64,000 bases of DNA from Lachnospiraceae bacterium (GTDB lineage: Bacteria; Bacillota; Clostridia; Lachnospirales; Lachnospiraceae), in assembly GCA_009777715.1 (NCBI GenBank), contig WRLH01000008.1, positions 1 to 64,000 on the forward strand. Direction: 5' to 3'. The notes under the pieces were generated by a model. The model saw only the letters and a program-made list of their open reading frames with translations. It did no database searches and was not told where the DNA came from. Made by a program: the position numbers and the translations under genes. Of this stretch, positions 1 to 64,000 are shown piece by piece; positions within the stretch are counted from its first letter, which is position 1, and each line of letters begins with the position of its first letter.

Positions 1-1352
1 GCTATTGGTGGCTCAATGCCAATCCGAAAATTTGGAGCTTTGCAGACATTGCTGTTGGTGAAATGCAATCATATACGTTGTATAACGAAAACGGAAATAA
101 GCGCCGCGTGTTTCAAAACTTCTTAGACGCAAAATCCGGAGATATGATTATATGCTATGAGTCCAATCCGGTAAAACAAGTAGTCGCTTTCGGGCAAATA
201 AGCGCAGAGCATGAAGATGAAAGGATATTTCTTGAAAAAACAGAAGGACTTGCTTCGCCTATCGACTATTCCATTTTAAGGGAATGCCCGGAGTTGGAGA
301 AAATGGAGTTTTTTGTAAATCCAAACGGCACTCTCTTTAAGCTGACTCGCGGAGAATATGACTTCATCGTTGATATGATTAGGGAAGAAAACCCAATCGC
401 GTCCGAACAACCCACTACAAAGTATGGCAAGGCTGAGTTTCTCGATGAAGTCTACATGAGCGAAAGTAACTACGATGTTCTTTGCTCCCTTTTAGAGAAT
501 AAGTCGAATGTGATTCTTCAGGGGGCGCCGGGTGTTGGAAAGACATTTGCGGCAAAACGGCTCGCATATTCAATTATGGGAGAGGTTGACGAAAACCGTA
601 TAGAGCTAATCCAGTTTCATCAAAACTATTCATATGAAGACTTTATAATGGGGTATAAGCCTGTAGACGAAGGATTTGATTTGAAATACGGAATTTTCCA
701 TAGGTTCTGCTTAAAAGCTGCCAATTATCCCGACAAAGACTTCTTCTTCATCATTGATGAAATCAACAGGGGTAATCTGAGCAAGATTTTTGGTGAACTC
801 CTTATGTTGATTGAGCGTGATTATCGAGGGCATAAAGCTACTCTCGCTTATAACGGTTTGCCATTTACTGTTCCAAAAAACCTTTTCATAATAGGAATGA
901 TGAATACAGCCGACCGGAGCCTCGCAATGATAGACTATGCGCTTCGCCGCAGATTCAGTTTCTTTGAAATGGAGCCTGCCTTTGATTCCGAAGGCTTTAC
1001 TAAGTATCAAAATAGTTTGAGCAGCGAAACCCACGAAGATATGGTCGTTTATAAAGCACTCTACGGCGAACGCGGAACTTGGGTACGCCCACTCTCCATG
1101 TGGGATAATCCGATTGAGGTTGACGGCAAGACCGTGAAGCGGTTTGAGTATGTCGGCGAAAATGGCGATACCGACAGGCAACACGAACTACACGAAGCTC
1201 TGCGCTCGATAAGCTCAACCATCGGAAAATGCGAAAAAGCAATATTGAAACTCAACGAGGGAACATCACAGCACACGCTGACAAAACGGCGGATTGAAGC
1301 GTTTTATATCGCCGTATCGCTTATAGAAAGGGAACTTAGGGAGGAAAGCTGA
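1..1352 (+). CDS. EVE-domain McrB-like AAA+ GTPase/ATPase, 5' end cut by window
   Basis: The motor subunit of a McrBC-type modification-dependent restriction system. The frame is open from base 3 to the first in-window ATG at base 63. The codons before it read [13 protein letters not shown], typical of the start of an EVE (modified-base reading) domain, so the true start lies upstream of the window. After the EVE part (to about residue 110 of the ATG-started protein) comes an AAA_5 domain: Walker A GAPGVGKT, Walker [11 protein letters not shown], sensor-1 GMMNTADRS and the arginine stretch ALRRRF. Family knowledge: EVE-McrB proteins bind modified DNA and need the nuclease McrC. No mcrC follows; a Nudix gene on the other strand occupies the place. 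Only a 47-codon frame (1355-1498) starts after a good GGAGG, and I do not recognise it. The gene is probably an orphan remnant. Confidence 0.85.
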
Positions 1353-1417
1353 CAATGCGCCTATGCAAGCGAGGCAAAAATGGACTTGCGGTGTTATATT
1401 GTAGAAAGTTTTTATTA

Positions 1418-1906
1418 CTAATCAAAAACAACCTGCCACTTATCATTATTAAATGCTTCAAAACACATCTTAACCTGCGAAGTGGTAGTCTTATCTTCAT
1501 CTAAAATGGGCAATTCACCAAAAGAGAAAAATTTACTTTCTGTTGTTTCTTTATTGGCCTGGAAGCTTCCGCCCTCAATGGAGCAAAGCATGAAGACCTT
1601 GCAAATACCGTATGCTTTTAGGGGCAAATTATGCTTATTTCTATCTTGTATTGCAATAACTCGCAAGGGAATAATGTCTAAACCGACTTCTTCTTTTACC
1701 TCATTGATTGTACTTGAAGCAATCGTTTCATTATAATCAACCCAGCCTCCTGGCAAAGACCATTTCCCTTGTTCTTTTACAAGCAGTATTTTATTATCTT
1801 TAAACATTGCTGCCCGGGTTTCTATTTTGGGCGTTTGGTAACCTGTTTCATTGCAAAATAAATTTGCTACCTTTTCAACGGGGAGATCAGTTTTCATGCC
1901 CATCAC
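1418..1906 (-). CDS. Nudix hydrolase, probably 5'-truncated
   Basis: Nudix-fold pyrophosphohydrolase, likely acting on a nucleoside-diphosphate sugar such as ADP-ribose (family-level inference). The Nudix box is visible as GGWVDYNE followed seven residues later by NEVKEEVGL; the usual Arg before the first Glu is Asn here. The only starts available are GTG 1906 and the ATG next to it. However, recognisable family sequence (AYTKDQYDKERFERVREIS) continues upstream in frame to base 1975, where it meets a TAA at 1976-1978 without any start codon. The N-terminal domain therefore appears to have lost its beginning, close to the IS110 element. It may be a pseudogene or be expressed from the internal GTG. 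Confidence 0.75.
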   Translation of the reverse strand: MMGMKTDLPVEKVANLFCNETGYQTPKIETRAAMFKDNKILLVKEQGKWSLPGGWVDYNETIASSTINEVKEEVGLDIIPLRVIAIQDRNKHNLPLKAYGICKVFMLCSIEGGSFQANKETTESKFFSFGELPILDEDKTTTSQVKMCFEAFNNDKWQVVFD

Positions 1907-2064
1907 TTGAGCAGAAATTTCTCTTACCCTCTCAAAGCGTTCTTTGTCGTATTGGTCTTTTGTATATGCAAATTCTTAAGCCCATTGATTCTATACGCAA
2001 ATAGCGGTATAATACTCATATAAGCATTCCTATAGAGAATGAAATTTGAACTTTGACAAAATAA

Positions 2065-2134
2065 ATAAAATCTCCCAGTATGATGTATGTGAGTCTAGTG
2101 GGACTTAATACATCAGAAAACAAGGAGATTTTAT
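2065..2134 (+). promoter_or_regulatory. Nested hairpin leader that occludes the transposase RBS
   Basis: Three nested perfect inverted repeats: 2065-2075 with 2124-2134 (11 bp), 2081-2088 with 2108-2115 (8 bp), and 2092-2095 with 2102-2105 (4 bp). The 3' arm of the outer stem contains the GGAG of the Shine-Dalgarno sequence, five bases before the ATG at 2139. Folded RNA should hide the ribosome site. This suits translational damping of read-through transposase mRNA, or a left-end structured RNA. Confidence 0.65.
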
Positions 2135-2138
2135 AGCA

Positions 2139-3431
2139 ATGAAAAAGGCAGACCAATCAAAACGTAAACTTGAAGCCGTCACATTAAGGACATTAGTCGT
2201 GGGAATCGACATTGCAAAACAAACCCAATGGGCGAGATTCACCGATTGCCGCGGTATGGAACATGACAAGGCATTTAAATTTGAAAACAATAAAAACGGG
2301 TTCAATGCCATTTTATCAAAAGTTTACCAGATATGCAATGAAGGAAATTTTAATGGCATCATCGTCGGGATGGAACCGACTGGCCACTATTGGAAGCCAT
2401 TGGCCAACTTTCTTATAAGGCAGGCGAAAATAACGGTGGTTTTAGTAAACCCCTACCATGTTAAAAAATCAAAGGAACTTGATGACAACAGCCAGACAAA
2501 GTCAGATAAGAAAGATGCCTTGACGATAGCCCGCCTGGTAAAGGACGGCCGATATTTTGACACTTATCTCCCCCATGATATTTATGCTGAACTTAGGGTT
2601 CTTACAACGGCCCGAATCAGCATGGGCAAGCGGAGGAAGGCAATCAAGAACACAATTACTGCCGTGCTAGATGAATATTTCCCGGAGTTTATAACAGTTT
2701 TTAAACATCCTTATGCCGGCAAGGCCTCCATGCAGATATTAAAGTCGTGTCCGGTTCCCAGATTCATTCTTGAGCTTGGGGTGGACGGAGTGCTTGCCGA
2801 GATAAAGAAAGCGGTAAAAAAGACCGTGGGGCGCAAGAAAGCGCAGCAGTTAGTAGAGGCAGCTAACGAATCAATAGGTGTAGATTATGGTGAAAATGCA
2901 GCCGCCTTTAAAATCAGGCAGTTAGTTGAGGAACTGGAGCTTCTTGAGAGACAGTTTACGTCCATTGAAAATGAAATGGCAGAAGCGCTTACTAAAACAG
3001 GCTTGTCCGGACACCTCTTAAGCATAAAAGGCATAGGCATTGCATCATTGGCGATGTGTTTAGGCGAACTGGGTGATCCGCTCCGCTTCGACGATGCTAG
3101 GCAGATGAGCCGCATGGCGGGATATAACTTGATTGAAGACAGCTCCGGCAAGAATAAGAGCGGAACCTGCATATCAAAACGTGGGCGTAAGAATCTGCGT
3201 TGTGTTCTTTATAAGATGGCAATAACGATGGTGGCAACAAACGAAGAAATGAAAGCTCTTTATAGCTACCTTAAGACACGGGATAAAAATCCCCTAAAGA
3301 AGGTGCAGGCCCTTGTGGTGATAAGCAAAAAAATCCTTACGCTGATATATATCTTGGCAAAGAAGAAAGAGGATTATAATCCGGAATTAGTTTTCAGTGA
3401 CATACGAAAAAGCCAATTGAAAGCGGCGTAA
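2139..3431 (+). CDS. IS110-family transposase (DEDD recombinase)
   Basis: 430 residues, full length for the family. The N-terminal RuvC-like DEDD domain shows the first Asp in VVGIDIAKQT, the Glu in GMEPTGHYW and paired Asp in SDKKDALTIARLV (within residues 20-135). The C-terminal Transposase_20 domain shows LLSIKGIGIASL and the serine-bearing MAGYNLIEDSSGKNKSG followed by SKRGRKNLR (about residues 290-350). IS110 enzymes cut and join DNA with the help of an RNA made from the element's own non-coding end (bridge RNA). SD AAGGAG with start ATG 2139 is convincing but lies in a stable stem. The reading frame is intact. Confidence 0.95.
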   Translation: MKKADQSKRKLEAVTLRTLVVGIDIAKQTQWARFTDCRGMEHDKAFKFENNKNGFNAILSKVYQICNEGNFNGIIVGMEPTGHYWKPLANFLIRQAKITVVLVNPYHVKKSKELDDNSQTKSDKKDALTIARLVKDGRYFDTYLPHDIYAELRVLTTARISMGKRRKAIKNTITAVLDEYFPEFITVFKHPYAGKASMQILKSCPVPRFILELGVDGVLAEIKKAVKKTVGRKKAQQLVEAANESIGVDYGENAAAFKIRQLVEELELLERQFTSIENEMAEALTKTGLSGHLLSIKGIGIASLAMCLGELGDPLRFDDARQMSRMAGYNLIEDSSGKNKSGTCISKRGRKNLRCVLYKMAITMVATNEEMKALYSYLKTRDKNPLKKVQALVVISKKILTLIYILAKKKEDYNPELVFSDIRKSQLKAA

Positions 3432-3450
3432 CCTTTTATATGCCGGTACA

Positions 3451-3596
3451 GGCACAGGGGCAAGGAGGATCTCTCCATCAGCCCATTGAGGCAGCACTTA
3501 AGCAAAATGACTCCCCTGTGCCTTATCCATAAAACAGAATGAAGGAATGTAAGGGCATAGACCCAGCGAGAACTGTTAGGGTAAGTGTATGGATAA
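3451..3596 (+). ncRNA. Candidate IS110 bridge RNA (two abutting stem-loops)
   Basis: Directly after the transposase stop there are two large stem-loops placed end to end. Stem 1 is a perfect 10-bp inverted repeat, 3451-3460 with 3513-3522. Stem 2 is a perfect 8-bp repeat, 3523-3530 with 3589-3596. Each encloses 50-60 nt with smaller pairings (GCC/GGC near 3481-3492; ACCC 3561-3564 with GGGT 3579-3582). Two adjacent internal loops is the layout expected of target- and donor-binding loops. Sequence shows the stems; the bridge-RNA role is inference from the family (IS1111-like members carry it at the right end). Confidence 0.55.
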
Positions 3597-3712
3597 ATAA
3601 CTGGTGTTATTAAATCAATGTTAATGCCTTTTTAGGTATTGATATAAATAATGAAAAATATATCGGGAGATATATTGACAAATTTCAAATATTGAGTTAG
3701 GAGTATAAAACC
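3597..3712. other. AT-rich spacer between IS110 tail and PPOX gene
   Basis: No gene. Holds the right end of the IS element at an unresolved point, a 7-bp hairpin with GGGA loop (3658-3664 with 3669-3675) and an isolated TTGACA at 3675-3680 without a good -10 at normal distance. Confidence 0.5.
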
Positions 3713-4129
3713 ATGCGTGACGCAGAAAAAACCATCGGTAACATTATTGACAAACAAAAAATTTGCCATCTTAGCTCTGTTGATGGCGACGGCTTCCCGA
3801 ATACAAAAGCCATGTTAAGGCCAAGAAAGCGGGACGGCATAAAGCATATTTACCTTTCCACTAACACATCATCAATGCGGGTATCGCAATTTCGGGAAAA
3901 TCCAAAGGCTTGCCTTTATTTTACCGATAGCCGCTTTTTCAGAGGGGTAATGCTGCTCGGAACGGTAGAAGTCATGGAAGATGCCGAACACAAGGAAATG
4001 ATTTGGGAAAACGGCGACACAATATATTATCCGCAAGGCGTGACCGACCCGGATTATTGCGTGTTGAAGTTTACTTCGAAAAAGGGACGGTATTACAGCA
4101 ATTTTAAGAGCGAGGATTTTGAGGCATGA
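3713..4129 (+). CDS. Pyridoxamine 5'-phosphate oxidase-fold (PPOX) protein
   Basis: 138 residues, the size of small split-barrel flavin/FMN or F420-type stress proteins (general stress protein 26-like). N-terminal KQKICHLSSVDGDGFPNTKAM is the strand pair that opens the barrel. HIYLSTNTSSMRVSQFRENP and the later GTVEVMED strand complete the fold. Cofactor and substrate cannot be told from sequence. SD TAGGAG lies eight bases before the ATG. The last residues and stop overlap a 26-bp stretch that is repeated inside the nearby antitoxin gene, so the 3' end may have been rearranged. Probably co-transcribed with xpt 22 bp downstream. Confidence 0.75.
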   Translation: MRDAEKTIGNIIDKQKICHLSSVDGDGFPNTKAMLRPRKRDGIKHIYLSTNTSSMRVSQFRENPKACLYFTDSRFFRGVMLLGTVEVMEDAEHKEMIWENGDTIYYPQGVTDPDYCVLKFTSKKGRYYSNFKSEDFEA

Positions 4130-4148
4130 AAGAATCCATTTTGGAGGG
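4123..4148 (+). repeat. 26-bp direct repeat, copy 1 (PPOX-xpt junction)
   Basis: Identical to 4995-5020. This copy contains the PPOX stop codon and the GGAGGG that acts as the xpt ribosome site. In the other copy the same bases encode GMKESILEG inside the antitoxin. Confidence 0.9.
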
Positions 4149-4151
4149 AAG

Positions 4152-4742
4152 ATGAAAAGCCTTAGAGAAAGAGTCTTGTCGGACGGCAAAGTATTAAATG
4201 ATAATGTTTTGCAGGTTGGAAGCTTTTTAAATCATATGGTTGATATCAATTTACTGCATGAGATTGGCAAAGAATTTGCTAAGGTATTCAAAGATTTAAA
4301 ACCGACAAAGATAATTACCATCGAAGCCTCTGGGATTCCGATGGCGGCCTTATGTGCATTGGAGCTTGGGATTCCGTTTATAGTAGCCAAAAAGCAAAGC
4401 TCATCAATTTTAAAAGAAAATATTTTTAAAGCAGAGGTGTTTTCCTATACGAAACAGAAAGCGTTCAGCATTTACGTTTCCAGAGACGTAATTAAGGGCG
4501 ATGACAGACTGTTGATAATTGATGATTTTCTTGCTTCTGGCGAAGCGGTAAGCGGGTTAATAAAGATTATTAATGAAGCAAATGCAACTCTTGCCGGAGT
4601 AGGGATTTGTATTGAGAAGACCTATCAAAATGGCGCAAAGGACTTATATTCTAAGAATATAAACTTACATAGTTTGGTCCGAATCAAATCATTAGCTGGC
4701 GGAGTAATCAGCTTGTACGATGATGAAAGCAAAAAGTATTGA
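4152..4742 (+). CDS. xpt: Xanthine phosphoribosyltransferase
   Basis: Purine salvage: transfers ribose 5-phosphate from PRPP to xanthine to give XMP. Start chosen at ATG 4152 (MKSLRERVLSDGKVLNDNVL, the usual family N-terminus) with SD GGAGGG, rather than the upstream ATG at 4119 that would overlap the PPOX gene. 196 residues, normal length. The PRPP-binding signature is LLIIDDFLASGEA near residue 128; SGIPMAALCALELGIPF is the hood region. No purine riboswitch is visible upstream; the RBS lies in the 26-bp repeat shared with the antitoxin gene. Confidence 0.92.
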   Translation: MKSLRERVLSDGKVLNDNVLQVGSFLNHMVDINLLHEIGKEFAKVFKDLKPTKIITIEASGIPMAALCALELGIPFIVAKKQSSSILKENIFKAEVFSYTKQKAFSIYVSRDVIKGDDRLLIIDDFLASGEAVSGLIKIINEANATLAGVGICIEKTYQNGAKDLYSKNINLHSLVRIKSLAGGVISLYDDESKKY

Positions 4743-4747
4743 GCTCA

Positions 4748-4776
4748 TTGATTTAAAACGCGAAAAGTGATATAAT
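4748..4776 (+). promoter_or_regulatory. Promoter of the toxin-antitoxin operon
   Basis: -35 TTGATT (4748-4753), 17-bp spacer, extended -10 TGATATAAT (4768-4776). A palindrome AGCAAT-AGA-ATTGCT (4785-4799) sits at the expected transcription start and is a good operator candidate for antitoxin autorepression. Confidence 0.75.
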
Positions 4777-4823
4777 ACTTACTAAGCAATAGAATTGCTA
4801 CAAGCAAAAATGGGAGATTATCC

Positions 4824-5075
4824 ATGAACCATATGACAGCCAAAACGGCACAACAAGATTTTCCCACACTAGTTGACTGCGTTGTCAAGCAAGGAGATAC
4901 CATATCAATTGCAACGGACGATGGTGCAGCGGTCTTAGTTAGCCAAGATGAATGGTACGGTCTACTAGAAACTCTTTATTTACAATCAATTCCCGGCATG
5001 AAAGAATCCATTTTGGAGGGCAAGGCAACACCAATTAGTGAATGCCTTGACAGCGTTGGTTGGGATATAAGTTAA
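4824..5075 (+). CDS. Phd/YefM-family antitoxin
   Basis: 83 residues. The N-terminal part (MTAKTAQQDFPTLVDCV) fits the Phd/YefM DNA-binding fold and DDGAAVLVSQDEWYGLLETLYL is the dimer/helix region. The acidic C-terminus would wrap the toxin. It neutralises the following YoeB-like toxin and represses its own promoter in known systems. The coding sequence holds the second copy of the 26-bp repeat (4995-5020). SD GGGAG precedes the ATG. It overlaps the toxin by 16 bp, as expected for a translationally coupled pair. Confidence 0.88.
   Translation: MNHMTAKTAQQDFPTLVDCVVKQGDTISIATDDGAAVLVSQDEWYGLLETLYLQSIPGMKESILEGKATPISECLDSVGWDIS
4995..5020 (+). repeat. 26-bp direct repeat, copy 2 (within antitoxin)
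   Basis: Exact copy of 4123-4148. Here it is fully coding and fits the normal helix of a YefM-type antitoxin, so this is probably the original and the upstream copy a fragment of a lost related gene. Confidence 0.9.
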
Positions 5076-5359
5076 AGTACGCACGGCGGGCGGAAAAGGA
5101 TTCTCGTTTGCTGGAGCAAGCCGGGCTTCACAAGGTTGCCATCAAGTTATTGGCAATCATCAAAGAAAATCCGTATCAAAACCCACCGCCATATGAAAAA
5201 TTGCAAGGTGATCTAAAGGGTTCATATTCACGCCGGATAAATAAACAGCATCGCTTGCTTTATGATGTTCTTTCAAACGATGAAAACTTGATAGACGAAA
5301 ATGGGAAACCTTATAATGGGATTGTGAAAGTGATACGAATGTGGACACATTATGAGTAG
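5060..5359 (+). CDS. Txe/YoeB-family mRNA interferase toxin
   Basis: 99 residues, RelE superfamily. Ribosome-dependent mRNA cleavage is the known activity. Catalytic-type residues are visible: Glu in YEKLQGDL, Arg in SRRINKQHRLLYDV, and the C-terminal His-Tyr in MWTHYE. A 12-residue insertion (about residues 75-87, NDENLIDENGKPYNG) lengthens the last hairpin compared with E. coli YoeB (84 aa). Start is TTG 5060, inside the antitoxin gene, with no SD of its own, so synthesis depends on antitoxin translation. Intact. Confidence 0.88.
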   Translation: MGYKLKYARRAEKDSRLLEQAGLHKVAIKLLAIIKENPYQNPPPYEKLQGDLKGSYSRRINKQHRLLYDVLSNDENLIDENGKPYNGIVKVIRMWTHYE

Positions 5360-5564
5360 GCAATCCAAATCAATAAAATTTTTGTCCCAAATACCAATAA
5401 AACCATGACGAAACCATCGCTACGCGATGCCTAACATATTTACCCCTATCTATAGCTGTGTTAATATTTTGAATATTGATTCAAATGTCCTGTTACAGGA
5501 AATTCACGGCCAAAAAATTATGTAAAATGGTACTATACTAAGCATAAGATAGGGGGTAAGTTAA
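5360..5564. other. Intergenic region before the glycan locus
   Basis: No gene seen. Small palindromes: CATCGC-TAC-GCGATG near 5415 and TCCTGT-T-ACAGGA near 5488. A possible -10 TATACT lies about 30 bp before the next start, without a clear -35. Confidence 0.4.
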
Positions 5565-5963
5565 ATGCCTGAAGTAACGAGCGATTTTTCATTAGAAGAG
5601 TACATATCAAGTACGATGATTGGTTTGGGTGTCCCGGCACACCTAAAAGGGTACCGCTACCTGCGCAGTGCAATTTTGATTGCGACAAAAGATATGCAGG
5701 TGGTAGGCAGCGTGACAAAGCTTTTGTATCCAGAAGTTGCAAAGCTTTATCAAACAACCAACAGCAAGGTTGAACGCGCAATCAGGAATGCCATTGAGAT
5801 TTCTTGGGAACGCGGAAATGCAAACCTATTTGAGGAGCTTTATGGGTACTCCAACAAAGACGGCCATGAGCGGCCGACTAATAGTGAATACATTGCCAAT
5901 ATTGCTGACCAGATTCAGCTGCGCTTACGCGAGAATGCAAGTGAATTGATAAACGAAAGCTAG
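5565..5963 (+). CDS. Stand-alone Spo0A C-terminal (DNA-binding) domain protein
   Basis: 132 residues that match only the effector domain of the sporulation master regulator Spo0A: GYRYLRSAI, GSVTKLLYPEVA, TTNSKVERAIRNAIEISWERGN and RPTNSEYIANIADQI in order. Spo0A itself has about 120 more residues of receiver domain in front, which is absent. A good SD (GGGGGTAAG) and ATG show that this short form is the natural gene. It should bind DNA constitutively or be controlled by another partner. It sits eight bases before the first glycan gene and is the likely local regulator (inference). Confidence 0.85.
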   Translation: MPEVTSDFSLEEYISSTMIGLGVPAHLKGYRYLRSAILIATKDMQVVGSVTKLLYPEVAKLYQTTNSKVERAIRNAIEISWERGNANLFEELYGYSNKDGHERPTNSEYIANIADQIQLRLRENASELINES

Positions 5964-5971
5964 GGAAAACT

Positions 5972-7087
5972 TTGAAAGACCGAATTTACGTTTGCCACAC
6001 TTTTTATCATGTGTACATAACCTGCGCCAAAGAACTATTGCGAAGCCAAAGCCATTCTAAGCCTTCACAGGCCGCGATAGTCTTAAGCCAGATGTCCACT
6101 GATTTTTGCGACCTCAAAAATCGGCTAGAAGCAGCGGAATTATTCGCGGCGGTTTTTGAATACGATGAAAAAACAAGGGACTTTTTTCCGGAACTAAAAA
6201 AATACCACGCCAACAGCGGCAACCTGCTTACGAACATGATAAACCGGATTATTTACACGAAAAAGCTGGGTAAAGCCCAAATTCCCTTTCTTCCGGTTGA
6301 TTTTCGTGAATACCGCGATGTTTATGTTTACTGTGATTCAGACCCAATCGGGTATTATTTGAATTATGCCAAAATTCCCTACCATGCCATTGAAGACGGC
6401 CTAAACTGCCTTTTGCTTTTTGACGCTGCCCATTATGATAATCGCGGTTTTTTCCGCTTTAAGGCTTGGATGTCGGCAAGGAATTTTATCTTTATCCAGA
6501 ATGGTTATGGAAAATACTGCCTTGACATGGAAGTAAATGATATTTCTGTCCTCAAAAATCCCGGCCCGAATTATATCGGGCAATCACGTGAAAAAATGCT
6601 TAACAGCTTGAATGAAAATTCGATCAACCAGCTGTTAGAAATATTTATTGCAGATAAAAACTCATTAATCCAAAAGCTTAATGATGAAAGCAAGCCAAAA
6701 ACCCTTATCCTCACAGAGCCGTTATGTGATAAAGATACGAGGATAAAAGTCTTTGCCAAAATCATTGACCAGTACGGTCAATCGAACGGAAAAGAAATCC
6801 AGCTAATCATCAAACCGCACCCGATGGATTCAGTTGATTATCAAAAGCATTTTGCCGGAAGCATAGTCCTTGACGGCAAGTTTCCGATGGAAATCCTCAA
6901 TTTGATTCCCAATCTTTATTTTGACCGCGTCATTTCCATTTTTACCGCCCCGGCGGGGATAAAATTTGCCGGGGAAATAATTAGCCTTGGCCGTGATTTT
7001 AAGAAGGACAATCAAGACTCGCGTCCATTCCACGAAAAGCTTAGCAGCTATATTGAGGAAACACTAGCTTTGCCCGGCAAAATATGA
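5972..7087 (+). CDS. GT52/polysialyltransferase-like glycosyltransferase
   Basis: 371 residues, GT-B-like protein resembling bacterial alpha-2,8-polysialyltransferase/GT52 proteins. Visible: RIYVCHTFYHVYITCAKELL at the N-terminus, CDSDPIGYYLNY, AIEDGLNC, LTEPLCDKDTR and IIKPHPMDSVDY; the KPHP motif is typical of sialyl- and capsule transferases. With a CMP-nonulosonate pathway nearby, this enzyme is a reasonable candidate for pseudaminic acid transfer (inference). Start TTG 5972 follows the Spo0A-domain gene by eight bases with a weak SD. Confidence 0.62.
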   Translation: MKDRIYVCHTFYHVYITCAKELLRSQSHSKPSQAAIVLSQMSTDFCDLKNRLEAAELFAAVFEYDEKTRDFFPELKKYHANSGNLLTNMINRIIYTKKLGKAQIPFLPVDFREYRDVYVYCDSDPIGYYLNYAKIPYHAIEDGLNCLLLFDAAHYDNRGFFRFKAWMSARNFIFIQNGYGKYCLDMEVNDISVLKNPGPNYIGQSREKMLNSLNENSINQLLEIFIADKNSLIQKLNDESKPKTLILTEPLCDKDTRIKVFAKIIDQYGQSNGKEIQLIIKPHPMDSVDYQKHFAGSIVLDGKFPMEILNLIPNLYFDRVISIFTAPAGIKFAGEIISLGRDFKKDNQDSRPFHEKLSSYIEETLALPGKI

Positions 7088-7099
7088 TAAAATCAATTC

Positions 7100-8860
7100 A
7101 TGTCAAAAATTATCAAAAAACTCAATAAATTACTCAATCCCCGGCAGAAGAAAAGGATGATAATTCTGACGCTGATGATGCTTGTTGGCGGTTTTTTGGA
7201 AACGGTAAGCATTGCCGCGCTGATTCCGGCGGTGACGGTTGTTGTTGACCCGATGAAAATCGAAACTAACCGCTATTTAAGCTTAATTTATCAAACGCTT
7301 GGTTTTAAGAGCTTCATTGCCTTTACTGTTTTTATGATGGTCTTATTTATTTTCCTCTTTGTCCTCAAAAATATCTTCTTGTTCCTCCAGACCAAAATGC
7401 AGATGAAATTCGTCTTTACCAGCCAATTTGCAACTTCGCGCCGGATGATGATAAATTTCATGAAGCGTCCCTACGAATTTTACTTAGGCGCAGATACGGC
7501 GGTCATCCAACGAAACATTACTTCGGACGTAAATAATATGTATGGGCTGGTGCTGGCATTTTTACAGCTTTTAAGCGAGGCGGTGATATTTCTTAGCCTT
7601 GCGCTTCTTTGTATTGTTAGCGAGCCTTTGATTTCCCTTATTTTTTCCGTTTTGGTTGTCGCCGCAATCATAATTATCAAATTCATTTTGCAGCCGATTA
7701 TGAATAGAACCGGAAAGGAAAACCAGGATTTTTACAGCGGCCTGTTCAAATGGATAAACCAATCCGTCACCGGGATAAAAGAAATCAAAATCGCGGCAAA
7801 GGAGCATTATTTTATCAATGAATACGCGAAATGCGGCAAAGGCTTTGTTAACGCAGTCCAGCGTTTTAACCTATTAAGTGCGACTCCGCGCCTTATGATT
7901 GAAACCATTGCCATTACGGCGATGATTATTTATCTGTTGATAAAAGCCCTTTCCGGCATGGTAGTTGATGATTATCTTCCGGTCCTTGGGGCGATTGCCC
8001 TTGCGGCGATGCGGATGATTCCCAGCGCCAACCGGATTAACAACCACCTCACGCAGATTGCTTATTTTGAGCCCTTTTTTATGGGGGTCAGCGACAGCCT
8101 CCAAAATGAAATCAATGATGAAAAAATCGTTTACGATGAAACGGCTTATGAAAAAGAATATCAGCGGCGGCAAGCATTGCCAAAACTAGAGATAAAAAAA
8201 GAAATCGTTTTAGCGGACATCACCTACAAATATCCGGGGACTGATATCTTGATTTTTGACCATGCGGAAATGATTATCCCGGTAGGAAAGGCGGTTGGCA
8301 TTGTTGGGACTTCCGGTTCGGGGAAAACAACAATCGTTGACATTTTGCTTGGGCTTTTGAAGCTAAATTCAGGACAAGTCCTTGCTGATGGCATAGATGT
8401 AAGCAAGCACTATGATTCATGGCTCAAAAACATCGGCTATATTCCCCAGACCTTATTTATGATAAATGACAATATCCGCCGTAATGTGGCTTTTGGCCTT
8501 ACTGATGAGCAGATTGACGATGAAAAGGTTTGGTATGCGCTTAGGGAAGCCCAGCTTGAGGACTTCGTCAGGGGGCTTCCTGATGGGCTTGAGACCGGAA
8601 TCGGCGAGCGGGGGATTCGCATTTCCGGCGGCCAGCGTCAGCGGATTGGCATCGCCAGGGCCCTTTATGACGACCCGGACATTCTGGTTTTAGATGAAGC
8701 GACCGCAGCCCTTGATAATGAAACGGAAAGCGCGATTATGGAATCAATAAACTGCCTCCATGGGAAAAAAACTTTAATTATTATTGCCCATCGACTGCAA
8801 ACTATTGAAAAGTGTGATATAATATATCGTGTTGAAGATGGAAAGGCAGTAGTACAGTAA
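7100..8860 (+). CDS. ABC transporter, fused permease-ATPase (PglK/MsbA-like flippase)
   Basis: 586 residues. N-terminal transmembrane domain with about six helices (residues 20-320), then an ATPase domain: Walker A GTSGSGKTT, Q-loop IGYIPQ, signature ISGGQRQRIG, Walker B ILVLDEATAAL and the H-loop in IIAHRLQTIE. Full length, intact. In glycosylation loci this type (PglK, WlaB) flips undecaprenyl-diphosphate-linked oligosaccharide across the membrane. No Wzx-type flippase is seen in the window, so this is the probable flippase. No SD precedes ATG 7100; TGATAAAAT lies six bases upstream. Confidence 0.88.
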   Translation: MSKIIKKLNKLLNPRQKKRMIILTLMMLVGGFLETVSIAALIPAVTVVVDPMKIETNRYLSLIYQTLGFKSFIAFTVFMMVLFIFLFVLKNIFLFLQTKMQMKFVFTSQFATSRRMMINFMKRPYEFYLGADTAVIQRNITSDVNNMYGLVLAFLQLLSEAVIFLSLALLCIVSEPLISLIFSVLVVAAIIIIKFILQPIMNRTGKENQDFYSGLFKWINQSVTGIKEIKIAAKEHYFINEYAKCGKGFVNAVQRFNLLSATPRLMIETIAITAMIIYLLIKALSGMVVDDYLPVLGAIALAAMRMIPSANRINNHLTQIAYFEPFFMGVSDSLQNEINDEKIVYDETAYEKEYQRRQALPKLEIKKEIVLADITYKYPGTDILIFDHAEMIIPVGKAVGIVGTSGSGKTTIVDILLGLLKLNSGQVLADGIDVSKHYDSWLKNIGYIPQTLFMINDNIRRNVAFGLTDEQIDDEKVWYALREAQLEDFVRGLPDGLETGIGERGIRISGGQRQRIGIARALYDDPDILVLDEATAALDNETESAIMESINCLHGKKTLIIIAHRLQTIEKCDIIYRVEDGKAVVQ

Positions 8861-8864
8861 CTAG

Positions 8865-9016
8865 ATTGCGGATCAAGTCCGCAATGACTTAGTAAGTTAG
8901 GCAAGTAGTGCCGCATTGGCTTAGTAAGTTAGGTAAGTAGTGTCGCAATGGCTTAGTAAGTTAAGCAAAGCCAGTCCGCAATGACTTAGTAAGTTAGGCA
9001 AAGCAGTTCCGCAATA
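8865..9016. repeat. Palindrome plus four 32/33-bp tandem repeats
   Basis: ATTGCGGA-TCAAG-TCCGCAAT palindrome (8865-8885), followed by four imperfect tandem units: 8881-8912, 8913-8944, 8945-8977, 8978-9010, then a partial fifth. All share CTTAGTAAGTTA. They fill the whole gap between the ABC transporter and the next transferase. A related palindrome occurs at 55200-55220. Confidence 0.9.
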
Positions 9017-9033
9017 AGAAAGGGAAAAAGTTT

Positions 9034-9993
9034 ATGAAAGAGACTTTAAGGATAATCGTCCCCTGTTTTAATGAAGAAGCAAATATCGTCGATTTTTATC
9101 ATGAAGCGATGAAAAACGAAGGCTATTTTGCAGACAATGATGTTGACATTGATATTTGCTTTGTTGACGACGGTTCAACGGATAATACTTTGGCTGAAAT
9201 AAAGAAATTAATTAAAAAAGATAAGCGGGTCTGCTTTGTCTCCCTTTCGCGGAATTTCGGCAAAGAAGCCGCGATGTATGCCGGGCTGGAACTAAAAGAC
9301 GGTGAGTATACAGTATTCATGGATGCGGATTTGCAAGACCCGCCCTCTTTGCTCCCGGAAATGTTTGAATATATCAAGCAAGGTTATGATACGGTTGCAA
9401 CCAGGCGCGTCGGCCGTAAAGGCGAGCCGATGATCCGTTCTTTTTTTGCCCGCTGTTTTTATAAGCTGATGAAAAAAATATCCAAAACTGAAATTGTGGA
9501 CGGCGCCCGCGATTTCCGCATGATGACCTTGCAGGTATCTGACATGATTATGGAAATGCCGGAGTATAACCGTTTTTCCAAAGGCCTTTATGGCTGGCTC
9601 GGGTACAAAACGAAATGGCTGGAATTTGAAAACGTTGAACGGAGAAAAGGCGAAACAAAATGGTCATTCTGGAAATTATTTTCTTATTCACTTGATGGAA
9701 TCACCGCTTTTTCAACTGCCCCGCTTAGGATGGCATCAATCCTCGGCTTGCTGTTTTGCGTGATTGCGTTTATTTTTATTCTCATTATTATTGTTAGGGC
9801 CTTGGTCTTTGGCGACCCAACCGCCGGCTGGCCGTCATTAGTATGTATTATTCTGTTAGTCAGCGGAGTCCAGTTGTTTTGCATTGGGATTATTGGAGAA
9901 TATTTGGCAAAGACTTATATGGAAGTCAAGAAACGGCCCATTTATGTGGCTAAGGAAATAGGATATGATCACTATAGTAGTTCCGATTTTTAA
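9034..9993 (+). CDS. GT2 glycosyltransferase, DPM1/GtrB-like with C-terminal membrane anchor
   Basis: 319 residues. GT-A catalytic part: IIVPCFNEEANI, VDDGSTDNT, LSRNFGKEAAMYAGL, MDADLQDPP; metal ligands are in DADLQD. Two transmembrane helices follow (about 232-255 and 265-290), ending in a basic tail. This type usually charges undecaprenyl phosphate with a hexose for a GT-C partner on the outer membrane face. The SD is a GAAAGGG and the ATG is clear. The next gene starts 29 bp before this one ends. Confidence 0.88.
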   Translation: MKETLRIIVPCFNEEANIVDFYHEAMKNEGYFADNDVDIDICFVDDGSTDNTLAEIKKLIKKDKRVCFVSLSRNFGKEAAMYAGLELKDGEYTVFMDADLQDPPSLLPEMFEYIKQGYDTVATRRVGRKGEPMIRSFFARCFYKLMKKISKTEIVDGARDFRMMTLQVSDMIMEMPEYNRFSKGLYGWLGYKTKWLEFENVERRKGETKWSFWKLFSYSLDGITAFSTAPLRMASILGLLFCVIAFIFILIIIVRALVFGDPTAGWPSLVCIILLVSGVQLFCIGIIGEYLAKTYMEVKKRPIYVAKEIGYDHYSSSDF

Positions 9994-10723
9994 TGCCGAA
10001 AAATACATTGTCGAAACAATGGAGCGGGTTTTTAACCAGACTTATCCTGACTGGGAGCTTCTTTTAATTGATGATGGCTCAACTGACGGGAGCATTAATA
10101 AGATTAAGGAATTTTTGGCGGGGTTTCCTGCGGCAAAGCAGGATAAAGTAAAGCTGATCCTAAAAGAAAAAAACGAAGGGGCAGCAAAAGCCCGCAATAC
10201 TGGCCTTGATAATGCGAAAGGCCAATATATTGCTTTTCTTGATTCCGATGACTTATGGCATTATGGCAAACTGGAAAAACAGCTTGCGTTTATCAAAGAA
10301 AAAGAAGCAGCTTTTACCTTTACCGCTTATGAGTTCGGTGATGAAAAAGCAAGGGGGACAGGCAAATTTGTTTTTGTCCCGCCATCTTTAACCTACCGGA
10401 AAGCCCTGTCCCGTACCACTATTTTTACCTCAACGACTTTGTTTGATTTGGCAAAAATTGATAAAGAACTCCTAAAAATGCCGGAGGTAAAAAGCGAAGA
10501 CACCGCAACCTGGTGGCGGATTCTGCGCCATGGTTACACCGCTTATGGCTTAAACGAAGTAACCACCATCTACCGCCGCCCCAAAGGCTCACTTTCAGCA
10601 AACAAATTAGAAGCGGTGAAACGGATCTGGTTTTTATACCGCAAGGCAGAAAAACTTAAGCTGCTTGACAGCCTATGTAATTTTACCCTTTGGGCAGCAA
10701 GGGCGACGATAAGGCGACTGTAG
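9965..10723 (+). CDS. GT2 family glycosyltransferase
   Basis: 252 residues, single GT-A domain: ITIVVPIFNAEKYI, LIDDGSTDGS, KARNTGLDNAKGQYIAFLDSDD (DxD = DSD). It resembles the teichoic/EPS transferase subgroup. It starts inside the preceding gene in another frame, which indicates tight coupling. Donor and acceptor unknown. The sugar transferase gene follows after seven bases. Confidence 0.85.
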   Translation: MITIVVPIFNAEKYIVETMERVFNQTYPDWELLLIDDGSTDGSINKIKEFLAGFPAAKQDKVKLILKEKNEGAAKARNTGLDNAKGQYIAFLDSDDLWHYGKLEKQLAFIKEKEAAFTFTAYEFGDEKARGTGKFVFVPPSLTYRKALSRTTIFTSTTLFDLAKIDKELLKMPEVKSEDTATWWRILRHGYTAYGLNEVTTIYRRPKGSLSANKLEAVKRIWFLYRKAEKLKLLDSLCNFTLWAARATIRRL

Positions 10724-10730
10724 GGAAACT

Positions 10731-12077
10731 ATGAAAAGAACGGAATCACTAAAAAGAATCACGATTTTTGCAATCAACATCATGAGCCTGTTTATCTACA
10801 CAGTCCTTTATGCTTATTCTTGGTTTGCCTACTATTATCCAGTCATCAACAATCACAACCAAGGCATCAAATTATATGTAAACGGCCATATTATCATTAT
10901 TTTGCTGTACATTTCTATCCTCATGGTTTTTTCCCATACCTATGGCAGCTTAAAAATCGGCTACTTAAAACCCGGTGATATCTTTTTTTCCCAAGCCTTT
11001 TCCCTGCTGGCCGTTAATGTTATTTCATATTTCCAAATATCCTTAATGAATAATTGGGTGGTAAAGACAAGGCCGCTGCTCCTGGTTTTCATTGCCCAAC
11101 TGGTTATCGCGGCAATATGGGCCTTGATGTGTGACATCATCTACCGGAAGCTGTTCCCCCCCCGCAATATTCTGCTTATTTACGGCGAACGCCCGATTGA
11201 AGATATCATCGGAAAATTTTCCGGCCGGAAAGACCGCTTCCGTATCACTCAAGCAATTAATATTTCACAAGGGATTGAAACGGTCAAAAAAGAAGCCGCC
11301 GCTTTTAAAGGCGCAGTCGTCCTATGGGATATACCGCTTGATATTCGCAATCTTTTGCTAAAATACCTATATGGCAAATCAAAGCGGGTCTATATGATGC
11401 CGAAGATTTCCGATGTCCTGATTAAAGGTGCGGCTGAACTTCATCTTTTTGACACTCCTATTTTCCTAACGCGGGATTATGCCCTAACCGTTGAACAAAG
11501 GTTGATAAAACGGATTATGGATATCGTTCTTTCGCTTATTTTAATAATCATCACTTCGCCGATTATGCTTTTAACAGCTTTGATTATCCGTGTTTACGAT
11601 AAAGGCCCGGCACTTTTTTGCCAAATCCGGCTGACGGCCGGGGGCAAAGAGTTTCAGATTATCAAGTTCCGCAGTATGCGGATTGACGCGGAAAGTGACG
11701 GAGTTGCCCGCCTTGCCGGCAAAAAAGATGACCGGATTACCCCGGTCGGACGCTTTATCCGGGCGGTCCGGATTGATGAGCTGCCCCAGCTTTTTAATAT
11801 TTTCATTGGCCAGATGTCGTTTATCGGGCCGCGTCCTGAACGTCCGGAAATCATCGAAAAATATCTTGAAGAAATGCCGGAATTTGCTTTCCGCTTGAAA
11901 ATGAAAGCCGGGCTGGCAGGTTACGCCCAGGTTTTTGGCAAATACAATACCACCCCTTATGACAAGCTAAAGCTTGACCTTACTTATATTGAGAATTATT
12001 CACTATGGCTTGATGTCAAAATTATGCTTTTGACTTTAAAGACATTATTCAATCCCGACAGCACCGAGGGGGTGTAA
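10731..12077 (+). CDS. Polyprenyl-phosphate sugar-1-phosphate transferase (WbaP/EpsE-like)
   Basis: 448 residues. Four N-terminal transmembrane helices (about 10-120), a soluble middle domain, a fifth membrane segment (about 258-282) and the cytosolic catalytic Bac_transf domain with KGPALFCQIRLT, IKFRSMR, DELPQLFN and GPRPERPE. It starts glycan repeat units by moving a sugar phosphate from a UDP-sugar to undecaprenyl phosphate. A second, short initiator (PglC-like) is at 47.7 kb, so the locus may prime two glycans. A GC-rich hairpin overlaps the stop codon. Confidence 0.9.
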   Translation: MKRTESLKRITIFAINIMSLFIYTVLYAYSWFAYYYPVINNHNQGIKLYVNGHIIIILLYISILMVFSHTYGSLKIGYLKPGDIFFSQAFSLLAVNVISYFQISLMNNWVVKTRPLLLVFIAQLVIAAIWALMCDIIYRKLFPPRNILLIYGERPIEDIIGKFSGRKDRFRITQAINISQGIETVKKEAAAFKGAVVLWDIPLDIRNLLLKYLYGKSKRVYMMPKISDVLIKGAAELHLFDTPIFLTRDYALTVEQRLIKRIMDIVLSLILIIITSPIMLLTALIIRVYDKGPALFCQIRLTAGGKEFQIIKFRSMRIDAESDGVARLAGKKDDRITPVGRFIRAVRIDELPQLFNIFIGQMSFIGPRPERPEIIEKYLEEMPEFAFRLKMKAGLAGYAQVFGKYNTTPYDKLKLDLTYIENYSLWLDVKIMLLTLKTLFNPDSTEGV

Positions 12078-12091
12078 ACCCCCAGACTTTT
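12068..12091 (+). terminator. GC-rich hairpin at the sugar-transferase stop (possible attenuator)
   Basis: GGGGGT-GTAA-ACCCCC (12068-12083) with four T at 12088-12091 and a longer T run after 12100. The stop codon lies in the loop. It may terminate or reduce transcription into the Wzz-like gene. Confidence 0.5.
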
Positions 12092-12121
12092 AAAAAACAT
12101 TTTTTTAAAGGAGCAGCTTAA

Positions 12122-13132
12122 TTGAACAACCAGAATTTCATGAATGAAAGCATGGACTTAAAAAAACTGTTTATCTGCTTAAGGCAAAAACTGATGCTGG
12201 TTATCATTATTACTTTAATCGGTGCTTTGCTTTCCGGCGCGATTTATCTTTTCGTCCGCGAAATAAAAATGCCGACACAGTATCAGTCATTTTCAAAATT
12301 TTATCTGCAATTTATTTACGACCCAAGCGGCGAGGTTGAGCAGTTTTATAATGGGTACACCTGGAATGACTTGCTCCATGGTGACCCAATCCTAAACCAT
12401 GTCGTATGGGCAGCAGAGGAATTAAAAGATACCATGCCAGCGGGGCTTTTATTTGACGGAGAAGCTTTAAAAGAACAGCTCCGCGATAATGTTTTTAAAG
12501 GTGAAGTGCTTTCAGACCGCCGTTTGCTGACGGTGACTTTTACTACTGACAATCCAGAAAAAACAGCAATAATTCAAAAAATCATGGAAATTGGGCTAAT
12601 CAATTATGCGGCCGGGCAACATGAAATCATCTCAATGGAATTGATCCGGAGCAGTAAGCCTGCGCTTATGGTTTGGGACAATAATTTATGCCGGGCGATT
12701 ATCGGCGGGGCGGTGCTATTTTTGCTGCTTGCCCTCTTTGCATTGTGGTTTTATTATCTGCTTGATAATTCACTTTATACGATTTCCGATGCCGAACAAC
12801 GCTATCCTTATCCGGTGGCAGGTATACTGCTAAAGGGGGAGAAAGCCACATCAGAAACCTTATATTTTGCCGAAACAAAAGAAAATTTAGCTTATTTCTT
12901 AAAAGACAAACCCAATCCGGCTTATCTTTCCGTTAATGAATTGCCCTACCCAAAAGGCGAAGAGCTGCGAGGTACTGACGGTGTCATCCTTTCCGTACCC
13001 TTTGGCAAACGGAACGGAAAAGAAACTGACAGATGTGTCAGTTTTCTGAAAAACCAAAATGTGGAGATAATTGCATTATTAATTATTGAGGCGGATAAGA
13101 AGTTTTTGGCGAAGTATTACGAAATGAATTGA
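12122..13132 (+). CDS. Wzz/CpsC-type polysaccharide co-polymerase
   Basis: 336 residues. Transmembrane helices at about 28-48 and 193-215 flank an extracytoplasmic domain, the standard chain-length-regulator layout. The cytosolic tail (220-336) is longer than in CpsC and reads like a worn tyrosine-kinase (CpsD/Wzc) fold without a Walker A: GVILSVPFGKRNGKETDRC and LLIIEADKKFLAKYY. So it probably regulates chain length but cannot autophosphorylate. Start TTG 12122 with SD AAAGGAG. The 3' end overlaps the convergent AlbA_2 gene by 50 bp. Confidence 0.8.
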   Translation: MNNQNFMNESMDLKKLFICLRQKLMLVIIITLIGALLSGAIYLFVREIKMPTQYQSFSKFYLQFIYDPSGEVEQFYNGYTWNDLLHGDPILNHVVWAAEELKDTMPAGLLFDGEALKEQLRDNVFKGEVLSDRRLLTVTFTTDNPEKTAIIQKIMEIGLINYAAGQHEIISMELIRSSKPALMVWDNNLCRAIIGGAVLFLLLALFALWFYYLLDNSLYTISDAEQRYPYPVAGILLKGEKATSETLYFAETKENLAYFLKDKPNPAYLSVNELPYPKGEELRGTDGVILSVPFGKRNGKETDRCVSFLKNQNVEIIALLIIEADKKFLAKYYEMN

Positions 13133-14429
13133 CAGTAAAGCTGTATGTCCATTGCTTCCCCGATTTCTGGGCATAAAGTTGTTCGTTTGCGACCATGTTC
13201 TGTAGCAGCTTGTATGCGCCGTTTAAAGACAGACCAAGGGCATCGGCAGCGTCATTTTTTGTGAAAACAGTATCTTCATACAGAACAGCCAAACGATCGG
13301 AATTTGTCCGCGTTGCCGTGCTAGTTGTGATTGCGGAAAAATTGTAATTTAAGTTGGGAATACGGATTAGAAAGCCGCCGTCAATTACAGGTATTTCCGG
13401 TTTTGCACTTTCATTCACATAAGCGTCAAAGATCCGGGGAATACCAGTGCCGTAAGCTTCTATGATGTTCAAACGATAAAATGTTTTGGCAAGTTTTTCA
13501 TTGCGGGTGACCGACACACCGGCTAACATCAAGTCATGAGTAACGCCGGGCATTGCACCGCCGAGCGACAAAAATTCCACGCGGTCATCGAATATATTAA
13601 CTAGTAAACTGCCCTCTATGGAATAATCACGGTGTATGATTGAATTGATGAACGCCTCACGCAACGCAATTTCGGGATAATCGGGGTGATCGATGCGATA
13701 TAGTCCCTCAAAAGTGCTATGAATACGGTTATATACGGTGAGATACTCGTGAACATCGTCCATTTGCTTAAACAGCGACCCTGTAAATTCCTTACGGTCT
13801 TTGAACTTCGCTTTACTCAATCCTTCGAAGATTGCCGCTTTTGTGGAATAAGGGCATTGATCGGAGAGGATAAGAGCAAGATTAGTATAAAGCCCATCAG
13901 TGCGGAGCAGGCCGAGCGACAATTTTTGCTCTTTGCCAAATTTGATTTCCTCTTTGGCAAAAAGTTTATTGGCATATTCAAAGGTTAAGTGTTGCTCGAA
14001 AGAAAGCCCATCTAAGAACTGCTCTGTGCTATTGTCTTTAATGAGTCTGCGGATATGCTCACGAGTCGCCATGACTGTATTGCCCCCAACCCGGACATAT
14101 ACACCTTGCGGTACAAGACCGCCTGAAAGATAGCAATAAGGAATGGAAACACCACGCTCCACCGTCACGATGATTATATATTTCCCCTCGCGCATCTCAT
14201 GTTCAACCTTGAAAAAGCCTGTAGCATCGGGCGTGACTGAATCGCGGAAACTTGTGGCGACACGCCGCATTTCCAAGTCGATATCATTGCCTATGCCATA
14301 AACCGAGCCGTCATTTTCAATTCCGATATAAAGTGTCCCACCATCCGTATTGAGGAACGCAAGCATAGTGTTTTTTGCTTTGTCGTTCCATTCGCGCTTA
14401 TATTCTATGGTTTGAGTTTCGAGTATCAT
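13083..14429 (-). CDS. AlbA_2/Schlafen-type ATP-binding protein
   Basis: 448 residues. The N-terminal AlbA_2 domain has TIEYKREWNDKAKNTMLAFLNTDGG and LYIGIENDGSVYGI. The C-terminal HATPase_c_4 region has REAFINSIIHRDYS, LSLGGAMPG and IEAYGTGIPRIFDAY, then a short winged-helix-like tail. Such proteins are usually annotated as transcriptional regulators; roles in defence are proposed for relatives. It has its own promoter and SD (CAAGGAGAG) and lies opposite to all neighbours, so it is a separate cargo gene in the glycan locus. A relative of the same family is at 33.1-34.5 kb. Confidence 0.85.
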   Translation of the reverse strand: MILETQTIEYKREWNDKAKNTMLAFLNTDGGTLYIGIENDGSVYGIGNDIDLEMRRVATSFRDSVTPDATGFFKVEHEMREGKYIIIVTVERGVSIPYCYLSGGLVPQGVYVRVGGNTVMATREHIRRLIKDNSTEQFLDGLSFEQHLTFEYANKLFAKEEIKFGKEQKLSLGLLRTDGLYTNLALILSDQCPYSTKAAIFEGLSKAKFKDRKEFTGSLFKQMDDVHEYLTVYNRIHSTFEGLYRIDHPDYPEIALREAFINSIIHRDYSIEGSLLVNIFDDRVEFLSLGGAMPGVTHDLMLAGVSVTRNEKLAKTFYRLNIIEAYGTGIPRIFDAYVNESAKPEIPVIDGGFLIRIPNLNYNFSAITTSTATRTNSDRLAVLYEDTVFTKNDAADALGLSLNGAYKLLQNMVANEQLYAQKSGKQWTYSFTVNSFRNTSPKTSYPPQ

Positions 14430-14455
14430 AAATCTCTCCTTGCTTTCATATAAAC

Positions 14456-14484
14456 ATTATATCGCCCAACTCTCCCTTTGGCAA
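14456..14484 (-). promoter_or_regulatory. Promoter of AlbA_2 gene 1
   Basis: On the minus strand: -35 TTGCCA (14484-14479), 17-bp spacer, -10 TATAAT (14461-14456). SD and ATG follow at normal distance. Confidence 0.75.
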
Positions 14485-14488
14485 GTGT

Positions 14489-14536
14489 GAAAAGGAGAGA
14501 AAGGAGAAAAGGGAGAAAAGGGAGAGAAAGGAGAGA
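14489..14536 (+). repeat. 48-bp pure-purine tract
   Basis: Only A and G for 48 bases, built of overlapping GGAGAAAAGGGAGA-type units. It lies between the divergent AlbA_2 and glycosyltransferase promoters. Polypurine mirror-like tracts can form triplex DNA and are prone to slippage. Confidence 0.85.
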
Positions 14537-14564
14537 TTTTAATGCCTACAAACGTCTTTCACTA

Positions 14565-14593
14565 TTTACAAGCAAAATAATAAATGATATATT
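14565..14593 (+). promoter_or_regulatory. Promoter with -10 directly before the ATG (leaderless mRNA)
   Basis: -35 TTTACA (14565-14570), 17-bp spacer, extended -10 TGATATATT (14585-14593). The start codon is at 14599, only five bases after the -10, so transcription should begin at or beside the ATG. No SD is present. Confidence 0.7.
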
Positions 14594-14598
14594 AACAT

Positions 14599-15396
14599 AT
14601 GAGCTTACAAGTCCTCGTTGCTGCCATGGGACAGAATGTCCACAGCTTGGCGGAGCAGATGAACCTAAAAAGCAATGCCATCATCATAAACCAAGATGAT
14701 TATTTTGGCTATGAAGAATTTACGCATGGCGAAGCCAAAATCAAGGCTTATACCTTTGCCGAACGCGGAGTTGGCCTAAGCAGGAATAATGCCTTGCTTC
14801 GCGCTGATTCTGATATCGTTCTTTTTTCCGATGAAGACATAGTCCTTAATTCAAGCTATCCGGAAATGATTGCTAAAGAGTTTAAGCTTTTCCCCCATGC
14901 CGACATTATCTTATTTAACGTGTTTGTTGATGAACGGCGTTCAACCTACCGCAATTTGGAGCATAAACGGGTGAGATGGTTCAATTATGGCAGATACCCG
15001 GCTTATAGCATTGCGGCCCGCGTTAAAAGCCTTCATGAGGCGAATATTACTTTCTCATTATTATTTGGCGGCGGGGCGAAATATAGCAATGGCGAGGACA
15101 GCTTATTTTTGCGGGACTGCTTGAAAAAAGGCTTGAAAATATATGGCTCGCCTGTCAACATTGGCAGGGAAATTTACCGTGAGTCAACATGGTTTCAAGG
15201 CTACAATGAAAAATTCTTTTATGACCGCGGCGTCCTTTACCATTTTTTGTATGGGCGAATGGCAAAACTTTTAGCGCTTCGGTTTCTTTTGGCAAAAAAA
15301 GGGGAAATATGCCAAGAGATAAAGCTAAAACAAGCTTACCGCCTGATGAAGTCAGGGATAGAGCAAAAGCTTGAGTTTGAGGAAGGCCGGATATGA
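14599..15396 (+). CDS. GT-A type glycosyltransferase
   Basis: 265 residues. LQVLVAAMGQNVHSLAEQM and a DxD-like SDEDIVL follow the layout RGVGLSRNNALLRADSDIVLFSDED of small GT2-type transferases. GGGAKYSNGEDSLFL corresponds to the acceptor/base (ED) region. No SD; transcription probably starts at the ATG. It overlaps the next gene by four bases (ATGA). Sugar specificity unknown. Confidence 0.78.
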   Translation: MSLQVLVAAMGQNVHSLAEQMNLKSNAIIINQDDYFGYEEFTHGEAKIKAYTFAERGVGLSRNNALLRADSDIVLFSDEDIVLNSSYPEMIAKEFKLFPHADIILFNVFVDERRSTYRNLEHKRVRWFNYGRYPAYSIAARVKSLHEANITFSLLFGGGAKYSNGEDSLFLRDCLKKGLKIYGSPVNIGREIYRESTWFQGYNEKFFYDRGVLYHFLYGRMAKLLALRFLLAKKGEICQEIKLKQAYRLMKSGIEQKLEFEEGRI

Positions 15397-16499
15397 TTCT
15401 TTATGTCATTGTTGCGTTAGCCACAATATTGGCGGCAGGTTTGATTAGGCAGCCATTAAGCCAGACGGATATGCCTTATCAAAAGACCAGATGGCAAATG
15501 CTTAATATTGCGGGGCTTATTTTTATCTTTGCTGTGCTCTTTATTACTTCGGCAATAAGGCTTAATGTCGGCAATGATTATTTCCGGTATGTTGAGTTCA
15601 TGCACCTGATTGTCCATAATGCTTATGTCCCGACCGAGCTAGGTTTTAATGGAATCGTCAGGATTATTTACGGTCTAAGCGGCTTTGAAAATTATCTTTT
15701 GGTGTTTGCCTTTTTCTCTTTTACGACTATTTTGGTTTTTATGTGGTCAATATACCGCGATAGTGAAAACTTCTGGTTTTCCTTTTTCCTGTTTATGTCT
15801 TTTGGCCTATACTTTCAGTCATTTAGTACCGTCCGCTATTATCTTGCGCTGGCAATTGCCTTATTTTCAATACCCTTTGTCCTAAGCAAGAAATGGATTC
15901 ATTTTATCCTCTTAATCCTGCTTGGAGCGGCTTTCCATAAATCGATTTTAGTCGTTTTGCCCCTTTATTTCCTTGCTTCGCTGAAATGGAAAAAATGGGC
16001 TTTGGCTGTGGCCGGATTATTTTTAACGACCCTTTTCTTTTGGCAAGATTTTTACCTAAAAATGCTGGTTTTTGTTTATCCGACTTACCGCGACACGGAC
16101 TATCTTGAGGGCGGGACAAGTATCATAAACATTATCCGCTGTGGCGGGATTCTGATATTATCGCTGCTTTACTACCGGGAAGCAGTAAAAGATAATGACC
16201 GTAACCGCTTTTATTTTTCCCTGAATATCGCCGCCCTTTTGCTTTATACTTGCGGCTCATTTATCCCGGTCATTTCCCGGATTGGTTTTTACCTTACGGC
16301 AACGCATATCTTTTTTCTGCCGGAGCTTTTAAATAAGATAGAAGACAAAAAAAAGCGGCATATTTTGACGGCTTTGGTTATTGCCGCCGGGATTTTATAT
16401 CTGGCCATCTTTTTGCTAAGGGCAAAAGAAGACGGAATCCGCTTGCTGCCGTACCAAACATTTTTATTTCATGAAATGAGTTTTCCATGGGCATATTAA
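15393..16499 (+). CDS. EpsG-family polysaccharide polymerase
   Basis: 368 residues, about ten transmembrane helices. It shows the EpsG hallmarks: RLNVGNDYFRYVEF near residue 60 and SVRYYLALAI-like STVRYYLALAIALFSIPF near 145. Family role: polymerising exopolysaccharide repeat units on the outer face. Overlaps both neighbours (4 and 13 bp), so it is in a tight operon with two transferases. Confidence 0.82.
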   Translation: MILYVIVALATILAAGLIRQPLSQTDMPYQKTRWQMLNIAGLIFIFAVLFITSAIRLNVGNDYFRYVEFMHLIVHNAYVPTELGFNGIVRIIYGLSGFENYLLVFAFFSFTTILVFMWSIYRDSENFWFSFFLFMSFGLYFQSFSTVRYYLALAIALFSIPFVLSKKWIHFILLILLGAAFHKSILVVLPLYFLASLKWKKWALAVAGLFLTTLFFWQDFYLKMLVFVYPTYRDTDYLEGGTSIINIIRCGGILILSLLYYREAVKDNDRNRFYFSLNIAALLLYTCGSFIPVISRIGFYLTATHIFFLPELLNKIEDKKKRHILTALVIAAGILYLAIFLLRAKEDGIRLLPYQTFLFHEMSFPWAY

Positions 16500-17311
16500 A
16501 ACCTTTCTTTTCAATTATTGTTGTTAGCCTAAACCCGGGTGAAAAGCTTAAGAAAACCCTGGCTAGCATTATCACGCAGACTTTTAAAGATTATGAAGTG
16601 ATTATAAAAGACGGGCTTTCGTCCGATGGGTCAGTTACGAGGTGGGCCTTAGAAAACGATGATGAGCGGGTAAAGATTTTTAAAGAAACTGACACCGGGA
16701 TTTATGAAGCAATGAACCAAGCGGTTAATAAAGCTTCGGGGCAGTTCATATATTTCCTTAATTGCGGTGATTTATTTGCTGATGAGCAGGTCCTTTTAAA
16801 AGCGCATGGTGAAATTGAAAAAGAGGATAAACCCGGCATTTTTTATGGTAATATTTTTGAGAAAACAACCGGGCAGGAGATTTTTTCAAATCCAAAGCTT
16901 AATCGTTTTGCTTGTTTCCGGAATTTGCCCTGCCACCAAGCTTGCTTTTACAAAAAAGAACTCTTGACGGAACGTCCTTTTATAGTAAAATACAAAGTAC
17001 GGGCGGATTATGAGCATTTTTTATGGTGTTATCTTGATAAAAAAACGAAAACTCATTACATTCCGCTCTTAATTGCCAGTTACGAGGGAACGGGATTTTC
17101 GGAAACAAAAGCCAATCAGAAGCTTTCAAAGCTTGAACACAAAGAGATAGTGAGTCTTTATATGAGCAAAGCTGAGATTTTTAAGTACCGTTTGATTCTT
17201 GCCTTGACTTTTTTACCTTTAAGGAGAGGGCTTGCGCGTAATAAAATAACGGCCGGGATTTACAATCAGCTTAAAAAATTAATTTATGTTACCAAAAGAG
17301 GGACGAAATGA
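16487..17311 (+). CDS. GT2 family glycosyltransferase
   Basis: 274 residues. FSIIVVSLNPGEKL, IIKDGLSSDGS, EAMNQAVNKASGQFIYFLNCGD; the DxD position reads CGD, as in the WcaA/colanic subgroup. The second half has CHQACFYKKELL and YKVRADYEHFL typical of that subgroup. Starts within the EpsG gene and ends four bases into the next. Confidence 0.85.
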   Translation: MGILKPFFSIIVVSLNPGEKLKKTLASIITQTFKDYEVIIKDGLSSDGSVTRWALENDDERVKIFKETDTGIYEAMNQAVNKASGQFIYFLNCGDLFADEQVLLKAHGEIEKEDKPGIFYGNIFEKTTGQEIFSNPKLNRFACFRNLPCHQACFYKKELLTERPFIVKYKVRADYEHFLWCYLDKKTKTHYIPLLIASYEGTGFSETKANQKLSKLEHKEIVSLYMSKAEIFKYRLILALTFLPLRRGLARNKITAGIYNQLKKLIYVTKRGTK

Positions 17312-18636
17312 AAATATTATGGTTATGCAACATCATGTTACCGGCCATCGCCAAAGAGCTAAACTTGCCTTACTCTAACCGTGAGGGCTGGTTATCGGGG
17401 CTATATGATCAATTTATTGCGGAAAATAATGAAAATGCCGAGCTTTCGATTTGCTTTCCTTATGATAACCGGGCGGCAATCAATGCAATTAATCAAAAAT
17501 TCCCGCAAGATAATTCAAATGGCGTTTTGAAATTCAAGAATGGCAGGGTGATTTGTTATGGCTTCCGTGAAAATCTGTTAACTCCAGATAAGTACGACAT
17601 CGAACTGGAAGAACAGTTAGCGGAAATTTTGGCCGATGCTTCGCCAGACCTAATCCATATTTTTGGCAGCGAATTTCCTCATGCCTTGGCCATGACAAAC
17701 GTTTGCAAGGATAAAAGCCGCATTTTGCTTTCGATTCAAGGTTTGCTTGGGAAATACGCCAAGGTTTATACCGAAGGAGTACCGCTTGATGTAGTTAAGG
17801 GTGAGACTTTCCGCGATATTGTCAAACATGATTCAATTGCCCAGCAGCAAAAGAAATTCATGAAGCGGGCGAAACACGAGCAATTATTATTTGCTTTGGT
17901 AAAGCACGTTTCGGGTCGGACGCAGTTTGACCGTGAAGCCGCACTTGAGCTAAATCCCAATGTGAAATATCACCATCATAATGAAAGTATGCGCGAAAGT
18001 TTTTACCAAGGACGCTGGGATAATGCAAATTGTGAGCCTTACAGCATTTTCATAAGCCAAGGCGATTACCCAATCAAGGGATTGCATTATATGTTAGAAG
18101 CGATGCCGATTATTTTCCTAAGATATCCGGAAGCGCATTTATACGTTGCTGGCAACGATATTATTGGCGATACAAGCCATCTGGACATGATGAATGTTTT
18201 AAAGAAAAGAGTCAGCATTTCATCATATGGAAAATATTTGAAATCGCTCATTTTGTCCCACCAGCTTGAGGACAACATTACCATGCTTGGCCCGCTTAAT
18301 GAAAGTGAAATGAAAGAGCAGTTTTTAAGGAGCAGCGTTTTTGTCTGCCCCTCGGTTATTGAAAATTCGCCCAATTCGGTATGTGAAGCAATGCTTCTGG
18401 GGATGCCGGTGGTTGCGGCCGCGGTTGGCGGAATCCCCAGCCTCATTAGTGACGGCAAGGATGGGTTGCTTTATGAGCCGGGTAATGTCCGTGACCTTGT
18501 CGGGGCGGTCGAAATTGCCTGGGATTTGGAAAATACCAAAATTATCGGGGCGGCCGCGGCCGAGCGGGCAAAAAAAACCCACAACCGCATTTTAAATTAC
18601 ATGAGATTGTGGGAAATATATGAGGAAATAGTGTGA
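17308..18636 (+). CDS. GT4 family glycosyltransferase
   Basis: 442 residues, GT-B fold. The N-terminal acceptor domain begins KILWLCNIMLPAIAKELN and contains HIFGSEFPHALAM. The C-terminal donor domain has FISQGDYPIKGLHYML, the ENSPNSVCEAMLLGMPVVA motif (E-x7-E) and GGIPSLISDGKDGLLYEPGN. The final residues and the stop codon fall inside the dispersed two-palindrome repeat that begins at 18631. Confidence 0.88.
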   Translation: MKILWLCNIMLPAIAKELNLPYSNREGWLSGLYDQFIAENNENAELSICFPYDNRAAINAINQKFPQDNSNGVLKFKNGRVICYGFRENLLTPDKYDIELEEQLAEILADASPDLIHIFGSEFPHALAMTNVCKDKSRILLSIQGLLGKYAKVYTEGVPLDVVKGETFRDIVKHDSIAQQQKKFMKRAKHEQLLFALVKHVSGRTQFDREAALELNPNVKYHHHNESMRESFYQGRWDNANCEPYSIFISQGDYPIKGLHYMLEAMPIIFLRYPEAHLYVAGNDIIGDTSHLDMMNVLKKRVSISSYGKYLKSLILSHQLEDNITMLGPLNESEMKEQFLRSSVFVCPSVIENSPNSVCEAMLLGMPVVAAAVGGIPSLISDGKDGLLYEPGNVRDLVGAVEIAWDLENTKIIGAAAAERAKKTHNRILNYMRLWEIYEEIV

Positions 18637-18693
18637 AAATTAAAATTTCCACTTTTTATTTAAGCAGTTTCACAAGCTCCGCTTGTGAAATGC
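18631..18693 (+). repeat. Two-palindrome dispersed repeat, copy 1
   Basis: Palindrome 1 (18633-18652, GTGAAAATT-AA-AATTTCCAC, one mismatch) and palindrome 2 (18668-18690, TTTCACAAG-CTCCG-CTTGTGAAA, perfect). Inverted copies occur at 34527-34572 and 53991-54044. The stop codon of the preceding GT4 gene is within the repeat. Confidence 0.9.
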
Positions 18694-18733
18694 AAGGGGT
18701 TTAATGTAATTAAAAAATGCAGGGGTTTAATGT
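18691..18733 (+). repeat. Duplicated RBS-start segment
   Basis: TGCAAGGGGTTTAATGT (18691-18707) is repeated as TGCAGGGGTTTAATGT (18718-18733). The second copy gives the SD and GTG start of the next gene; the first holds an ATG followed at once by TAA. Confidence 0.8.
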
Positions 18734-19889
18734 GACAATCACTTTTATCTCAAACTACATAAACCACCACCAGCTTCCTTTTTGTGACGCTTTGTCATGC
18801 TTGCTTGGTGACGGTTTTTGTTTTGTCCAGACCGAAGCGATGGAAGAAGAACGGCTTAAGATGGGCTGGAGCAATACAGGGGAGAAACGAACATATGTTC
18901 GACAATTTGCCCAGGAAGAAGAACAGATCTTAGCTTTAATTAATGATAGCGATATTGTTTTGGCGGGCTGGTTTGAGGAAATAAAGATCGAAAACGCAGT
19001 CCAGGCAAGAATAAAGAACAATAAAATCGTCTTCCGCAGCAGTGAACGGATATACCGGAGCGGAAGATGGAAGTTTATTTCACCGCGGGGCTTAATCCGC
19101 AAATTTAAAGAACATACCCGCCATCGTAATAAGAATTATTATTTGCTATGCGCCGGGGCATATGTTGCCGATGATTTCCGGCTGGTTCTTGCTTATCCCG
19201 GCAAAAAATACCGCTGGGGTTATTTTCCCAAGACAGTTTCTTACGGCGAGGAATTATGGCGGCAAAAAAATAATGCCAAGGCAGTTAAAATTTGCTGGGC
19301 GGGGCGGTTTATCCCCTTAAAGCACCCGGAGTATATGATCCGCTTGGCTAGTGATTTGAAAAAACGCAGTCATTCGTTTATGATCAATATGATTGGCGCG
19401 GGCGATAGCGAAAATGATATCAAGAAACAGGCTTTTAAGAGCGGTGTCCTAGAATCAATGACCTTTCACGGGGCTTGTCCGCCGGAAAAAGTCCGTGCAA
19501 TGATGGAAAGCTCCCATATCCATGTTTTTACCAGTGATTACCGTGAGGGCTGGGGGGCAGTTCTTAATGAAGCAATGAATAGCGGCTGTGCTGTTGTGGC
19601 AAGTGAAGAAGCCGGGGCGACCCGGTATCTGGTTACAGACGGTGTCAACGGCTTTTCTTATCCAAACAATAAATACGAAAAAATGCGGGACCTGGTCTTG
19701 GAGCTAATCGAAAACCCCGGACGGCGGGAAAAGATGGGCCGCAATGCTTATAAGACCATTACGGAAACTTGGAATGCCGAAAAAGCAGCCGGGGAGCTGG
19801 TGCGTGTCTGCAATGATGTCTTAAGGGGGGGCGATATAGTCCCGGCTAAAGAAGGGCCATTAAGTATTCATAGCAATCGCCATTCGTAA
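18732..19889 (+). CDS. GT4 family glycosyltransferase
   Basis: About 385 residues. Start chosen at GTG 18732 (MTITFISNYINHHQLPFCDAL) because AGGGG lies six bases before it; the ATG at 18717 has no SD. Donor-domain motifs: VKICWAGRFIPLKHPEYM, TFHGACPPEKVRAMM, FTSDYREGWGAVLNEAMNSG (E-x7-E) and VNGFSYP. Last gene of the plus-strand run; it meets the convergent membrane-protein gene 10 bp later with no clear terminator. Confidence 0.85.
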   Translation: MTITFISNYINHHQLPFCDALSCLLGDGFCFVQTEAMEEERLKMGWSNTGEKRTYVRQFAQEEEQILALINDSDIVLAGWFEEIKIENAVQARIKNNKIVFRSSERIYRSGRWKFISPRGLIRKFKEHTRHRNKNYYLLCAGAYVADDFRLVLAYPGKKYRWGYFPKTVSYGEELWRQKNNAKAVKICWAGRFIPLKHPEYMIRLASDLKKRSHSFMINMIGAGDSENDIKKQAFKSGVLESMTFHGACPPEKVRAMMESSHIHVFTSDYREGWGAVLNEAMNSGCAVVASEEAGATRYLVTDGVNGFSYPNNKYEKMRDLVLELIENPGRREKMGRNAYKTITETWNAEKAAGELVRVCNDVLRGGDIVPAKEGPLSIHSNRHS

Positions 19890-19899
19890 TATGCAGTCC

Positions 19900-21414
19900 C
19901 TATCTGATCTGGGCAAAGCTGTTCTGATAATAAATAAAGTCAGCAAAATAAGCATAGATATCACTATCAGCTGGAAGCTCATTAAGCCGCTCTTTCATGC
20001 CGGGGATAAAGATATATATTTCTTGGTATTCGCTGTACTCGGCCCAAAAACTAGCCAAATCATCAGCTTCCACATTAACGACATGAAGATTGTCCCGCAT
20101 AAAAAGCGGGTGGATAGTGTCACCCCACAAAACCAAAGCCCCATCGGGAATGCCAGCATAGGTGCTAAGGGTAAGCTCTTTTGTCTGCTGATAACCGGAA
20201 GTGCCTTGAAGCCTTGGCGAAATAACTAGCGCAACTAAAATAAAGCCGGATAAGCAAACGGCAGGAATGATTTTTCCGCTATATTTGCTTGCGAAAGTGG
20301 TTATTTTGGGATTGCGGGCAAGCAATCCGATAAAGCCAACAAATACTAACGCGCTGCCGGGGAACAAGAGGCGGTAACCGAACTCGTCAAAATCGGAAGC
20401 AAAGCGCATTACGATGATTGAAAGCCAGTAAATAAGTCCAATGCTTAAAAAGCTAAGTGAGGTGATGATGTTTTTTTCACGGGCAAAAATCGCCTGTTTG
20501 CTTTTGGGAATCGCATAAGCAAAAAACCCGATTAAGGCAAACCATAATAGTAAAGAAAGCCTGACCGTGCCAACCGAAAAGAAAGTATCAAAAACATAAT
20601 CCATTTCGATTAAGATGGCCCGGTACAAATCCAAAAATATTTCCCTTGCCGGGCCGGGCGGTACGCGGGGAATCCCAGTCATATGCCCCGATTGCCTAAG
20701 GTTTAGAAAGAGGTAGGCAATGATAAAAAGGCTTGCTAAAATGCCGGAAAAGGAAAGATAGATAAGCCGTTTCGCGGCGGTTTTACATTTTCTTTTAATA
20801 ATCTGGTAAAGATTAAAGAGCCATAATAAAGCAACAACAATCAGGGCAAACGCACCAATATAGCGGGTGAGGAAAAGAAGCAAAACGATAAATGTAAGTT
20901 TGACATAATGGGAAAGAGGGGCATTATCCGCCGTAATGATGTCACAAGCTGTAAAAGCAAGCAAAATCAGCGCAAGGATAAAAACCGTTTCACTCCAAGT
21001 ATAAAAGAAAATATAGCGGAAGCCGACATTCAGCATTAATAGCGCATAAAGCCAAGCGGTTTTCCCAAAGCGTTTGTAAAATAAAATCCCAATAATCCAG
21101 ACAATGATGATGGAGAGAATTTTTGAGGCAAAATAAATTTCTGCCCGCGTAATGAACGCAACAACGGCAATCAAAGCCGGATATCCGATGGGCCAAGCGG
21201 CAAACCATTCCGGATAGACATAAAAGCCATTGCCCTTAAGGATTTCCCGCGCTGCCCTAAGGTAATGGGCGCTGTCGGGGCTGATATAGGAAAGGTCAAA
21301 ATAAGCGCGGCTTAAAATGCTAATCGTTACGCACGCCATAATGACGACCAGAATCAGGTTTTCGGAAGTGAACTTAAAAAGCTGGCTAAAAGCAGTTGAT
21401 ATTTTATTACGCAT
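19900..21414 (-). CDS. Multi-pass membrane GT-C type glycosyltransferase (GT39/ArnT-like)
   Basis: 504 residues with about ten to twelve transmembrane helices. The first extracytoplasmic loop has YISPDSAHYLRAAREI, the acidic motif of the GT-C fold, followed by AWPIGYPALIA. A soluble C-terminal domain follows the last helix. GT-C enzymes use polyprenyl-phosphate sugars on the outer membrane face; the GT2 gene just upstream (overlap 8 bp) is the natural supplier. Acceptor unknown. Confidence 0.7.
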   Translation of the reverse strand: MRNKISTAFSQLFKFTSENLILVVIMACVTISILSRAYFDLSYISPDSAHYLRAAREILKGNGFYVYPEWFAAWPIGYPALIAVVAFITRAEIYFASKILSIIIVWIIGILFYKRFGKTAWLYALLMLNVGFRYIFFYTWSETVFILALILLAFTACDIITADNAPLSHYVKLTFIVLLLFLTRYIGAFALIVVALLWLFNLYQIIKRKCKTAAKRLIYLSFSGILASLFIIAYLFLNLRQSGHMTGIPRVPPGPAREIFLDLYRAILIEMDYVFDTFFSVGTVRLSLLLWFALIGFFAYAIPKSKQAIFAREKNIITSLSFLSIGLIYWLSIIVMRFASDFDEFGYRLLFPGSALVFVGFIGLLARNPKITTFASKYSGKIIPAVCLSGFILVALVISPRLQGTSGYQQTKELTLSTYAGIPDGALVLWGDTIHPLFMRDNLHVVNVEADDLASFWAEYSEYQEIYIFIPGMKERLNELPADSDIYAYFADFIYYQNSFAQIR

Positions 21415-22159
21415 TAGGCTTTTCCTTACTCCAGATATTTTCTTTTTTCATGAACCTTACCCGGAAGCCGGTCCGGAAATAGCGGAAATTTTCCCAAAAC
21501 CCATTTTGGGATTCGCCCTCGGTCCGTGATTCCCATTTCCCCGGGATTTCGTTAATTTTTACCCCCAGGCGAATTGGCTTAAGGGCTGTTTCCAAGAAAA
21601 AAGGGTGCTTTGTCTCTTCCCAATTGATTGACCGCATAAGGCTGGTGGGGAAAATGCGGTAGCCATAAGTAAGGTCGGTGCATTTTGACAAAAACAAAAG
21701 GGCGATCAGCTTTTCAAAAATATAATTGGCTACTAATTTGACGGGGGAGTAACCAGTAAAGCTGCCCCCTTTAATCCATCTTGAAACAGTAACGATTCCA
21801 TCTGGGTTCTTTTTTTCTTCCGCAATCATTTGCGAGACCAAATTGGGGGCGGTTTCCAAATCACTTGACATGACAATGAAATGGCTTCCTTTGACGAGGA
21901 AAAAGGCTTCGCGGAAAGCCATCCCAACAAAGGGTTCTTTCTGGAAATAGATTTCGACCGGGATGCCTAAGTTCATAACTTTAATGCTTTCGGCAGTTTT
22001 AATGCTTTCGGGTGTGGTTTTATTGCATAAAACAATAAAAAATTCACAAAGATCTGCTTTATCGCAGGTCTCTAAAATCGTGTTTACAGTTTCTGTCATT
22101 GAGTATGTTTCATTGATTGCTGGTAATATAATCGATACCGACTCAAATTTGTTTGCCAT
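21407..22159 (-). CDS. GT2 family glycosyltransferase
   Basis: 250 residues. SVSIILPAINETYSMTETV, then HFIVMSSDLETAPN (DxD-like SDLE) and TYGYRIFPTSLM, resembling polyprenol-phosphate-sugar synthases without the C-terminal membrane helices. Overlaps the GT-C gene that follows it on the minus strand. The pair probably works together in adding one sugar outside the cell (inference). Confidence 0.8.
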   Translation of the reverse strand: MANKFESVSIILPAINETYSMTETVNTILETCDKADLCEFFIVLCNKTTPESIKTAESIKVMNLGIPVEIYFQKEPFVGMAFREAFFLVKGSHFIVMSSDLETAPNLVSQMIAEEKKNPDGIVTVSRWIKGGSFTGYSPVKLVANYIFEKLIALLFLSKCTDLTYGYRIFPTSLMRSINWEETKHPFFLETALKPIRLGVKINEIPGKWESRTEGESQNGFWENFRYFRTGFRVRFMKKENIWSKEKPNA

Positions 22160-22190
22160 ATAAAAATCATTTTCCTTATATTTTTCTGGG

Positions 22191-23384
22191 TTATTTTCCC
22201 AGCATTTTCTTGGCTAGCTCAATCCCGCGGGTAACAGCAAGATCCGAGTTCATATGCTCCCATTCTCCCCAACGCCCAAGCCCGATGATATTAAGTCTTT
22301 TCGCTTCCGCGAGGATTTCAGCAATCGCCTTTGGTTTATTAAGGGTGTTAAGGGGATAGGAATACTTGTTTTCCCAATGAGCCTTACTAGGGTTTTTCCG
22401 CCTTTTACTGTTAGTTTCGGTCCAATATCCTGTTGCACCGCTGACGATATTGTCCCGGTTGACAATGCGGTGGTATGGCAAATCAAGATCGGCATAATAT
22501 GTCCAATGGGTTTCCCGGTCAGCACTTGGCAAGGGCTGATAATCAATATCAACCGATGTATACTTTAACTCTTTGATTCTGTTTTTCAGCGAATCAGTAA
22601 GCTCGTTTGGAAATTCGTGCCACGGTGCGGTATTGATGATATAGTCGGCCTGATACTCATTATTTACTTTAAGGCTATCGGCTTCAAGATAATTGACAAG
22701 ATAATTATAGCGGATATGCTCTTTTATCGTTGCGGCGATACGCAGGAAAACCTCGCCATAACCAGTTTTTTTCGGATAATAAAAGCGGGCGTGGGGTAAA
22801 GTGCCGCTTGGGGCGCGGTTTAAACAGCTTAATAAAGTTTCCCGGAATGAAACATCGGGCAGCTTGTAAAGCCAGTATGTCCCAAGCTCATTAAGATCAT
22901 CCAGTGACCAAAGTTTTTCGTTGTAAGGGAGCATATATGTTTTGGCAATGATATCACCAAATTTCCAGTAAATCCAGTCTTTGAACTTTTCCGGGATTGG
23001 CTGGTCTTTCCGGTGCTGGACTTGTGAGATGGACTCAAGATAATCAAGCTGGAGTTCTAAGGGGAACTGCCAGATATTTGCTTCAAGCGGGTAACTGACG
23101 CTATGCTCGCCGACAACAGTTTTGGTAATCCGCTCATAAACGTTCCATTCTTCCTCCGGCATATATGAAAATAAAAAATCAAGGGCGGGTTTGTTGCGGA
23201 CATCTAAAATATGGCCGCCGCCAATGTCAATTGGGGCCCCGTCATAAATGGTGCTGCGGCACAATCCGCCGCTTTCTTTTTCTTTTTCGAGAATAACAAA
23301 GGAATCCTCGCCATTTGCTTTTAAGGTTGCGGCAAAGCTTAACCCGGCTGCCCCTGCCCCAATGATAATGTATTTTAGCTTCAT
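22191..23384 (-). CDS. FAD-dependent amine-oxidase/UDP-galactopyranose-mutase-like protein
   Basis: 397 residues. Dinucleotide-binding motif YIIIGAGAAGLSFAATL with the ADP-ribose Glu in VILEKEKESGGLCRS, then DIGGGHILDV. TGYGEVFLRIA and a C-terminal GLGRWGEWEHMNSDLAV complete the FAD fold. Relatives in glycan loci are annotated protoporphyrinogen-oxidase-like or UDP-galactopyranose mutase-like; the exact reaction cannot be told. SD GAGG before the ATG. Divergent from pseB across a 136-bp promoter region. Confidence 0.7.
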   Translation of the reverse strand: MKLKYIIIGAGAAGLSFAATLKANGEDSFVILEKEKESGGLCRSTIYDGAPIDIGGGHILDVRNKPALDFLFSYMPEEEWNVYERITKTVVGEHSVSYPLEANIWQFPLELQLDYLESISQVQHRKDQPIPEKFKDWIYWKFGDIIAKTYMLPYNEKLWSLDDLNELGTYWLYKLPDVSFRETLLSCLNRAPSGTLPHARFYYPKKTGYGEVFLRIAATIKEHIRYNYLVNYLEADSLKVNNEYQADYIINTAPWHEFPNELTDSLKNRIKELKYTSVDIDYQPLPSADRETHWTYYADLDLPYHRIVNRDNIVSGATGYWTETNSKRRKNPSKAHWENKYSYPLNTLNKPKAIAEILAEAKRLNIIGLGRWGEWEHMNSDLAVTRGIELAKKMLGK

Positions 23385-23456
23385 GTTAATATCCTCGCTA
23401 TAATTCTACATTATAAAAAAAATAAATGCAAGGAATGTTGGCAATGAAATGAACTG

Positions 23457-23485
23457 TTTACAACCGGAATGAGAGATGATATAAT
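23457..23485 (+). promoter_or_regulatory. pseB promoter
   Basis: -35 TTTACA (23457-23462), 17-bp spacer, extended -10 TGATATAAT (23477-23485). Leader of about 29 nt with SD CGGAG before the pseB ATG. Confidence 0.8.
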
Positions 23486-23520
23486 TACATTGTTCTTAAA
23501 GCATAAACTACGGAGAAAAA

Positions 23521-24516
23521 ATGTTAACCAACAAAACTATCCTTATTACAGGTGGGACAGGCTCATTTGGCAAAAGCTTTACCAGATATGCCCTAAAGCA
23601 TTACAACCCCCAAAAAATCATTATTTACTCCCGCGACGAGTATAAGCATTTCGTGATGGCAAACGAGCTTTCGGAATATTCCGACCGCTTGCGCTTTTTT
23701 ATCGGTGACGTCCGCGACAAAGAAAGATTAAAACGCGCTTTTGAGGGAGTTGACTATGTTATCCATGCTGCCGCGCTGAAACAAGTCCCGGCCTGTGAGT
23801 ACAATCCCAATGAAGCAATCAAGACCAATATCCACGGGGCCGAGAATGTCATTGATTCCGCCCTTGATACCGGAGTCAAAAGAGTAGTGGCCTTGTCAAC
23901 CGACAAAGCGGTGAACCCGGTTAACTTATACGGCGGGACGAAATTGGTCTCGGACAAACTTTTTATTGCGGCCAATGCTTACGCTGGCAATAAAGATATC
24001 AATTTTTCTATCGTCCGTTATGGCAATGTGGCCGGAAGCCGCGGTTCTGTTATCCCCTATTTTGACAGCTTGATAAAAGAAGGGAAAAAAGAACTTCCGA
24101 TTACCGACAAAAGGATGACAAGATTCTGGATTAGCCTTACCGAAGGGGTGCAGCTTGTGGTTAAGGCTTTGGAAGAGGCGACTGGCGGGGAAACTTTTAT
24201 CAGCAAGATTCCCTCGTTTAAAGTGACTGATTTGGCGGAAGCAATGCTTCCTGGCTGCCAGATGTCCGAGATTGGCATCCGCCCCGGCGAAAAGCTCCAT
24301 GAAATCATGGTCACGGTTGAAGATTCCATGACTACTTATGAATTTGATAAGCATTTTATTGTTTATCCCCAAGTCATTTGGAATGATAAGCAAAGAATAA
24401 ACCCAGCGGGAAAGAAAGTCCCTGACGGTTTCGCATATAGCTCAGACAATAATAATGAATGGCTTAATGTTGAAATGCTTAAAGAAATGGTTAAAACCGT
24501 CGAATTTGAAAAGTAG
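23521..24516 (+). CDS. pseB: UDP-GlcNAc 4,6-dehydratase (inverting), Pse pathway step 1
   Basis: 331 residues, extended SDR. NAD motif ITGGTGSFGKS; catalytic LSTDKAVNPVNLYGGTK keeps the Tyr-x3-Lys of the C5-inverting PseB/FlaA1 type (retaining enzymes have Met there). RYGNVAGSRGSVIPYF and RPGEKLHE are family blocks. The product is UDP-2-acetamido-2,6-dideoxy-beta-L-arabino-hexos-4-ulose. First gene of the Pse cluster with its own promoter; pseC is one gene further on. Confidence 0.92.
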   Translation: MLTNKTILITGGTGSFGKSFTRYALKHYNPQKIIIYSRDEYKHFVMANELSEYSDRLRFFIGDVRDKERLKRAFEGVDYVIHAAALKQVPACEYNPNEAIKTNIHGAENVIDSALDTGVKRVVALSTDKAVNPVNLYGGTKLVSDKLFIAANAYAGNKDINFSIVRYGNVAGSRGSVIPYFDSLIKEGKKELPITDKRMTRFWISLTEGVQLVVKALEEATGGETFISKIPSFKVTDLAEAMLPGCQMSEIGIRPGEKLHEIMVTVEDSMTTYEFDKHFIVYPQVIWNDKQRINPAGKKVPDGFAYSSDNNNEWLNVEMLKEMVKTVEFEK

Positions 24517-24552
24517 TAATATAAAAAATATAAAATACGAAAGATAAAACCA

Positions 24553-24592
24553 ACTTGCCGACTTGCAAACTCGCAAGCTCGCAAACTTGCGC
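24553..24592 (+). repeat. Five tandem 8-bp units
   Basis: ACTTGCCG, ACTTGCAA, ACTCGCAA, GCTCGCAA, ACTTGCGC in a row, just before the SD of the LytTR gene. Microsatellite-like and therefore length-variable in principle. Confidence 0.85.
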
Positions 24593-24609
24593 GTAGGGGA
24601 GTGAGGGGG

Positions 24610-25332
24610 ATGTTAAGAGTAGCAATATGTGATGATGATAAGTCATTCTCCAATTTGCTTTACCAAAAACTATCAAAATGGATTGGGTATCATAGCCTGA
24701 ATATAGATATCTTCGCATTCGAAAATGGCGATGACTTGTTATATAGCATTGAGGAAAATGGCCATTTCCAGATTGTTTTTATTGAAATGGAATTAAAAAA
24801 TGCGGACGGCTTGACGATTGCAAAAAAGATTTCCTGCCAATGCTCCTCAACGCTGATAATGTTCATTTCTGCGGTAAATTATTGCCATAAGCGTGTTTAC
24901 AAGGTCCACCCTTTTTATTTTTTCACGAAACCAATCGAAAATAAAGAATTATCCCACATCATGAAAAAAGCCCTTATCCGGCTTGACATTGAAGAGCAAG
25001 CTTTCCGCTTTTCCCATAACACCTGTTATTATTCAATCCCGATCAAAGACATCATCTATTTTTCGAGCGAGGGGCGAAAAATTTGTGTTGTCAGCTTGGA
25101 TAAGAAATATTATTTTTATGGCAAGCTTGATTTAATAAACAATGAAATGCAAAAGAAAGCAATCATATTTTTGCGAATCCACAAATCGTATCTGGTTAAT
25201 AAACGGTATATCACTATTTATCAGCAAGATTTCATTGAAGTTGCCGGAAAAGAATGCTTGCCAATCAGCCGCTCAAAAAAGAAAGCAATCAGAAATATTT
25301 TGCATAAGGAGTGGAAAGAATGTCGATACTGA
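24610..25332 (+). CDS. LytTR-family regulator with a pseudo-receiver domain
   Basis: 240 residues from ATG 24610 (the GTG at 24601 is less well placed against the GGGGAG SD). Receiver-like domain 1-120: acidic cluster ICDDDK, Lys107 in FFTKPI, but the phosphoacceptor Asp is replaced by Glu59 in VFIEMELKN. The LytTR DNA-binding domain (about 130-238) has IPIKDIIYFSSEGRK and FLRIHKSYLVNKRYI. Glu at this site often mimics phosphorylation, so constant activity is likely (inference). It lies between pseB and pseC. The last three residues and the stop are encoded by a dispersed repeat. Confidence 0.85.
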   Translation: MLRVAICDDDKSFSNLLYQKLSKWIGYHSLNIDIFAFENGDDLLYSIEENGHFQIVFIEMELKNADGLTIAKKISCQCSSTLIMFISAVNYCHKRVYKVHPFYFFTKPIENKELSHIMKKALIRLDIEEQAFRFSHNTCYYSIPIKDIIYFSSEGRKICVVSLDKKYYFYGKLDLINNEMQKKAIIFLRIHKSYLVNKRYITIYQQDFIEVAGKECLPISRSKKKAIRNILHKEWKECRY

Positions 25333-25396
25333 CGTATCGACTTATAAAAATGCTTCGCATTTTCCCGTGGGAGGATTTACTTGGCTCGTGCGTGTG
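25319..25396 (+). repeat. Promoter-bearing dispersed repeat, copy 1
   Basis: 78 bp identical to 25407-25484. It contains the palindrome GTCGATAC-TGAC-GTATCGAC, the palindrome AAAATGC-TTC-GCATTTT, and ends ACTTGGCTCGTGCGTGTG. The start of the repeat forms the stop codon of the LytTR gene. Confidence 0.95.
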
Positions 25397-25409
25397 ACTG
25401 TGGTATAAT
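25381..25409 (+). promoter_or_regulatory. Promoter formed at the end of repeat copy 1
   Basis: -35 TTGGCT (25381-25386, inside the repeat), exactly 17 bp, extended -10 TGGTATAAT (25401-25409, outside it). Transcription would begin at the palindrome of copy 2 and run into pseC. Confidence 0.7.
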
Positions 25410-25484
25410 GTCGATACTGACGTATCGACTTATAAAAATGCTTCGCATTTTCCCGTGGGAGGATTTACTTGGCTCGTGCGTGTG
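25407..25484 (+). repeat. Promoter-bearing dispersed repeat, copy 2
   Basis: Exact copy of 25319-25396 at a period of 88 bp. Its TTGGCT (25469-25474) is followed after 20 bp by TATAAA, a weaker promoter. pseC begins 37 bp downstream. Confidence 0.95.
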
Positions 25485-25521
25485 GATGAAAAACTATAAA
25501 AACTAAAAGAAAGGACCAGCA

Positions 25522-26724
25522 ATGGACAAGCCAGCAATAAACGGGGGCACCCCAGTCCGGACAAACAGGATAAATTACGGCCGCCAATATATTGATGAAG
25601 CGGACATCGAAGCGGTCGTAGCGGTGCTAAAGAGTGATTTTTTGACTTGCGGCCCGATGATTCCTGCCCTCGAAGAAAAACTATGCCGGATCACCGGAGC
25701 AAAATATGCCGTTGCCTGTGCCAATGGAACGGCAGCTTTGCATATTGCCTGTCTGGCGGCCGGAATTAAAGAGGGGGACGAGGTCATCACTACCCCGCTT
25801 ACCTTTGCTGCTTCGGGGAACTGCGCCTTATATTGCGGGGCAAAGCCAATTTTTGCTGATGTCCGGTCTGATACCTATAATATCGACCCCAAAGCCGTAG
25901 AAGCCTGTGTAACCAAGAAAACTAAAGCCTTGGTTGCCGTTGACTATACTGGTCAATCATGTGAGCTAGATGAATTAATTAAAATCTGCCAGAAAAACCA
26001 AATGGTGCTGATTGAAGACGGGGCCCATGTCATTGGCACGGAATATAAAGGAAAACCCAATGGCTCAATTGCCGATATGACGACGTTTAGTTTTCACCCG
26101 GTTAAGACGGTGACCTGCGGCGAGGGGGGGGCGGTCCTTACAAACAATGAGGATTATTACCGCAAGCTGATTCTTTTCCGGGAGCATGGGATTACAAGGC
26201 GGGCAGATTTGCAAGAAAAGCCGTCCCACGGCGCATGGTACTATGAGCAAATTGCACTTGGCTATAATTATCGCTTAACGGATATCCAAGCCGCTTTGCT
26301 TTTAAGCCAACTTAATAAATTGCCGCTTTTTAGCAAACGCCGCAAGGAAATTGTCGCAAGGTATGAAGAAGCTTTCCGCGATTTAAAAGGAATCGGCTTA
26401 CAAAGAGAAATAGCGGAATCAAACACAACAAGGCATCTTTATGTTATCCGGGTTCGCGAAGAAGAGCTTACGATTGGGCGGAAGGGATTTTTTGATGCCT
26501 TAGCCTTAGAAAATATCTATTGTAATGTCCACTATATCCCGGTTTATTACCACCCTTATTATGAAAAAATGGGGTATGAAAAGGGGTTATGCCCGGTCGC
26601 GGAAGAGATTTATGATGGGCTTATTTCATTGCCGCTATTTTATGGAATGACGGAGAATGATGTTAGTGATGTGATTAAGGCAGTAACGAAAATTGCTTTG
26701 TATTATCAAAGGGAATCTAAATGA
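25522..26724 (+). CDS. pseC: PLP aminotransferase, Pse pathway step 2
   Basis: 400 residues, DegT/DnrJ/EryC1 family. ANGTAALHIACLAAGI, the PseC-type VDYTGQSCELDE block, and the PLP lysine in SFHPVKTVTCGEGGA. Converts the PseB product to UDP-4-amino-4,6-dideoxy-beta-L-AltNAc. SD GAAAGGA before the ATG. ATGA overlap with the next gene. Assignment rests on the PseC-like motif and on pseB, pseF, pseG and pseI nearby. Confidence 0.92.
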   Translation: MDKPAINGGTPVRTNRINYGRQYIDEADIEAVVAVLKSDFLTCGPMIPALEEKLCRITGAKYAVACANGTAALHIACLAAGIKEGDEVITTPLTFAASGNCALYCGAKPIFADVRSDTYNIDPKAVEACVTKKTKALVAVDYTGQSCELDELIKICQKNQMVLIEDGAHVIGTEYKGKPNGSIADMTTFSFHPVKTVTCGEGGAVLTNNEDYYRKLILFREHGITRRADLQEKPSHGAWYYEQIALGYNYRLTDIQAALLLSQLNKLPLFSKRRKEIVARYEEAFRDLKGIGLQREIAESNTTRHLYVIRVREEELTIGRKGFFDALALENIYCNVHYIPVYYHPYYEKMGYEKGLCPVAEEIYDGLISLPLFYGMTENDVSDVIKAVTKIALYYQRESK

Positions 26725-27761
26725 AGCTTAGTATAATCGTGCCAGTTTATAATATGGCAGCTAACGGCAAACTTGAATACTGCCTTAACTCGCTAATCAG
26801 CCAAACGATTAACGATTTTGAAATAATCGCCGTCGATGATTGCTCAACTGATACTTCGCCGGAAATCCTGAAAGAATATGAAAACCTTTACCCAGGCCGC
26901 TTTAAAGCCCTTTACTTGCCGATTAATAAAAAGCAAGGCGGAGCAAAGAACCTTGGTTTAACAGTAGCTAAGGGCGAATGGATCGGGTTTATTGACTCTG
27001 ACGATTGGGTGACGCCCGATTTTTATGAACGCTTGCTAAAAAAAGCAGAGGAAACGGGAGCAGATCTTGTTGGCTGTGACTATAATATGACTGCCAAGCA
27101 TGGCTTTGAGGTTGGCAAACACGTGGCAATGAACAAGCTAGAGCAAACAGGGCCGCTTGATAAAGAAAAATACCGCTCCTTAATTCTTGATGGCGGAAGC
27201 TTAGTTGTAAAAATTTACCAGCGGCGCATTATTTTTGATTATCCTAACCGTTTTCCCGAAAATATCTTCTATGAGGATAACGCAATTGTCAATTCGTGGC
27301 TGCTTCGGGCAAAACATTTTGAATATATTCCTGAACCGCTTTATTATTATTACCAGCATGGTGATTCAACTGTCCATACAATCACGGCCGAACGCTGCTA
27401 TCACCGCATGGAAGCTGCCCGGATTATGATTAACGAAGCAAAAGAATTTGGCTTTTACGATGATTATTTGCCGGAATTGGAATACAAATTCACTATTTTA
27501 TTTTATCTGAATACCTTATTTTCTTACTTGCGCGGAGTAAAAAAAAGCAAATACCTTTTTGTGAAAGAAATTGGCACGGAAATGGCGGAAAAATTTCCGC
27601 ATTTCATGGAAAATCAATATTTTATCGAGCGGCAGGACAAAGAAATAAAGAAAATGGCTAGGTTGCACAGGAAGTCAGCCTTGATATTTATGGTTTATTT
27701 CAAATTACTATGGTTTTACCGGGATAATTTTCGGCCGGAAAGGAAGAAACATAATGGATAG
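26721..27761 (+). CDS. GT2 family glycosyltransferase in Pse operon
   Basis: 346 residues. LSIIVPVYNMAANGKLEYC, AVDDCSTDTS, GAKNLGLTVAKGEWIGFIDSDDW (DxD = DSD), and IFYEDNAIVNSWLLR. It overlaps pseC (4 bp) and pseF (8 bp), so it is coupled to Pse synthesis, and a role in adding a sugar to the same glycan is likely. Nonulosonate transfer is not typical for GT2. Confidence 0.85.
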   Translation: MKLSIIVPVYNMAANGKLEYCLNSLISQTINDFEIIAVDDCSTDTSPEILKEYENLYPGRFKALYLPINKKQGGAKNLGLTVAKGEWIGFIDSDDWVTPDFYERLLKKAEETGADLVGCDYNMTAKHGFEVGKHVAMNKLEQTGPLDKEKYRSLILDGGSLVVKIYQRRIIFDYPNRFPENIFYEDNAIVNSWLLRAKHFEYIPEPLYYYYQHGDSTVHTITAERCYHRMEAARIMINEAKEFGFYDDYLPELEYKFTILFYLNTLFSYLRGVKKSKYLFVKEIGTEMAEKFPHFMENQYFIERQDKEIKKMARLHRKSALIFMVYFKLLWFYRDNFRPERKKHNG

Positions 27762-28443
27762 AGCGATTGCGATTATTACTGCCCGCGGCGGAAGCAAGCG
27801 GATTCCGCGAAAGAACGTTAAGGAATTTTGCGGCAAGCCGATTATATATTATTCCATTAAGGCCGCCCTTGATGTGGGTGTTTTTGATAAGGTAATGGTT
27901 TCAACTGATGATGATGAAATCGCCCAGCTTGCCATAAAATATGGCGCAGAAGTGCCTTTTAAACGCTCACAGGAAACAGCTGGCGATTTTGCGACAACAG
28001 CCGAGGTTTTAATGGAAGTAATTAAAGCATATCACTTAAGGGGTGAGGACTTTGACCGCTTTTGCTGTATTTATCCGACCTGCCCGCTCCTTAAAAAAGA
28101 ACGGCTTAAGGAAGCAATGTTAATGCTTTCCGATTGTGATGGAGTAATGCCTGTCGTTAAGTTTTCTTTTCCGCCGCAGCGGAGCGTATTTATAAAGGAT
28201 GGATATTTAAAAAGCAGTTATCCCGAATTTGCAAACTCACGTTCGCAGGATCTGGAAGCAATCTATCATGATAGCGGCCAATTTTATGCTTTGCGGACCG
28301 AGGCATTTTTGGCTGCCGGGGCGTTAAATATTGCTAATTTGAAGCCAATTATTTTGACCGAAATGGAAGTGCAGGATATTGATACCATCGATGATTGGAA
28401 GCTGGCGGAACTTAAGTATAATTATTTGGCGAGAAATTCATGA
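27754..28443 (+). CDS. pseF: CMP-pseudaminate cytidylyltransferase
   Basis: 229 residues, CMP-nonulosonate synthetase family: IITARGGSKRIPRKNVKEF (CTP-binding), KVMVSTDDDEIAQLA, and QDIDTIDDWKLAE at the C-terminus. Activates pseudaminic acid with CTP. Part of the plus operon; its last 22 bp overlap the 3' end of the opposite-strand formyltransferase gene. Confidence 0.9.
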   Translation: MDRAIAIITARGGSKRIPRKNVKEFCGKPIIYYSIKAALDVGVFDKVMVSTDDDEIAQLAIKYGAEVPFKRSQETAGDFATTAEVLMEVIKAYHLRGEDFDRFCCIYPTCPLLKKERLKEAMLMLSDCDGVMPVVKFSFPPQRSVFIKDGYLKSSYPEFANSRSQDLEAIYHDSGQFYALRTEAFLAAGALNIANLKPIILTEMEVQDIDTIDDWKLAELKYNYLARNS

Positions 28444-29027
28444 TATTTATGCAGGAAAATCGCAATCAAATCATTATAGTCGATTAAATGCTTAAAGTGG
28501 TCTGAATCCTTGACATAATGAAAAGTCCCAGGCCCAAGCTGCGGTTTTGGTTCGAGTAAGCCATTTTTTATTTGTTTCCAATTATCGCGGAATAATTGAC
28601 TGATTAAGGCGTGTGATTTTTGATATGAACCTTTTAAAGTTTCGGTTTCATAATCGAAGAAAATTTCTTGCTGGAGCAGAATATTTCCGGTATCAAGCCC
28701 GGAATCAATTTCATGGATTGTGACACCGCTGGGGGTTTTTTCGATGAAGCTCCAGATATTGGGGCTCGCGCCTTTATTCCATGGCAGCAGGGAAGTATGA
28801 AGATTAATTATCCGGCGCGGGAATAATGAGATTACTTCATCTTTTATCAAGTGAATATAATTGTAACTGATGATAAATTCAATGTCATGAAAAATGCCGT
28901 CCGGCAAAAACAGCCCGGCATTAAGCTTGCTATCATAAAAAACAACATTATCAGAGTTTTCTATTGCCTTAAGCCAATTAAACAAGGGCATTGAGATATC
29001 ATTATTGGATAAAAATAAAATTTTCAT
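28422..29027 (-). CDS. Sugar N-formyltransferase-like protein
   Basis: 201 residues from ATG 29027 (MKILFLSNNDISMPLF); the longer frame to 29102 lacks an SD. Formyl_trans_N fold: catalytic Asn75 and His77 in NLHTSLLPWNKG and Asp112 in GLDTGNIL. Too short for methionyl-tRNA formyltransferase and lacking its C-terminal domain. Formyl-THF-dependent formylation of a 4-amino sugar is the usual role of such enzymes in glycan loci. Placed antisense inside the Pse cluster; it could formylate the PseC product, giving an N-formyl pseudaminic acid (inference). Confidence 0.78.
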   Translation of the reverse strand: MKILFLSNNDISMPLFNWLKAIENSDNVVFYDSKLNAGLFLPDGIFHDIEFIISYNYIHLIKDEVISLFPRRIINLHTSLLPWNKGASPNIWSFIEKTPSGVTIHEIDSGLDTGNILLQQEIFFDYETETLKGSYQKSHALISQLFRDNWKQIKNGLLEPKPQLGPGTFHYVKDSDHFKHLIDYNDLIAIFLHKYHEFLAK

Positions 29028-29099
29028 GTGGTAATGATACACTATTGGGTGGGTAAAGGCAAGGGGGGCGGCGATGATGAAAGAAAGTAAACACAATCT

Positions 29100-29154
29100 C
29101 AAGATTATGGTGTAATTTTGCAGAGAAGCTCCGCAAAATTACACCATAATCTTG
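29100..29154. repeat. 22-bp perfect inverted repeat with 11-nt loop
   Basis: Arms 29100-29121 and 29133-29154 are exact complements. It stands between the divergent formyltransferase and DUF4143 ATPase genes, directly before the ATPase -35 box. It could be a bidirectional terminator, an operator, or the scar of an insertion. Confidence 0.9.
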
Positions 29155-29183
29155 TTGCTAATTTAAATTCCATGGTGTATAAT
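29155..29183 (+). promoter_or_regulatory. Promoter of the DUF4143 ATPase gene
   Basis: -35 TTGCTA (29155-29160), 17-bp spacer, perfect -10 TATAAT (29178-29183). Followed by SD AGGAGGG and the ATG at 29211. Confidence 0.8.
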
Positions 29184-29210
29184 ATGAATAATCATCATAG
29201 GAGGGTATTT

Positions 29211-30527
29211 ATGGAAAGAACGCTCATGGCTGATTTAATCAAATGGAAAGATAATCCGCTCAAAAAGCCGCTTATTTTACAAGGTGTCAGACAATGCGGA
29301 AAAACTTATTTAGTAAAAGAGTTTGGCGGACAGTTTTATAATGATGTTCTTTACTTAAAATTTGATTATGATAAAGGGGTAGCGGATTTTTTTGAAGCTG
29401 ATTTAAACCCACGCAGAATCATAAAAGATTTGTCACTGGCACGAAGCAAAGACATAAAACCACATCAGACGTTGATTATTTTCGATGAAATTCAATCATG
29501 CGAAAAAGCACTCACTTCCCTTAAGTACTTTTGTGAGGAGGCACCGGAATATCATATTATTGCAGCTGGTTCACTTCTTGGGGTTGCCATCCCAAAGGGA
29601 ACATCGTTTCCGGTTGGTAAAGTTGAGTTTCTTACTCTTTACCCCATGAATTTCTTTGAGTTTTTGCTGGCAAACAACTCTATGCTAGCAAAGGAATTGA
29701 AAGAAGCCTCACTAAATGATGGGATATGGGAGAGATTTAGGTCGATATTGGGTACGGCGTACCGTGATTTTCAAATAATTGGCGGAATGCCCGAAGTGGT
29801 CCAAAGATGGCTTGATACTAATAGCATCGAAGAAGTTGAAAAAATCCAAGCGCAAATAATTTCAAGTTATGAAAACGATTTTGCTAAATATGCGCAAATT
29901 TCATATTTTCCCAAATTGTCAGCGATATGGAACGCGATTCCAAGCCAGCTAGCAAAAGAAAACCGCAAATTTATTTTCAGCCAGGTCAAAAAAAGCTGGC
30001 GGGCAAAAGATTTAGAAGATGCTTTAGAATGGTTGATTCGCGCTGGTTTAGTTTACAAAATTGAAAATATCGAAAAGCCTTCGTTTCCTATTAAAGCATA
30101 TGCGAATCACTCATGCTTTAAGCTTTACCTTTCTGATATCGGCTTACTTAGGAAAATGGCAAATTTGCCACCAATAATACTTTTTGACAAATCCGACAAT
30201 TATAAAGAGTTTAAAGGGGCAATGGCAGAAAACTTTATTTGCTGTGAACTAAAAAAAATATACGACGATGAGATTTATTATTGGACTGCCGAAGGCTCTG
30301 GCCGTTCTGAAATTGATTTTATTATTCAAGATGGCAAATACATCATTCCTATAGAGGTTAAGGCTGGTTCAGCGCGTCGCGCCCGGTCACTTGCTAGGTA
30401 TATTGAAAAATACAAGCCAGAAAAAGCAGTGCTAACATCTCTTGACGAAATGAGCAAGAAAAATCTCCCTTTATATGCTTTTTGGGCTTTCAAAAAATGG
30501 ATTTGCGAGGAGAATGTCAATGAATAA
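29211..30527 (+). CDS. AAA_14/DUF4143 ATPase
   Basis: 438 residues from ATG 29211 with SD AGGAGGG (the TTG at 29118 lies in the inverted repeat and is rejected). Walker A LQGVRQCGKTY at about residue 23-33, Walker B LIIFDEIQSC, sensor region AAGSLLGVAI, and the C-terminal DUF4143 nuclease-like block EIDFIIQDGKYIIPIEVKAG. Family function is unclear; some relatives accompany toxin-antitoxin and defence loci. It carries its own promoter but ends eight bases inside pseI, so it has become part of the Pse operon. Confidence 0.85.
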   Translation: MERTLMADLIKWKDNPLKKPLILQGVRQCGKTYLVKEFGGQFYNDVLYLKFDYDKGVADFFEADLNPRRIIKDLSLARSKDIKPHQTLIIFDEIQSCEKALTSLKYFCEEAPEYHIIAAGSLLGVAIPKGTSFPVGKVEFLTLYPMNFFEFLLANNSMLAKELKEASLNDGIWERFRSILGTAYRDFQIIGGMPEVVQRWLDTNSIEEVEKIQAQIISSYENDFAKYAQISYFPKLSAIWNAIPSQLAKENRKFIFSQVKKSWRAKDLEDALEWLIRAGLVYKIENIEKPSFPIKAYANHSCFKLYLSDIGLLRKMANLPPIILFDKSDNYKEFKGAMAENFICCELKKIYDDEIYYWTAEGSGRSEIDFIIQDGKYIIPIEVKAGSARRARSLARYIEKYKPEKAVLTSLDEMSKKNLPLYAFWAFKKWICEENVNE

Positions 30528-31572
30528 AACAATAAAAATAGCGGATCGCATAATTAACGCGGATTCACCTGCTTTCATTGTCGCCGAAATATCCGGAAAC
30601 CATAACGGCGATTATGGCAGGGCGGTGGAAATCATTCACGCAGCCAAAGAAGCCGGAGCAGACGCGGTAAAATTGCAGACCTATACCCCAGACACAATTA
30701 CCTTGGATTGTGACAACGAACATTTCAAGCTTAACCGGGGCACGATTTGGGATGGCGTCACACTCCATGCCCTTTATCAGACGGCTTTCACCCCTTGGGA
30801 CTGGCAGCCAAAACTGAAAGAAGAAGCAGAAAAAATCGGCTTAATATGCTTTTCCTCACCCTTTGATTTTACGGCGGTTGATTTTATGGCAAAGCTAGAT
30901 ATGCCTGCTTACAAAATTGCCTCTTATGAAATCAACGATATTCCCTTAATCCGTAAAGCCGCCGCGCAGAAAAAGCCTGTTGTCATTGCGATTGGGATTG
31001 CTTATCCTGAGGACATCAGCTTGGCTCTTAAAACTTGCCGGGACGAGGGCAATGAAGACGTTATCATCTTAAAATGCGTTTCCGCCTATCCGACAAATTA
31101 TGAAGATGTTAATCTAAAATCAATCCCCACCTTAAAAGCAGAATATGGCTGTCTTATTGGCTTATCCGACCATACCCCCGGCGGCGTAACTGCTCTTGGC
31201 GCGGTCTCGCTTGGTGCGGTCATGGTGGAAAAACACTTAACCCTAAGGCGGGCTGACGGCGGCCCGGATGCCGCTTTTTCGATGGAGCCGGCAGAGTTTG
31301 CCGCGATGGCCAGCCAAATCCGTGACTTGGAAAAAGCCCTCGGCCATTCAGGATATGCCCTTACCCCCAAGCAAATTAAAGAACGTGAGGGGGGGCGTTC
31401 GCTTTTTGTTGTTAATGACATAACCTCCGGTGAAATTCTGACTCCCGGAAATATCCGCTCAATCCGCCCGGCTGCCGGGCTTTTACCAAAATATTACGAT
31501 GAAGTCCTTGGAAAAACCGCAGTTCGCGATATTCCCCGCGGCACGCCGCTTAGCGAGGATATGTATGAATAA
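30520..31572 (+). CDS. pseI: Pseudaminic acid synthase
   Basis: 350 residues from ATG 30520 (SD GAGGAG). NeuB-family TIM barrel: FIVAEISGNHNGDYGRAVE, DAVKLQTYTPDTIT, PAYKIASYEINDIPLI, GLSDHTPGG, EKHLTL, then an antifreeze-like SAF domain (about 290-350, SLFVVNDITSGEILT). Condenses 2,4-diacylamino-2,4,6-trideoxy-L-altrose with PEP. Overlaps the ATPase gene upstream and pseG downstream (8 bp each). Confidence 0.93.
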   Translation: MNKTIKIADRIINADSPAFIVAEISGNHNGDYGRAVEIIHAAKEAGADAVKLQTYTPDTITLDCDNEHFKLNRGTIWDGVTLHALYQTAFTPWDWQPKLKEEAEKIGLICFSSPFDFTAVDFMAKLDMPAYKIASYEINDIPLIRKAAAQKKPVVIAIGIAYPEDISLALKTCRDEGNEDVIILKCVSAYPTNYEDVNLKSIPTLKAEYGCLIGLSDHTPGGVTALGAVSLGAVMVEKHLTLRRADGGPDAAFSMEPAEFAAMASQIRDLEKALGHSGYALTPKQIKEREGGRSLFVVNDITSGEILTPGNIRSIRPAAGLLPKYYDEVLGKTAVRDIPRGTPLSEDMYE

Positions 31573-32632
31573 GAATGCTGCTCCAATGATTTTAATCCGC
31601 ACCGACGCCAATTCACGTATTGCCACCGGGCATATGATGCGGACCCTTTCGATTGCCAGCGAATGTAAACGCCGTAATATTAAGGTCTGCTTTGTCTTGG
31701 CTGATAATGAGTCGGAATGCGTTTTCCAAAAACTATGCCTAGACTTAGAAAGCTTTCAGACTGAAATCCTTAAGACCAAATTCGATGAACCAGATTCAGA
31801 AATCGCCGCCTTTACAGATATTATTGCAAAAAAAAATCCGTTTGCGGTCTTAATTGACTCTTATTTTGTCACGCCTTTTTATTTAACTGAAATAAGCCAG
31901 ATTGTCCGCACATTCTATCTTGACGACCTAAACGCTTTTGATTATCCGGTTGACGTTGTAATCAATTATTGTATCAATGCCAAACCGCCAAGCAGGACAG
32001 GCACTTTCCCGCATGGCAAAAAATATTTGCTTGGGCCAGCCTATGCCCCCTTGCGTGAGCAATTCCGGGATTTATCCTATCATGTTAAAAAAGAGATTAA
32101 GGATATTCTTATTACGACTGGCGGGACTGATGAAGAGGGGCTGACCAGCAAAATTATCACAGCTGTAAAAGAAACATTAGGCGAATCAGTGACTTGCCAT
32201 GTCGTGATCGGAGTCATCAATCGCCACCGCGAGAACTTGCATAGTTTAGCGTTAAAAGACAACAGCCTTAAAATTTACGAGGCCTATGCCGAAATGGCCG
32301 CTTTAATGCAAAAATGTGACCTTGCAATTTCCGCGGCCGGTTCAACCCTTTATGAGTTGTGTGCAGTTGGATTGCCGACAATTTGCTTTACGACTGCGGA
32401 TAACCAGCGTTCTAACGCCATTGGCCTTTCAGCCACTAAAGCGTTGATTTATGCCGAAGACAAGGATTTTGCCCGCCATATAAGCGAGCTTGCTTATGAC
32501 TATTCTTCTCGCAAGAAGCTTTCCATTTCAATGCAGAATCTTGTTGATGGTTATGGGGCTTCGCGGATTGTGGATGAGTTGGTGCGGACGTTATTATACG
32601 ACTGGACAGCAATGAAAGAGAGAGCGAAATGA
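31565..32632 (+). CDS. pseG: UDP-2,4-diacetamido-2,4,6-trideoxy-beta-L-altropyranose hydrolase
   Basis: 355 residues from ATG 31565. GT-B-like nucleotide-sugar hydrolase: IRTDANSRIATGHMMRTLSIA at the N-terminus (catalytic His in GHMMR), ILITTGGTDEEGL, and DLAISAAGSTLYELCAVGLPTI. Removes UDP from the bis-acylated sugar before PseI. Coupled by overlap to both neighbours. Confidence 0.92.
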   Translation: MNKNAAPMILIRTDANSRIATGHMMRTLSIASECKRRNIKVCFVLADNESECVFQKLCLDLESFQTEILKTKFDEPDSEIAAFTDIIAKKNPFAVLIDSYFVTPFYLTEISQIVRTFYLDDLNAFDYPVDVVINYCINAKPPSRTGTFPHGKKYLLGPAYAPLREQFRDLSYHVKKEIKDILITTGGTDEEGLTSKIITAVKETLGESVTCHVVIGVINRHRENLHSLALKDNSLKIYEAYAEMAALMQKCDLAISAAGSTLYELCAVGLPTICFTTADNQRSNAIGLSATKALIYAEDKDFARHISELAYDYSSRKKLSISMQNLVDGYGASRIVDELVRTLLYDWTAMKERAK

Positions 32633-33087
32633 AAAAGAGATTAGCCGTAATAAACGATGTACCCGTATTGGTTGAACTCCGCAAGAAACAACTAATTGAT
32701 GAAGGACTGCCATCTGTTTCTTATATTGATACGGATATTGATGTGCAACTTACTGATTATTTTACTTCTACGATTGGTGACGGTTCATTCATTTCATGGG
32801 TTATGGAAAATGACGGCGAAATAATCGCTACAAGTGGGCTTTGTTTTTATTCGTTACCGCCAAATTTTTCAAACCCGGCGGGTAGAACAGCTTATGTCAC
32901 GAATATATACACAAAACCAGAATATCGGCGCAAAGGAATAGCTGCGGAATTGCTGAACATGGTCATTGACGAAGCAAACTCACGCGGATATAAGGTTATC
33001 CGTCTCCACACATCAGAGTATGGTAAATCCATATACGAAAGAGCCGGATTTGCCGACACGGATGGATATATGGCCTTAAGATTATAG
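32629..33087 (+). CDS. GNAT N-acetyltransferase (PseH candidate)
   Basis: 152 residues. Acetyl-CoA-binding motif A YRRKGIAAELL after VTNIYTKPE, and the C-terminal IYERAGF. It follows pseG with an ATGA overlap, so by position it could be PseH, the 4-N-acetyltransferase. By sequence it resembles general GNAT proteins rather than the known PseH group, so this is uncertain; a formyltransferase nearby could do the job instead. Confidence 0.75.
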   Translation: MKKRLAVINDVPVLVELRKKQLIDEGLPSVSYIDTDIDVQLTDYFTSTIGDGSFISWVMENDGEIIATSGLCFYSLPPNFSNPAGRTAYVTNIYTKPEYRRKGIAAELLNMVIDEANSRGYKVIRLHTSEYGKSIYERAGFADTDGYMALRL

Positions 33088-33093
33088 AAGTAT

Positions 33094-34464
33094 TCATTCG
33101 TATACCTCCCAATGCCCTGAACGTGCCTGGCCAACACGTTTTAGCTTTCCTTTCGCTTTCAACGTTTCTACTTCACGGGCTACGGTACGACGAGACAGTC
33201 CCGTTAATCTTGCTATGCCGTCAAAAGTAATGCCGGGATTTTCACGCAAGGTATCAATTATTTTATTAGCATTAGGATTAGTGCCAAGATTAGTGCCAAG
33301 ATTAGTGCCAAGATTAGTGCCAAGATTAGTGCCAAGATTAGCGCCATGATTAACGACATTCGTGTCGTTAATAGCTGCATCGAAACCTTCTGCAAAGGGA
33401 AGTGTCACTATCAGAAAATCTCCTGCGAACTTAAAGATATTTTTACCGTAAGCGTTCAGAATCCTGCCCATTCCCGAACCAAGCTGTTCCACCAGACTTA
33501 CATCACGGAACACGCGCATAAGTTCACGGTTTCGCGGCATTGAGCAGCACTCGAAAAAGCTCTCGCGTGACAGCCCCTCCGGTAAACCACCGTATGATGT
33601 AATCGTAATTCGGTCAGCGAAAATCTCGACTGTTGGAACAGCGTTGCGGCTGTAATCGTTGTGAACAATGGCGTTAATCACCGCTTCCCGAAGCGCGGTG
33701 CGGTTAACCATTTGTTTTTCAATGCGTTCTTTGGGTGTTATTTTTGTGAATGTGCGATTTTCAACGTCGAGGCGGTCAAGCACCTGATTTGTCGCTTTTA
33801 TAAGACAGCAATACCCATACTCATAATTCTCGATTAGATCAACTTTGTCCTTTCCCGCATATTTCGCGACCTTGATTGAAACGCCATTTTCATCCGCGAG
33901 CATATAAGCGACAAAATTATCGATTCCGTCCGGCGTAAGCAACTCAAGCGAGTTCTTGAACTGTTCATTAAGCTTTAATTTTTTCGCCTGATAATAAATT
34001 TCTAACTGTTCAAAAGTAAGGCTTTTTCGCGGAGCGGGGATATTTCCAAGTGATACCGGGCGGTGACGCGCGTATAAGTCATCAATCATTTCAGTCGTCA
34101 TGGGCTGGACGGAACTGCCTATGCGAATAAAGCAACCACGTTCTGAGCGCCCCTGATTTCGTATATAGTACGGTTTTTCCATGCCGCTTGAAACAATTAA
34201 CTTTATGACCGGAGTGCCGTCAACTTTTTCAACAGCAATATCAAATAATCCAAGAACGGATGGTGAAATATTGTTCTTGATTCGATCAACAATCTGTAGC
34301 TGAACCAAGTCAATGTCGGAAACGCCATAAGGTTTACCATCGTCATCAATGCCAACATAAATTAAGCCGCCTTCGCTCGTATTAAGGAACGCGACAATAG
34401 AGCGTTCGAGTTTTTCGTTCAATTCACGCTTGTATTCTATACGGTTAGATTCACCATTTGGCAT
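33094..34464 (-). CDS. AlbA_2/Schlafen-type ATP-binding protein with LGTN repeat linker and winged helix
   Basis: 456 residues. AlbA_2 domain: NRIEYKRELNEKLERSIVAFLNT and YVGIDDDGKPYGV. HATPase_c_4: REAVINAIVHNDYSRN, SYGGLPEGL, EQLGSGMGRILNAYG. Then five perfect Leu-Gly-Thr-Asn repeats (about residues 374-395) and a C-terminal winged helix (TFDGIARLTGLSRRTVAREVE). Presumed regulator or defence-related. Own promoter and SD GGAGGGG. Same family as the gene at 13.1-14.4 kb but clearly diverged. Confidence 0.85.
   Translation of the reverse strand: MPNGESNRIEYKRELNEKLERSIVAFLNTSEGGLIYVGIDDDGKPYGVSDIDLVQLQIVDRIKNNISPSVLGLFDIAVEKVDGTPVIKLIVSSGMEKPYYIRNQGRSERGCFIRIGSSVQPMTTEMIDDLYARHRPVSLGNIPAPRKSLTFEQLEIYYQAKKLKLNEQFKNSLELLTPDGIDNFVAYMLADENGVSIKVAKYAGKDKVDLIENYEYGYCCLIKATNQVLDRLDVENRTFTKITPKERIEKQMVNRTALREAVINAIVHNDYSRNAVPTVEIFADRITITSYGGLPEGLSRESFFECCSMPRNRELMRVFRDVSLVEQLGSGMGRILNAYGKNIFKFAGDFLIVTLPFAEGFDAAINDTNVVNHGANLGTNLGTNLGTNLGTNLGTNPNANKIIDTLRENPGITFDGIARLTGLSRRTVAREVETLKAKGKLKRVGQARSGHWEVYE
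33276..33347 (-). repeat. 12-bp tandem repeat inside AlbA_2 gene 2
   Basis: GATTAGTGCCAA five times without a mismatch plus a sixth unit with two changes. The 12-bp unit keeps the frame, so copy changes alter linker length by four residues. Confidence 0.95.
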
Positions 34465-34478
34465 TAAATTTCCCCTCC

Positions 34479-34507
34479 GTTATAATCGATGTGTTCGCCC
34501 TTTTCAA
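34479..34507 (-). promoter_or_regulatory. Promoter of AlbA_2 gene 2
   Basis: On the minus strand: -35 TTGAAA (34507-34502), 17-bp spacer, -10 TATAAC (34484-34479), then SD GGAGGGG and the ATG. Confidence 0.65.
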
Positions 34508-34526
34508 TTTTCATTTTATACCCCAT

Positions 34527-34572
34527 GCATTTCACAAGCGGAGCTTGAAAGTGAAAATTTTAATTTTCACAC
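34527..34572 (-). repeat. Two-palindrome dispersed repeat, copy 2
   Basis: Inverted relative to 18631-18693. Palindrome 1 is perfect (GTGAAAATT-AA-AATTTTCAC on either strand). The linker to palindrome 2 is shortened, so the outer part of the second hairpin is lost (CAAGC-GGA-GCTTG remains). Confidence 0.85.
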
Positions 34573-34623
34573 TATCCTCAATACCTCTATTATATAGTAT
34601 AACACACCTATCGTTATAAGTCT

Positions 34624-34650
34624 AATTCGGGACTCACTGAGTCCCGAATT
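34624..34650. terminator. 27-bp perfect palindrome at operon end
   Basis: Two 13-base arms around a single C (34624-34650). It lies 31 bp after the stop of the 41.1-34.7 kb minus-strand operon. No T-run follows on either strand, so it may be a stem that blocks RNA decay or a protein site rather than a classic terminator. Confidence 0.5.
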
Positions 34651-34681
34651 GGAAGCAACATATATTACGGCCAATTTCTTC

Positions 34682-35476
34682 TCACCCCACATCATAATGC
34701 CCAAGAAAATTCTTAACTAATATTTTCAGCAAATTACTGTTTCCGCGCAGAAAGCTTATTTTTGTTGGCGTTTTGCCTTTTTTGGGATATGCCCTTGTGA
34801 CGGGAACTTCGCAGGCCGGAAGCTTTAGCTGGCTTGCTTTCGTTGACAGGTAAGCCAGTAATTCATAGGTTTTGAAAATGTCGCGGAGCGGTTTTACAAA
34901 AGGATTGGTAAGGTAATTCCGCGAATATGCCCGGTAGGCATTTGTTGTATCTGTAAAACGTTCGCCAGCGGTCAGGCTGGTAACAGGGGCATGGATTAAC
35001 CGGACCGACAAATATCTTATCAGCGGAGTGTTAATCGCTTTTCCGCCTTTAATGAACCGTGAACCCTGCACGAAATCAAAGCCCTCATCAAGCTTTTTGA
35101 TAAATCGCGGCACATCTTCAATGCTATCTTTGTTATTGCCGTCAATCGTGATTACGCCGTCATAACCGCGTTTGAGGGCAAACCAGATCCCCATCCGAAG
35201 CTGAGCCCCTTGTTTTCCGTCCCCGGTTTTAACAAGCAGGGCATTTACCCCAAGCTTTCTAAGCCTTGCGGCTTCGGTACAGCCATCAGTAGATTTGCCA
35301 TCACAAATAATAATGTCGCAAAGCTTGTCAATTCCATGCTTTTTTGCCCGCTTAAGCTCCTTTATTATCCTTTCCCCTTCATTGATAATCGGGATCAGGA
35401 GGCAGTATTTAGTTGCTTTTTCCGCGTATTCATCAGCAATAAAGCTGGGTACGCCGGAAATGTTTTCATAGTTCAT
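34682..35476 (-). CDS. GT2 family (polyprenol-phosphate-sugar synthase-like)
   Basis: 264 residues. KYCLLIPIINEGERIIKEL, IICDGKSTDGC, GAQLRMGIWFALKRGYDGVITIDGNN (DxN in place of DxD) and FDFVQGSRFIKGG. No membrane helices. Last gene of a six-gene minus-strand operon. It starts 11 bp inside the preceding TIM-barrel gene. Confidence 0.8.
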   Translation of the reverse strand: MNYENISGVPSFIADEYAEKATKYCLLIPIINEGERIIKELKRAKKHGIDKLCDIIICDGKSTDGCTEAARLRKLGVNALLVKTGDGKQGAQLRMGIWFALKRGYDGVITIDGNNKDSIEDVPRFIKKLDEGFDFVQGSRFIKGGKAINTPLIRYLSVRLIHAPVTSLTAGERFTDTTNAYRAYSRNYLTNPFVKPLRDIFKTYELLAYLSTKASQLKLPACEVPVTRAYPKKGKTPTKISFLRGNSNLLKILVKNFLGHYDVG

Positions 35477-36254
35477 GAAAAACCGTCCTTATATATTCTG
35501 CTGTTCTTTTGACTGTCTCAAGGCAGCCAAAGTTTTTCATTTCAATTGAAACATATTTCTCATAGCTTCCTTTTTTCAAGATGGCAAATAGTTCATTATG
35601 CAAGCTGCGCTTTTTGATTTCTTCCAGATAAGGCTCGCTAATATGAACATGGTTGACCATGGCTATATTATCTGCAATTACTTGCAGATTCTCATCATTT
35701 TCGATGATAGTCCCAATATCTACGTTTAACGCTAAACCCCGGACTTGTTTGGCGAAAGCAAAAGCTTCACTGGTAGAGTTTAAAAAGTTCGTAAAGTAAA
35801 TGGCGGGGTTTGGTTCAAGCGCAATTACTGTGCCATGTCTTACCGCATAATCCGCTATTTCGCCAAAGAAGCGGAAAGCAGAATCAACGCTTGCCCCCTC
35901 TGGCTTATTGCGGTTTCTTGGATTGCCAAAAACCAGATTCCGGCATTCTGCTGCCTTGGCAAAGTCAACGGCTTTTTTCGTATAATCAATTAAAAGCCGC
36001 TGCTCTTCACTTGTCCCAAAAATGCTTTCGCTTTTCCCAAACCAGATTGATTGCATTGATGAAATTGACAAACCATATTTGCTTTTTAGCATGGCCGAAA
36101 AATCCTTGGCTTCCTTAAGATGTTGATAAGGCTTATCAGGAAAAATCCTTGTTGGCGCAATTTCAAGCCCGCAAAAACCCTGCTCCTTTAAAAAAGCGTA
36201 CATTTCTTCATCATGCCCGGCATCCCAAGCGATATTCGAAATTGATAATTTCAT
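35466..36254 (-). CDS. Sugar phosphate isomerase/epimerase (AP endonuclease-2-like TIM barrel)
   Basis: About 262 residues from ATG 36254 (MKLSISNIAWDAGHDEEM); a longer start at 36272 has no SD. Xylose-isomerase-like TIM-barrel family: EQGFCGLEIAPTRIF, LVFGNPRNRNKPEG, IALEPNPAIY, VDIGTIIEND and VNHVHISEPYL with metal-binding Glu, Asp, His and Glu positions. Likely epimerises or isomerises a sugar used by this operon. Substrate unknown. Confidence 0.75.
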   Translation of the reverse strand: MKLSISNIAWDAGHDEEMYAFLKEQGFCGLEIAPTRIFPDKPYQHLKEAKDFSAMLKSKYGLSISSMQSIWFGKSESIFGTSEEQRLLIDYTKKAVDFAKAAECRNLVFGNPRNRNKPEGASVDSAFRFFGEIADYAVRHGTVIALEPNPAIYFTNFLNSTSEAFAFAKQVRGLALNVDIGTIIENDENLQVIADNIAMVNHVHISEPYLEEIKKRSLHNELFAILKKGSYEKYVSIEMKNFGCLETVKRTAEYIRTVFHEL

Positions 36255-36312
36255 TATTATATCACACTCCATTCAAAGCCTGAAATTCTTTCAGCCTTTG
36301 CCTCATATTTTT

Positions 36313-37236
36313 TCAAAACCCGCTAAATTGCAATACAAAATCCTTAAGCTCTAAAAGCACCTGCTCACGCGAAAAAAGATAACCATTTTCCCCGCCGAAT
36401 AAACCATCATACTTTGTCCGGAAATCATAAGCAAAGGGAAGTTTTGCCAATTCATTTTTAAAAGTCTTGCCGTAAATATGCTCATAAATTAAGGCGGCGG
36501 AAATCGGTTCAGTTGCTGCGTTAAGAAGTGGAATATTATGCTTTACCATCTTTTTTAGATGCCCAAATAAATAAGCAAGATTGTAGTACTGAAAAACTGA
36601 ACGGCTGTCAGTAAAATTAAGCGATGAAAAATTTAAGTTAAGAAAAGCGGCCTTTAATTTTGGCCTGTCAGCGTAAGAAGCGGTTAATTTATAAAAACCA
36701 TTGTCCATAATTTCATAATTATCCGCTATAATTGGCTCAAGAGCGGATAGTTCACCATACTTAGCTTGGTTTAACATCGCCGGGAAAAAGCTTACCAGGT
36801 CATAAATAAAGTTCTTTTTGATTCCCTCGCCAAAAAGAGCAGGCAAGCGGATAATATGGCTGTCAGCAACAATCCCGCGGACTGATTTTTCTAGTTCCAG
36901 CCGATTAAGCCCATAAGCGGTTAGCCCCTCCGGATCAATTAAAGTGTCTTCGTAAGCTTTAATCGGCTTATCCAAAACGGCAATCGTTGAAATCAGGACC
37001 AGCCGCTTCGGGTTGATTTTCCGAATATTCTCGGCCGCTGTTTCGGTAATTAATCTATCGGCCGCAGGGTTATTATTAGCAAGGAACATTTCCGCAGGAA
37101 CGCCGGAATAAACCAGCAAATCCGGCTTAGTGCCAAAAGCCTCGGCAATATTCTTTGAATTAAAAAGCAAGTCAAAATCATGGGATTTAATCAAATTTTG
37201 CCCGACAAAACCAGTATACCCGACCAAAATATCCAT
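36313..37236 (-). CDS. NAD(P)-dependent sugar epimerase/reductase (extended SDR)
   Basis: 307 residues. Rossmann motif MDILVGYTGFVGQNLI and LVLISTIAVLD. The catalytic Tyr-x3-Lys appears as TAYGLNRLELEK, with Asn-Arg replacing the usual Lys spacing, so activity may be altered. Family members reduce or epimerise nucleotide sugars. Middle gene of the minus operon, three bases after a GT2 gene. Confidence 0.65.
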   Translation of the reverse strand: MDILVGYTGFVGQNLIKSHDFDLLFNSKNIAEAFGTKPDLLVYSGVPAEMFLANNNPAADRLITETAAENIRKINPKRLVLISTIAVLDKPIKAYEDTLIDPEGLTAYGLNRLELEKSVRGIVADSHIIRLPALFGEGIKKNFIYDLVSFFPAMLNQAKYGELSALEPIIADNYEIMDNGFYKLTASYADRPKLKAAFLNLNFSSLNFTDSRSVFQYYNLAYLFGHLKKMVKHNIPLLNAATEPISAALIYEHIYGKTFKNELAKLPFAYDFRTKYDGLFGGENGYLFSREQVLLELKDFVLQFSGF

Positions 37237-37239
37237 TGC

Positions 37240-38163
37240 CTACAACCTCTCTATGCCCCCAATCACATACTTTGTCTTCTTAAAAATAAGGCTGACAATA
37301 ACCGAAAGATACTTGATGATAATCGATAAAATGCCAAAAATGCCAAAAAAACCAACCGAAAGCATAATCATTGTTGTTGTCCAGCCAGCAACCGGATTGC
37401 CGCTTAAGAAAATTGCCAAAGTATAAATTCCGGAAAAAACGGAAAAACCAATCATCAAAATAGTCAGGGCCAATGAGATCTTGTAAGCAAGGTTGGTGAA
37501 AATAATCAAGCTGTCAAACGCAAGCCCCTGCCTGTACTTTGGGTTAATGCCGCTTGACAGCCCGGAACTTAAAACAGTTTCATAAGTGATGTTTTCATAT
37601 TTTAGCCCGCAGTTGGCGTAAATAGCCTTGCGGTATGGAATCGTCAGGCTCATCTGGTTAATCCGGTTGATGGCCCGGCGGCTAAGAATCCGGAAGCTTT
37701 CCGTTTTTATTTTGTATTGGGTATGGGAATGTTTATTAAAGAGAAAATAAAAAAGCTGGCTGGTTTTCCTTAGTTTTGTATCTGCTGAAGCCCCAACGAT
37801 ATCACAGCCGTTAATGCAATGATTATATGCGTCCATTATGACACTCGTGTCATAATCTAGCAAAAGGCTGTCAAATTCAAAGACAAAATCACCCGAAGCA
37901 TAGTCAACCCCGGCTAGCATTGTGCTTTCAATCCCTTGGTAAAAGCCAGTATTGATAAGGACAAGAGCCCCGCCGTCCATTGTCCCGGCAAATTCCCTGA
38001 TGACATTGGCGCTATTATCCAAAGAACAGTCATTCACGCAGACAATTTCATATTTTTTGAAATTCTCCCGCAAAACGGAGTTAATTTTTCCGAGAAAAGC
38101 AAGGAGATTATTTTCGTTATTGTGAATATACAAAACCGCTGAAACAAAATTATTTTCAATCAT
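37240..38163 (-). CDS. GT2 glycosyltransferase with two C-terminal membrane helices
   Basis: 307 residues. SAVLYIHNNENNLLAFLG, CVNDCSLDNSANVI, DYASGDFVFEFDSLL (FDS at the DxD site). Transmembrane helices at about 225-250 and 262-285. GtrB/DPM1-like layout, so probably a polyprenyl-phosphate sugar synthase feeding the membrane protein encoded at 39278-41122. Overlaps the FAD gene by four bases. Confidence 0.8.
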   Translation of the reverse strand: MIENNFVSAVLYIHNNENNLLAFLGKINSVLRENFKKYEIVCVNDCSLDNSANVIREFAGTMDGGALVLINTGFYQGIESTMLAGVDYASGDFVFEFDSLLLDYDTSVIMDAYNHCINGCDIVGASADTKLRKTSQLFYFLFNKHSHTQYKIKTESFRILSRRAINRINQMSLTIPYRKAIYANCGLKYENITYETVLSSGLSSGINPKYRQGLAFDSLIIFTNLAYKISLALTILMIGFSVFSGIYTLAIFLSGNPVAGWTTTMIMLSVGFFGIFGILSIIIKYLSVIVSLIFKKTKYVIGGIERL

Positions 38164-39281
38164 AAGATTTCCTCCAAATCAAAGACTGTATTTATCTTGC
38201 CGGACAGAACCGTATAAAAATCCGGCTTGGCGTTCATTTTCCTGATTACGGTCGGCCTGCCGTCATCAATTTCTGACGTTTTGAGAATCGCCTTTAAGGC
38301 AAATAACGATTCCAAATATTCAAATTTGAACTCCTCGCGCAGATATTTCCTTGCCAATTGTGACATATAAGGAAAAGCCGTTTTTGGCTTCCCCGGACAG
38401 CTATTACAGTTAGCCAAGGAGTAAGCCGAGCAATTAACCTTATCCGTTTGCTGGCATTCGAAAATAGGATATTCATCATAACTGGTCTGGTGGGGTGTAA
38501 ATGACACTGATGTCAGTGAGTGATAACCAGTTTTCCCAAACGGCATAATTGAGAAAAAAGTCCCATCCATAACCGTAATCCCCAAGTTTTTGAGATGATC
38601 CGAAATCCGGCATAAAATTATTTCACACAATTCATATTTTATGTTAAAGGCGTTAAATCCGGCAAGCTTATGGATTTGGTTTATTGAAGCATAGGACGCA
38701 TTAAGGACAAAGCTGCTTTTGTATTTATCACCATTGGCAGTGATGAAATAGTTTTCACCATCATTTTCAATCGCGCTGGCCGGGGCATTAAATAAAAGCC
38801 GGACATGGGGAAGCTTCTTAATCTCCGTGATTAGCCACTCACTTAATATAAGCGGGTCAAAAGCATATTCCTTTGTCAAAAAGGCAGCTTCACATAAGCC
38901 TTGGTTAAAATATTGCCCTTCATGGAGCTTTTGATAATAAATGCCAGAGTCTTCGCAAAATTTCATGAACTGCCCGGCATTAGTCCAGCTGAAATTTGCC
39001 GAAATAGCATAGATTTTTTCAAATTCGCTATTCACGCAAAAACCAAATTCATCATTAAAACGGTCAAAATAGCCTTTTGACTTAACCGCAGTTGAAAGTG
39101 AACGCGGATAATGGTAACCCATATGCACCCGCGCTTGGTTAATATAGGAAGCCCGTTTAAATGGCCCGGCTTCTTTTTCTAAAAGCAAGACTGACTCGCC
39201 CCGCCGTCCGCAAAAATAAGCTGAATACAAGCCATAAAAACCGCCGCCGATAATTATTTTGTCATAGGTTCCTTTTTTCAT
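38160..39281 (-). CDS. FAD-dependent oxidoreductase (DAO/GlpO type)
   Basis: 373 residues. FAD motif KIIIGGGFYGLYSAYFCG with the ribose-binding VLLLEKEAGPF, and a C-terminal DGRPTVIRKM. DadA/thiO-like DAO fold. In glycan loci such enzymes are thought to oxidise a sugar or amino group, but the substrate is unknown. ATGA-type overlaps with both neighbours place it firmly in the operon. Confidence 0.75.
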   Translation of the reverse strand: MKKGTYDKIIIGGGFYGLYSAYFCGRRGESVLLLEKEAGPFKRASYINQARVHMGYHYPRSLSTAVKSKGYFDRFNDEFGFCVNSEFEKIYAISANFSWTNAGQFMKFCEDSGIYYQKLHEGQYFNQGLCEAAFLTKEYAFDPLILSEWLITEIKKLPHVRLLFNAPASAIENDGENYFITANGDKYKSSFVLNASYASINQIHKLAGFNAFNIKYELCEIILCRISDHLKNLGITVMDGTFFSIMPFGKTGYHSLTSVSFTPHQTSYDEYPIFECQQTDKVNCSAYSLANCNSCPGKPKTAFPYMSQLARKYLREEFKFEYLESLFALKAILKTSEIDDGRPTVIRKMNAKPDFYTVLSGKINTVFDLEEIL

Positions 39282-41122
39282 TCTACCTCACTAGGTAATA
39301 AAATAACTGCTAATGGCAGGAATAGCCCGGTTAAAAATATCGGCAATCCATAACGGTAATCAACCCAGGCATTAGTTAAATAAAGTGTCACAAGATAAAC
39401 CGCCGCCGGAAGAAAAGGCAGAATCCAGATAAATCTTTTTTGCAAAAGCAAAGCCGTAACGCAGATTAGCATAAGGGCTGACCAGATTCCATATCGCCAG
39501 ATAAAAATTGAGGGGAGCGGCAATGATGTCCCCATCGTATAATTGTACATGACCTTGGTTAAAGCATTTGGTTTCCGCTCGATGCCCAGTTCGGGAAGCT
39601 CAGAAAATTCCCCGCGCCTTACCATGCCGTCAACCGAATAATTGACCGTATTAATATAACCCTTAGCGTCGATTACCCAATATGGCCGCGTCCGGTAAAG
39701 CATTGACGAAATCATTTTCGCCGGGTTGCGAAGCAGCGTTTCAGCATACATTGACATAAATTCGCCGCTGGTTAATTCGCTAACTTTTTCTAAATCATAC
39801 TCAAGATAACGCACCCAGTCGGCCTGAAAATTCGCCTTTGCTTCCGGTTCATCAAGGCCGGGAATGAGGATTCTTAATTTTCCTAACGTCTGATCCGGCA
39901 AACTGCCGCCCTGATAATAAACTGAATTAAGGTCATGCAAACCAGCCAAATATTTGTGGTAGTCGCTTTGCTCGTGCCGATAGACTGAAAGCGCATTATA
40001 TGCGGGAAAGCGGATTAATAAGACCAAGATTAATGAAAAGCCGATTGCAATAAGAAACCGCCATTCTTTTTTCTTTAAAAATAATCCGGCTAAAACAAGT
40101 GCCATAACTAGATAAACCGGAAACGCATTTGCCCGGAGGAAGAAGATTAAAACCAGCGAAAGGCAAAGCTGGACACAAAACGATAGCTGCTGTTTTTTTG
40201 AGCTTGCCTTATTAATGATGGCTTCATCTATTATCCTCACCATAACATAAGCAAGCCACAGCATTGCCATCCCATTCGGAAGATCAACCCAAATAACAAT
40301 TGTATGCAGGGCAACCGAAGGAGTTAATGCCACCAAAACTGCGCAAGGAACAATATATTTGAAGCGAATCCATCTTTGGTGGAAGTACATTAAGATAGTG
40401 GCAAGCAAAGCGGAAAAGCAAAGCATTTGGGCAAAGACAACCCCCAGCACCTTTGGCGTAATTGGAAAAATATGGCAAACAAGCGCAACTAAAAAAGAAT
40501 ATACCGGGGAAGCCCCAGTATTATATATGCCATGCCGCCAACCGCTAAGATACCCGAACGAATCATCGGTAATAATGGCAGGGCTAAAAGCCAGCAGCCA
40601 AATCAGCAAAACAGAAAAAATGACGACCAGCAAAACAAGCCATTTTTTCCAATAAGCATGAGGGGACGGAGTAAAAAGCTTGCTTCTTAGGCTGGTAAGC
40701 AAAGTTAAAACATCCAAAAAAGATTTAAGAACATAACTTGTCCAGATAAAACCAAGCCCAAAATATAAAAGGCCAAAATAAGGGGCGGCCAGGCTAGTGA
40801 ATGCTTGGAAATCAGAAGCAGGGATATCGCTTTGATAATATGAAAGGTCAACAAGGAGCAAAGGCCTTGGCTCAAGGAATAAGTCAAAGCCAAAAAAAGC
40901 AAAGGTCAGGTAAGCGTTGGTTAATCCCCAAATCAGGATTTCAAACCATGGTTTCTTGGCAAACAGTTTCTGCTCTGGAGAATTTTTCAAAGATCCGGCA
41001 AGGTGAAAGATAACACCAAGGCAAATAGCAACCGCCAGAAATTTATTGATAAAAGCAACTGGAGTCAAAATAAGCAATTGAAAAGATAAAAGGATAAAGA
41101 TAAATAAATGGAGTTTCATCAT
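39278..41122 (-). CDS. Large multi-pass membrane protein, GT-C-like (DUF6020 type)
   Basis: 614 residues, about 12-14 transmembrane helices. FSPAIITDDSFGYLSGWRHG after the fifth or sixth helix is an acidic loop motif like that of GT-C transferases; HTIVIWVDLPNGMAML is a second. A soluble periplasmic section spans about residues 380-500. Likely transfers a polyprenyl-linked sugar to the growing or finished glycan (inference). First gene of the minus operon. No SD; the promoter lies six bases before the ATG. Confidence 0.65.
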   Translation of the reverse strand: MMKLHLFIFILLSFQLLILTPVAFINKFLAVAICLGVIFHLAGSLKNSPEQKLFAKKPWFEILIWGLTNAYLTFAFFGFDLFLEPRPLLLVDLSYYQSDIPASDFQAFTSLAAPYFGLLYFGLGFIWTSYVLKSFLDVLTLLTSLRSKLFTPSPHAYWKKWLVLLVVIFSVLLIWLLAFSPAIITDDSFGYLSGWRHGIYNTGASPVYSFLVALVCHIFPITPKVLGVVFAQMLCFSALLATILMYFHQRWIRFKYIVPCAVLVALTPSVALHTIVIWVDLPNGMAMLWLAYVMVRIIDEAIINKASSKKQQLSFCVQLCLSLVLIFFLRANAFPVYLVMALVLAGLFLKKKEWRFLIAIGFSLILVLLIRFPAYNALSVYRHEQSDYHKYLAGLHDLNSVYYQGGSLPDQTLGKLRILIPGLDEPEAKANFQADWVRYLEYDLEKVSELTSGEFMSMYAETLLRNPAKMISSMLYRTRPYWVIDAKGYINTVNYSVDGMVRRGEFSELPELGIERKPNALTKVMYNYTMGTSLPLPSIFIWRYGIWSALMLICVTALLLQKRFIWILPFLPAAVYLVTLYLTNAWVDYRYGLPIFLTGLFLPLAVILLPSEVE

Positions 41123-41128
41123 GGCATT

Positions 41129-41157
41129 ATTTTATCATGCTTCACGGCAAAATACAA
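41129..41157 (-). promoter_or_regulatory. Leaderless-type promoter of the minus operon
   Basis: Minus strand: -35 TTGTAT (41157-41152), 17-bp spacer, extended -10 TGATAAAAT ending at 41129. The ATG starts at 41122, six bases on, with no SD. Confidence 0.65.
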
Positions 41158-41194
41158 TGACCCTTTCATTCCAGCAAAAATTATGTTACAATAT

Positions 41195-41235
41195 GATACT
41201 GACGTATCGACATTTTTACTTGGCTCGTGCGTGTG
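41195..41235 (+). repeat. Promoter-bearing dispersed repeat, copy 3 (deleted form)
   Basis: Starts GATACTGACGTATCGAC and ends TTTACTTGGCTCGTGCGTGTG like copies 1 and 2 (25.3-25.5 kb), but lacks about 34 bp including the second palindrome. Confidence 0.9.
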
Positions 41236-41249
41236 CTACAAACTATAGA
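41220..41249 (+). promoter_or_regulatory. Promoter using the repeat -35 box
   Basis: -35 TTGGCT (41220-41225) supplied by repeat copy 3, 18-bp spacer, -10 TATAGA (41244-41249). Only five bases separate the -10 from the ATG at 41255. Confidence 0.6.
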
Positions 41250-41254
41250 AAGGC

Positions 41255-42187
41255 ATGGATATTGATATGCCCTTATTGTCAATTATCATACCGTCATACA
41301 ACGAAGAAAAGAATATCGCATACGTAGTTACTGCCCTCAAAAAAGAGCTGGGAGCAGCAGAGATTGATTATGAAATCATTTTTGTTGACGATGGCTCATC
41401 GGACTTTACTTTTGCGAAAATCAAAGAGCAAAGCTTTATGGCCGATAATATTCGCGGTTACCGCTTAAGCCGCAACTTTGGCAAAGAATCGGCGATGTGG
41501 GCAGGGCTTGGGAAAGTGAAAGGTGATTGCTGTATCGTGATGGATTGCGATTTACAGCACCCGGCGGAAATTCTGCCCAAGATGTACCGTTTGTGGCAAG
41601 AGGGTTTTGAAATCGTTGAGGGGATTAAGGTAAGGGGCGAGGAATCTATCTTTTACAAAATGTTTTCCGGTCTCTTTTACCGCCTCATCTCTTCATTATC
41701 AGGCTTTGACATGAAATCATCATCGGATTTTAAGCTTCTTGATAAAAGAGTAGTAAACGAGCTATTAAACTTAAATGAACGCAACGCCTTTTTCCGCGGC
41801 TTATCGTTCTGGGTGGGATTTAATTCGGCAAAAGTCGAATACCAAGTTGGCAAGCGGCTGTATAGCAACTCGAAATGGAACGTTTTTGGCTTATTCAAAT
41901 ACGGACTTAATAATATTATTGGCTTTTCGGCTGCCCCTTTGCAAATTGTCACGATAATTGGCATTTTGCTTACCTTGGCTTCATTTGGCTTAGCCATCCA
42001 GACCTTGGCCAGGTTTTTGATGGGTTATTCATTAGAAGGTTTTACGACCGTTATTCTGTTGCTGCTCCTGATTGGGGGCGGGATGATGATCAGCTTGGGC
42101 ATAATCGGCCTGTATATTGCCAAAATATATGATGAGGTCAAAAAACGTCCGCGATTTATCATTAGTGAAACTGCCGGGGAGGAATAA
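41255..42187 (+). CDS. GT2 glycosyltransferase, DPM1/GtrB-like with membrane anchor
   Basis: 310 residues. LSIIIPSYNEEKNIAYVV, VDDGSSDFT, LSRNFGKESAMWAGLGKVKGD and MDCDLQHPAE (DCD). Two helices near 225-250 and 260-290 and a basic tail. Close in design to the gene at 9034-9993. Starts at ATG 41255 (alternative ATG 41267); neither has a good SD, in line with a leaderless transcript. Confidence 0.87.
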   Translation: MDIDMPLLSIIIPSYNEEKNIAYVVTALKKELGAAEIDYEIIFVDDGSSDFTFAKIKEQSFMADNIRGYRLSRNFGKESAMWAGLGKVKGDCCIVMDCDLQHPAEILPKMYRLWQEGFEIVEGIKVRGEESIFYKMFSGLFYRLISSLSGFDMKSSSDFKLLDKRVVNELLNLNERNAFFRGLSFWVGFNSAKVEYQVGKRLYSNSKWNVFGLFKYGLNNIIGFSAAPLQIVTIIGILLTLASFGLAIQTLARFLMGYSLEGFTTVILLLLLIGGGMMISLGIIGLYIAKIYDEVKKRPRFIISETAGEE

Positions 42188-42191
42188 GTCC

Positions 42192-44783
42192 ATGCAAAAA
42201 ATAATTAATAAAAGTACAGCGATTAAAGCGGTGGTCATGATTATTTGCGCTGGCCTCATTTTATCCATCTTTCCTTTCCGGATATGGACGCAAACAGAGA
42301 CTTCTTTTTTACCGCGTACTTCCAATGAATCAGTCGGGGAAATCAGCGGGGAAAAAGCCGTCACCCAATCATTTGTTGCTGAACAGAGCCATCTTGACAA
42401 TATCCATCTATATATAACCGAAGCTCGCGGGGCTTTTAATTTTAGCATGGTCCGGATTTATGAAAATGAAGAGCGGCCGATGTTTGAGGATATATTTTAT
42501 CTTAATCCGGCTGATGTGCCGGGATTTTATGAGGTTTTGGTTGACCAGATCCTAGAAATCGGTGAAACGTACAAATTTATTATCAAAGCAGAAACCGAAG
42601 AGACAGCATTATTCCTTGGTGTTGAGTGGTTTTTCCGTGAAGATTATCCCAGCCTGGGGCGGCTTTATTACGAGGAAAAACCTTGGAGCGGGCAGGGCTT
42701 GGCGGCAGTTTACAATTATACCGTCCCCCTTTCGCTTGCTTATTCGCTTTCATTAGTTGCCGGAGTTTTATTGTTGATGGCCTTGTTAATTTTCTTTATC
42801 CACCGCTATTACCAGAAAAACCCCGGAAAAGACTCATTAATTGTTGCCGAGCAAGCAGTAAAAGTGGTGTTGAATCCTCTTGTCATCGTTTTGGTGATAA
42901 CTGGCCTGACTTTAGTATTTTTACAGACTTTTGGGGCGTATCTTTTCGACAATATCTTTTTTGCGGCCGCTGTGCTTATCGGGGGCGGGATCTCATGGTA
43001 TGGGATAAACCACAATCGCGATGGACAACCCCCCATTATGACAAAGGAAATTTTCAAAGAAAATTGGCCCGATTATCTCCAGTCAATTCTTTTTGCCGGG
43101 GCAATTTATGCTTGCTGTGAATATATGTGTGCCGAGCTAAATATCCATCACAATATCGCCCAAAGCAAGCAAATAATTTATTTTGGCCTTTTAATGCTTG
43201 TCATGATGGGCTGGCGGCAAATTTTTAATCTCGTTAACTTGATTTTTTTAACGGTCATTGCCGGATATAGTTATTACTATTATACCGAAGCGGTCCAGGC
43301 CGGGATGGACGAGCTGACAATCCTTGAATTAGAGGAAATCAAACTGGCAGCATGGGTAATTATCGTTGGCGGAATGGCAATTGTGACGGTTTTTATCAAT
43401 GTCATAACCCGGATTGCCAAAAAAGAAATGAAGCCGATATCTATTTCATTTGGCTGTTTAATGCTTTTATTTCTTTCATTAATGGTGGTATTTCGCAATA
43501 CAAGGGAATGGCCAATTTTGATGGCGGTAAGCTTTACCCTCTTTTACCTGCAATACGGCACAACAAGGAAGATGAATATTGTGCTGAATATTTGCCGAGG
43601 TTTGATTTTATCATTTATCTATATGGTTGGTTATTCGCTTTTATACCGCCCCTTTGCAACTTTCCAATCGGTCCGTTATCCGCTGATATTCCATACTGTC
43701 ACCGTAACAGCCACTTATTTGGCTTTAGTTGCGGCGGCCGCCTTGGTTATCTTGCTGATGAAAATGCGAAAAACCACAAAGCTTAAGGATTTATGGAAAG
43801 AGTGTCTCTTGTTAGGGACAGTCCTTACTTATTTGGTTTTCACAATCTCAAATACGGGGATATATGCCTTTTTAGTGACGGCGGTTTTTTCGTTGCTGAT
43901 GTTCACAAGCGGGAAAGGAAAAAAGAAGCTTGATAATATTGTGGCGGCGGCCGGACTATTGATAATGTCATTAATTATTTGCTTCCCGGTCATTTTCTTC
44001 CTGCAACGGAACATTCCGGCATTTGTTGGCAAACCGGACGTATATGGCCTTGAGCATTACCATCAGGACATAACGAGGGGGCATAATCCAGATTCCTTTG
44101 AATATATGCGGGTCGGGCGCTTTATTGAGGTTTTTGCTGATGAATTTTTAAAGATTCCGCGGCAGTTTGATTTTTATGGTTTTAATAAAGAAAATGAAGA
44201 AAGCTATATTATTTCCGGTGGAATAACCTTTACCTTAGAAGAAGCACAAGAGCTTGGAATCAGCGATGAGCCGACAATTGCAGAAAAAAAGCAGCAAGTG
44301 GAAAGTAATTGGCATAATTATAGCGATGAAGATAAAGAATATTGGGAATCTGTGCTAGGGGGGATTAGCCAAAGCGAGGCTTCCGACTTCACTAACGGCA
44401 GGTTAGACCATTTCAAAGCCTATTTTGCGGAGCTAAATGCTTTCGGGCACGATAGCATGAGTGTTACTTTTCCCAATGGGGCAAAATCAATGCACGCCCA
44501 CAATATTTATCTGCAATTTGCCTATGACCATGGCATATATATGGGTATTTTATTTATTATTTTTGGCGGCTTTTCATTTATCCGGGCTATTTTTTACTAC
44601 CGCGAAGAAAAGAATGCGATTGCCGCAGCTTTGCCGCTGGCGGTAATCGTTGTGGTTGCAACCGCTGGCTTGGCGGAATGGATTTTCCACTTTAGCAATC
44701 CTTCCGGTTTTGTGCTGATGCTTTTGATTGCGCCATTATTATTTACTTATCAAGGTGGATATGAAAGAAAAAATAAACTTTAA
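42192..44783 (+). CDS. O-antigen ligase/polymerase family membrane protein
   Basis: 863 residues from ATG 42192 (SD GAGG). One N-terminal helix (about 10-28), then an outside domain of about 150 residues (30-180) that looks beta-rich, then about 13 membrane helices. The large loop near residues 640-770 ends in the ligase signature SMHAHNIYLQFAYDHGIYMGI (His of the Wzy_C/WaaL family). It could be the polymerase, the ligase or the protein O-oligosaccharyltransferase of the locus; the family does not separate these by sequence. The extra N-terminal domain is unusual. Confidence 0.75.
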   Translation: MQKIINKSTAIKAVVMIICAGLILSIFPFRIWTQTETSFLPRTSNESVGEISGEKAVTQSFVAEQSHLDNIHLYITEARGAFNFSMVRIYENEERPMFEDIFYLNPADVPGFYEVLVDQILEIGETYKFIIKAETEETALFLGVEWFFREDYPSLGRLYYEEKPWSGQGLAAVYNYTVPLSLAYSLSLVAGVLLLMALLIFFIHRYYQKNPGKDSLIVAEQAVKVVLNPLVIVLVITGLTLVFLQTFGAYLFDNIFFAAAVLIGGGISWYGINHNRDGQPPIMTKEIFKENWPDYLQSILFAGAIYACCEYMCAELNIHHNIAQSKQIIYFGLLMLVMMGWRQIFNLVNLIFLTVIAGYSYYYYTEAVQAGMDELTILELEEIKLAAWVIIVGGMAIVTVFINVITRIAKKEMKPISISFGCLMLLFLSLMVVFRNTREWPILMAVSFTLFYLQYGTTRKMNIVLNICRGLILSFIYMVGYSLLYRPFATFQSVRYPLIFHTVTVTATYLALVAAAALVILLMKMRKTTKLKDLWKECLLLGTVLTYLVFTISNTGIYAFLVTAVFSLLMFTSGKGKKKLDNIVAAAGLLIMSLIICFPVIFFLQRNIPAFVGKPDVYGLEHYHQDITRGHNPDSFEYMRVGRFIEVFADEFLKIPRQFDFYGFNKENEESYIISGGITFTLEEAQELGISDEPTIAEKKQQVESNWHNYSDEDKEYWESVLGGISQSEASDFTNGRLDHFKAYFAELNAFGHDSMSVTFPNGAKSMHAHNIYLQFAYDHGIYMGILFIIFGGFSFIRAIFYYREEKNAIAAALPLAVIVVVATAGLAEWIFHFSNPSGFVLMLLIAPLLFTYQGGYERKNKL

Positions 44784-46623
44784 TTACAAAATTTTATATC
44801 GCCGCACTGCTTTGATTACTTATGATGTAATCAGTATTATTTGCGCCAGCTATCTTGCATTGTTAATGCGTTTTGACCTAAACCTTGGTGAAATCCCCAG
44901 CTACTTTATCCAGCCGATCACAAATTTCTTGGGGCTAAATATTATTTTGACTATTTTTATCCTTTATATTTTCCGTATGTATCATAGCTTGTGGGCTTTT
45001 GCTGGTGAAATGGAGCTTCGCAATGTCGTTTTAGCAAGCATTGCTTCGGCATTGGCAAATGGGGTTGGCTTGCAGTTTTTCCGGATTAACGGCCAGCAAG
45101 CCGTGCCAAATAGTTATTATTTCTTTTATGGCTTCATCTTAATTGCTTTTGTTTTTACCAGCCGCTTTTCCTACCGTTTTTTCCGTGGCCTCAAATATAA
45201 AAGGATTAACCGGGGCAACAGCATTTCCGTCATGGTGATCGGGGCAGGGGAAGCAGCGAATTTGATTATCAAGGAAATTGTCAATTCAAATTTTTCAACA
45301 ATGGTGATCCGCTGTATCATTGATGATGACCGGGGCAAATGGGGGCGGTTTATCCAAGGGATAAAAGTAGTTGGCGGCCGTGGCAAGATAATCGAAAGCG
45401 CGGAGCTTTATGATGTTGATGAAATCATTGTCGCAATGCCGTCAATTTCGCGGGCAGAAATGAAAGATATCCTTGATATCTGCAAAGAAACGAATTGCAA
45501 ATTGCGGGCCCTTCCCGGCGTATACCAGCTTGTTAATGGGGAAGTCAGCATTAGTGAGCTTCGTGATGTTGGAGTTGAAGACTTGCTTGGCAGAGAACCG
45601 ATTGAGGTTGATCTTTATTCAATCTTAAGTTATGTAAAAGATAAAAAAGTGCTGGTTACTGGCGGCGGCGGCACGATTGGCAGTGAACTTTGCCGTCAGA
45701 TTGCCTCGCACAAACCCTCGCATTTAATAACTCTTGATATTTATGAAAACAGCATTTATGAAATTCAGCAGGAGCTTAATAATGCTTATCCGGATTTGCG
45801 GCTGACCGTCTTAATTGCGTCAGTCCGCAACACGAACCGGATGAACCAGATTTTTGCTGAATATCAGCCGGAAATAGTCTATCATGCCGCCGCCCACAAG
45901 CACGTGCCATTAATGGAAGACAGCCCCAATGAGGCGGTCAAAAATAATATTTTTGGCACTTTTAAAACGGCAATGGCAGCAGCAACCTTTGGCACAAAGC
46001 GGTTTGTCATGATATCAACGGACAAGGCCGTTAATCCCGCCAATATCATGGGGGCAAGCAAGCGCGTTTGTGAAATGGTTATCCAGACCCTTAATAAGCA
46101 TTATGAAACTGAATTTGTTGCCGTCCGCTTTGGCAATGTTTTGGGAAGCAATGGAAGCGTTATCCCGATTTTTAAGAAGCAGATCGCCGAGGGCGGGCCG
46201 GTGACGGTTACCCACCCGGAGATTATCCGTTATTTTATGACGATTCCGGAGGCAGTTTCGCTTGTTCTTCAAGCAGGAGCTTATGCCAAAGGGGGCGAGA
46301 TTTTTGTGCTTGATATGGGTAAGCCAGTCAAAATACTTGATCTTGCGATGAACTTAATTCGTTTGTCCGGCTTAACACCCGGTGAGGATATCAAAATTGA
46401 GTATACTGGGCTTAGGCCGGGGGAAAAATTATTCGAAGAGCTTTTATTAGCCGAGGAAGGCATGAAAGAAACAGCAAATCGGCTGATTTACATCGGCAAG
46501 CCGATTGAGCTTGATGAAGATAAATTTTTCACCCAGCTTAAAATGCTGAAGGAAGCTTCAAAAAATGAAAGCAATGATATCCGCAAGCTGATTAAGGAGA
46601 TTGTGCCAACTTATGAAATCTAA
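44761..46623 (+). CDS. pglF: UDP-GlcNAc 4,6-dehydratase (retaining), bacillosamine step 1
   Basis: 620 residues from ATG 44761 (SD AAGGTGG). Four N-terminal membrane helices (about 15-135), a CoA-binding-like Rossmann domain (SVMVIGAGEAANL) and a C-terminal SDR with VTGGGGTIGSELCRQI. The active site ISTDKAVNPANIMGASK has Met before x3-Lys, the mark of retaining enzymes such as PglF/WbpM, in contrast to pseB in this window. Starts within the ligase gene and overlaps the aminotransferase gene. Confidence 0.9.
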   Translation: MKEKINFNYKILYRRTALITYDVISIICASYLALLMRFDLNLGEIPSYFIQPITNFLGLNIILTIFILYIFRMYHSLWAFAGEMELRNVVLASIASALANGVGLQFFRINGQQAVPNSYYFFYGFILIAFVFTSRFSYRFFRGLKYKRINRGNSISVMVIGAGEAANLIIKEIVNSNFSTMVIRCIIDDDRGKWGRFIQGIKVVGGRGKIIESAELYDVDEIIVAMPSISRAEMKDILDICKETNCKLRALPGVYQLVNGEVSISELRDVGVEDLLGREPIEVDLYSILSYVKDKKVLVTGGGGTIGSELCRQIASHKPSHLITLDIYENSIYEIQQELNNAYPDLRLTVLIASVRNTNRMNQIFAEYQPEIVYHAAAHKHVPLMEDSPNEAVKNNIFGTFKTAMAAATFGTKRFVMISTDKAVNPANIMGASKRVCEMVIQTLNKHYETEFVAVRFGNVLGSNGSVIPIFKKQIAEGGPVTVTHPEIIRYFMTIPEAVSLVLQAGAYAKGGEIFVLDMGKPVKILDLAMNLIRLSGLTPGEDIKIEYTGLRPGEKLFEELLLAEEGMKETANRLIYIGKPIELDEDKFFTQLKMLKEASKNESNDIRKLIKEIVPTYEI

Positions 46624-47737
46624 ACGCATTTACCTGTCTTCGCCGACTATCCATGGCGAAGAACAAAAATTCGTCAATGAAGCATTTGCAACGAACTGGG
46701 TTGCGCCGTTAGGCCCAAACGTTGATAATTTTGAAAAAGAAATGGCAGAATACCTCGGCATTGCTCATGCTGCGGCTTTGTCATCGGGAACTGGGGCAAT
46801 CCATTTAGCCTTACGTTTGCTTGAAATAAAACAAGGCGATGTCGTGTTTGTGTCGTCACTGACTTTTAGCGCGACCTGCAATCCAATTATGTATGAAAAA
46901 GCGGTTCCCGTTTTTATTGATTCCGAGCCTGATACTTGGAATATGTCGCCGGAAGCCCTAAGGCGGGCGTTTTTACAATATCCGAATGCCAAAGCCGTTA
47001 TTGTTGTCCACCTTTATGGCACTCCGGCGAAAATGGCTGAACTGATGGCAATTTGTGATGAGTTTGACGTTCCTTTGATTGAAGATGCTGCCGAATCGCT
47101 TGGAGCAGCTTACCAAGGCAGGGACACCGGAACTTTTGGGCGAATGGGCATTCTTTCTTTTAACGGGAATAAAATAATTACTACTTCCGGCGGCGGAATG
47201 CTTGTGGCAAATGAAAAGGAATTAATCGATAAAGCTCGCTTTTTGGCAACCCAGGCCCGCGATCCGGCAAGGCATTACCAGCATTCACAGGTCGGATTCA
47301 ATTACCGCATGAGCAATGTTGTTGCCGGGATTGGACGCGGCCAGCTTGTCCACTTGGAAAAGCATATAGAACTAAAGCGAAAAATATACTGGCAGTATAA
47401 AGAAGCTTTTGCCGATCTTCCGGTCAAAATGAACCCGCTTAACGAAGACGGCGAAGCAAATTATTGGCTTTCTTGCATGACTATTGAATCAGGCGCGGCT
47501 AGCCCGGAGCAGATTATGGACGCTTTGGAAGCAGAAAATATTGAATGCCGTCCGATTTGGAAGCCAATGCACCTACAGCCAGTATTTGCGGAATATGATT
47601 ATTTTACCCATGGAGAGGATCTTGACGTTTCCGCCGATATTTTTGCCCGCGGTCTATGCTTGCCAAGTGATATCAAAAATACTGATGAGGATATGGATAA
47701 GATTATTAAGATTGTCAGGAGTTTTTTTAGAAAGTGA
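46613..47737 (+). CDS. pglE: DegT-family aminotransferase, bacillosamine step 2
   Basis: 374 residues from ATG 46613. KRIYLSSPTIHGEEQKFVNE, LSSGTGAIHLALRLL, VVHLYGTPAKM, and the PLP lysine in SFNGNKIITTSGGGM. Fits PglE, which makes UDP-4-amino-4,6-dideoxy-GlcNAc. Overlaps pglF (11 bp) and the sugar transferase gene (4 bp). Confidence 0.9.
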   Translation: MKSKRIYLSSPTIHGEEQKFVNEAFATNWVAPLGPNVDNFEKEMAEYLGIAHAAALSSGTGAIHLALRLLEIKQGDVVFVSSLTFSATCNPIMYEKAVPVFIDSEPDTWNMSPEALRRAFLQYPNAKAVIVVHLYGTPAKMAELMAICDEFDVPLIEDAAESLGAAYQGRDTGTFGRMGILSFNGNKIITTSGGGMLVANEKELIDKARFLATQARDPARHYQHSQVGFNYRMSNVVAGIGRGQLVHLEKHIELKRKIYWQYKEAFADLPVKMNPLNEDGEANYWLSCMTIESGAASPEQIMDALEAENIECRPIWKPMHLQPVFAEYDYFTHGEDLDVSADIFARGLCLPSDIKNTDEDMDKIIKIVRSFFRK

Positions 47738-48366
47738 GCCGTAGATTGTACAAAAACTGCCTTAAACGATGTTTGGATTTTTTCTTATCGCTGGCGGCCC
47801 TAATAATTCTTTCGCCGCTTCTTTTGGTACTTTTTTTAGTAGTCACGATAAAAATGGGCCACCCGGCAATTTTTACCCAGCTCCGCCCAGGGCATAAGGA
47901 AAAAATCTTCAAAATTTACAAGTTCCGCACAATGACAGAAGAAAAAGACGAAAATGGCGAGTTGCTTCCCGATGAAAAACGCTTAACATCTTTTGGCGTA
48001 TTTTTACGCCGGACATCACTTGACGAACTACCGCAGTTAATCAATATAATTAAAGGCGATTTGGCGATTATCGGGCCGCGTCCGCTTCTTGTTAAGTATC
48101 TGCCCTTATATAATGAAACGCAGCGTAAACGCCATAATGTCCGCCCCGGCTTTACCGGATATGCCCAAGTCAGCGGCCGCAATGCGCTTACATGGGCAGA
48201 AAAGTTTGAGTTAGATGTCTGGTATAGCGAAAACATTACCTTTTTACTTGACTTAAAAATATTTTTTAAGACCATCAAAACTGTTATTAAGCGCGATGGA
48301 ATAAGCAGCGGGACAGCGGCGACAATGGAGTATTTTATGGGGAATGATATGGGGGGCAAAAAATGA
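47734..48366 (+). CDS. pglC: PglC-type undecaprenyl-phosphate bacillosamine phosphotransferase
   Basis: 210 residues: one re-entrant membrane helix (about 12-35) and the Bac_transf catalytic domain with QLRPGHKEKIFKIYKFRTM, DELPQLINIIKGD, IGPRPLLVKYLPLY and RPGFTGYAQVSGRN. Monotopic PglC-like initiators are this short. Start GTG 47734 overlapping the pglE stop. The next gene overlaps by four bases even though it is unrelated to glycans. Confidence 0.9.
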   Translation: MSRRLYKNCLKRCLDFFLSLAALIILSPLLLVLFLVVTIKMGHPAIFTQLRPGHKEKIFKIYKFRTMTEEKDENGELLPDEKRLTSFGVFLRRTSLDELPQLINIIKGDLAIIGPRPLLVKYLPLYNETQRKRHNVRPGFTGYAQVSGRNALTWAEKFELDVWYSENITFLLDLKIFFKTIKTVIKRDGISSGTAATMEYFMGNDMGGKK

Positions 48367-48854
48367 TTATTTACCATGGAAGCACTGTATCTGTGGAAGT
48401 GCCAAAAATAATAAAAAGTGAACGGATGCTGGATTTTGGTGAAGGTTTTTACACCACCTCAAACTATGAGCAAGCGATTCGCTGGTCGGAAATTGTTGCC
48501 ATAAAGCGTAAATCTTCTGACCGCATTATTACCGAATATGAATTTGACCTTAAAGCGGCAAAGGAAGAGTTAGCGGTAATTTCCTTTAATAAACCTGATG
48601 AAGATTGGCTTTTATTTGTCTGCTCAAATAGAAGCGGACGGCTTCCATTAGAAAGATATGATATTGCAATGGGGCCTGTCGCAAACGACCAAGTATATGC
48701 AGTAGTAGTTTTATATGAACAGGGGGTTATTTCAAAGGAAGCTGCGATTATGGAATTAAAAGTGCGTAAACTGTATGACCAAATATTATTCCATAACGAA
48801 AAGTCATTAAAATATTGCCGTTACACTAGGCAAATCAAAATTGAGAGGGTTTAA
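48363..48854 (+). CDS. DUF3990 protein (ADP-ribosyltransferase-like fold)
   Basis: 163 residues. The opening IIYHGSTVSVEVPKII and LDFGEGFYTTSNYEQAIRWSE are the DUF3990 signature. The family is linked to the ART superfamily by its HGS and FYTT motifs. Activity unproven. Sits in the bacillosamine operon with an ATGA overlap to pglC and is followed by two DUF3791 genes, a combination seen as a likely toxin-antitoxin-like module (inference). Confidence 0.8.
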   Translation: MIIYHGSTVSVEVPKIIKSERMLDFGEGFYTTSNYEQAIRWSEIVAIKRKSSDRIITEYEFDLKAAKEELAVISFNKPDEDWLLFVCSNRSGRLPLERYDIAMGPVANDQVYAVVVLYEQGVISKEAAIMELKVRKLYDQILFHNEKSLKYCRYTRQIKIERV

Positions 48855-48855
48855 T

Positions 48856-49089
48856 ATGGAAAAAAATAAATTTGAAGCCATTTTACCAATTGTAATTGGC
48901 GGACTTTTGAATAAAATTATTGAAGAAACTAATATTAGTGCTGATGAGGCGTTCGAAAAACTTTATAACTCTGAATTATATGAAGCATTGGAAAATGAGA
49001 AAATGAAGCTCTGGACATATAGCGTTCCAAAGCTTTATACGATATATAATGATGAAATCACTAAAGGGAAGCTTGAGCTTCTTGGTTAA
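48856..49089 (+). CDS. DUF3791-like small protein 1
   Basis: 77 residues from ATG 48856 (SD GAGAGGG). Helical: AILPIVIGGLLNKIIEE, ISADEAFEKLYNSELYEALENEK, ending YSVPKLYTIYNDEI. Resembles DUF3791 partners of DUF3990 and may bind or neutralise the preceding protein. No catalytic motif. Confidence 0.65.
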   Translation: MEKNKFEAILPIVIGGLLNKIIEETNISADEAFEKLYNSELYEALENEKMKLWTYSVPKLYTIYNDEITKGKLELLG

Positions 49090-49100
49090 GGAGAGACCAT

Positions 49101-49325
49101 ATGCCAGAAATAACAAGATTCAAAGCATTTTGTCTTGAAAAGTATAAATGCACACATAACTTAAAAGGAAACGAAGCACTAAGCCTTTTTAATCAATATG
49201 GCGTTATGAGCTATCTTGACTCATTCTATGATGTGCTTCACACTTATGGGGATAATTATCTTGTTGCTGATATAGATGAATTTATTGCAGAAAGGCGCAT
49301 ATCAATGCCAGGAGAAAAGGCTTGA
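49101..49325 (+). CDS. DUF3791-like small protein 2
   Basis: 74 residues. ITRFKAFCLEKYKCTHNLKGNEALSLF and YDVLHTYGDNYLVADIDEFI fit DUF3791. SD AAGGAGA. Overlaps the next gene by four bases. Its likeness to the protein before it is weak, so the module has two different small partners. Confidence 0.7.
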   Translation: MPEITRFKAFCLEKYKCTHNLKGNEALSLFNQYGVMSYLDSFYDVLHTYGDNYLVADIDEFIAERRISMPGEKA

Positions 49326-49993
49326 AAGGAGTTGTGGATATATTAATGGATAATCAAAAAGACATTGTGGTAGTCGGGGCTGGAGGCCAAGGCCGGGAAG
49401 TCATGTGGCAGCTAAATGAATTAAATAAAGAGACAGGCAATTACAATATTTTGGGATTTATTGATGCTGACCCTGCACTTAAAGAAAAAGTTATCAACGG
49501 CTTTCCGGTCATTGGCAATGAAGAATGGCTGCTTAGCCGTAAAAATGACACCTGTGTCATTATTTGCATTGCCAACCCCAAAACCAGAAAAAAGATTTAT
49601 CAAAAATTAAAGATAAATCCTTCTCTTAGTTTCCCTAATTTTTTTGCAAAAAATGTTACGTGTTCAGAATTTGTAACCTTTGGCCAAGGCGGAGTCTTTT
49701 GCCCGGCTGATATTTTGACCGTCAATATTAAAGTCGGGGATTTTGTGATTATTAATTCTGCCTGTACGATTGGGCATGATACGGTAATTGAAGATTTCGT
49801 AACAATATACCCCGGCGCGGTGATATCGGGCAATGTCCGGATTGGGGCGGAATGCGAAATCGGCACTGGGGCAAAAATCATCCAGGGAAAAACCATTGGC
49901 GCGAACACGGTTATTGGCGCAGGGGCGGTGGTTACTAAGGATCTTCCGCCTGATTGCACCGCCGTTGGTGTTCCGGCGAAAGTGAAGTTGTAG
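49322..49993 (+). CDS. pglD: PglD-type sugar N-acetyltransferase
   Basis: 223 residues from TTG 49322 (SD GGAG seven bases before; ATG 49346 is a possible alternative). N-terminal Rossmann-like part IVVVGAGGQGREVMWQL and a left-handed beta-helix of hexapeptide repeats (about 110-215). Catalytic His in CTIGHDTVIED. Acetylates the PglE product to UDP-diNAc-bacillosamine. Separated from pglC by the DUF3990/DUF3791 trio. Confidence 0.88.
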   Translation: MKGVVDILMDNQKDIVVVGAGGQGREVMWQLNELNKETGNYNILGFIDADPALKEKVINGFPVIGNEEWLLSRKNDTCVIICIANPKTRKKIYQKLKINPSLSFPNFFAKNVTCSEFVTFGQGGVFCPADILTVNIKVGDFVIINSACTIGHDTVIEDFVTIYPGAVISGNVRIGAECEIGTGAKIIQGKTIGANTVIGAGAVVTKDLPPDCTAVGVPAKVKL

Positions 49994-49998
49994 CTATT

Positions 49999-50259
49999 TT
50001 AGCATAGCTCAATAAAGTTGTCAGGCAACGGCTCATTATCTTCGTTAGAACCAACAAACGCAAGAATGTCATTGATTATTGCAATTTGCTTTTCGGCTGA
50101 CCATTCGTCTACGGCTTTCACTGGTTTTATTAAAATGCCCTCATCGGTTTTGAATAAATCAATCTTAGCTTTCAAGGGAAAATCCGTAACAGATTTTGGT
50201 ATGATGACTGCCCTCGAATTTCCGAAACGTGAAACAGTTGTTCTGCAAACCAAGTCCAT
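49999..50259 (-). CDS. AbrB/MazE-type DNA-binding protein
   Basis: 86 residues. SpoVT-AbrB fold: TTVSRFGNSRAVIIPKSV followed by KIDLFKTDEGILIKP; the C-terminal tail EWSAEKQIAIINDILAFV is antitoxin-like. No toxin gene is next to it, so it is either an orphan antitoxin or a regulator. Its operator-like palindrome is right at its promoter. Confidence 0.8.
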   Translation of the reverse strand: MDLVCRTTVSRFGNSRAVIIPKSVTDFPLKAKIDLFKTDEGILIKPVKAVDEWSAEKQIAIINDILAFVGSNEDNEPLPDNFIELC

Positions 50260-50277
50260 TTTACACCTCTCTTAGGT

Positions 50278-50337
50278 AATACTTGTTAATATTCTCATAT
50301 TACAAGTATTATATCACACTTTCTGTTAATCATGCAA
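50278..50337 (-). promoter_or_regulatory. Promoter and operator of the AbrB-like gene
   Basis: Minus strand: -35 TTGCAT (50337-50332), 18-bp spacer, extended -10 TGATATAAT ending at 50308. A 9-bp inverted repeat AATACTTGT/ACAAGTATT (50278-50286 with 50302-50310) overlaps the -10 and start region, as expected for autoregulation. Confidence 0.75.
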
Positions 50338-50353
50338 CTAAAAACGCCCGGCC

Positions 50354-51370
50354 TCAGCTCCTCAAAGGAATAACAATTTTCTCATAAACCTTAACCGAAA
50401 AATAATATAGCAGCGGGCAAAAAAGAAAAAGCTTAATCCGTGCCTTATCGCCGAATTGTACCCATGGATTATGGTATATGCCTTTGATTTCTGTTCGCTT
50501 TTCGCTTATCATCGTGGCGACGTTTCGGGCTTGCTTTCTTTGCTTTTCGTTCTTAAAGGCAATATAATAAAAAAGCAATCGCCGATAAAAATAATAAGCC
50601 GCTTTATCTGAAAGCTCGTAAAGCCCCCGGTTTTCCAAATAATCAATTCGTTTTGTCAAGGGTTCGAGTTCGGCATTCAATCGTTTTTCCGTGGTTTTTT
50701 GGTTGGTAATGCTATCATTCCGCCCGATATCATAATTATATAAATAAGCGTCCAAATAAACGATGCGGCCAGCCTGGCAAATCGCAGCCGTTGTATACAT
50801 GATGTCTTGGGAAGTTTTGCCGACTGTAAAGCTAAATCCATAAACGACCTCACGCGAAAATAATTTACTCCAGACAGACGGCATTATCACAAACTGCTGA
50901 TCTTCTTTAATGAATAATTCCAAAGCTTCACCGCGTGAGAAAACATAGCTTTTATTTGCAGCGCAGTCCTTTGTAACGATATCAGCCCCCGCATTCTTTT
51001 CATTAAACCGCCGGAAACGGCAGACCGCAATTTGCGCTTCGTGTTCGAGCAAGGCATTTAACATCTTTTCGTACATATCAAGCTCAATGAAATCATCTCC
51101 GTCTACATAACCGATATAGTCGCCAGTAGCCAAGTTAAGGCCATAGTTCCAAGCATCGGAAAGCCCGCCGTTTTCTTTATGGATGACCTTAACCCTCAGA
51201 TCTTTTCCGGCATATTCATCACATATCGAGCCGGAATTATCCGTTGAGCCATCATCAACCAAAATGATTTCGATATTTTGATAAGTTTGGCCGGACACCG
51301 AATCAAGGCAACGCCGAAGATATGATTCAATATTATAAACGGCAATAATAATTGAGATCTTGTTTTTCAT
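50354..51370 (-). CDS. GT2 family glycosyltransferase
   Basis: 338 residues. ISIIIAVYNIESYLRRCLDSV, VDDGSTDNSGSICDEYA, NGGLSDAWNYGLNLATGDYIGYVDGDDF (DGDD). Typical capsule/EPS GT2. Last gene of the minus operon that begins at 61.5 kb. Overlaps the fucosyltransferase by four bases. Confidence 0.87.
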   Translation of the reverse strand: MKNKISIIIAVYNIESYLRRCLDSVSGQTYQNIEIILVDDGSTDNSGSICDEYAGKDLRVKVIHKENGGLSDAWNYGLNLATGDYIGYVDGDDFIELDMYEKMLNALLEHEAQIAVCRFRRFNEKNAGADIVTKDCAANKSYVFSRGEALELFIKEDQQFVIMPSVWSKLFSREVVYGFSFTVGKTSQDIMYTTAAICQAGRIVYLDAYLYNYDIGRNDSITNQKTTEKRLNAELEPLTKRIDYLENRGLYELSDKAAYYFYRRLLFYYIAFKNEKQRKQARNVATMISEKRTEIKGIYHNPWVQFGDKARIKLFLFCPLLYYFSVKVYEKIVIPLRS

Positions 51371-52290
51371 ACCATTTTGCCCTCTGCCGAGATTTTGAGC
51401 ATATTAGCGGTGAAAATATCCGTATTAACGGCATTTCCAAGCCATTTTTCCGGCGCAATGATAATTTTCTCCGGATTTTCATTTAAGTAAGCACCCCACC
51501 AGCTAAAGCTGGAGTTGGCGATAATATGATGCTTGCATTTGCTCATCAGCATCATGTCAAGATACCCGGTATGCTCTGTAGTTTCTTCAATCAAGCAAAA
51601 AATTTCATCAAATTCTTCTTTGTCAGTTTTGGCATATCGGGTTTCAAGCCAATTCCGCGCCCATTTTATTTCATTGCTGAAAATGTAAAACACCGCTCCC
51701 GGAAACCTTGCCCGCAGATAAGCAATTGCCGTTTCATAATAAGCGTCGGTGCAGATTCCGCCATGGGTTTCGTAGGCAAGCAAATAATCACCGCGCCGGA
51801 TATGGACGCCAACCGCATTCGTATTTTCAATCATATATTGGTATGTCCCAATCTTTTTTTCAAGGTCGCTTGGCAGCTGCATACTTAAGCGGTCAGGGAA
51901 TGTAAAAGCCTTGCGGACATCTGCTTCAATATCTTTAAAGTATTTCTCTGTTTGAAAATAACCTGTCAGATAAGCCGGGTCATGCGCTAAAAGATTGGGG
52001 TCAAAATTTACATCCCGCTCCTTAATTTCAAGCGATTTCCGCCCGAACAGCTTCCGGCGGAAGCGATGGCTAATTTTTAAAGAGCCATCGGTTAAGACGA
52101 TTATTTCGTCCCAAGTTGCCCTTGGGTATTCAATGCCAAAAACTGACAGCATGATCGGGCGGGCAAAATCACTGCGGTATTCGTTAATATCGTCAAATTT
52201 TACCTCTTTGCCTTGCGAAACCAATTTCATATATAAAGCATATTGAAACATCTGGTTGCCAAGGCCGCCGCTCATTCGTATTATTACCAT
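51367..52290 (-). CDS. GT11 alpha-1,2-fucosyltransferase
   Basis: 307 residues. MSGGLGNQMFQYALY, HIRRGDYL (donor-binding HxRRxD), and the C-terminal HHIIANSSFSWWGAYL: all three GT11 blocks. Moves fucose from GDP-Fuc, or a related L-sugar, to a galactose-type acceptor. No GDP-fucose synthesis genes are in the window, so the donor comes from elsewhere. Confidence 0.9.
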   Translation of the reverse strand: MVIIRMSGGLGNQMFQYALYMKLVSQGKEVKFDDINEYRSDFARPIMLSVFGIEYPRATWDEIIVLTDGSLKISHRFRRKLFGRKSLEIKERDVNFDPNLLAHDPAYLTGYFQTEKYFKDIEADVRKAFTFPDRLSMQLPSDLEKKIGTYQYMIENTNAVGVHIRRGDYLLAYETHGGICTDAYYETAIAYLRARFPGAVFYIFSNEIKWARNWLETRYAKTDKEEFDEIFCLIEETTEHTGYLDMMLMSKCKHHIIANSSFSWWGAYLNENPEKIIIAPEKWLGNAVNTDIFTANMLKISAEGKMV

Positions 52291-52300
52291 GAGATTCTCC

Positions 52301-53977
52301 TTATTCTGAAAGCATAAAGCTTTGGAACATTAGTATATACCATAATTGCGGTTTAAACTGATCCCTTAAGATAAAACTATCCCAGATTTGATGGACGGTA
52401 TCGGGATTTAATAACCCTTGTCTTAATAAGGTATCACGGCTTAATAATTGCTCTGCCCAATCACGTAAAAGCGGGCCCTTTAGCCATTTTTCAATCGGGA
52501 CGCTAAAACCTTGCTTTGGCCGCTCCATTAGTTCGCGAGGGACATAACGGTAAAGAATGTCACGCAAAATGAGTTTGCCCTCTTTTTTGTTGCGTTTATA
52601 ATTAATCGGCAAGCTAAAGGCAAATTCAATAACATCTTTGTCGAGCATTGGCGCCCTTACATCTAATGCAGCAAAAGAAGCAGCCCGGTCCACTTTTACC
52701 AGAATGTCATCAGGAGTATACATCAGCATATCCATCAACATCAACTGATGATTTATTTCCGGCAAAAAATAGGGTTCAATTTCACTATACTTGTACGGCA
52801 CATCAACATCAGTCAAGCTAATCTGGTGGATAAATGGGTCGTAATCAAAGAGATTCATAACCAGCTGGGTCGGATTAACATCTAACAGCTTTGCCCGGAT
52901 ACTCATCTTGGGGCTTAGGGGAATTGGCCCATTTAATAAAAGGTGTTTTAACGGACGGCGGACAAAAGGCGGTATCAAGTTAAGTTTCCGGTAGAACCTG
53001 TCAATTGAACGGTACAAATTGTAGCCGCAAAAAAGCTCATCTCCGGCATCGCCGCCAAGGGAAATGGGAACTTGCTCCTTGGCAATTTTGCTGACAAGGT
53101 AAGTAGGTATCTGCGAAGAATCGGCAAACGGCTCGCCAAACATTTTGCCAAGCAGCGGGATAATGGCAATGGCTTCTTGTTCGCTAATAAAATGTTCGAT
53201 ATGTTCTAAGCCAAGATGGGCGGCGATTTTTTTCGCATAGACCGATTCATCTTTTCCTCCGGCGGGCATTCCGATCGTAAAGCTTTTGATTTTTTCAGCC
53301 GAAATTGATTGCATTAAGGCGGCGGTGGTGCTTGAGTCTATTCCGGCTGAAAGAAAAACGCCAGCCGGGGCATTAGCTGGGGCATTAGCCGCCATCTGTT
53401 CACCGATGGCTTTTTTTAGCAGCCGTTCTAACTCATCAACTGCTTCGGGATAACCGCCTTTAAATAGGTTGCTCTGCCCATATGAAGCAACATCTTTGAT
53501 TGACCAATAAGGATAAATAATGCTTTCTTTGAAAGGTTCTTTTATTTCAAGGATATTTCCGGCATCAAGCTTATGGATATCCCGGTAAATCGAATAAGGG
53601 GCCGGAATATAACCGTAGGTAAAATAAAGGGTCAAAATATCAGTATTAATGGGATTATTAAAGCCCTTGATTGCTTTGATTTGATTTAATTCGGGGCAAA
53701 AGACAAAAGTCCCGTTAACAAAGCCATAGTATAGCGATTTTTCGCCAACCCGGTCACGGGCAAGGTAAACTGTCCGCTCTTTTGTGTCATAAACAGCCAG
53801 GCTAAATTTGCCCTTGGTACTGTTTAACGCTTCTTTCAGGCCATTATTTTCAATGATGTCCAGAAATTTTTCGCAGTCGTGGTTATAAAACTTGCCGCTT
53901 AAATTTAATAAATAACGCCCGCTTTTTGATTTAAGCTGCGGCTCATTAATTAAGTTCAGGAAATTTGCATCTTTCAT
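52301..53977 (-). CDS. Asparagine-synthase-like protein without glutaminase cysteine
   Basis: 558 residues from ATG 53977 (SD GAGGTG). The synthetase half is intact: GVFLSAGIDSSTTAALM (PP-loop SxGxDS), SLGGDAGDELFCGY, DVRAPMLDKDVIEFAF. The N-terminal amidotransferase is cut short: MCGI and the RHRGPD block are missing; it starts near RYLLNLSGKFYNH, where family members have FNGEIYN. So it cannot use glutamine in the usual way and would need free ammonia or another partner. Amidation of a uronic acid in this glycan is plausible, as a UDP-sugar 6-dehydrogenase is close by (inference). Confidence 0.85.
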   Translation of the reverse strand: MKDANFLNLINEPQLKSKSGRYLLNLSGKFYNHDCEKFLDIIENNGLKEALNSTKGKFSLAVYDTKERTVYLARDRVGEKSLYYGFVNGTFVFCPELNQIKAIKGFNNPINTDILTLYFTYGYIPAPYSIYRDIHKLDAGNILEIKEPFKESIIYPYWSIKDVASYGQSNLFKGGYPEAVDELERLLKKAIGEQMAANAPANAPAGVFLSAGIDSSTTAALMQSISAEKIKSFTIGMPAGGKDESVYAKKIAAHLGLEHIEHFISEQEAIAIIPLLGKMFGEPFADSSQIPTYLVSKIAKEQVPISLGGDAGDELFCGYNLYRSIDRFYRKLNLIPPFVRRPLKHLLLNGPIPLSPKMSIRAKLLDVNPTQLVMNLFDYDPFIHQISLTDVDVPYKYSEIEPYFLPEINHQLMLMDMLMYTPDDILVKVDRAASFAALDVRAPMLDKDVIEFAFSLPINYKRNKKEGKLILRDILYRYVPRELMERPKQGFSVPIEKWLKGPLLRDWAEQLLSRDTLLRQGLLNPDTVHQIWDSFILRDQFKPQLWYILMFQSFMLSE

Positions 53978-53990
53978 GTTACACCTCATA

Positions 53991-54044
53991 CATTTCACAA
54001 GCGGAGCTTGTTTAAATAGAAAGTGGAAATTTTAATTTCCACAC
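53991..54044 (-). repeat. Two-palindrome dispersed repeat, copy 3
   Basis: Inverted relative to copy 1. Palindrome 1 is perfect (GTGGAAATT-AA-AATTTCCAC) and differs from copy 2 by a paired base change that keeps the stem. The stop codon of the GT4 gene at 54032 lies in its loop. Confidence 0.9.
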
Positions 54045-55138
54045 GAATCACTCCTTAATATCTCTTCCCAAGCCCCATAAACTATGTCGGGGTCAAAATC
54101 TTTTTGAAGCTTGGCCGCGTTTCTGCCCATTTCTGCTGCCATTTGAAAGTTTGATAACATATATTGCAAGTTTTCCGTCAATTTATCAAGGTCTTTTGGC
54201 GGGGTCAGCAAGCCATTATAGCCATGCTTAATTAATTCTTTTGGCCCGCCAGAGGGGCAGTCAGTGCTAATCACAGCAAGGCCTAAGAGCATTGCCTCAA
54301 TTAATGAGTTGGGCGAACCTTCAGTATCAGAGCTTAAAACAAAAATACCCGCCTTGTAAATATCCTCTTCGACTGTGCTTGATTTGCCGGGGAACTTGAT
54401 TCTTTCTGCAAGTCCCAAAATATCCGCTTCCTGCTTTAAGGTTTCTTTAAGGTTACCCTCACCATAAATAATAAGCTGATAATCGGGATAAGTTCCGGCA
54501 AGCTTAGAAAAAGCTTGAAGCAACAGCCGCTGGTTTTTGTTTTCGTCGATCCGCCCGACTGACACAATGGTTTTTTCCCGCTCACCCTCAAAGCGGGGGC
54601 GGAAAAATTTTTGGTTAACCGGGTTACGTAAAATAACCGATTTTTTGTTGACTTTTGCGGGAAAAAAATCCCGGCTTCCCCCGGTTTGCAGGACAACAAG
54701 ATCAGCAAAGCAAAATAAAAAGCGGGCCAAAAATTTTAACAGCCTAGTCGGATACGTAAAATCCGGGTCACCCCTTTCAGAGACAACAACCTTTGGACGC
54801 TTTCCCCCATAAGGCATGAACTTGGTCGTTAAAATCGCCATCAAGTTGTTCGTGCCGATAAAAGATAAAACAGCGTCCGGCTTTTCTCTTCTAATACTTC
54901 GGTACAGCTTCATAAAACGGCGGTAGAAATTGACAATCCGGCTTTTGGTGACTTCTTCTTTCGCAATGTCAGTAAGACACCGCTTGACATTTTTATTTAA
55001 TGCAAACTCATCATCAAAAGAGTACTGGGTCAGCAGAGTGACGCAGTGGCCCCGTTCTGCCATAAAATCAGCAATATTTGCGATAACCCGCTCCGAACCG
55101 CCTTTTTTTAATGAACCAATAAAAAGAACTAATCTCAT
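54032..55138 (-). CDS. GT4 family glycosyltransferase
   Basis: 368 residues. RLVLFIGSLKKGGSERVIANI, VSVGRIDENKNQRLLLQAF, IKFPGKSSTVEEDIY, SSDTEGSPNSLIEAMLLGLAVI (E-x7-E) and GPKELIKHGYNGLL. WaaG/GalNAc-transferase-like group (PglH/PglJ-like design). The end of the frame is encoded in the dispersed repeat. Confidence 0.88.
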   Translation of the reverse strand: MRLVLFIGSLKKGGSERVIANIADFMAERGHCVTLLTQYSFDDEFALNKNVKRCLTDIAKEEVTKSRIVNFYRRFMKLYRSIRREKPDAVLSFIGTNNLMAILTTKFMPYGGKRPKVVVSERGDPDFTYPTRLLKFLARFLFCFADLVVLQTGGSRDFFPAKVNKKSVILRNPVNQKFFRPRFEGEREKTIVSVGRIDENKNQRLLLQAFSKLAGTYPDYQLIIYGEGNLKETLKQEADILGLAERIKFPGKSSTVEEDIYKAGIFVLSSDTEGSPNSLIEAMLLGLAVISTDCPSGGPKELIKHGYNGLLTPPKDLDKLTENLQYMLSNFQMAAEMGRNAAKLQKDFDPDIVYGAWEEILRSDSCGN

Positions 55139-55141
55139 AAT

Positions 55142-55261
55142 AATAACACCTGTTATTTATTCTCAACGTCATTGCAGCCTTGGCGGCGCAATAAACGTCA
55201 TTGCGGGCTTGACCCGCAATCCCATATATCCCTTGGCAGCGCAATAATATTCTCAACCTCA
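55142..55261. repeat. Cluster of ATTGC-type palindromic repeats
   Basis: ATTGCGGG-CTTGA-CCCGCAAT (55200-55220, perfect 8-bp arms) with flanking repeats: CTTGGCGGCGCAATAA and CTTGGCAGCGCAATAA, two ACGTCATTGC, and TATTCTCAAC at both ends. Same family as 8865-8885, with a paired base change in the stem. It provides the last codons of the gene ending at 55198. Confidence 0.85.
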
Positions 55262-56565
55262 TATAAATTTTGATAATACTGGTTAATCCAGTACAGGGGA
55301 TCATCAGTCATATCATTGCGGTGAATACTGCTATAACGGTTGCGGAAGGCTTCGCGATATTTAGGAACAATCGCAGTATTCCCACCGCTATTTTTCACTT
55401 CCTCAATAATTAAAATCCGCTCATTTTCTTCCCGGTTGATCCGGGCAAGATTAACCAGATTTGCTTGATAATCAAAGAAAAGCCACAAGGCAAGAACGGC
55501 AAAAATAATATATTGCCAAGCTTTATTTTTGGTATCGCTTTGGTCAAACAACAGCATAAAACTTTGTAAGCAAGCGATAATCAAGAAAACGCCCGCCCCA
55601 AAATAAGCACGTGCCATCGGCTGCGGTATTAAGATTAAGACAAAGGCGGTCATAGCTCCGGCGAAAAAGAAAGGAAACACGTGAAGCCAAACTTGGGGTA
55701 ATTTCTTTTTTACGACAATGGCCAAAATGGTAAAGATGATAAAGATAATCAGCAGTTCAAAAAATAACTCATTAACCGTATTAAAACAATGGTACAGGCG
55801 TTGAAATAAACCAGTCATGCCAGTATACTCTTCTTCAAAATACTCTAACCGCTTGTAAGCACCGGGGGAAGAAAGCAAGGCGATAAAACCTAAACCCGCG
55901 CCAGCCAAAGCGATAATCATTTCCGGGCGGATCATTTTTTGACGGTCTTTTTTTAGCTCCCGCATTTTAATGGCAGTAAAGATGAGAACAAGTAAAATCG
56001 TGCCGCCGGAGGTATTTTCATTACACCAGCCGGAAAAAACGGCAAGAATAAATAAAGCCGGATAAACAATGGATTTGTAATAAGGTTTTGCCGTTGCTAA
56101 AAGACAGCGGTAAAAAGTGATAAAAGCCAGCATCATCGCCATCGGCCATAAATAACTGGCTGCTCCGGAAAGCCAAAGCATGGTATCGCCAAACTCTACG
56201 GCATAACGCCAGAAAAAGAAAAGGGTAAATAAGAATAGAAAGGCATTATGACGTTTTTCCTTGCCAAAATTCACATTAAGATAAATTAAATAAACCAACA
56301 GGGCAAAAATAATGCTATTAATAATCGTAAATAATATTTTATCCATGCTGGCGGCCAAGAAAGTGCTAAATTGCCCGATAATCCGGGGATTATATTCAAG
56401 ATAAACATTAAAAGCCAATTTAAGCAAACCAATAATTGACTTATCAGCCTCCACCTCTATCAGTTTTTGAAGGTCATCAGAAAAATGGGGGGTGAAAAAA
56501 TTATACAAAAAAATCATCATAAAACTTAAGCTGATTGAGACGATGAATAGAATTTTTTGCTTCAC
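55198..56565 (-). CDS. Multi-pass membrane protein (DUF6056-like)
   Basis: 455 residues, about eleven transmembrane helices. FFTPHFSDDLQKLIEV after the first helix, then PRIIGQFSTFLAASMDKI, and WLSGAASYLWPMAM and WCNENTSGGTIL. This is the DUF6056/GtrC-like set found in O-antigen loci, likely a GT-C-type sugar transferase. The last 15 residues (ALPRDIWDCGSSPQ) come from repeat DNA, so the original end was probably replaced. Confidence 0.7.
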   Translation of the reverse strand: MKQKILFIVSISLSFMMIFLYNFFTPHFSDDLQKLIEVEADKSIIGLLKLAFNVYLEYNPRIIGQFSTFLAASMDKILFTIINSIIFALLVYLIYLNVNFGKEKRHNAFLFLFTLFFFWRYAVEFGDTMLWLSGAASYLWPMAMMLAFITFYRCLLATAKPYYKSIVYPALFILAVFSGWCNENTSGGTILLVLIFTAIKMRELKKDRQKMIRPEMIIALAGAGLGFIALLSSPGAYKRLEYFEEEYTGMTGLFQRLYHCFNTVNELFFELLIIFIIFTILAIVVKKKLPQVWLHVFPFFFAGAMTAFVLILIPQPMARAYFGAGVFLIIACLQSFMLLFDQSDTKNKAWQYIIFAVLALWLFFDYQANLVNLARINREENERILIIEEVKNSGGNTAIVPKYREAFRNRYSSIHRNDMTDDPLYWINQYYQNLYEVENIIALPRDIWDCGSSPQ

Positions 56566-57674
56566 ACTACACCTTTACTTTCACAAATCTCTTCTATATA
56601 ATTACACCATTCTTTTGCAATCGCGTCAAGATGGCATTTTTCATTTATCTTGCTGGCGGCCTGGCCAAGCGTTTCGGCAAAATCCGGGTTTTCAAGCAGA
56701 CGGCGGATTGCATTTTCAAGAGCATTTTCATCTCCTACCGGAATTAAAAGACCGTTAAAGCCATCTTCGATAAGGGTTTTCGGGCCTCCGCCGGAGCAAG
56801 CGGTGGAAATAACCGGCAAACCAAGTGCCATCGCTTCCATCAAAGCATTTGGCAGGCCCTCCCAATCAGAGTTAAATATGTATATCGAAGCGGTATTTAA
56901 CTCTTTTTCCAATGAATCACTTCGTCCCATTAGCTTAACATAGGACTCTGCGTTATTTACGGCAATCAGTTTTTCTAATGCCGTCCGCGTCCCATCAGGA
57001 GAATCCCCGCCATATAGCTTTAAAACATAGTCCGGATAATCATGATGGATATTGATAAAGGCGTTAATAATCCCGGCTTGGTTTTTCCGCTGTTCAAGGC
57101 GGCTGGAATGCACGATTTCTTTGGTTCTTTTAAGCGGCGGATTTTGGTTAATATATTTGGGATTTAAAGGATTAAGGATAATCCGCGACTTTTTTTGGAT
57201 TCGCTTAGAAAAAAAATTGCGTTGCTCGCTTGTTTGGAAAACACAGCCAGCCGCTCTTTTATATAATATTGCCGCGAGTATTTTTTGCGTCACCGAGGCA
57301 AATTCGACCGCAGTAGCATTTCTGATTGATATAATAACAGGTGTTATTAAACCGGCCGCCGCCATCACCGCCCTGTAATTTGTATTACGGCCAAAAGCAA
57401 TGACAATATCCGGGTTTTCTTTCTTGATTAAGTCGCGCAAATATTTGACCCGGAGAAAAGCTTTTAAAGCCCGGCTCTTTTTTTCATCGGCTTCTCTTAG
57501 CCCGACATGGAAGCGGCTAACCAAAGGCAAAAGGCAAAATTCCGCTTCGCCATACCATTCGGTTGCTACAATCACATCATGCCCATTCCCGGCAAGGTGA
57601 TTGGCCAGATTGGTCACGACACGTTCAATTCCGCCTTGCTCTAATGTATTTAAGTGGAAGATAATTTTTCTCAT
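56562..57674 (-). CDS. GT4 family glycosyltransferase
   Basis: 370 residues from ATG 57674 (ATGA overlap with the preceding stop). MRKIIFHLNTLEQGGIERVVTNLANHLAG, IVHSSRLEQRKNQAGIINAF, VKLMGRSDSLEKEL, NSDWEGLPNALMEAMALGLPVI (E-x7-E) and GPKTLIEDGFNGLLI. Operon member between two DUF6056-like proteins. Confidence 0.88.
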   Translation of the reverse strand: MRKIIFHLNTLEQGGIERVVTNLANHLAGNGHDVIVATEWYGEAEFCLLPLVSRFHVGLREADEKKSRALKAFLRVKYLRDLIKKENPDIVIAFGRNTNYRAVMAAAGLITPVIISIRNATAVEFASVTQKILAAILYKRAAGCVFQTSEQRNFFSKRIQKKSRIILNPLNPKYINQNPPLKRTKEIVHSSRLEQRKNQAGIINAFINIHHDYPDYVLKLYGGDSPDGTRTALEKLIAVNNAESYVKLMGRSDSLEKELNTASIYIFNSDWEGLPNALMEAMALGLPVISTACSGGGPKTLIEDGFNGLLIPVGDENALENAIRRLLENPDFAETLGQAASKINEKCHLDAIAKEWCNYIEEICESKGVV

Positions 57675-59203
57675 TCCCAATGCCAATCCTCATCACTTAT
57701 CTTAACTAGTTTTTTACGATAAAATACTTGGTATGCCCAATTGACAAAATTCGACTCATCATCTACGATTGTCCAATGAAGCAGCGGCCCTTGCTCATTA
57801 TTAATTGGTTTTAAATATGCTTCTTCTATATCATCATCAAGCAAAATGACCATGTACTCGGCAATCCGCCACTTATACTCGGCCGCAGCCCCGCTTTTAA
57901 CGTAGACATATGATTGATAGGCAAAGCTGTCTTTGACGTTGCTGCGGAAAAAGACACACAAGGCAAAACACAAAATAAAAGCTGGGAATAAAATATATTT
58001 TCGGTATAAGCCCTCATCGGTTAGAATGATTTTCTTTTTATTTAAAAGCTTGGTGATGAGATAGCCCTCGCAATAAAGAATGACACTAAGCCAGCTTAGC
58101 CAAAAAACTAAATAACCCACTACCAGCGTCCCGCTTGAAGCGTCCTCGATTCCATTTATCTCAACAGCGTAAATGCGTTGCAGATTCATTGCGCTATTGG
58201 CAAGAAAAACTAAAATAATAAATAGCAATGGATAACGGAAGCTAATCAAGGTCTTTTTTTCTTTTAAGGCGGTAAGCAGCCCGATCCAGCAGAACACAAT
58301 CAGCAATAAGACAATGACAATTGAAAGCGGGGCCCGGCTAAAATAGTTAAAAGGATTCCTTATCGCTTCGGCTAAAGACAAAAAAATCGCCTTGATCACA
58401 TTGCTAAAGTCAAAGCCAAACTCTTCCCCGATATTGGCAAAACGATGAACATTACCCGGTGACTTTAACTGAATGAACAAGCCAATCAGGCAGATTAGAA
58501 AGGGAAGAATCAGATAAAGTATTTTTCGGTTCTTTTTTGCCAGGATAATAATCATCAGCGTAAAAATAATGATAATTAACATTCCATGGCTATAGTTGCT
58601 TCCGCCAATCGCAAAAGTTAACAGTAAAAGATAATAAAGATACTTTTTTTCACTAGTGATGATATATTTGCTAAGGGAAATCAGCGCAAATAGGAAAAGC
58701 ATATGCGGTAAAATATAATGTACTCCGGCGGCAAACCAATAAACTCCGGTATTATTGCTTGGCAAATATTGCAGGGAAATAATGAGGATTAATGACCATA
58801 TTAGCGCAAAATATTCCCATCTCATGCCCAGTATTTTCCTAAGGAAATAGTTTAGGAAGAAAAACGTCCCGGCAATATGGCAAAGCATGATTAGATATGG
58901 CCCGGCCCAAAACCCGTAAGGGGCAAAAACTTCCGGCATTAATGAATAAAAGAAAGCTGCAAACCACTCACCGCCAATGCTGTTATAAAATAACTTAACA
59001 TGGAAAAAGGCCGCCTTTATCACTTCCCAAAGTGACCCGGTATCAAGCCAAGCGGCATGGGTATGGCGTGCAAAACCGAAATCATCACCAGCCGGCCTGA
59101 CATAATGGGAAAGATAAAAAAAGGGAAACAGGCTGGCCGCCATAAAGATAAGCGCAAAAATCGCCAGCTTTTTGTCATTTAACCAATTAATAAGCTTGTC
59201 CAT
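57671..59203 (-). CDS. Multi-pass membrane protein (DUF6056-like)
   Basis: 510 residues, about twelve helices. SHYVRPAGDDFGFARHTHAAW after helix 1 is the acidic GT-C-like loop; YNSIGGEWFAAFFYSLMPEVF and NNTGVYWFAAGVHYILPHM follow. Same family as the protein at 55198 but clearly different in sequence; the pair may act on two different sugars. Overlaps the GT4 genes on both sides. Confidence 0.7.
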   Translation of the reverse strand: MDKLINWLNDKKLAIFALIFMAASLFPFFYLSHYVRPAGDDFGFARHTHAAWLDTGSLWEVIKAAFFHVKLFYNSIGGEWFAAFFYSLMPEVFAPYGFWAGPYLIMLCHIAGTFFFLNYFLRKILGMRWEYFALIWSLILIISLQYLPSNNTGVYWFAAGVHYILPHMLFLFALISLSKYIITSEKKYLYYLLLLTFAIGGSNYSHGMLIIIIFTLMIIILAKKNRKILYLILPFLICLIGLFIQLKSPGNVHRFANIGEEFGFDFSNVIKAIFLSLAEAIRNPFNYFSRAPLSIVIVLLLIVFCWIGLLTALKEKKTLISFRYPLLFIILVFLANSAMNLQRIYAVEINGIEDASSGTLVVGYLVFWLSWLSVILYCEGYLITKLLNKKKIILTDEGLYRKYILFPAFILCFALCVFFRSNVKDSFAYQSYVYVKSGAAAEYKWRIAEYMVILLDDDIEEAYLKPINNEQGPLLHWTIVDDESNFVNWAYQVFYRKKLVKISDEDWHWE

Positions 59204-60371
59204 CTTTTATTGCTCCTATAAGCTTTTTAAGATAACTCTCATTTGTAAAGACATCGGCTCTTTTCCTTGCTAATGCTTGGTATTTTGCTAATAATTCCGG
59301 TTCGGCTAAAAGTTTTATCACTTCTGTTGCCATCCTTCTTTCGTCTTTATTAATATCATCGGAAGCAAGGTTTTTTTGGCCTTTCATCACCGGGACTAAA
59401 ATACCATAATCGCCCAAGATAGCGTTTTGCTGCTTAAAAATGTCATTCCGCTTGGCTTCACTTGGCATTTCTTCAAGCAATATCTCCGCCGGGCCGGTCG
59501 GGCAGTCACAAGCAACCGGGACCATTCCCATCGCCATTGCTTCAATCAAAGCATTGGGGAAACCTTCCATTAGAGAATTAAGCAGATATATTGTCCCTTT
59601 TTTAAGGTATTGATAAGGATTTTTTTGCATTCCGGCAAAATAAACTTTATCTGAAATCCCTAAATCGGCGGCCAGTTTCCGGTACGCTGAAAATTGGCCG
59701 TCACCGAGAATAGTCAGCCGGGCAAGCGGAAATACCTCTTGGACCAAATAAAATATTTTGATGGTATGCCAGTAACCTTTAATATCATCATCACGCCCCA
59801 TTGACATGATATGAATAATGTTTTCATCATGCCAAGGAAATTCCGGTTCAGAGCTTTGGGCTAATCTTTTCATTTTGGCGACATCGTAAGGATTGTAGAT
59901 GACAACCGCGTCATTAAATGAGTAGCGTTTTTTTAGCTCATCGGCAATGCCTTGGGAACAGCAAATAATTTGGTCAGCAGTCCGGATAAATAAGCGTATT
60001 TTTGACTTTTCGCCAATATCCATATAACTTCTTAAGCTTAAAAAAGATTTTGTCCCTTTTGTTTTTGATAAGGCATTAGCAATATTTGCGGTCGCGCCAA
60101 AACTATATGCGACATCGGGCTTGTGCTTTTGTTTCACTTTCCTTAACTTCACCGCCCGGACAAGGATATTGACAAGTTTTGCAAACGTTCCTTTTCGGAC
60201 TCCGCTTTTTAGGTCAATAATCTTGATGTCCCCGATATCAAAGTCAATCTTGGCCGCATCAAATAAAACAATGCTGACATCATAATGGGGTTTTAAAATT
60301 AAAGCTGTATTCACACATACCCGCTCAAATCCGCCCTGGCATAAATTTGGTGAAATTAGCATGATTTTCAT
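59187..60371 (-). CDS. GT4 family glycosyltransferase
   Basis: 394 residues. KIMLISPNLCQGGFERVCVNTALIL, YSFGATANIANALS, HIMSMGRDDDIKGYWHTIKIF, VYFAGMQKNPYQYLKKG, NSLMEGFPNALIEAMAMGMVPVA (E-x7-E), DCPTGPAEIL. Resembles PglH/PglI-type glycan-extending GT4 enzymes. Overlaps the membrane-protein gene by 17 bp and the next GT4 gene by four. Confidence 0.88.
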   Translation of the reverse strand: MKIMLISPNLCQGGFERVCVNTALILKPHYDVSIVLFDAAKIDFDIGDIKIIDLKSGVRKGTFAKLVNILVRAVKLRKVKQKHKPDVAYSFGATANIANALSKTKGTKSFLSLRSYMDIGEKSKIRLFIRTADQIICCSQGIADELKKRYSFNDAVVIYNPYDVAKMKRLAQSSEPEFPWHDENIIHIMSMGRDDDIKGYWHTIKIFYLVQEVFPLARLTILGDGQFSAYRKLAADLGISDKVYFAGMQKNPYQYLKKGTIYLLNSLMEGFPNALIEAMAMGMVPVACDCPTGPAEILLEEMPSEAKRNDIFKQQNAILGDYGILVPVMKGQKNLASDDINKDERRMATEVIKLLAEPELLAKYQALARKRADVFTNESYLKKLIGAIKDGQAY

Positions 60372-61501
60372 AAACAGCTTTTATCTCCTGTCAGGTAAAA
60401 GGACTGCATTTTTTCTGCTTGGATAGTTGCGTCAAATCCGGCCTTAGCTAGCTTAAAAGATCCGCTCTTTCGCTCATAATCTTTGTTTGCCAAGACATAA
60501 TCAGCCCATTTTTTGGCTTCTTCATTAATATTCATAGCACTTACTAAAGCGGTTATTTTTACTTCATCAGCAATTGTGTCTGATATCAAGCATTTAAGCC
60601 CGCTAGCTTGCGCTTCTAAAACAGCTCCGGGCAATCCCTCAAAATGTGACGGAAAAACGAAATAATCCATTGCTTGATAATATTCATGGGGATTGTCAAC
60701 TCTTCCGGTGCAAATAATTTTTGGGCTTAGGCCTAATTGGGCTGCTTTTTGCAAAAACTCGGCTTTTCCTTGTCCATCACCGACTAAGAGCAGATACGCC
60801 TCATGGTCATTTTTAGCTATTTCGTAAAATATCTTTAGCAAAAAATCATGGTTCTTCTGAAAATCAAAACGCCCAACATGGCCGATGGTAAATTTCCCAT
60901 CTAGCCCCAAGCTTTCCCGCAATTTAACCCGTATTTCATTATTATAACCAAATTTTCTAACGTCAATTGCATTAGGGATAAAAACCACACGCCCTTTTTC
61001 CCATGCTGCCTTTCCAAAGACGGCGATCCCGGCAAGCCGAGAGCAAGCAAAAAGATAATCCGCTTTCCGCGAGACCCCAAGCTCCATTATTTTCGTCAAA
61101 AAACCTTTAAGCCCCGGGTCAACCCCGGCATTGCGCGAATGGGCAATCGTCATCGGGACGTTGGCTTTTTTGGCGAGGGGAAGATAAATGGCGGCCGAGC
61201 TGGTCATATGCCCTTGGACAACAGAAAATTCCTGATGTTCGCGGAAGAAATTCCGGACCGCTTTCCGATAAGAAAAATAATTAAAAATCTGGAAGCGGGG
61301 AATCCGGAAAACCCTGCCGCCCATTTTAATTATTTCTTCCTCGTAATGGCCGATTTCTTTATTGTTCACCAAAAAATCAAACTGCACTTTTTCCCGGTCG
61401 AGATTGCGGTACAAATCCATCGTCCGGCTTTCAGCCCCGCCGCGGTTAACAGAAGCGAAGACGTGCAAAATGCGAATTGGTCTTTTGGTAAGCTTTGCCA
61501 T
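60368..61501 (-). CDS. GT4 family glycosyltransferase (first gene of minus operon)
   Basis: 377 residues. IRILHVFASVNRGGAESRTMDL, TMTSSAAIYLPLAKKANV-like acceptor part, IGHVGRFDFQKNHDFLLKIF, FPSHFEGLPGAVLEAQASGLKC (E-x7-E). EpsF/CapM-like. The ATG lies only six bases from the -10 and has no SD, so the transcript should be leaderless. Divergent from the PglA-like gene. Confidence 0.88.
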   Translation of the reverse strand: MAKLTKRPIRILHVFASVNRGGAESRTMDLYRNLDREKVQFDFLVNNKEIGHYEEEIIKMGGRVFRIPRFQIFNYFSYRKAVRNFFREHQEFSVVQGHMTSSAAIYLPLAKKANVPMTIAHSRNAGVDPGLKGFLTKIMELGVSRKADYLFACSRLAGIAVFGKAAWEKGRVVFIPNAIDVRKFGYNNEIRVKLRESLGLDGKFTIGHVGRFDFQKNHDFLLKIFYEIAKNDHEAYLLLVGDGQGKAEFLQKAAQLGLSPKIICTGRVDNPHEYYQAMDYFVFPSHFEGLPGAVLEAQASGLKCLISDTIADEVKITALVSAMNINEEAKKWADYVLANKDYERKSGSFKLAKAGFDATIQAEKMQSFYLTGDKSCL

Positions 61502-61507
61502 ATCTTA

Positions 61508-61559
61508 AGTATAGCAAGTTAATAATTTAATTGCAAGCTACCGGAAATTCTGATATCAT
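61508..61559. promoter_or_regulatory. Two divergent promoters sharing one -35 box
   Basis: The self-complementary TTGCAA (61531-61536) serves both strands. Plus: 17 bp to extended -10 TGATATCAT (TATCAT 61554-61559), ATG at 61569. Minus: 17 bp to extended -10 TGCTATACT (TATACT complement at 61508-61513), ATG at 61501. Both starts lie 6-9 bases past the -10 and neither has an SD. Confidence 0.7.
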
Positions 61560-61568
61560 GTTTTTATT

Positions 61569-62660
61569 ATGTTACCGAAGCAAAAAACCATCTTAATACT
61601 GGCCAATTTTTCCGCCGGGCTATATGATTTCCGGGGCGAATTAATAAAGCGGCTAAATAATGAATACCATGTTATCTGCGCTGTGCCGGACGAAACCAAG
61701 GCAAAAGAGCTTAGGGAGTTGGGCTGTGAACTTGTCATTACCCCCATTAACCGCCGGGGCATGAATCCGCTTGAGGATCTAAAGCTGGTGCGTGAATACC
61801 GCCGGACACTCAAGAAAACCAAGCCGGATTTGGTGCTGACCTTTACGATTAAGCCCAATGTTTATGGCGGATATGCCTGCCGTAAGCTTAGGATTCCTTA
61901 TCTTTCAGTAGTTACCGGGCTGGGCAGTACATTCAGGGGGAAAAAACTAGTTAAATGGCTGATTATCAAGCTGCAACGCTGCGGGCTTAAAAAGTCAGCG
62001 TGCCTGTTTTTTGAAAATGCCGAAGATATGAAAATATTTGACAAATACCGGATCAAAGGGAAGAAGAGCCGTCTCGTCAGCGGGGCTGGCGTTAACCTTA
62101 GCAATTTCCGCATGGAACCATATCCGCAGACGGAAGAATTTGTTTTTTTATATGTCGGGCGGATAATGAAAGAAAAGGGGATTGAAGAGTTTTTAAAGGC
62201 GGCAGAGGTTTTGCATAATGAAAAGACCCATTTTAAAGTGCTTGGGTTTTGCGAAGAAGATTACCAATCCGCGTTGGACAAGCTGGAAGTCCGCGGAGTG
62301 ATTGAACAGCTAGGGTTTTCGCCAAACGTCAAGGAATATTACAAACAGGCAAGCGCAATTATTTTGCCGTCATACCATGAGGGAATGTCAAATGTTTTGC
62401 TGGAAGCTTCGGCGACCGGACGGCCAATCATCGCTTCGGATATCCCTGGCTGCCGGGAAGCGTTCGATGAGGGGCAAACCGGGTTTGGCTTTGAAAAAGG
62501 CGATAGTGACGGACTTATCAAAGCAATCAGAAAATTCATTGCGATTCCGCTGTCAGAGCGGGCATTGATGGGCAGGAAAGCCAGAGAAAAAATGGGCAAA
62601 GAGTTTGACCGCGAAAAAGTAGTTTTAGCGTTCTTAGAGGAAGTAAAAACGAATCTATGA
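61569..62660 (+). CDS. GT4 glycosyltransferase, PglA-like
   Basis: 363 residues. KTILILANFSAGLYDFRGEL, FTIKPNVYGGYACRKLRIPYL, VVTGLGSTFRGKK, FLYVGRIMKEKGIEEFLKAA, LPSYHEGMSNVLLEASATGRPIIASDIPGCREAF (E-x7-E). The FTIKPN and TGLG blocks match PglA/WbpH-type enzymes, which add the second sugar to undecaprenyl-PP-bacillosamine. This fits the bacillosamine genes at 44.8-50 kb. Confidence 0.85.
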   Translation: MLPKQKTILILANFSAGLYDFRGELIKRLNNEYHVICAVPDETKAKELRELGCELVITPINRRGMNPLEDLKLVREYRRTLKKTKPDLVLTFTIKPNVYGGYACRKLRIPYLSVVTGLGSTFRGKKLVKWLIIKLQRCGLKKSACLFFENAEDMKIFDKYRIKGKKSRLVSGAGVNLSNFRMEPYPQTEEFVFLYVGRIMKEKGIEEFLKAAEVLHNEKTHFKVLGFCEEDYQSALDKLEVRGVIEQLGFSPNVKEYYKQASAIILPSYHEGMSNVLLEASATGRPIIASDIPGCREAFDEGQTGFGFEKGDSDGLIKAIRKFIAIPLSERALMGRKAREKMGKEFDREKVVLAFLEEVKTNL

Positions 62661-62712
62661 TTCGTTTGCAAATTTGTGCCTAGCGGCCCAAAGTTTGGAA
62701 AGGCATGGTTAT

Positions 62713-64000
62713 ATGAATTTATACGAAAAAATAATGTCCGGCGCGGAAAAAATATCATTAATCGGCTTGGGATATGTCGGAATGCCGATTGCAGTTGCTT
62801 TTGCGGCTAAGGCAAAGGTCATTGGCTTTGACCTAAATAAAGAAAAAATCGAGCTTTATCAATCCGGCTTTGACCCGACTAAGGAAGTCGGCAATGAGGT
62901 TATTAAAAAGACAACAGTTGAATTTACCTCTGACCCAGCCAGCCTTAAAGAAGCAAAATTCCATATCGTGGCTGTGCCGACTCCGGTTACCGATGACAAT
63001 ATTCCCGATTTGTCCCCGCTAAAAGGCGCAAGCTTGATTTTGGGGCAAAACCTAGTCAAAGGCTCGATTGTCGTTTTTGAATCAACCGTATATCCCGGCG
63101 TGACAGAAGATATCTGCGTCCCGATTCTCGAAGCAGAGTCAGGCCTTAAATGCGGAATTGATTTTAAGGTGGGTTATTCGCCGGAGCGGATTAATCCGGG
63201 TGACAAGGTCCACCGCTTAGAAACAATTATCAAGGTAGTGGCCGGAATGGACGAGGAATCACTTGACATTATCGCAAAGGTATATGAATTAGTTGTAGAA
63301 GCCGGGGTTTACCGCGCCGAATCCATCCGTGTCGCCGAAGCGGCCAAGGTCATCGAAAACAGCCAGCGCGACATCAACATCGCATTCATGAACGAGCTTT
63401 CGATTATCTTTAACAAAATGGGGATTGATACAAAAGCAGTTCTAAAAGCCGCCGGGACGAAATGGAATTTCCTTAATTTTTCCCCCGGCCTTGTTGGTGG
63501 CCATTGCATAGGCGTTGACCCTTACTACCTGACCTACAAAGCGGAAGAGATGGGTTACCATTCCCAGATTATCCTGGCCGGACGCCGAATCAATGATGAT
63601 ATGGCAAGATATGTCGCGGAAAGCTTGGTTAAAAACCTGATTAAAGCTGATGTCCCAGTAAAAAATGCCAAAATAGCCATCCTTGGTTTTACTTTCAAAG
63701 AAAATTGCCCCGATACCCGCAACACGAAAATTATCGATATCTATAAAGAATTGGAAGAATATGGAATTAAACCAATCGTTGTTGACCCCGAAGCTGACAT
63801 TGAAGAAGCAAAAAAATTCTACCGCATTGATTTTACCGACCTAAAAAACGTAAAAAATATGGATGCGGTTATTATTGCCGTCGCCCATCAGCAATTTACT
63901 TTATTTGATAAAGCCAAAATCGACTCTTTCTTTAAACAGGATAATGACAAAAAGATTCTCATGGATTTGAAAGGCTTATTTACGCGCAAGGATTATGAAG
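62713..64000 (+). CDS. UDP-HexNAc 6-dehydrogenase (WbpO/TviB-like), 3' end cut
   Basis: 429 codons visible and the family is about 425-435 residues, so only the last few are missing. NAD motif ISLIGLGYVGMPIAVAFA; central FMNELSIIFNKMGI; the catalytic Cys in GGHCIGVDPYY (nucleotide-sugar dehydrogenase motif); C-terminal AILGFTFKENCPDTRNTK. Oxidises UDP-GalNAc or UDP-GlcNAc at C6 to the uronate. SD GGAAAGG upstream of ATG 62713. Follows the PglA-like gene by 52 bp, probably one operon. Confidence 0.88.
   Translation, partial: MNLYEKIMSGAEKISLIGLGYVGMPIAVAFAAKAKVIGFDLNKEKIELYQSGFDPTKEVGNEVIKKTTVEFTSDPASLKEAKFHIVAVPTPVTDDNIPDLSPLKGASLILGQNLVKGSIVVFESTVYPGVTEDICVPILEAESGLKCGIDFKVGYSPERINPGDKVHRLETIIKVVAGMDEESLDIIAKVYELVVEAGVYRAESIRVAEAAKVIENSQRDINIAFMNELSIIFNKMGIDTKAVLKAAGTKWNFLNFSPGLVGGHCIGVDPYYLTYKAEEMGYHSQIILAGRRINDDMARYVAESLVKNLIKADVPVKNAKIAILGFTFKENCPDTRNTKIIDIYKELEEYGIKPIVVDPEADIEEAKKFYRIDFTDLKNVKNMDAVIIAVAHQQFTLFDKAKIDSFFKQDNDKKILMDLKGLFTRKDYE

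What the first reader, a model, noticed from the sequence alone, without database searches (positions are those of the whole stretch)
3451..3596. Candidate bridge RNA at the IS110 right end
Two large stem-loops abut exactly (stem 1 ends at 3522, stem 2 begins at 3523). Both are closed by perfect 10- and 8-bp stems with big internal loops. IS110-family recombinases are known to use an RNA with two DNA-binding loops encoded next to the gene, at the right end in the IS1111 group. This region has that architecture.
Basis: partly seen in the sequence, partly recalled or inferred. Interest (0 to 1): 0.7.

Follow-up and report, generated by a model that had tools for sequence, protein, structure and literature searches.

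The report
Jumping gene guided to ribosome-binding sites
A jumping gene in this bacterium carries a predicted guide RNA whose sequence resembles the ribosome's own docking sequence; 27 of 29 copies examined in nine genomes sit inside a ribosome-binding-site-like sequence, nearly always just ahead of a gene, so the RNA likely steers the element there.

Summary
The two abutting stem-loops are real (10 and 8 bp, perfect; fold z -2.76). They form the right-end non-coding RNA of an IS110-family element at 2023-3700. A covariance model of eight relatives, window held out, finds 3451-3599 at 161 bits and the same RNA 3' of the recombinase gene in 53 of 70 distant loci. Left guide versus left flank: 4.32/6 against 2.06 shuffled (0 of 5000, n=63); right guide versus right flank: 6.48/9 against 4.98 (0 of 1000, n=65). 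An out-of-sample viral set agrees (1 of 20000, n=10). So a bridge RNA is well supported, without expression data. Beyond the finding: (1) the family's natural target is the Shine-Dalgarno sequence, A-AG|GAGG, at 27 of 29 right junctions in nine genomes. (2) In both loops the right guide precedes the left guide, the reverse of IS621 and the order reported for IS1111 seekRNAs, on a 430-aa recombinase larger than IS1111 ones. Six literature searches found no report of this targeting. Weak spots: this copy's own right flank fits its guide poorly (4/9), and the window's subgroup alone is not significant for the left guide.

The parts
2023..3700 (+). IS110-family insertion sequence; core dinucleotide AG at 2023-2024 (left) and again at 3699-3700 (right)
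   Evidence: Identity with other copies in the same genome starts at 2022 and ends at 3701-3703; AG core inferred from shared ends
2139..3431 (+). IS110-family recombinase, 430 aa; DEDD/RuvC N-terminal domain plus Transposase_20 C-terminal domain, invariant D24, E79, D123, D126 and S336-G337
   Evidence: Pfam PF01548 E 2.9e-34, PF02371 E 1.4e-18; NF033542; alignment of 11; predicted fold (pLDDT 84) closest to ISCro4 and IS621 synaptic complexes
3451..3596 (+). Predicted bridge RNA
   Evidence: Held-out covariance model R2, 161.4 bits, E 4.2e-42 over 3451-3599
3451..3522 (+). Target-binding loop, closed by stem 1 (3451-3460 / 3513-3522), inner hairpin 3481-3492
3467..3476 (+). [quoted passage not shown]
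   Evidence: RTG-RT match 6.48/9 versus 4.98 shuffled over 65 loci, 0 of 1000; position
3461..3468 (+). CAAGGAGG, a Shine-Dalgarno-like stretch that can fold back on the right target guide; role unknown
   Evidence: hairpin; present in close relatives, not in L021, L030, L032
3495..3502 (+). Predicted left target guide CACUUAAG, AG = core
   Evidence: LTG-LT match 4.32/6 versus 2.06 over 63 loci; for this copy 4 of 6 with flank CATATA
3523..3596 (+). Donor-binding loop, closed by stem 2 (3523-3530 / 3589-3596), inner hairpin 3553-3564
3543..3550 (+). Predicted right donor guide AGGAAUGU, complementary to left-end CATTCCT (the first base lies just outside the six scored)
   Evidence: RDG-RD 5.59/6 versus 5.05 over 70 loci, 0 of 5000
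3573..3579 (+). Predicted left donor guide CUGUUAG, same sense as right-end GTTAG
   Evidence: Window GTT/GTT, other loci GAT/GAT, GGG/GGG, AGG/AGG; 2.98/3 versus 1.98 over 64 loci (partly circular, see full report)
2023..2030 (+). Right donor half-site: AG core + CATTCC (left end of the element)
3694..3700 (+). Left donor half-site GAGTTAG (right end of the element)
3701..3714 (+). Right half of the split target, GAG + 9 nt + ATG of the downstream gene (3713-4129, pyridoxamine oxidase-like)
2065..2134 (+). Leader hairpin ATAAAATCTCC...GGAGATTTTAT that covers the recombinase gene's own Shine-Dalgarno sequence
   Evidence: Fold z -5.20, 0 of 200 shuffles; tnp SD at least half paired in 69 of 69 scorable loci

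Best explanation
The stretch 3451-3596 is most likely the bridge (guide) RNA of the IS110-family insertion sequence at 2023-3700, and it would direct the recombinase to Shine-Dalgarno sequences in front of genes. Proposed working (inferred, modelled on IS621): the element excises as a circle that joins its right end ...GAGTTAG to its left end AG CATTCC. The donor-binding loop (3523-3596) would pair with that junction: AGGAAUG with the top strand of CATTCCT, GUUAG with the bottom strand of GTTAG. The target-binding loop (3451-3522) would pair with the target A-AG|GAG(G): CUCC plus a few 5' bases with the top strand on the right, NNNNNNAG with the bottom strand on the left. Strand exchange at the shared AG would put the element inside the Shine-Dalgarno sequence, right end toward the gene. 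The sequence shows that the right junction still reads (T)AGGAG, so the gene keeps a Shine-Dalgarno sequence. The guide's CUCC is the core of the ribosome's anti-Shine-Dalgarno sequence, so the element would find genes by the same base pairing that the ribosome uses. Related subgroups cut after AAGGAG instead of inside it, or target a different repeat, with guides changed to match.
For: Held-out covariance model finds the RNA and it recurs 3' of the recombinase gene in 53 of 70 distant loci. Guide-target covariation: LTG-LT 0 of 5000 overall and 0 of 5000 with shuffles inside subgroups (n=63), RTG-RT 0 of 1000 overall and 0 of 2000 inside subgroups (n=65); out-of-sample 10 loci, 1 of 20000. 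Eight loci have all six LTG bases equal to the left flank, e.g. L021 TATACG, L069 TAGGAA, L093 TAAACA. Donor guides covary. Target: 27 of 29 right junctions in 9 genomes are NTAG+(G)GAG and 25 of 29 have ATG plus an ORF of at least 30 codons. A second subgroup has left flanks ending AGGAG in 18 of 19, the viral set in 10 of 14. Empty site: L053's target is uninterrupted in another genome at 81% identity with no gap at the junction. Recombinase fold matches IS621/ISCro4 bridge-RNA complexes.
Against: No expression or activity data. The window copy's own right flank matches its guide at only 4 of 9 (GGAG), against 8, 7, 6 and 6 for the other four right junctions in the same genome. In the window's subgroup alone LTG-LT is not significant (424 of 5040 exact permutations) and RTG-RT is modest (65 of 2000). 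The RNAs of the other own-genome copies are not assembled, so one RNA stands for all. Only 9 of 29 AAGGAG motifs in the window precede a start codon with an ORF (4 with ATG), so motif matching alone does not explain why insertions are nearly all at real start sites; counter-selection or a further cue is needed. L095 and L096 are not at Shine-Dalgarno sites. GAGGTAG right ends of G102 have no matching RNA in the assembly.
Confidence: 0.87

Rival explanations
1. It is a bridge RNA, but in the window's subgroup the guides run in the IS621 order: the 5' stretch CAAGGAGG (3461-3468) is the left target guide, and the 3' NNNNAAG segment is only partly used.
For: AAGGAGG is present 5' of the right guide in close relatives and equals the target; LTG-LT in this subgroup is not significant.
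Against: Distant loci lack AAGGAGG there but keep the 3' left guide, some with exact matches to the left flank (L021, L069, L093). The donor loop of the window itself has the right guide 5' and the left guide 3'. The stretch can pair with the right guide in a hairpin.
Confidence: 0.1
2. The Shine-Dalgarno association is survivorship, not guidance: insertions elsewhere are lost because they break genes, and the RNA guides only loosely.
For: Most AAGGAG motifs in the window are not at start sites, yet junctions nearly all are; the right junction keeps a Shine-Dalgarno sequence.
Against: Sequence-specific covariation beyond the shared motif: RTG-RT inside subgroups 0 of 2000, subgroup of L024-L033 2 of 2000 although all its members sit at such sites; one subgroup with other guides goes to another repeat (0 of 28 at Shine-Dalgarno sites as grouped).
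Confidence: 0.1
3. The stem-loops are a 3' untranslated or terminator-like structure of the recombinase mRNA with no guide role.
For: They follow the stop codon directly and are transcribed with the gene if at all.
Against: No terminator-like site was called there; guides in both loops covary with targets and ends.
Confidence: 0.03

Closest known systems
IS621 bridge RNA and recombinase (IS110 group), PMC11208160, PMC11208158
   Same: Two loops, target-binding first and donor-binding second, each with stem, guide, small stem-loop, guide; shared core dinucleotide; recombinase fold match.
   Different: Here the RNA is at the right end, guide order in each loop is right-then-left (IS621: left-then-right), core is AG not CT, no 5' stem-loop is evident, recombinase is 430 aa against 328 residues in the PDB chain; target is the Shine-Dalgarno sequence, IS621's is REP elements.
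IS1111-family seekRNAs (ISEc11, ISPa11, ISKpn4), PMC11187229
   Same: RNA downstream of the recombinase gene; segment pairing with the top strand lies 5' of the one pairing with the bottom strand.
   Different: Recombinase length 430 aa against 330-350; no conserved subterminal repeat in the expected place; reported targets (attC, REP, others) are not Shine-Dalgarno sequences.
IS110-family members with long recombinases and a downstream non-coding region, mentioned in PMC11187229
   Same: Likely the published set closest to this one: 395-455 aa recombinases and some downstream NCRs are described there.
   Different: Their RNA order and targets are not given in the sections read; no ISfinder sequence could be compared.

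Membership tests
IS110 family | DEDD RuvC-like N-terminal domain and Transposase_20 C-terminal domain with conserved serine | tested here: met
IS110 family | Insertion without target duplication other than the shared core | tested here: met
   Empty site of L053 aligns across the junction without gap; for the window itself no exact empty site was found
IS110 family | Circular intermediate | not testable with these tools
   -
Bridge RNA | Non-coding RNA next to the recombinase gene with two large internal loops, conserved in structure | tested here: met
Bridge RNA | One loop covaries with the target | tested here: met
   window subgroup alone weak
Bridge RNA | Other loop covaries with the element's ends | tested here: met
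   the LDG part is partly circular because ends were picked with end motifs
Bridge RNA | RNA is made and bound by the recombinase | not testable with these tools
   -
IS1111 group | RNA in the right end | tested here: met
IS1111 group | Top-strand guide 5' of bottom-strand guide | tested here: met
   against PMC11187229
IS1111 group | Subterminal inverted repeats of 7-17 bp | tested here: inconclusive
   9-bp TGAAATTTG at offsets 17/13 in the window and three of the close relatives printed; longest perfect repeat only 5 bp in several others; 1.7% of shuffled ends reach 9
IS1111 group | Recombinase of 330-350 aa | tested here: not met
   430 aa
IS110 group (IS621-like) | RNA in the left end, left guide 5' | tested here: not met

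The most novel reading that the evidence does not exclude
A lineage of IS110 elements in Firmicutes turned its bridge RNA into a DNA-seeking mimic of the ribosome's anti-Shine-Dalgarno sequence. It is a mirror-image bridge RNA (right guide before left guide in both loops) that homes to translation start sites in any gene, in two different cutting registers, leaves the gene a Shine-Dalgarno sequence, and hides its own recombinase gene's start signal in a hairpin against the host transcript it lands in. Because AAGGAG motifs are mostly not at start sites while insertions are, it may also read a second cue of active start sites.
Probability: 0.5. Interest if true: 0.78.

Novelty: new variant of a known kind. 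Interest (0 to 1): 0.64.

Why it matters
The published targets of bridge-RNA elements that I read about are particular repeats or conserved genes. A guide set on the Shine-Dalgarno sequence gives an element thousands of equivalent sites, one ahead of many genes, always in one orientation, and puts it between promoter and gene. It would be a natural example of a guide RNA copying the ribosome's base-pairing rule, would explain how such elements spread in gut Firmicutes, and adds a guide order with matching donor loop that could be tested as a programmable recombinase. The many natural guide/flank pairs make guide rules readable from public genomes.

Tried and rejected
First guide model: I took CAAGGAGG (3461) as left target guide and AUCUCUCC as right guide, i.e. 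IS621 order; dropped as the main model when L021, L047, L048 and others showed the left flank repeated in the 3' segment, kept as a rival.

Exact empty site of the window element: joined flanks searched in 6 genomes of the genus; G003 has the downstream gene at 74% identity, but its upstream region does not align. Rejected as an empty site. L060's site in G495: no. L053's site in G496: yes.

RNAalifold on 14 diverse sequences missed most of stem 1 because MAFFT could not register it; replaced by the arm-swap test. A hand-registered stem table held one mistyped arm (L023, not found in the sequence) and is not used. Alignment A3 with the window is out of register in stem 1; A4 without it was used for the model.

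Promoters: TTGATT-17-TATAAT at 1985-2013 scores 10/12, but 4 promoter-like sites were found against 4.1 expected, so no weight is put on it.

Rows dropped before counts: locus L036 (of 80 fetched) was not carried into the set because its gene match ends at the contig end; of 80 entries (window + 79 loci) 74 had the donor-loop motif, then L045 was removed as a false hit and L019 added by hand. L015, L028, L044, L045, L057, L063 have no usable RNA (the first three reach a contig end). LTG-LT uses 63 of 74, RTG-RT 65 of 74, stem swap 70 of 74, leader hairpin 69 of 74, donor tests 70 (L019 taken out) and 64. Right ends were picked by hand from motif hits. L090 and L086 were moved from the AGGAG to the Bacillus subgroup. 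Of 61 viral loci only the best 19 were analysed and 10 were usable.

Full report
What is there. Window 2139-3431 encodes a 430-aa recombinase with both IS110-family domains. Directly after it lie the two stem-loops of the finding. Stem 1 is 3451-3460/3513-3522, stem 2 is 3523-3530/3589-3596, both perfect and abutting; the fold is better than all but 1 of 200 dinucleotide shuffles, z -2.76. Rfam has no match in the window at gathering scores.

Ends of the element. Six other places in the same genome match parts of the element, four of them within a few bases of the end of a contig. Identity starts at 2022 on the left and ends at 3701-3703 on the right. Left copies read A-AGCATTCC, right copies GAGTTAG. 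The shared dinucleotide is AG, so the element is 2023-3700 with one AG at each end (inferred). All five right junctions of this genome continue (G)GAG, then ATG at 10-13 nt.

The target is the Shine-Dalgarno sequence. With a right-end pattern I found 24 more right ends in 8 of 12 genomes that hold relatives. Of 29 right junctions in 9 genomes, 27 are NTAG+(G)GAG, 26 have an ATG 3-17 nt on, and 25 have one that opens an ORF of at least 30 codons or runs to the contig end. The two misses are L095 (AG then CATTACTAT) and L096. The mode is ATG 12 nt after the core, a usual Shine-Dalgarno spacing. Control: of 29 AAGGAG motifs in the window, both strands, 9 precede a start codon with an ORF and 4 an ATG; of 54 AGGAG, 9 an ATG. 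So insertion sites are richer in true start sites than the motif alone. Among one-per-locus relatives, the motif was present in 8 of 9 (window subgroup), 7 of 7, 5 of 5 and 17 of 20 loci, and a start codon with an ORF lay 4-19 nt on in 8 of 9, 7 of 7, 4 of 5 and 13 of 20, against 20.3% of 20700 random positions (10.0% for ATG); a Bacillus-type subgroup had 0 of 28 and 1 of 28. The motif list in that script is broad and was set after seeing the data; one of the 20 (L090) was later moved to the Bacillus subgroup.

Two registers. In the window's subgroup the cut lies inside the motif, A-AG|GAGG. In a second subgroup it lies after it: the left flank ends AGGAG in 18 of 19 loci with a full flank, and 10 of 14 viral loci with a left flank do too. 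In both cases the right junction again reads as a Shine-Dalgarno sequence ((T)AG|GAGG, or right ends GAGGAG/GAGGGAG). The right end GAGGGAG is also found in the Bacillus-type subgroup, which goes to a different repeat, so it need not be an adaptation. One uninterrupted site was found: L053's target reads AATAGGAGGTTATAGATATG when joined, and G496 has AATAGGGGGTTAAAAAGATG in an 81% identical stretch without a gap.

The RNA family. A covariance model from eight relatives, window left out, finds the window's RNA with 161.4 bits, E 4.2e-42; the next hit in 64 kb has 11.6 bits. In 70 further loci it gives 54 hits at E up to 0.01 in 53 loci, each on the same strand and downstream of the recombinase gene; 17 loci have no hit. 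Stem support: (and 74, where the alignment is off by one).

Guides. Comparing loops with flanks gave one consistent scheme: each loop is stem, right guide, small hairpin, left guide. Target loop: a right guide ending in CUCC (or other letters in other subgroups), then hairpin, then six bases plus AG. Donor loop: AGGAAUG, hairpin...GUUAG. I found the scheme by looking at some of the same loci, so the tests below are not fully blind except the viral set. LTG against left flank: 4.32 of 6 against 2.06 shuffled, 0 of 5000 (n=63 of 74); shuffling only inside subgroups 3.41, 0 of 5000; dereplicated by guide (n=35) 0 of 5000 both ways. Eight loci match 6 of 6. RTG against right flank: 6.48 of 9 against 4.98, 0 of 1000 (n=65); inside subgroups 5.86, 0 of 2000. 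By subgroup RTG gives 65 of 2000 (window), 2 of 2000 (L024-L033), 121, 47 and 0 of 2000; LTG in the window's subgroup is not significant (exact 424 of 5040). Out-of-sample: fixed rules on 19 viral loci, 10 usable, 3.7 of 6 against 2.39, 1 of 20000. Donor: RDG-RD 5.59 of 6 against 5.05, 0 of 5000, n=70; LDG-LD 2.98 of 3 against 1.98, 0 of 5000, n=64. The last is partly circular, since right ends were picked by hand with end motifs; the least circular piece is the window's GTT where relatives have GAT, on both sides.

How it would work. The scheme fits recombination as shown for IS621 (PMC11208160 sections 6 and 12 and passages; PMC11208158 passages): the donor loop holds the joined ends, the target loop holds the Shine-Dalgarno sequence, exchange at AG. 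Shown here: anatomy, covariation, target sites. Inferred: circle, RNA production, RNA-recombinase binding, strand exchange. The recombinase model (pLDDT 84) is closest to ISCro4 and IS621 synaptic complexes (E 1.1e-12, TM-score by target 0.77 and 0.73); by sequence IS621 E 1.8e-8. The guide's CUCC lies in the anti-Shine-Dalgarno core CCUCC(U) (core as given in abstracts listed); 6 of 9 loci of the window's subgroup have CCUCC, the window has CUCC.

Leader. Window 2056-2160 folds with z -5.20, and the hairpin covers the recombinase gene's Shine-Dalgarno sequence. Over 69 scorable loci that sequence is at least half paired in 69 and fully in 41 (mononucleotide shuffles only). An element that always lands in a host leader would need its recombinase shielded from host transcripts; this is inference.

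Closest known and group. IS621 has left guides 5' in both loops. IS1111 seekRNAs have the top-strand match 5' and lie downstream; IS110-type ISEc21 is the reverse (PMC11187229, all four parts of Results read). The present RNA follows IS1111 in place and order, but the 430-aa recombinase and the lack of a conserved subterminal repeat do not fit IS1111 as described; that paper mentions IS110-family members with downstream RNAs, which may include this lineage. I therefore file it in the IS110 family, not in the IS1111 group.

Distribution. In the window's own lineage the element is rare: of 98 relatives including its own genome, 4 have any match and the three others are 52 bp or shorter; the right end is in 1 of 391 genomes of the class sample, its own. 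Close relatives are mostly from Lachnospiraceae. At least 5946 related proteins pass E 0.001 among the 8000 candidates scored; one listed cluster, named for Coprococcus, stands on 482 contigs. Relatives below 60% identity are in 331 plasmid and 14 phage records.

Literature. Six searches for Shine-Dalgarno or ribosome-binding-site targeting and two on bridge RNAs gave no report of it in the listings; 'Shine' does not occur in the main texts of PMC11208160 and PMC11187229. Supplements, ISfinder and subscription papers were not searched.

Against. This copy's right flank fits its guide at only GGAG (4 of 9), while other junctions of the genome fit at 8, 7, 6 and 6; the window copy may have been placed by a sister RNA, or GGAG may suffice. 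GGG-type junctions need a one-base slip. G102's GAGGTAG ends lack a matching RNA in that assembly. No expression data exist here.

Noticed in passing
window 2065-2134: Leader hairpin that hides the recombinase gene's Shine-Dalgarno sequence; present in 69 of 69 scorable relatives at half pairing or more.
   Followed up: partly
L047-L090 (Bacillus-type loci): Same RNA, other guides: target reads GGGGCAG|(G)TTAGTTGAAC, a partly palindromic repeat and not a Shine-Dalgarno sequence.
   Followed up: partly
G000:C44:19543-19589 (L007): A solo 47-nt right end at a Shine-Dalgarno site beside unrelated sequence, with no left end nearby on the same strand in register.
   Followed up: partly
L019/L095 right end: Right end followed by AGCATTACTAT, which resembles the element's own left end AGCATTCCTAT; possibly a decayed end-to-end junction.
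   Followed up: no
L094, L102, L106, L109 (G102): Right ends GAGGTAG, while the one RNA found in that assembly has GATAG as left donor guide; the cognate RNA is missing.
   Followed up: partly
window 4125-4148 and 4997-5020: Perfect 24-bp direct repeat CATGAAAGAATCCATTTTGGAGGG, one copy inside a yefM-like antitoxin gene, the other at the end of the pyridoxamine oxidase-like gene.
   Followed up: no
window 4824-5359: YefM/YoeB-type toxin-antitoxin pair.
   Followed up: no
window 5565-5963: Free-standing Spo0A C-terminal DNA-binding domain protein of 132 aa.
   Followed up: no
window 63-1352: AAA_5 ATPase with DUF1653 and a weak EVE match, possibly a McrB-like restriction part (the McrB label is recalled).
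   Followed up: no
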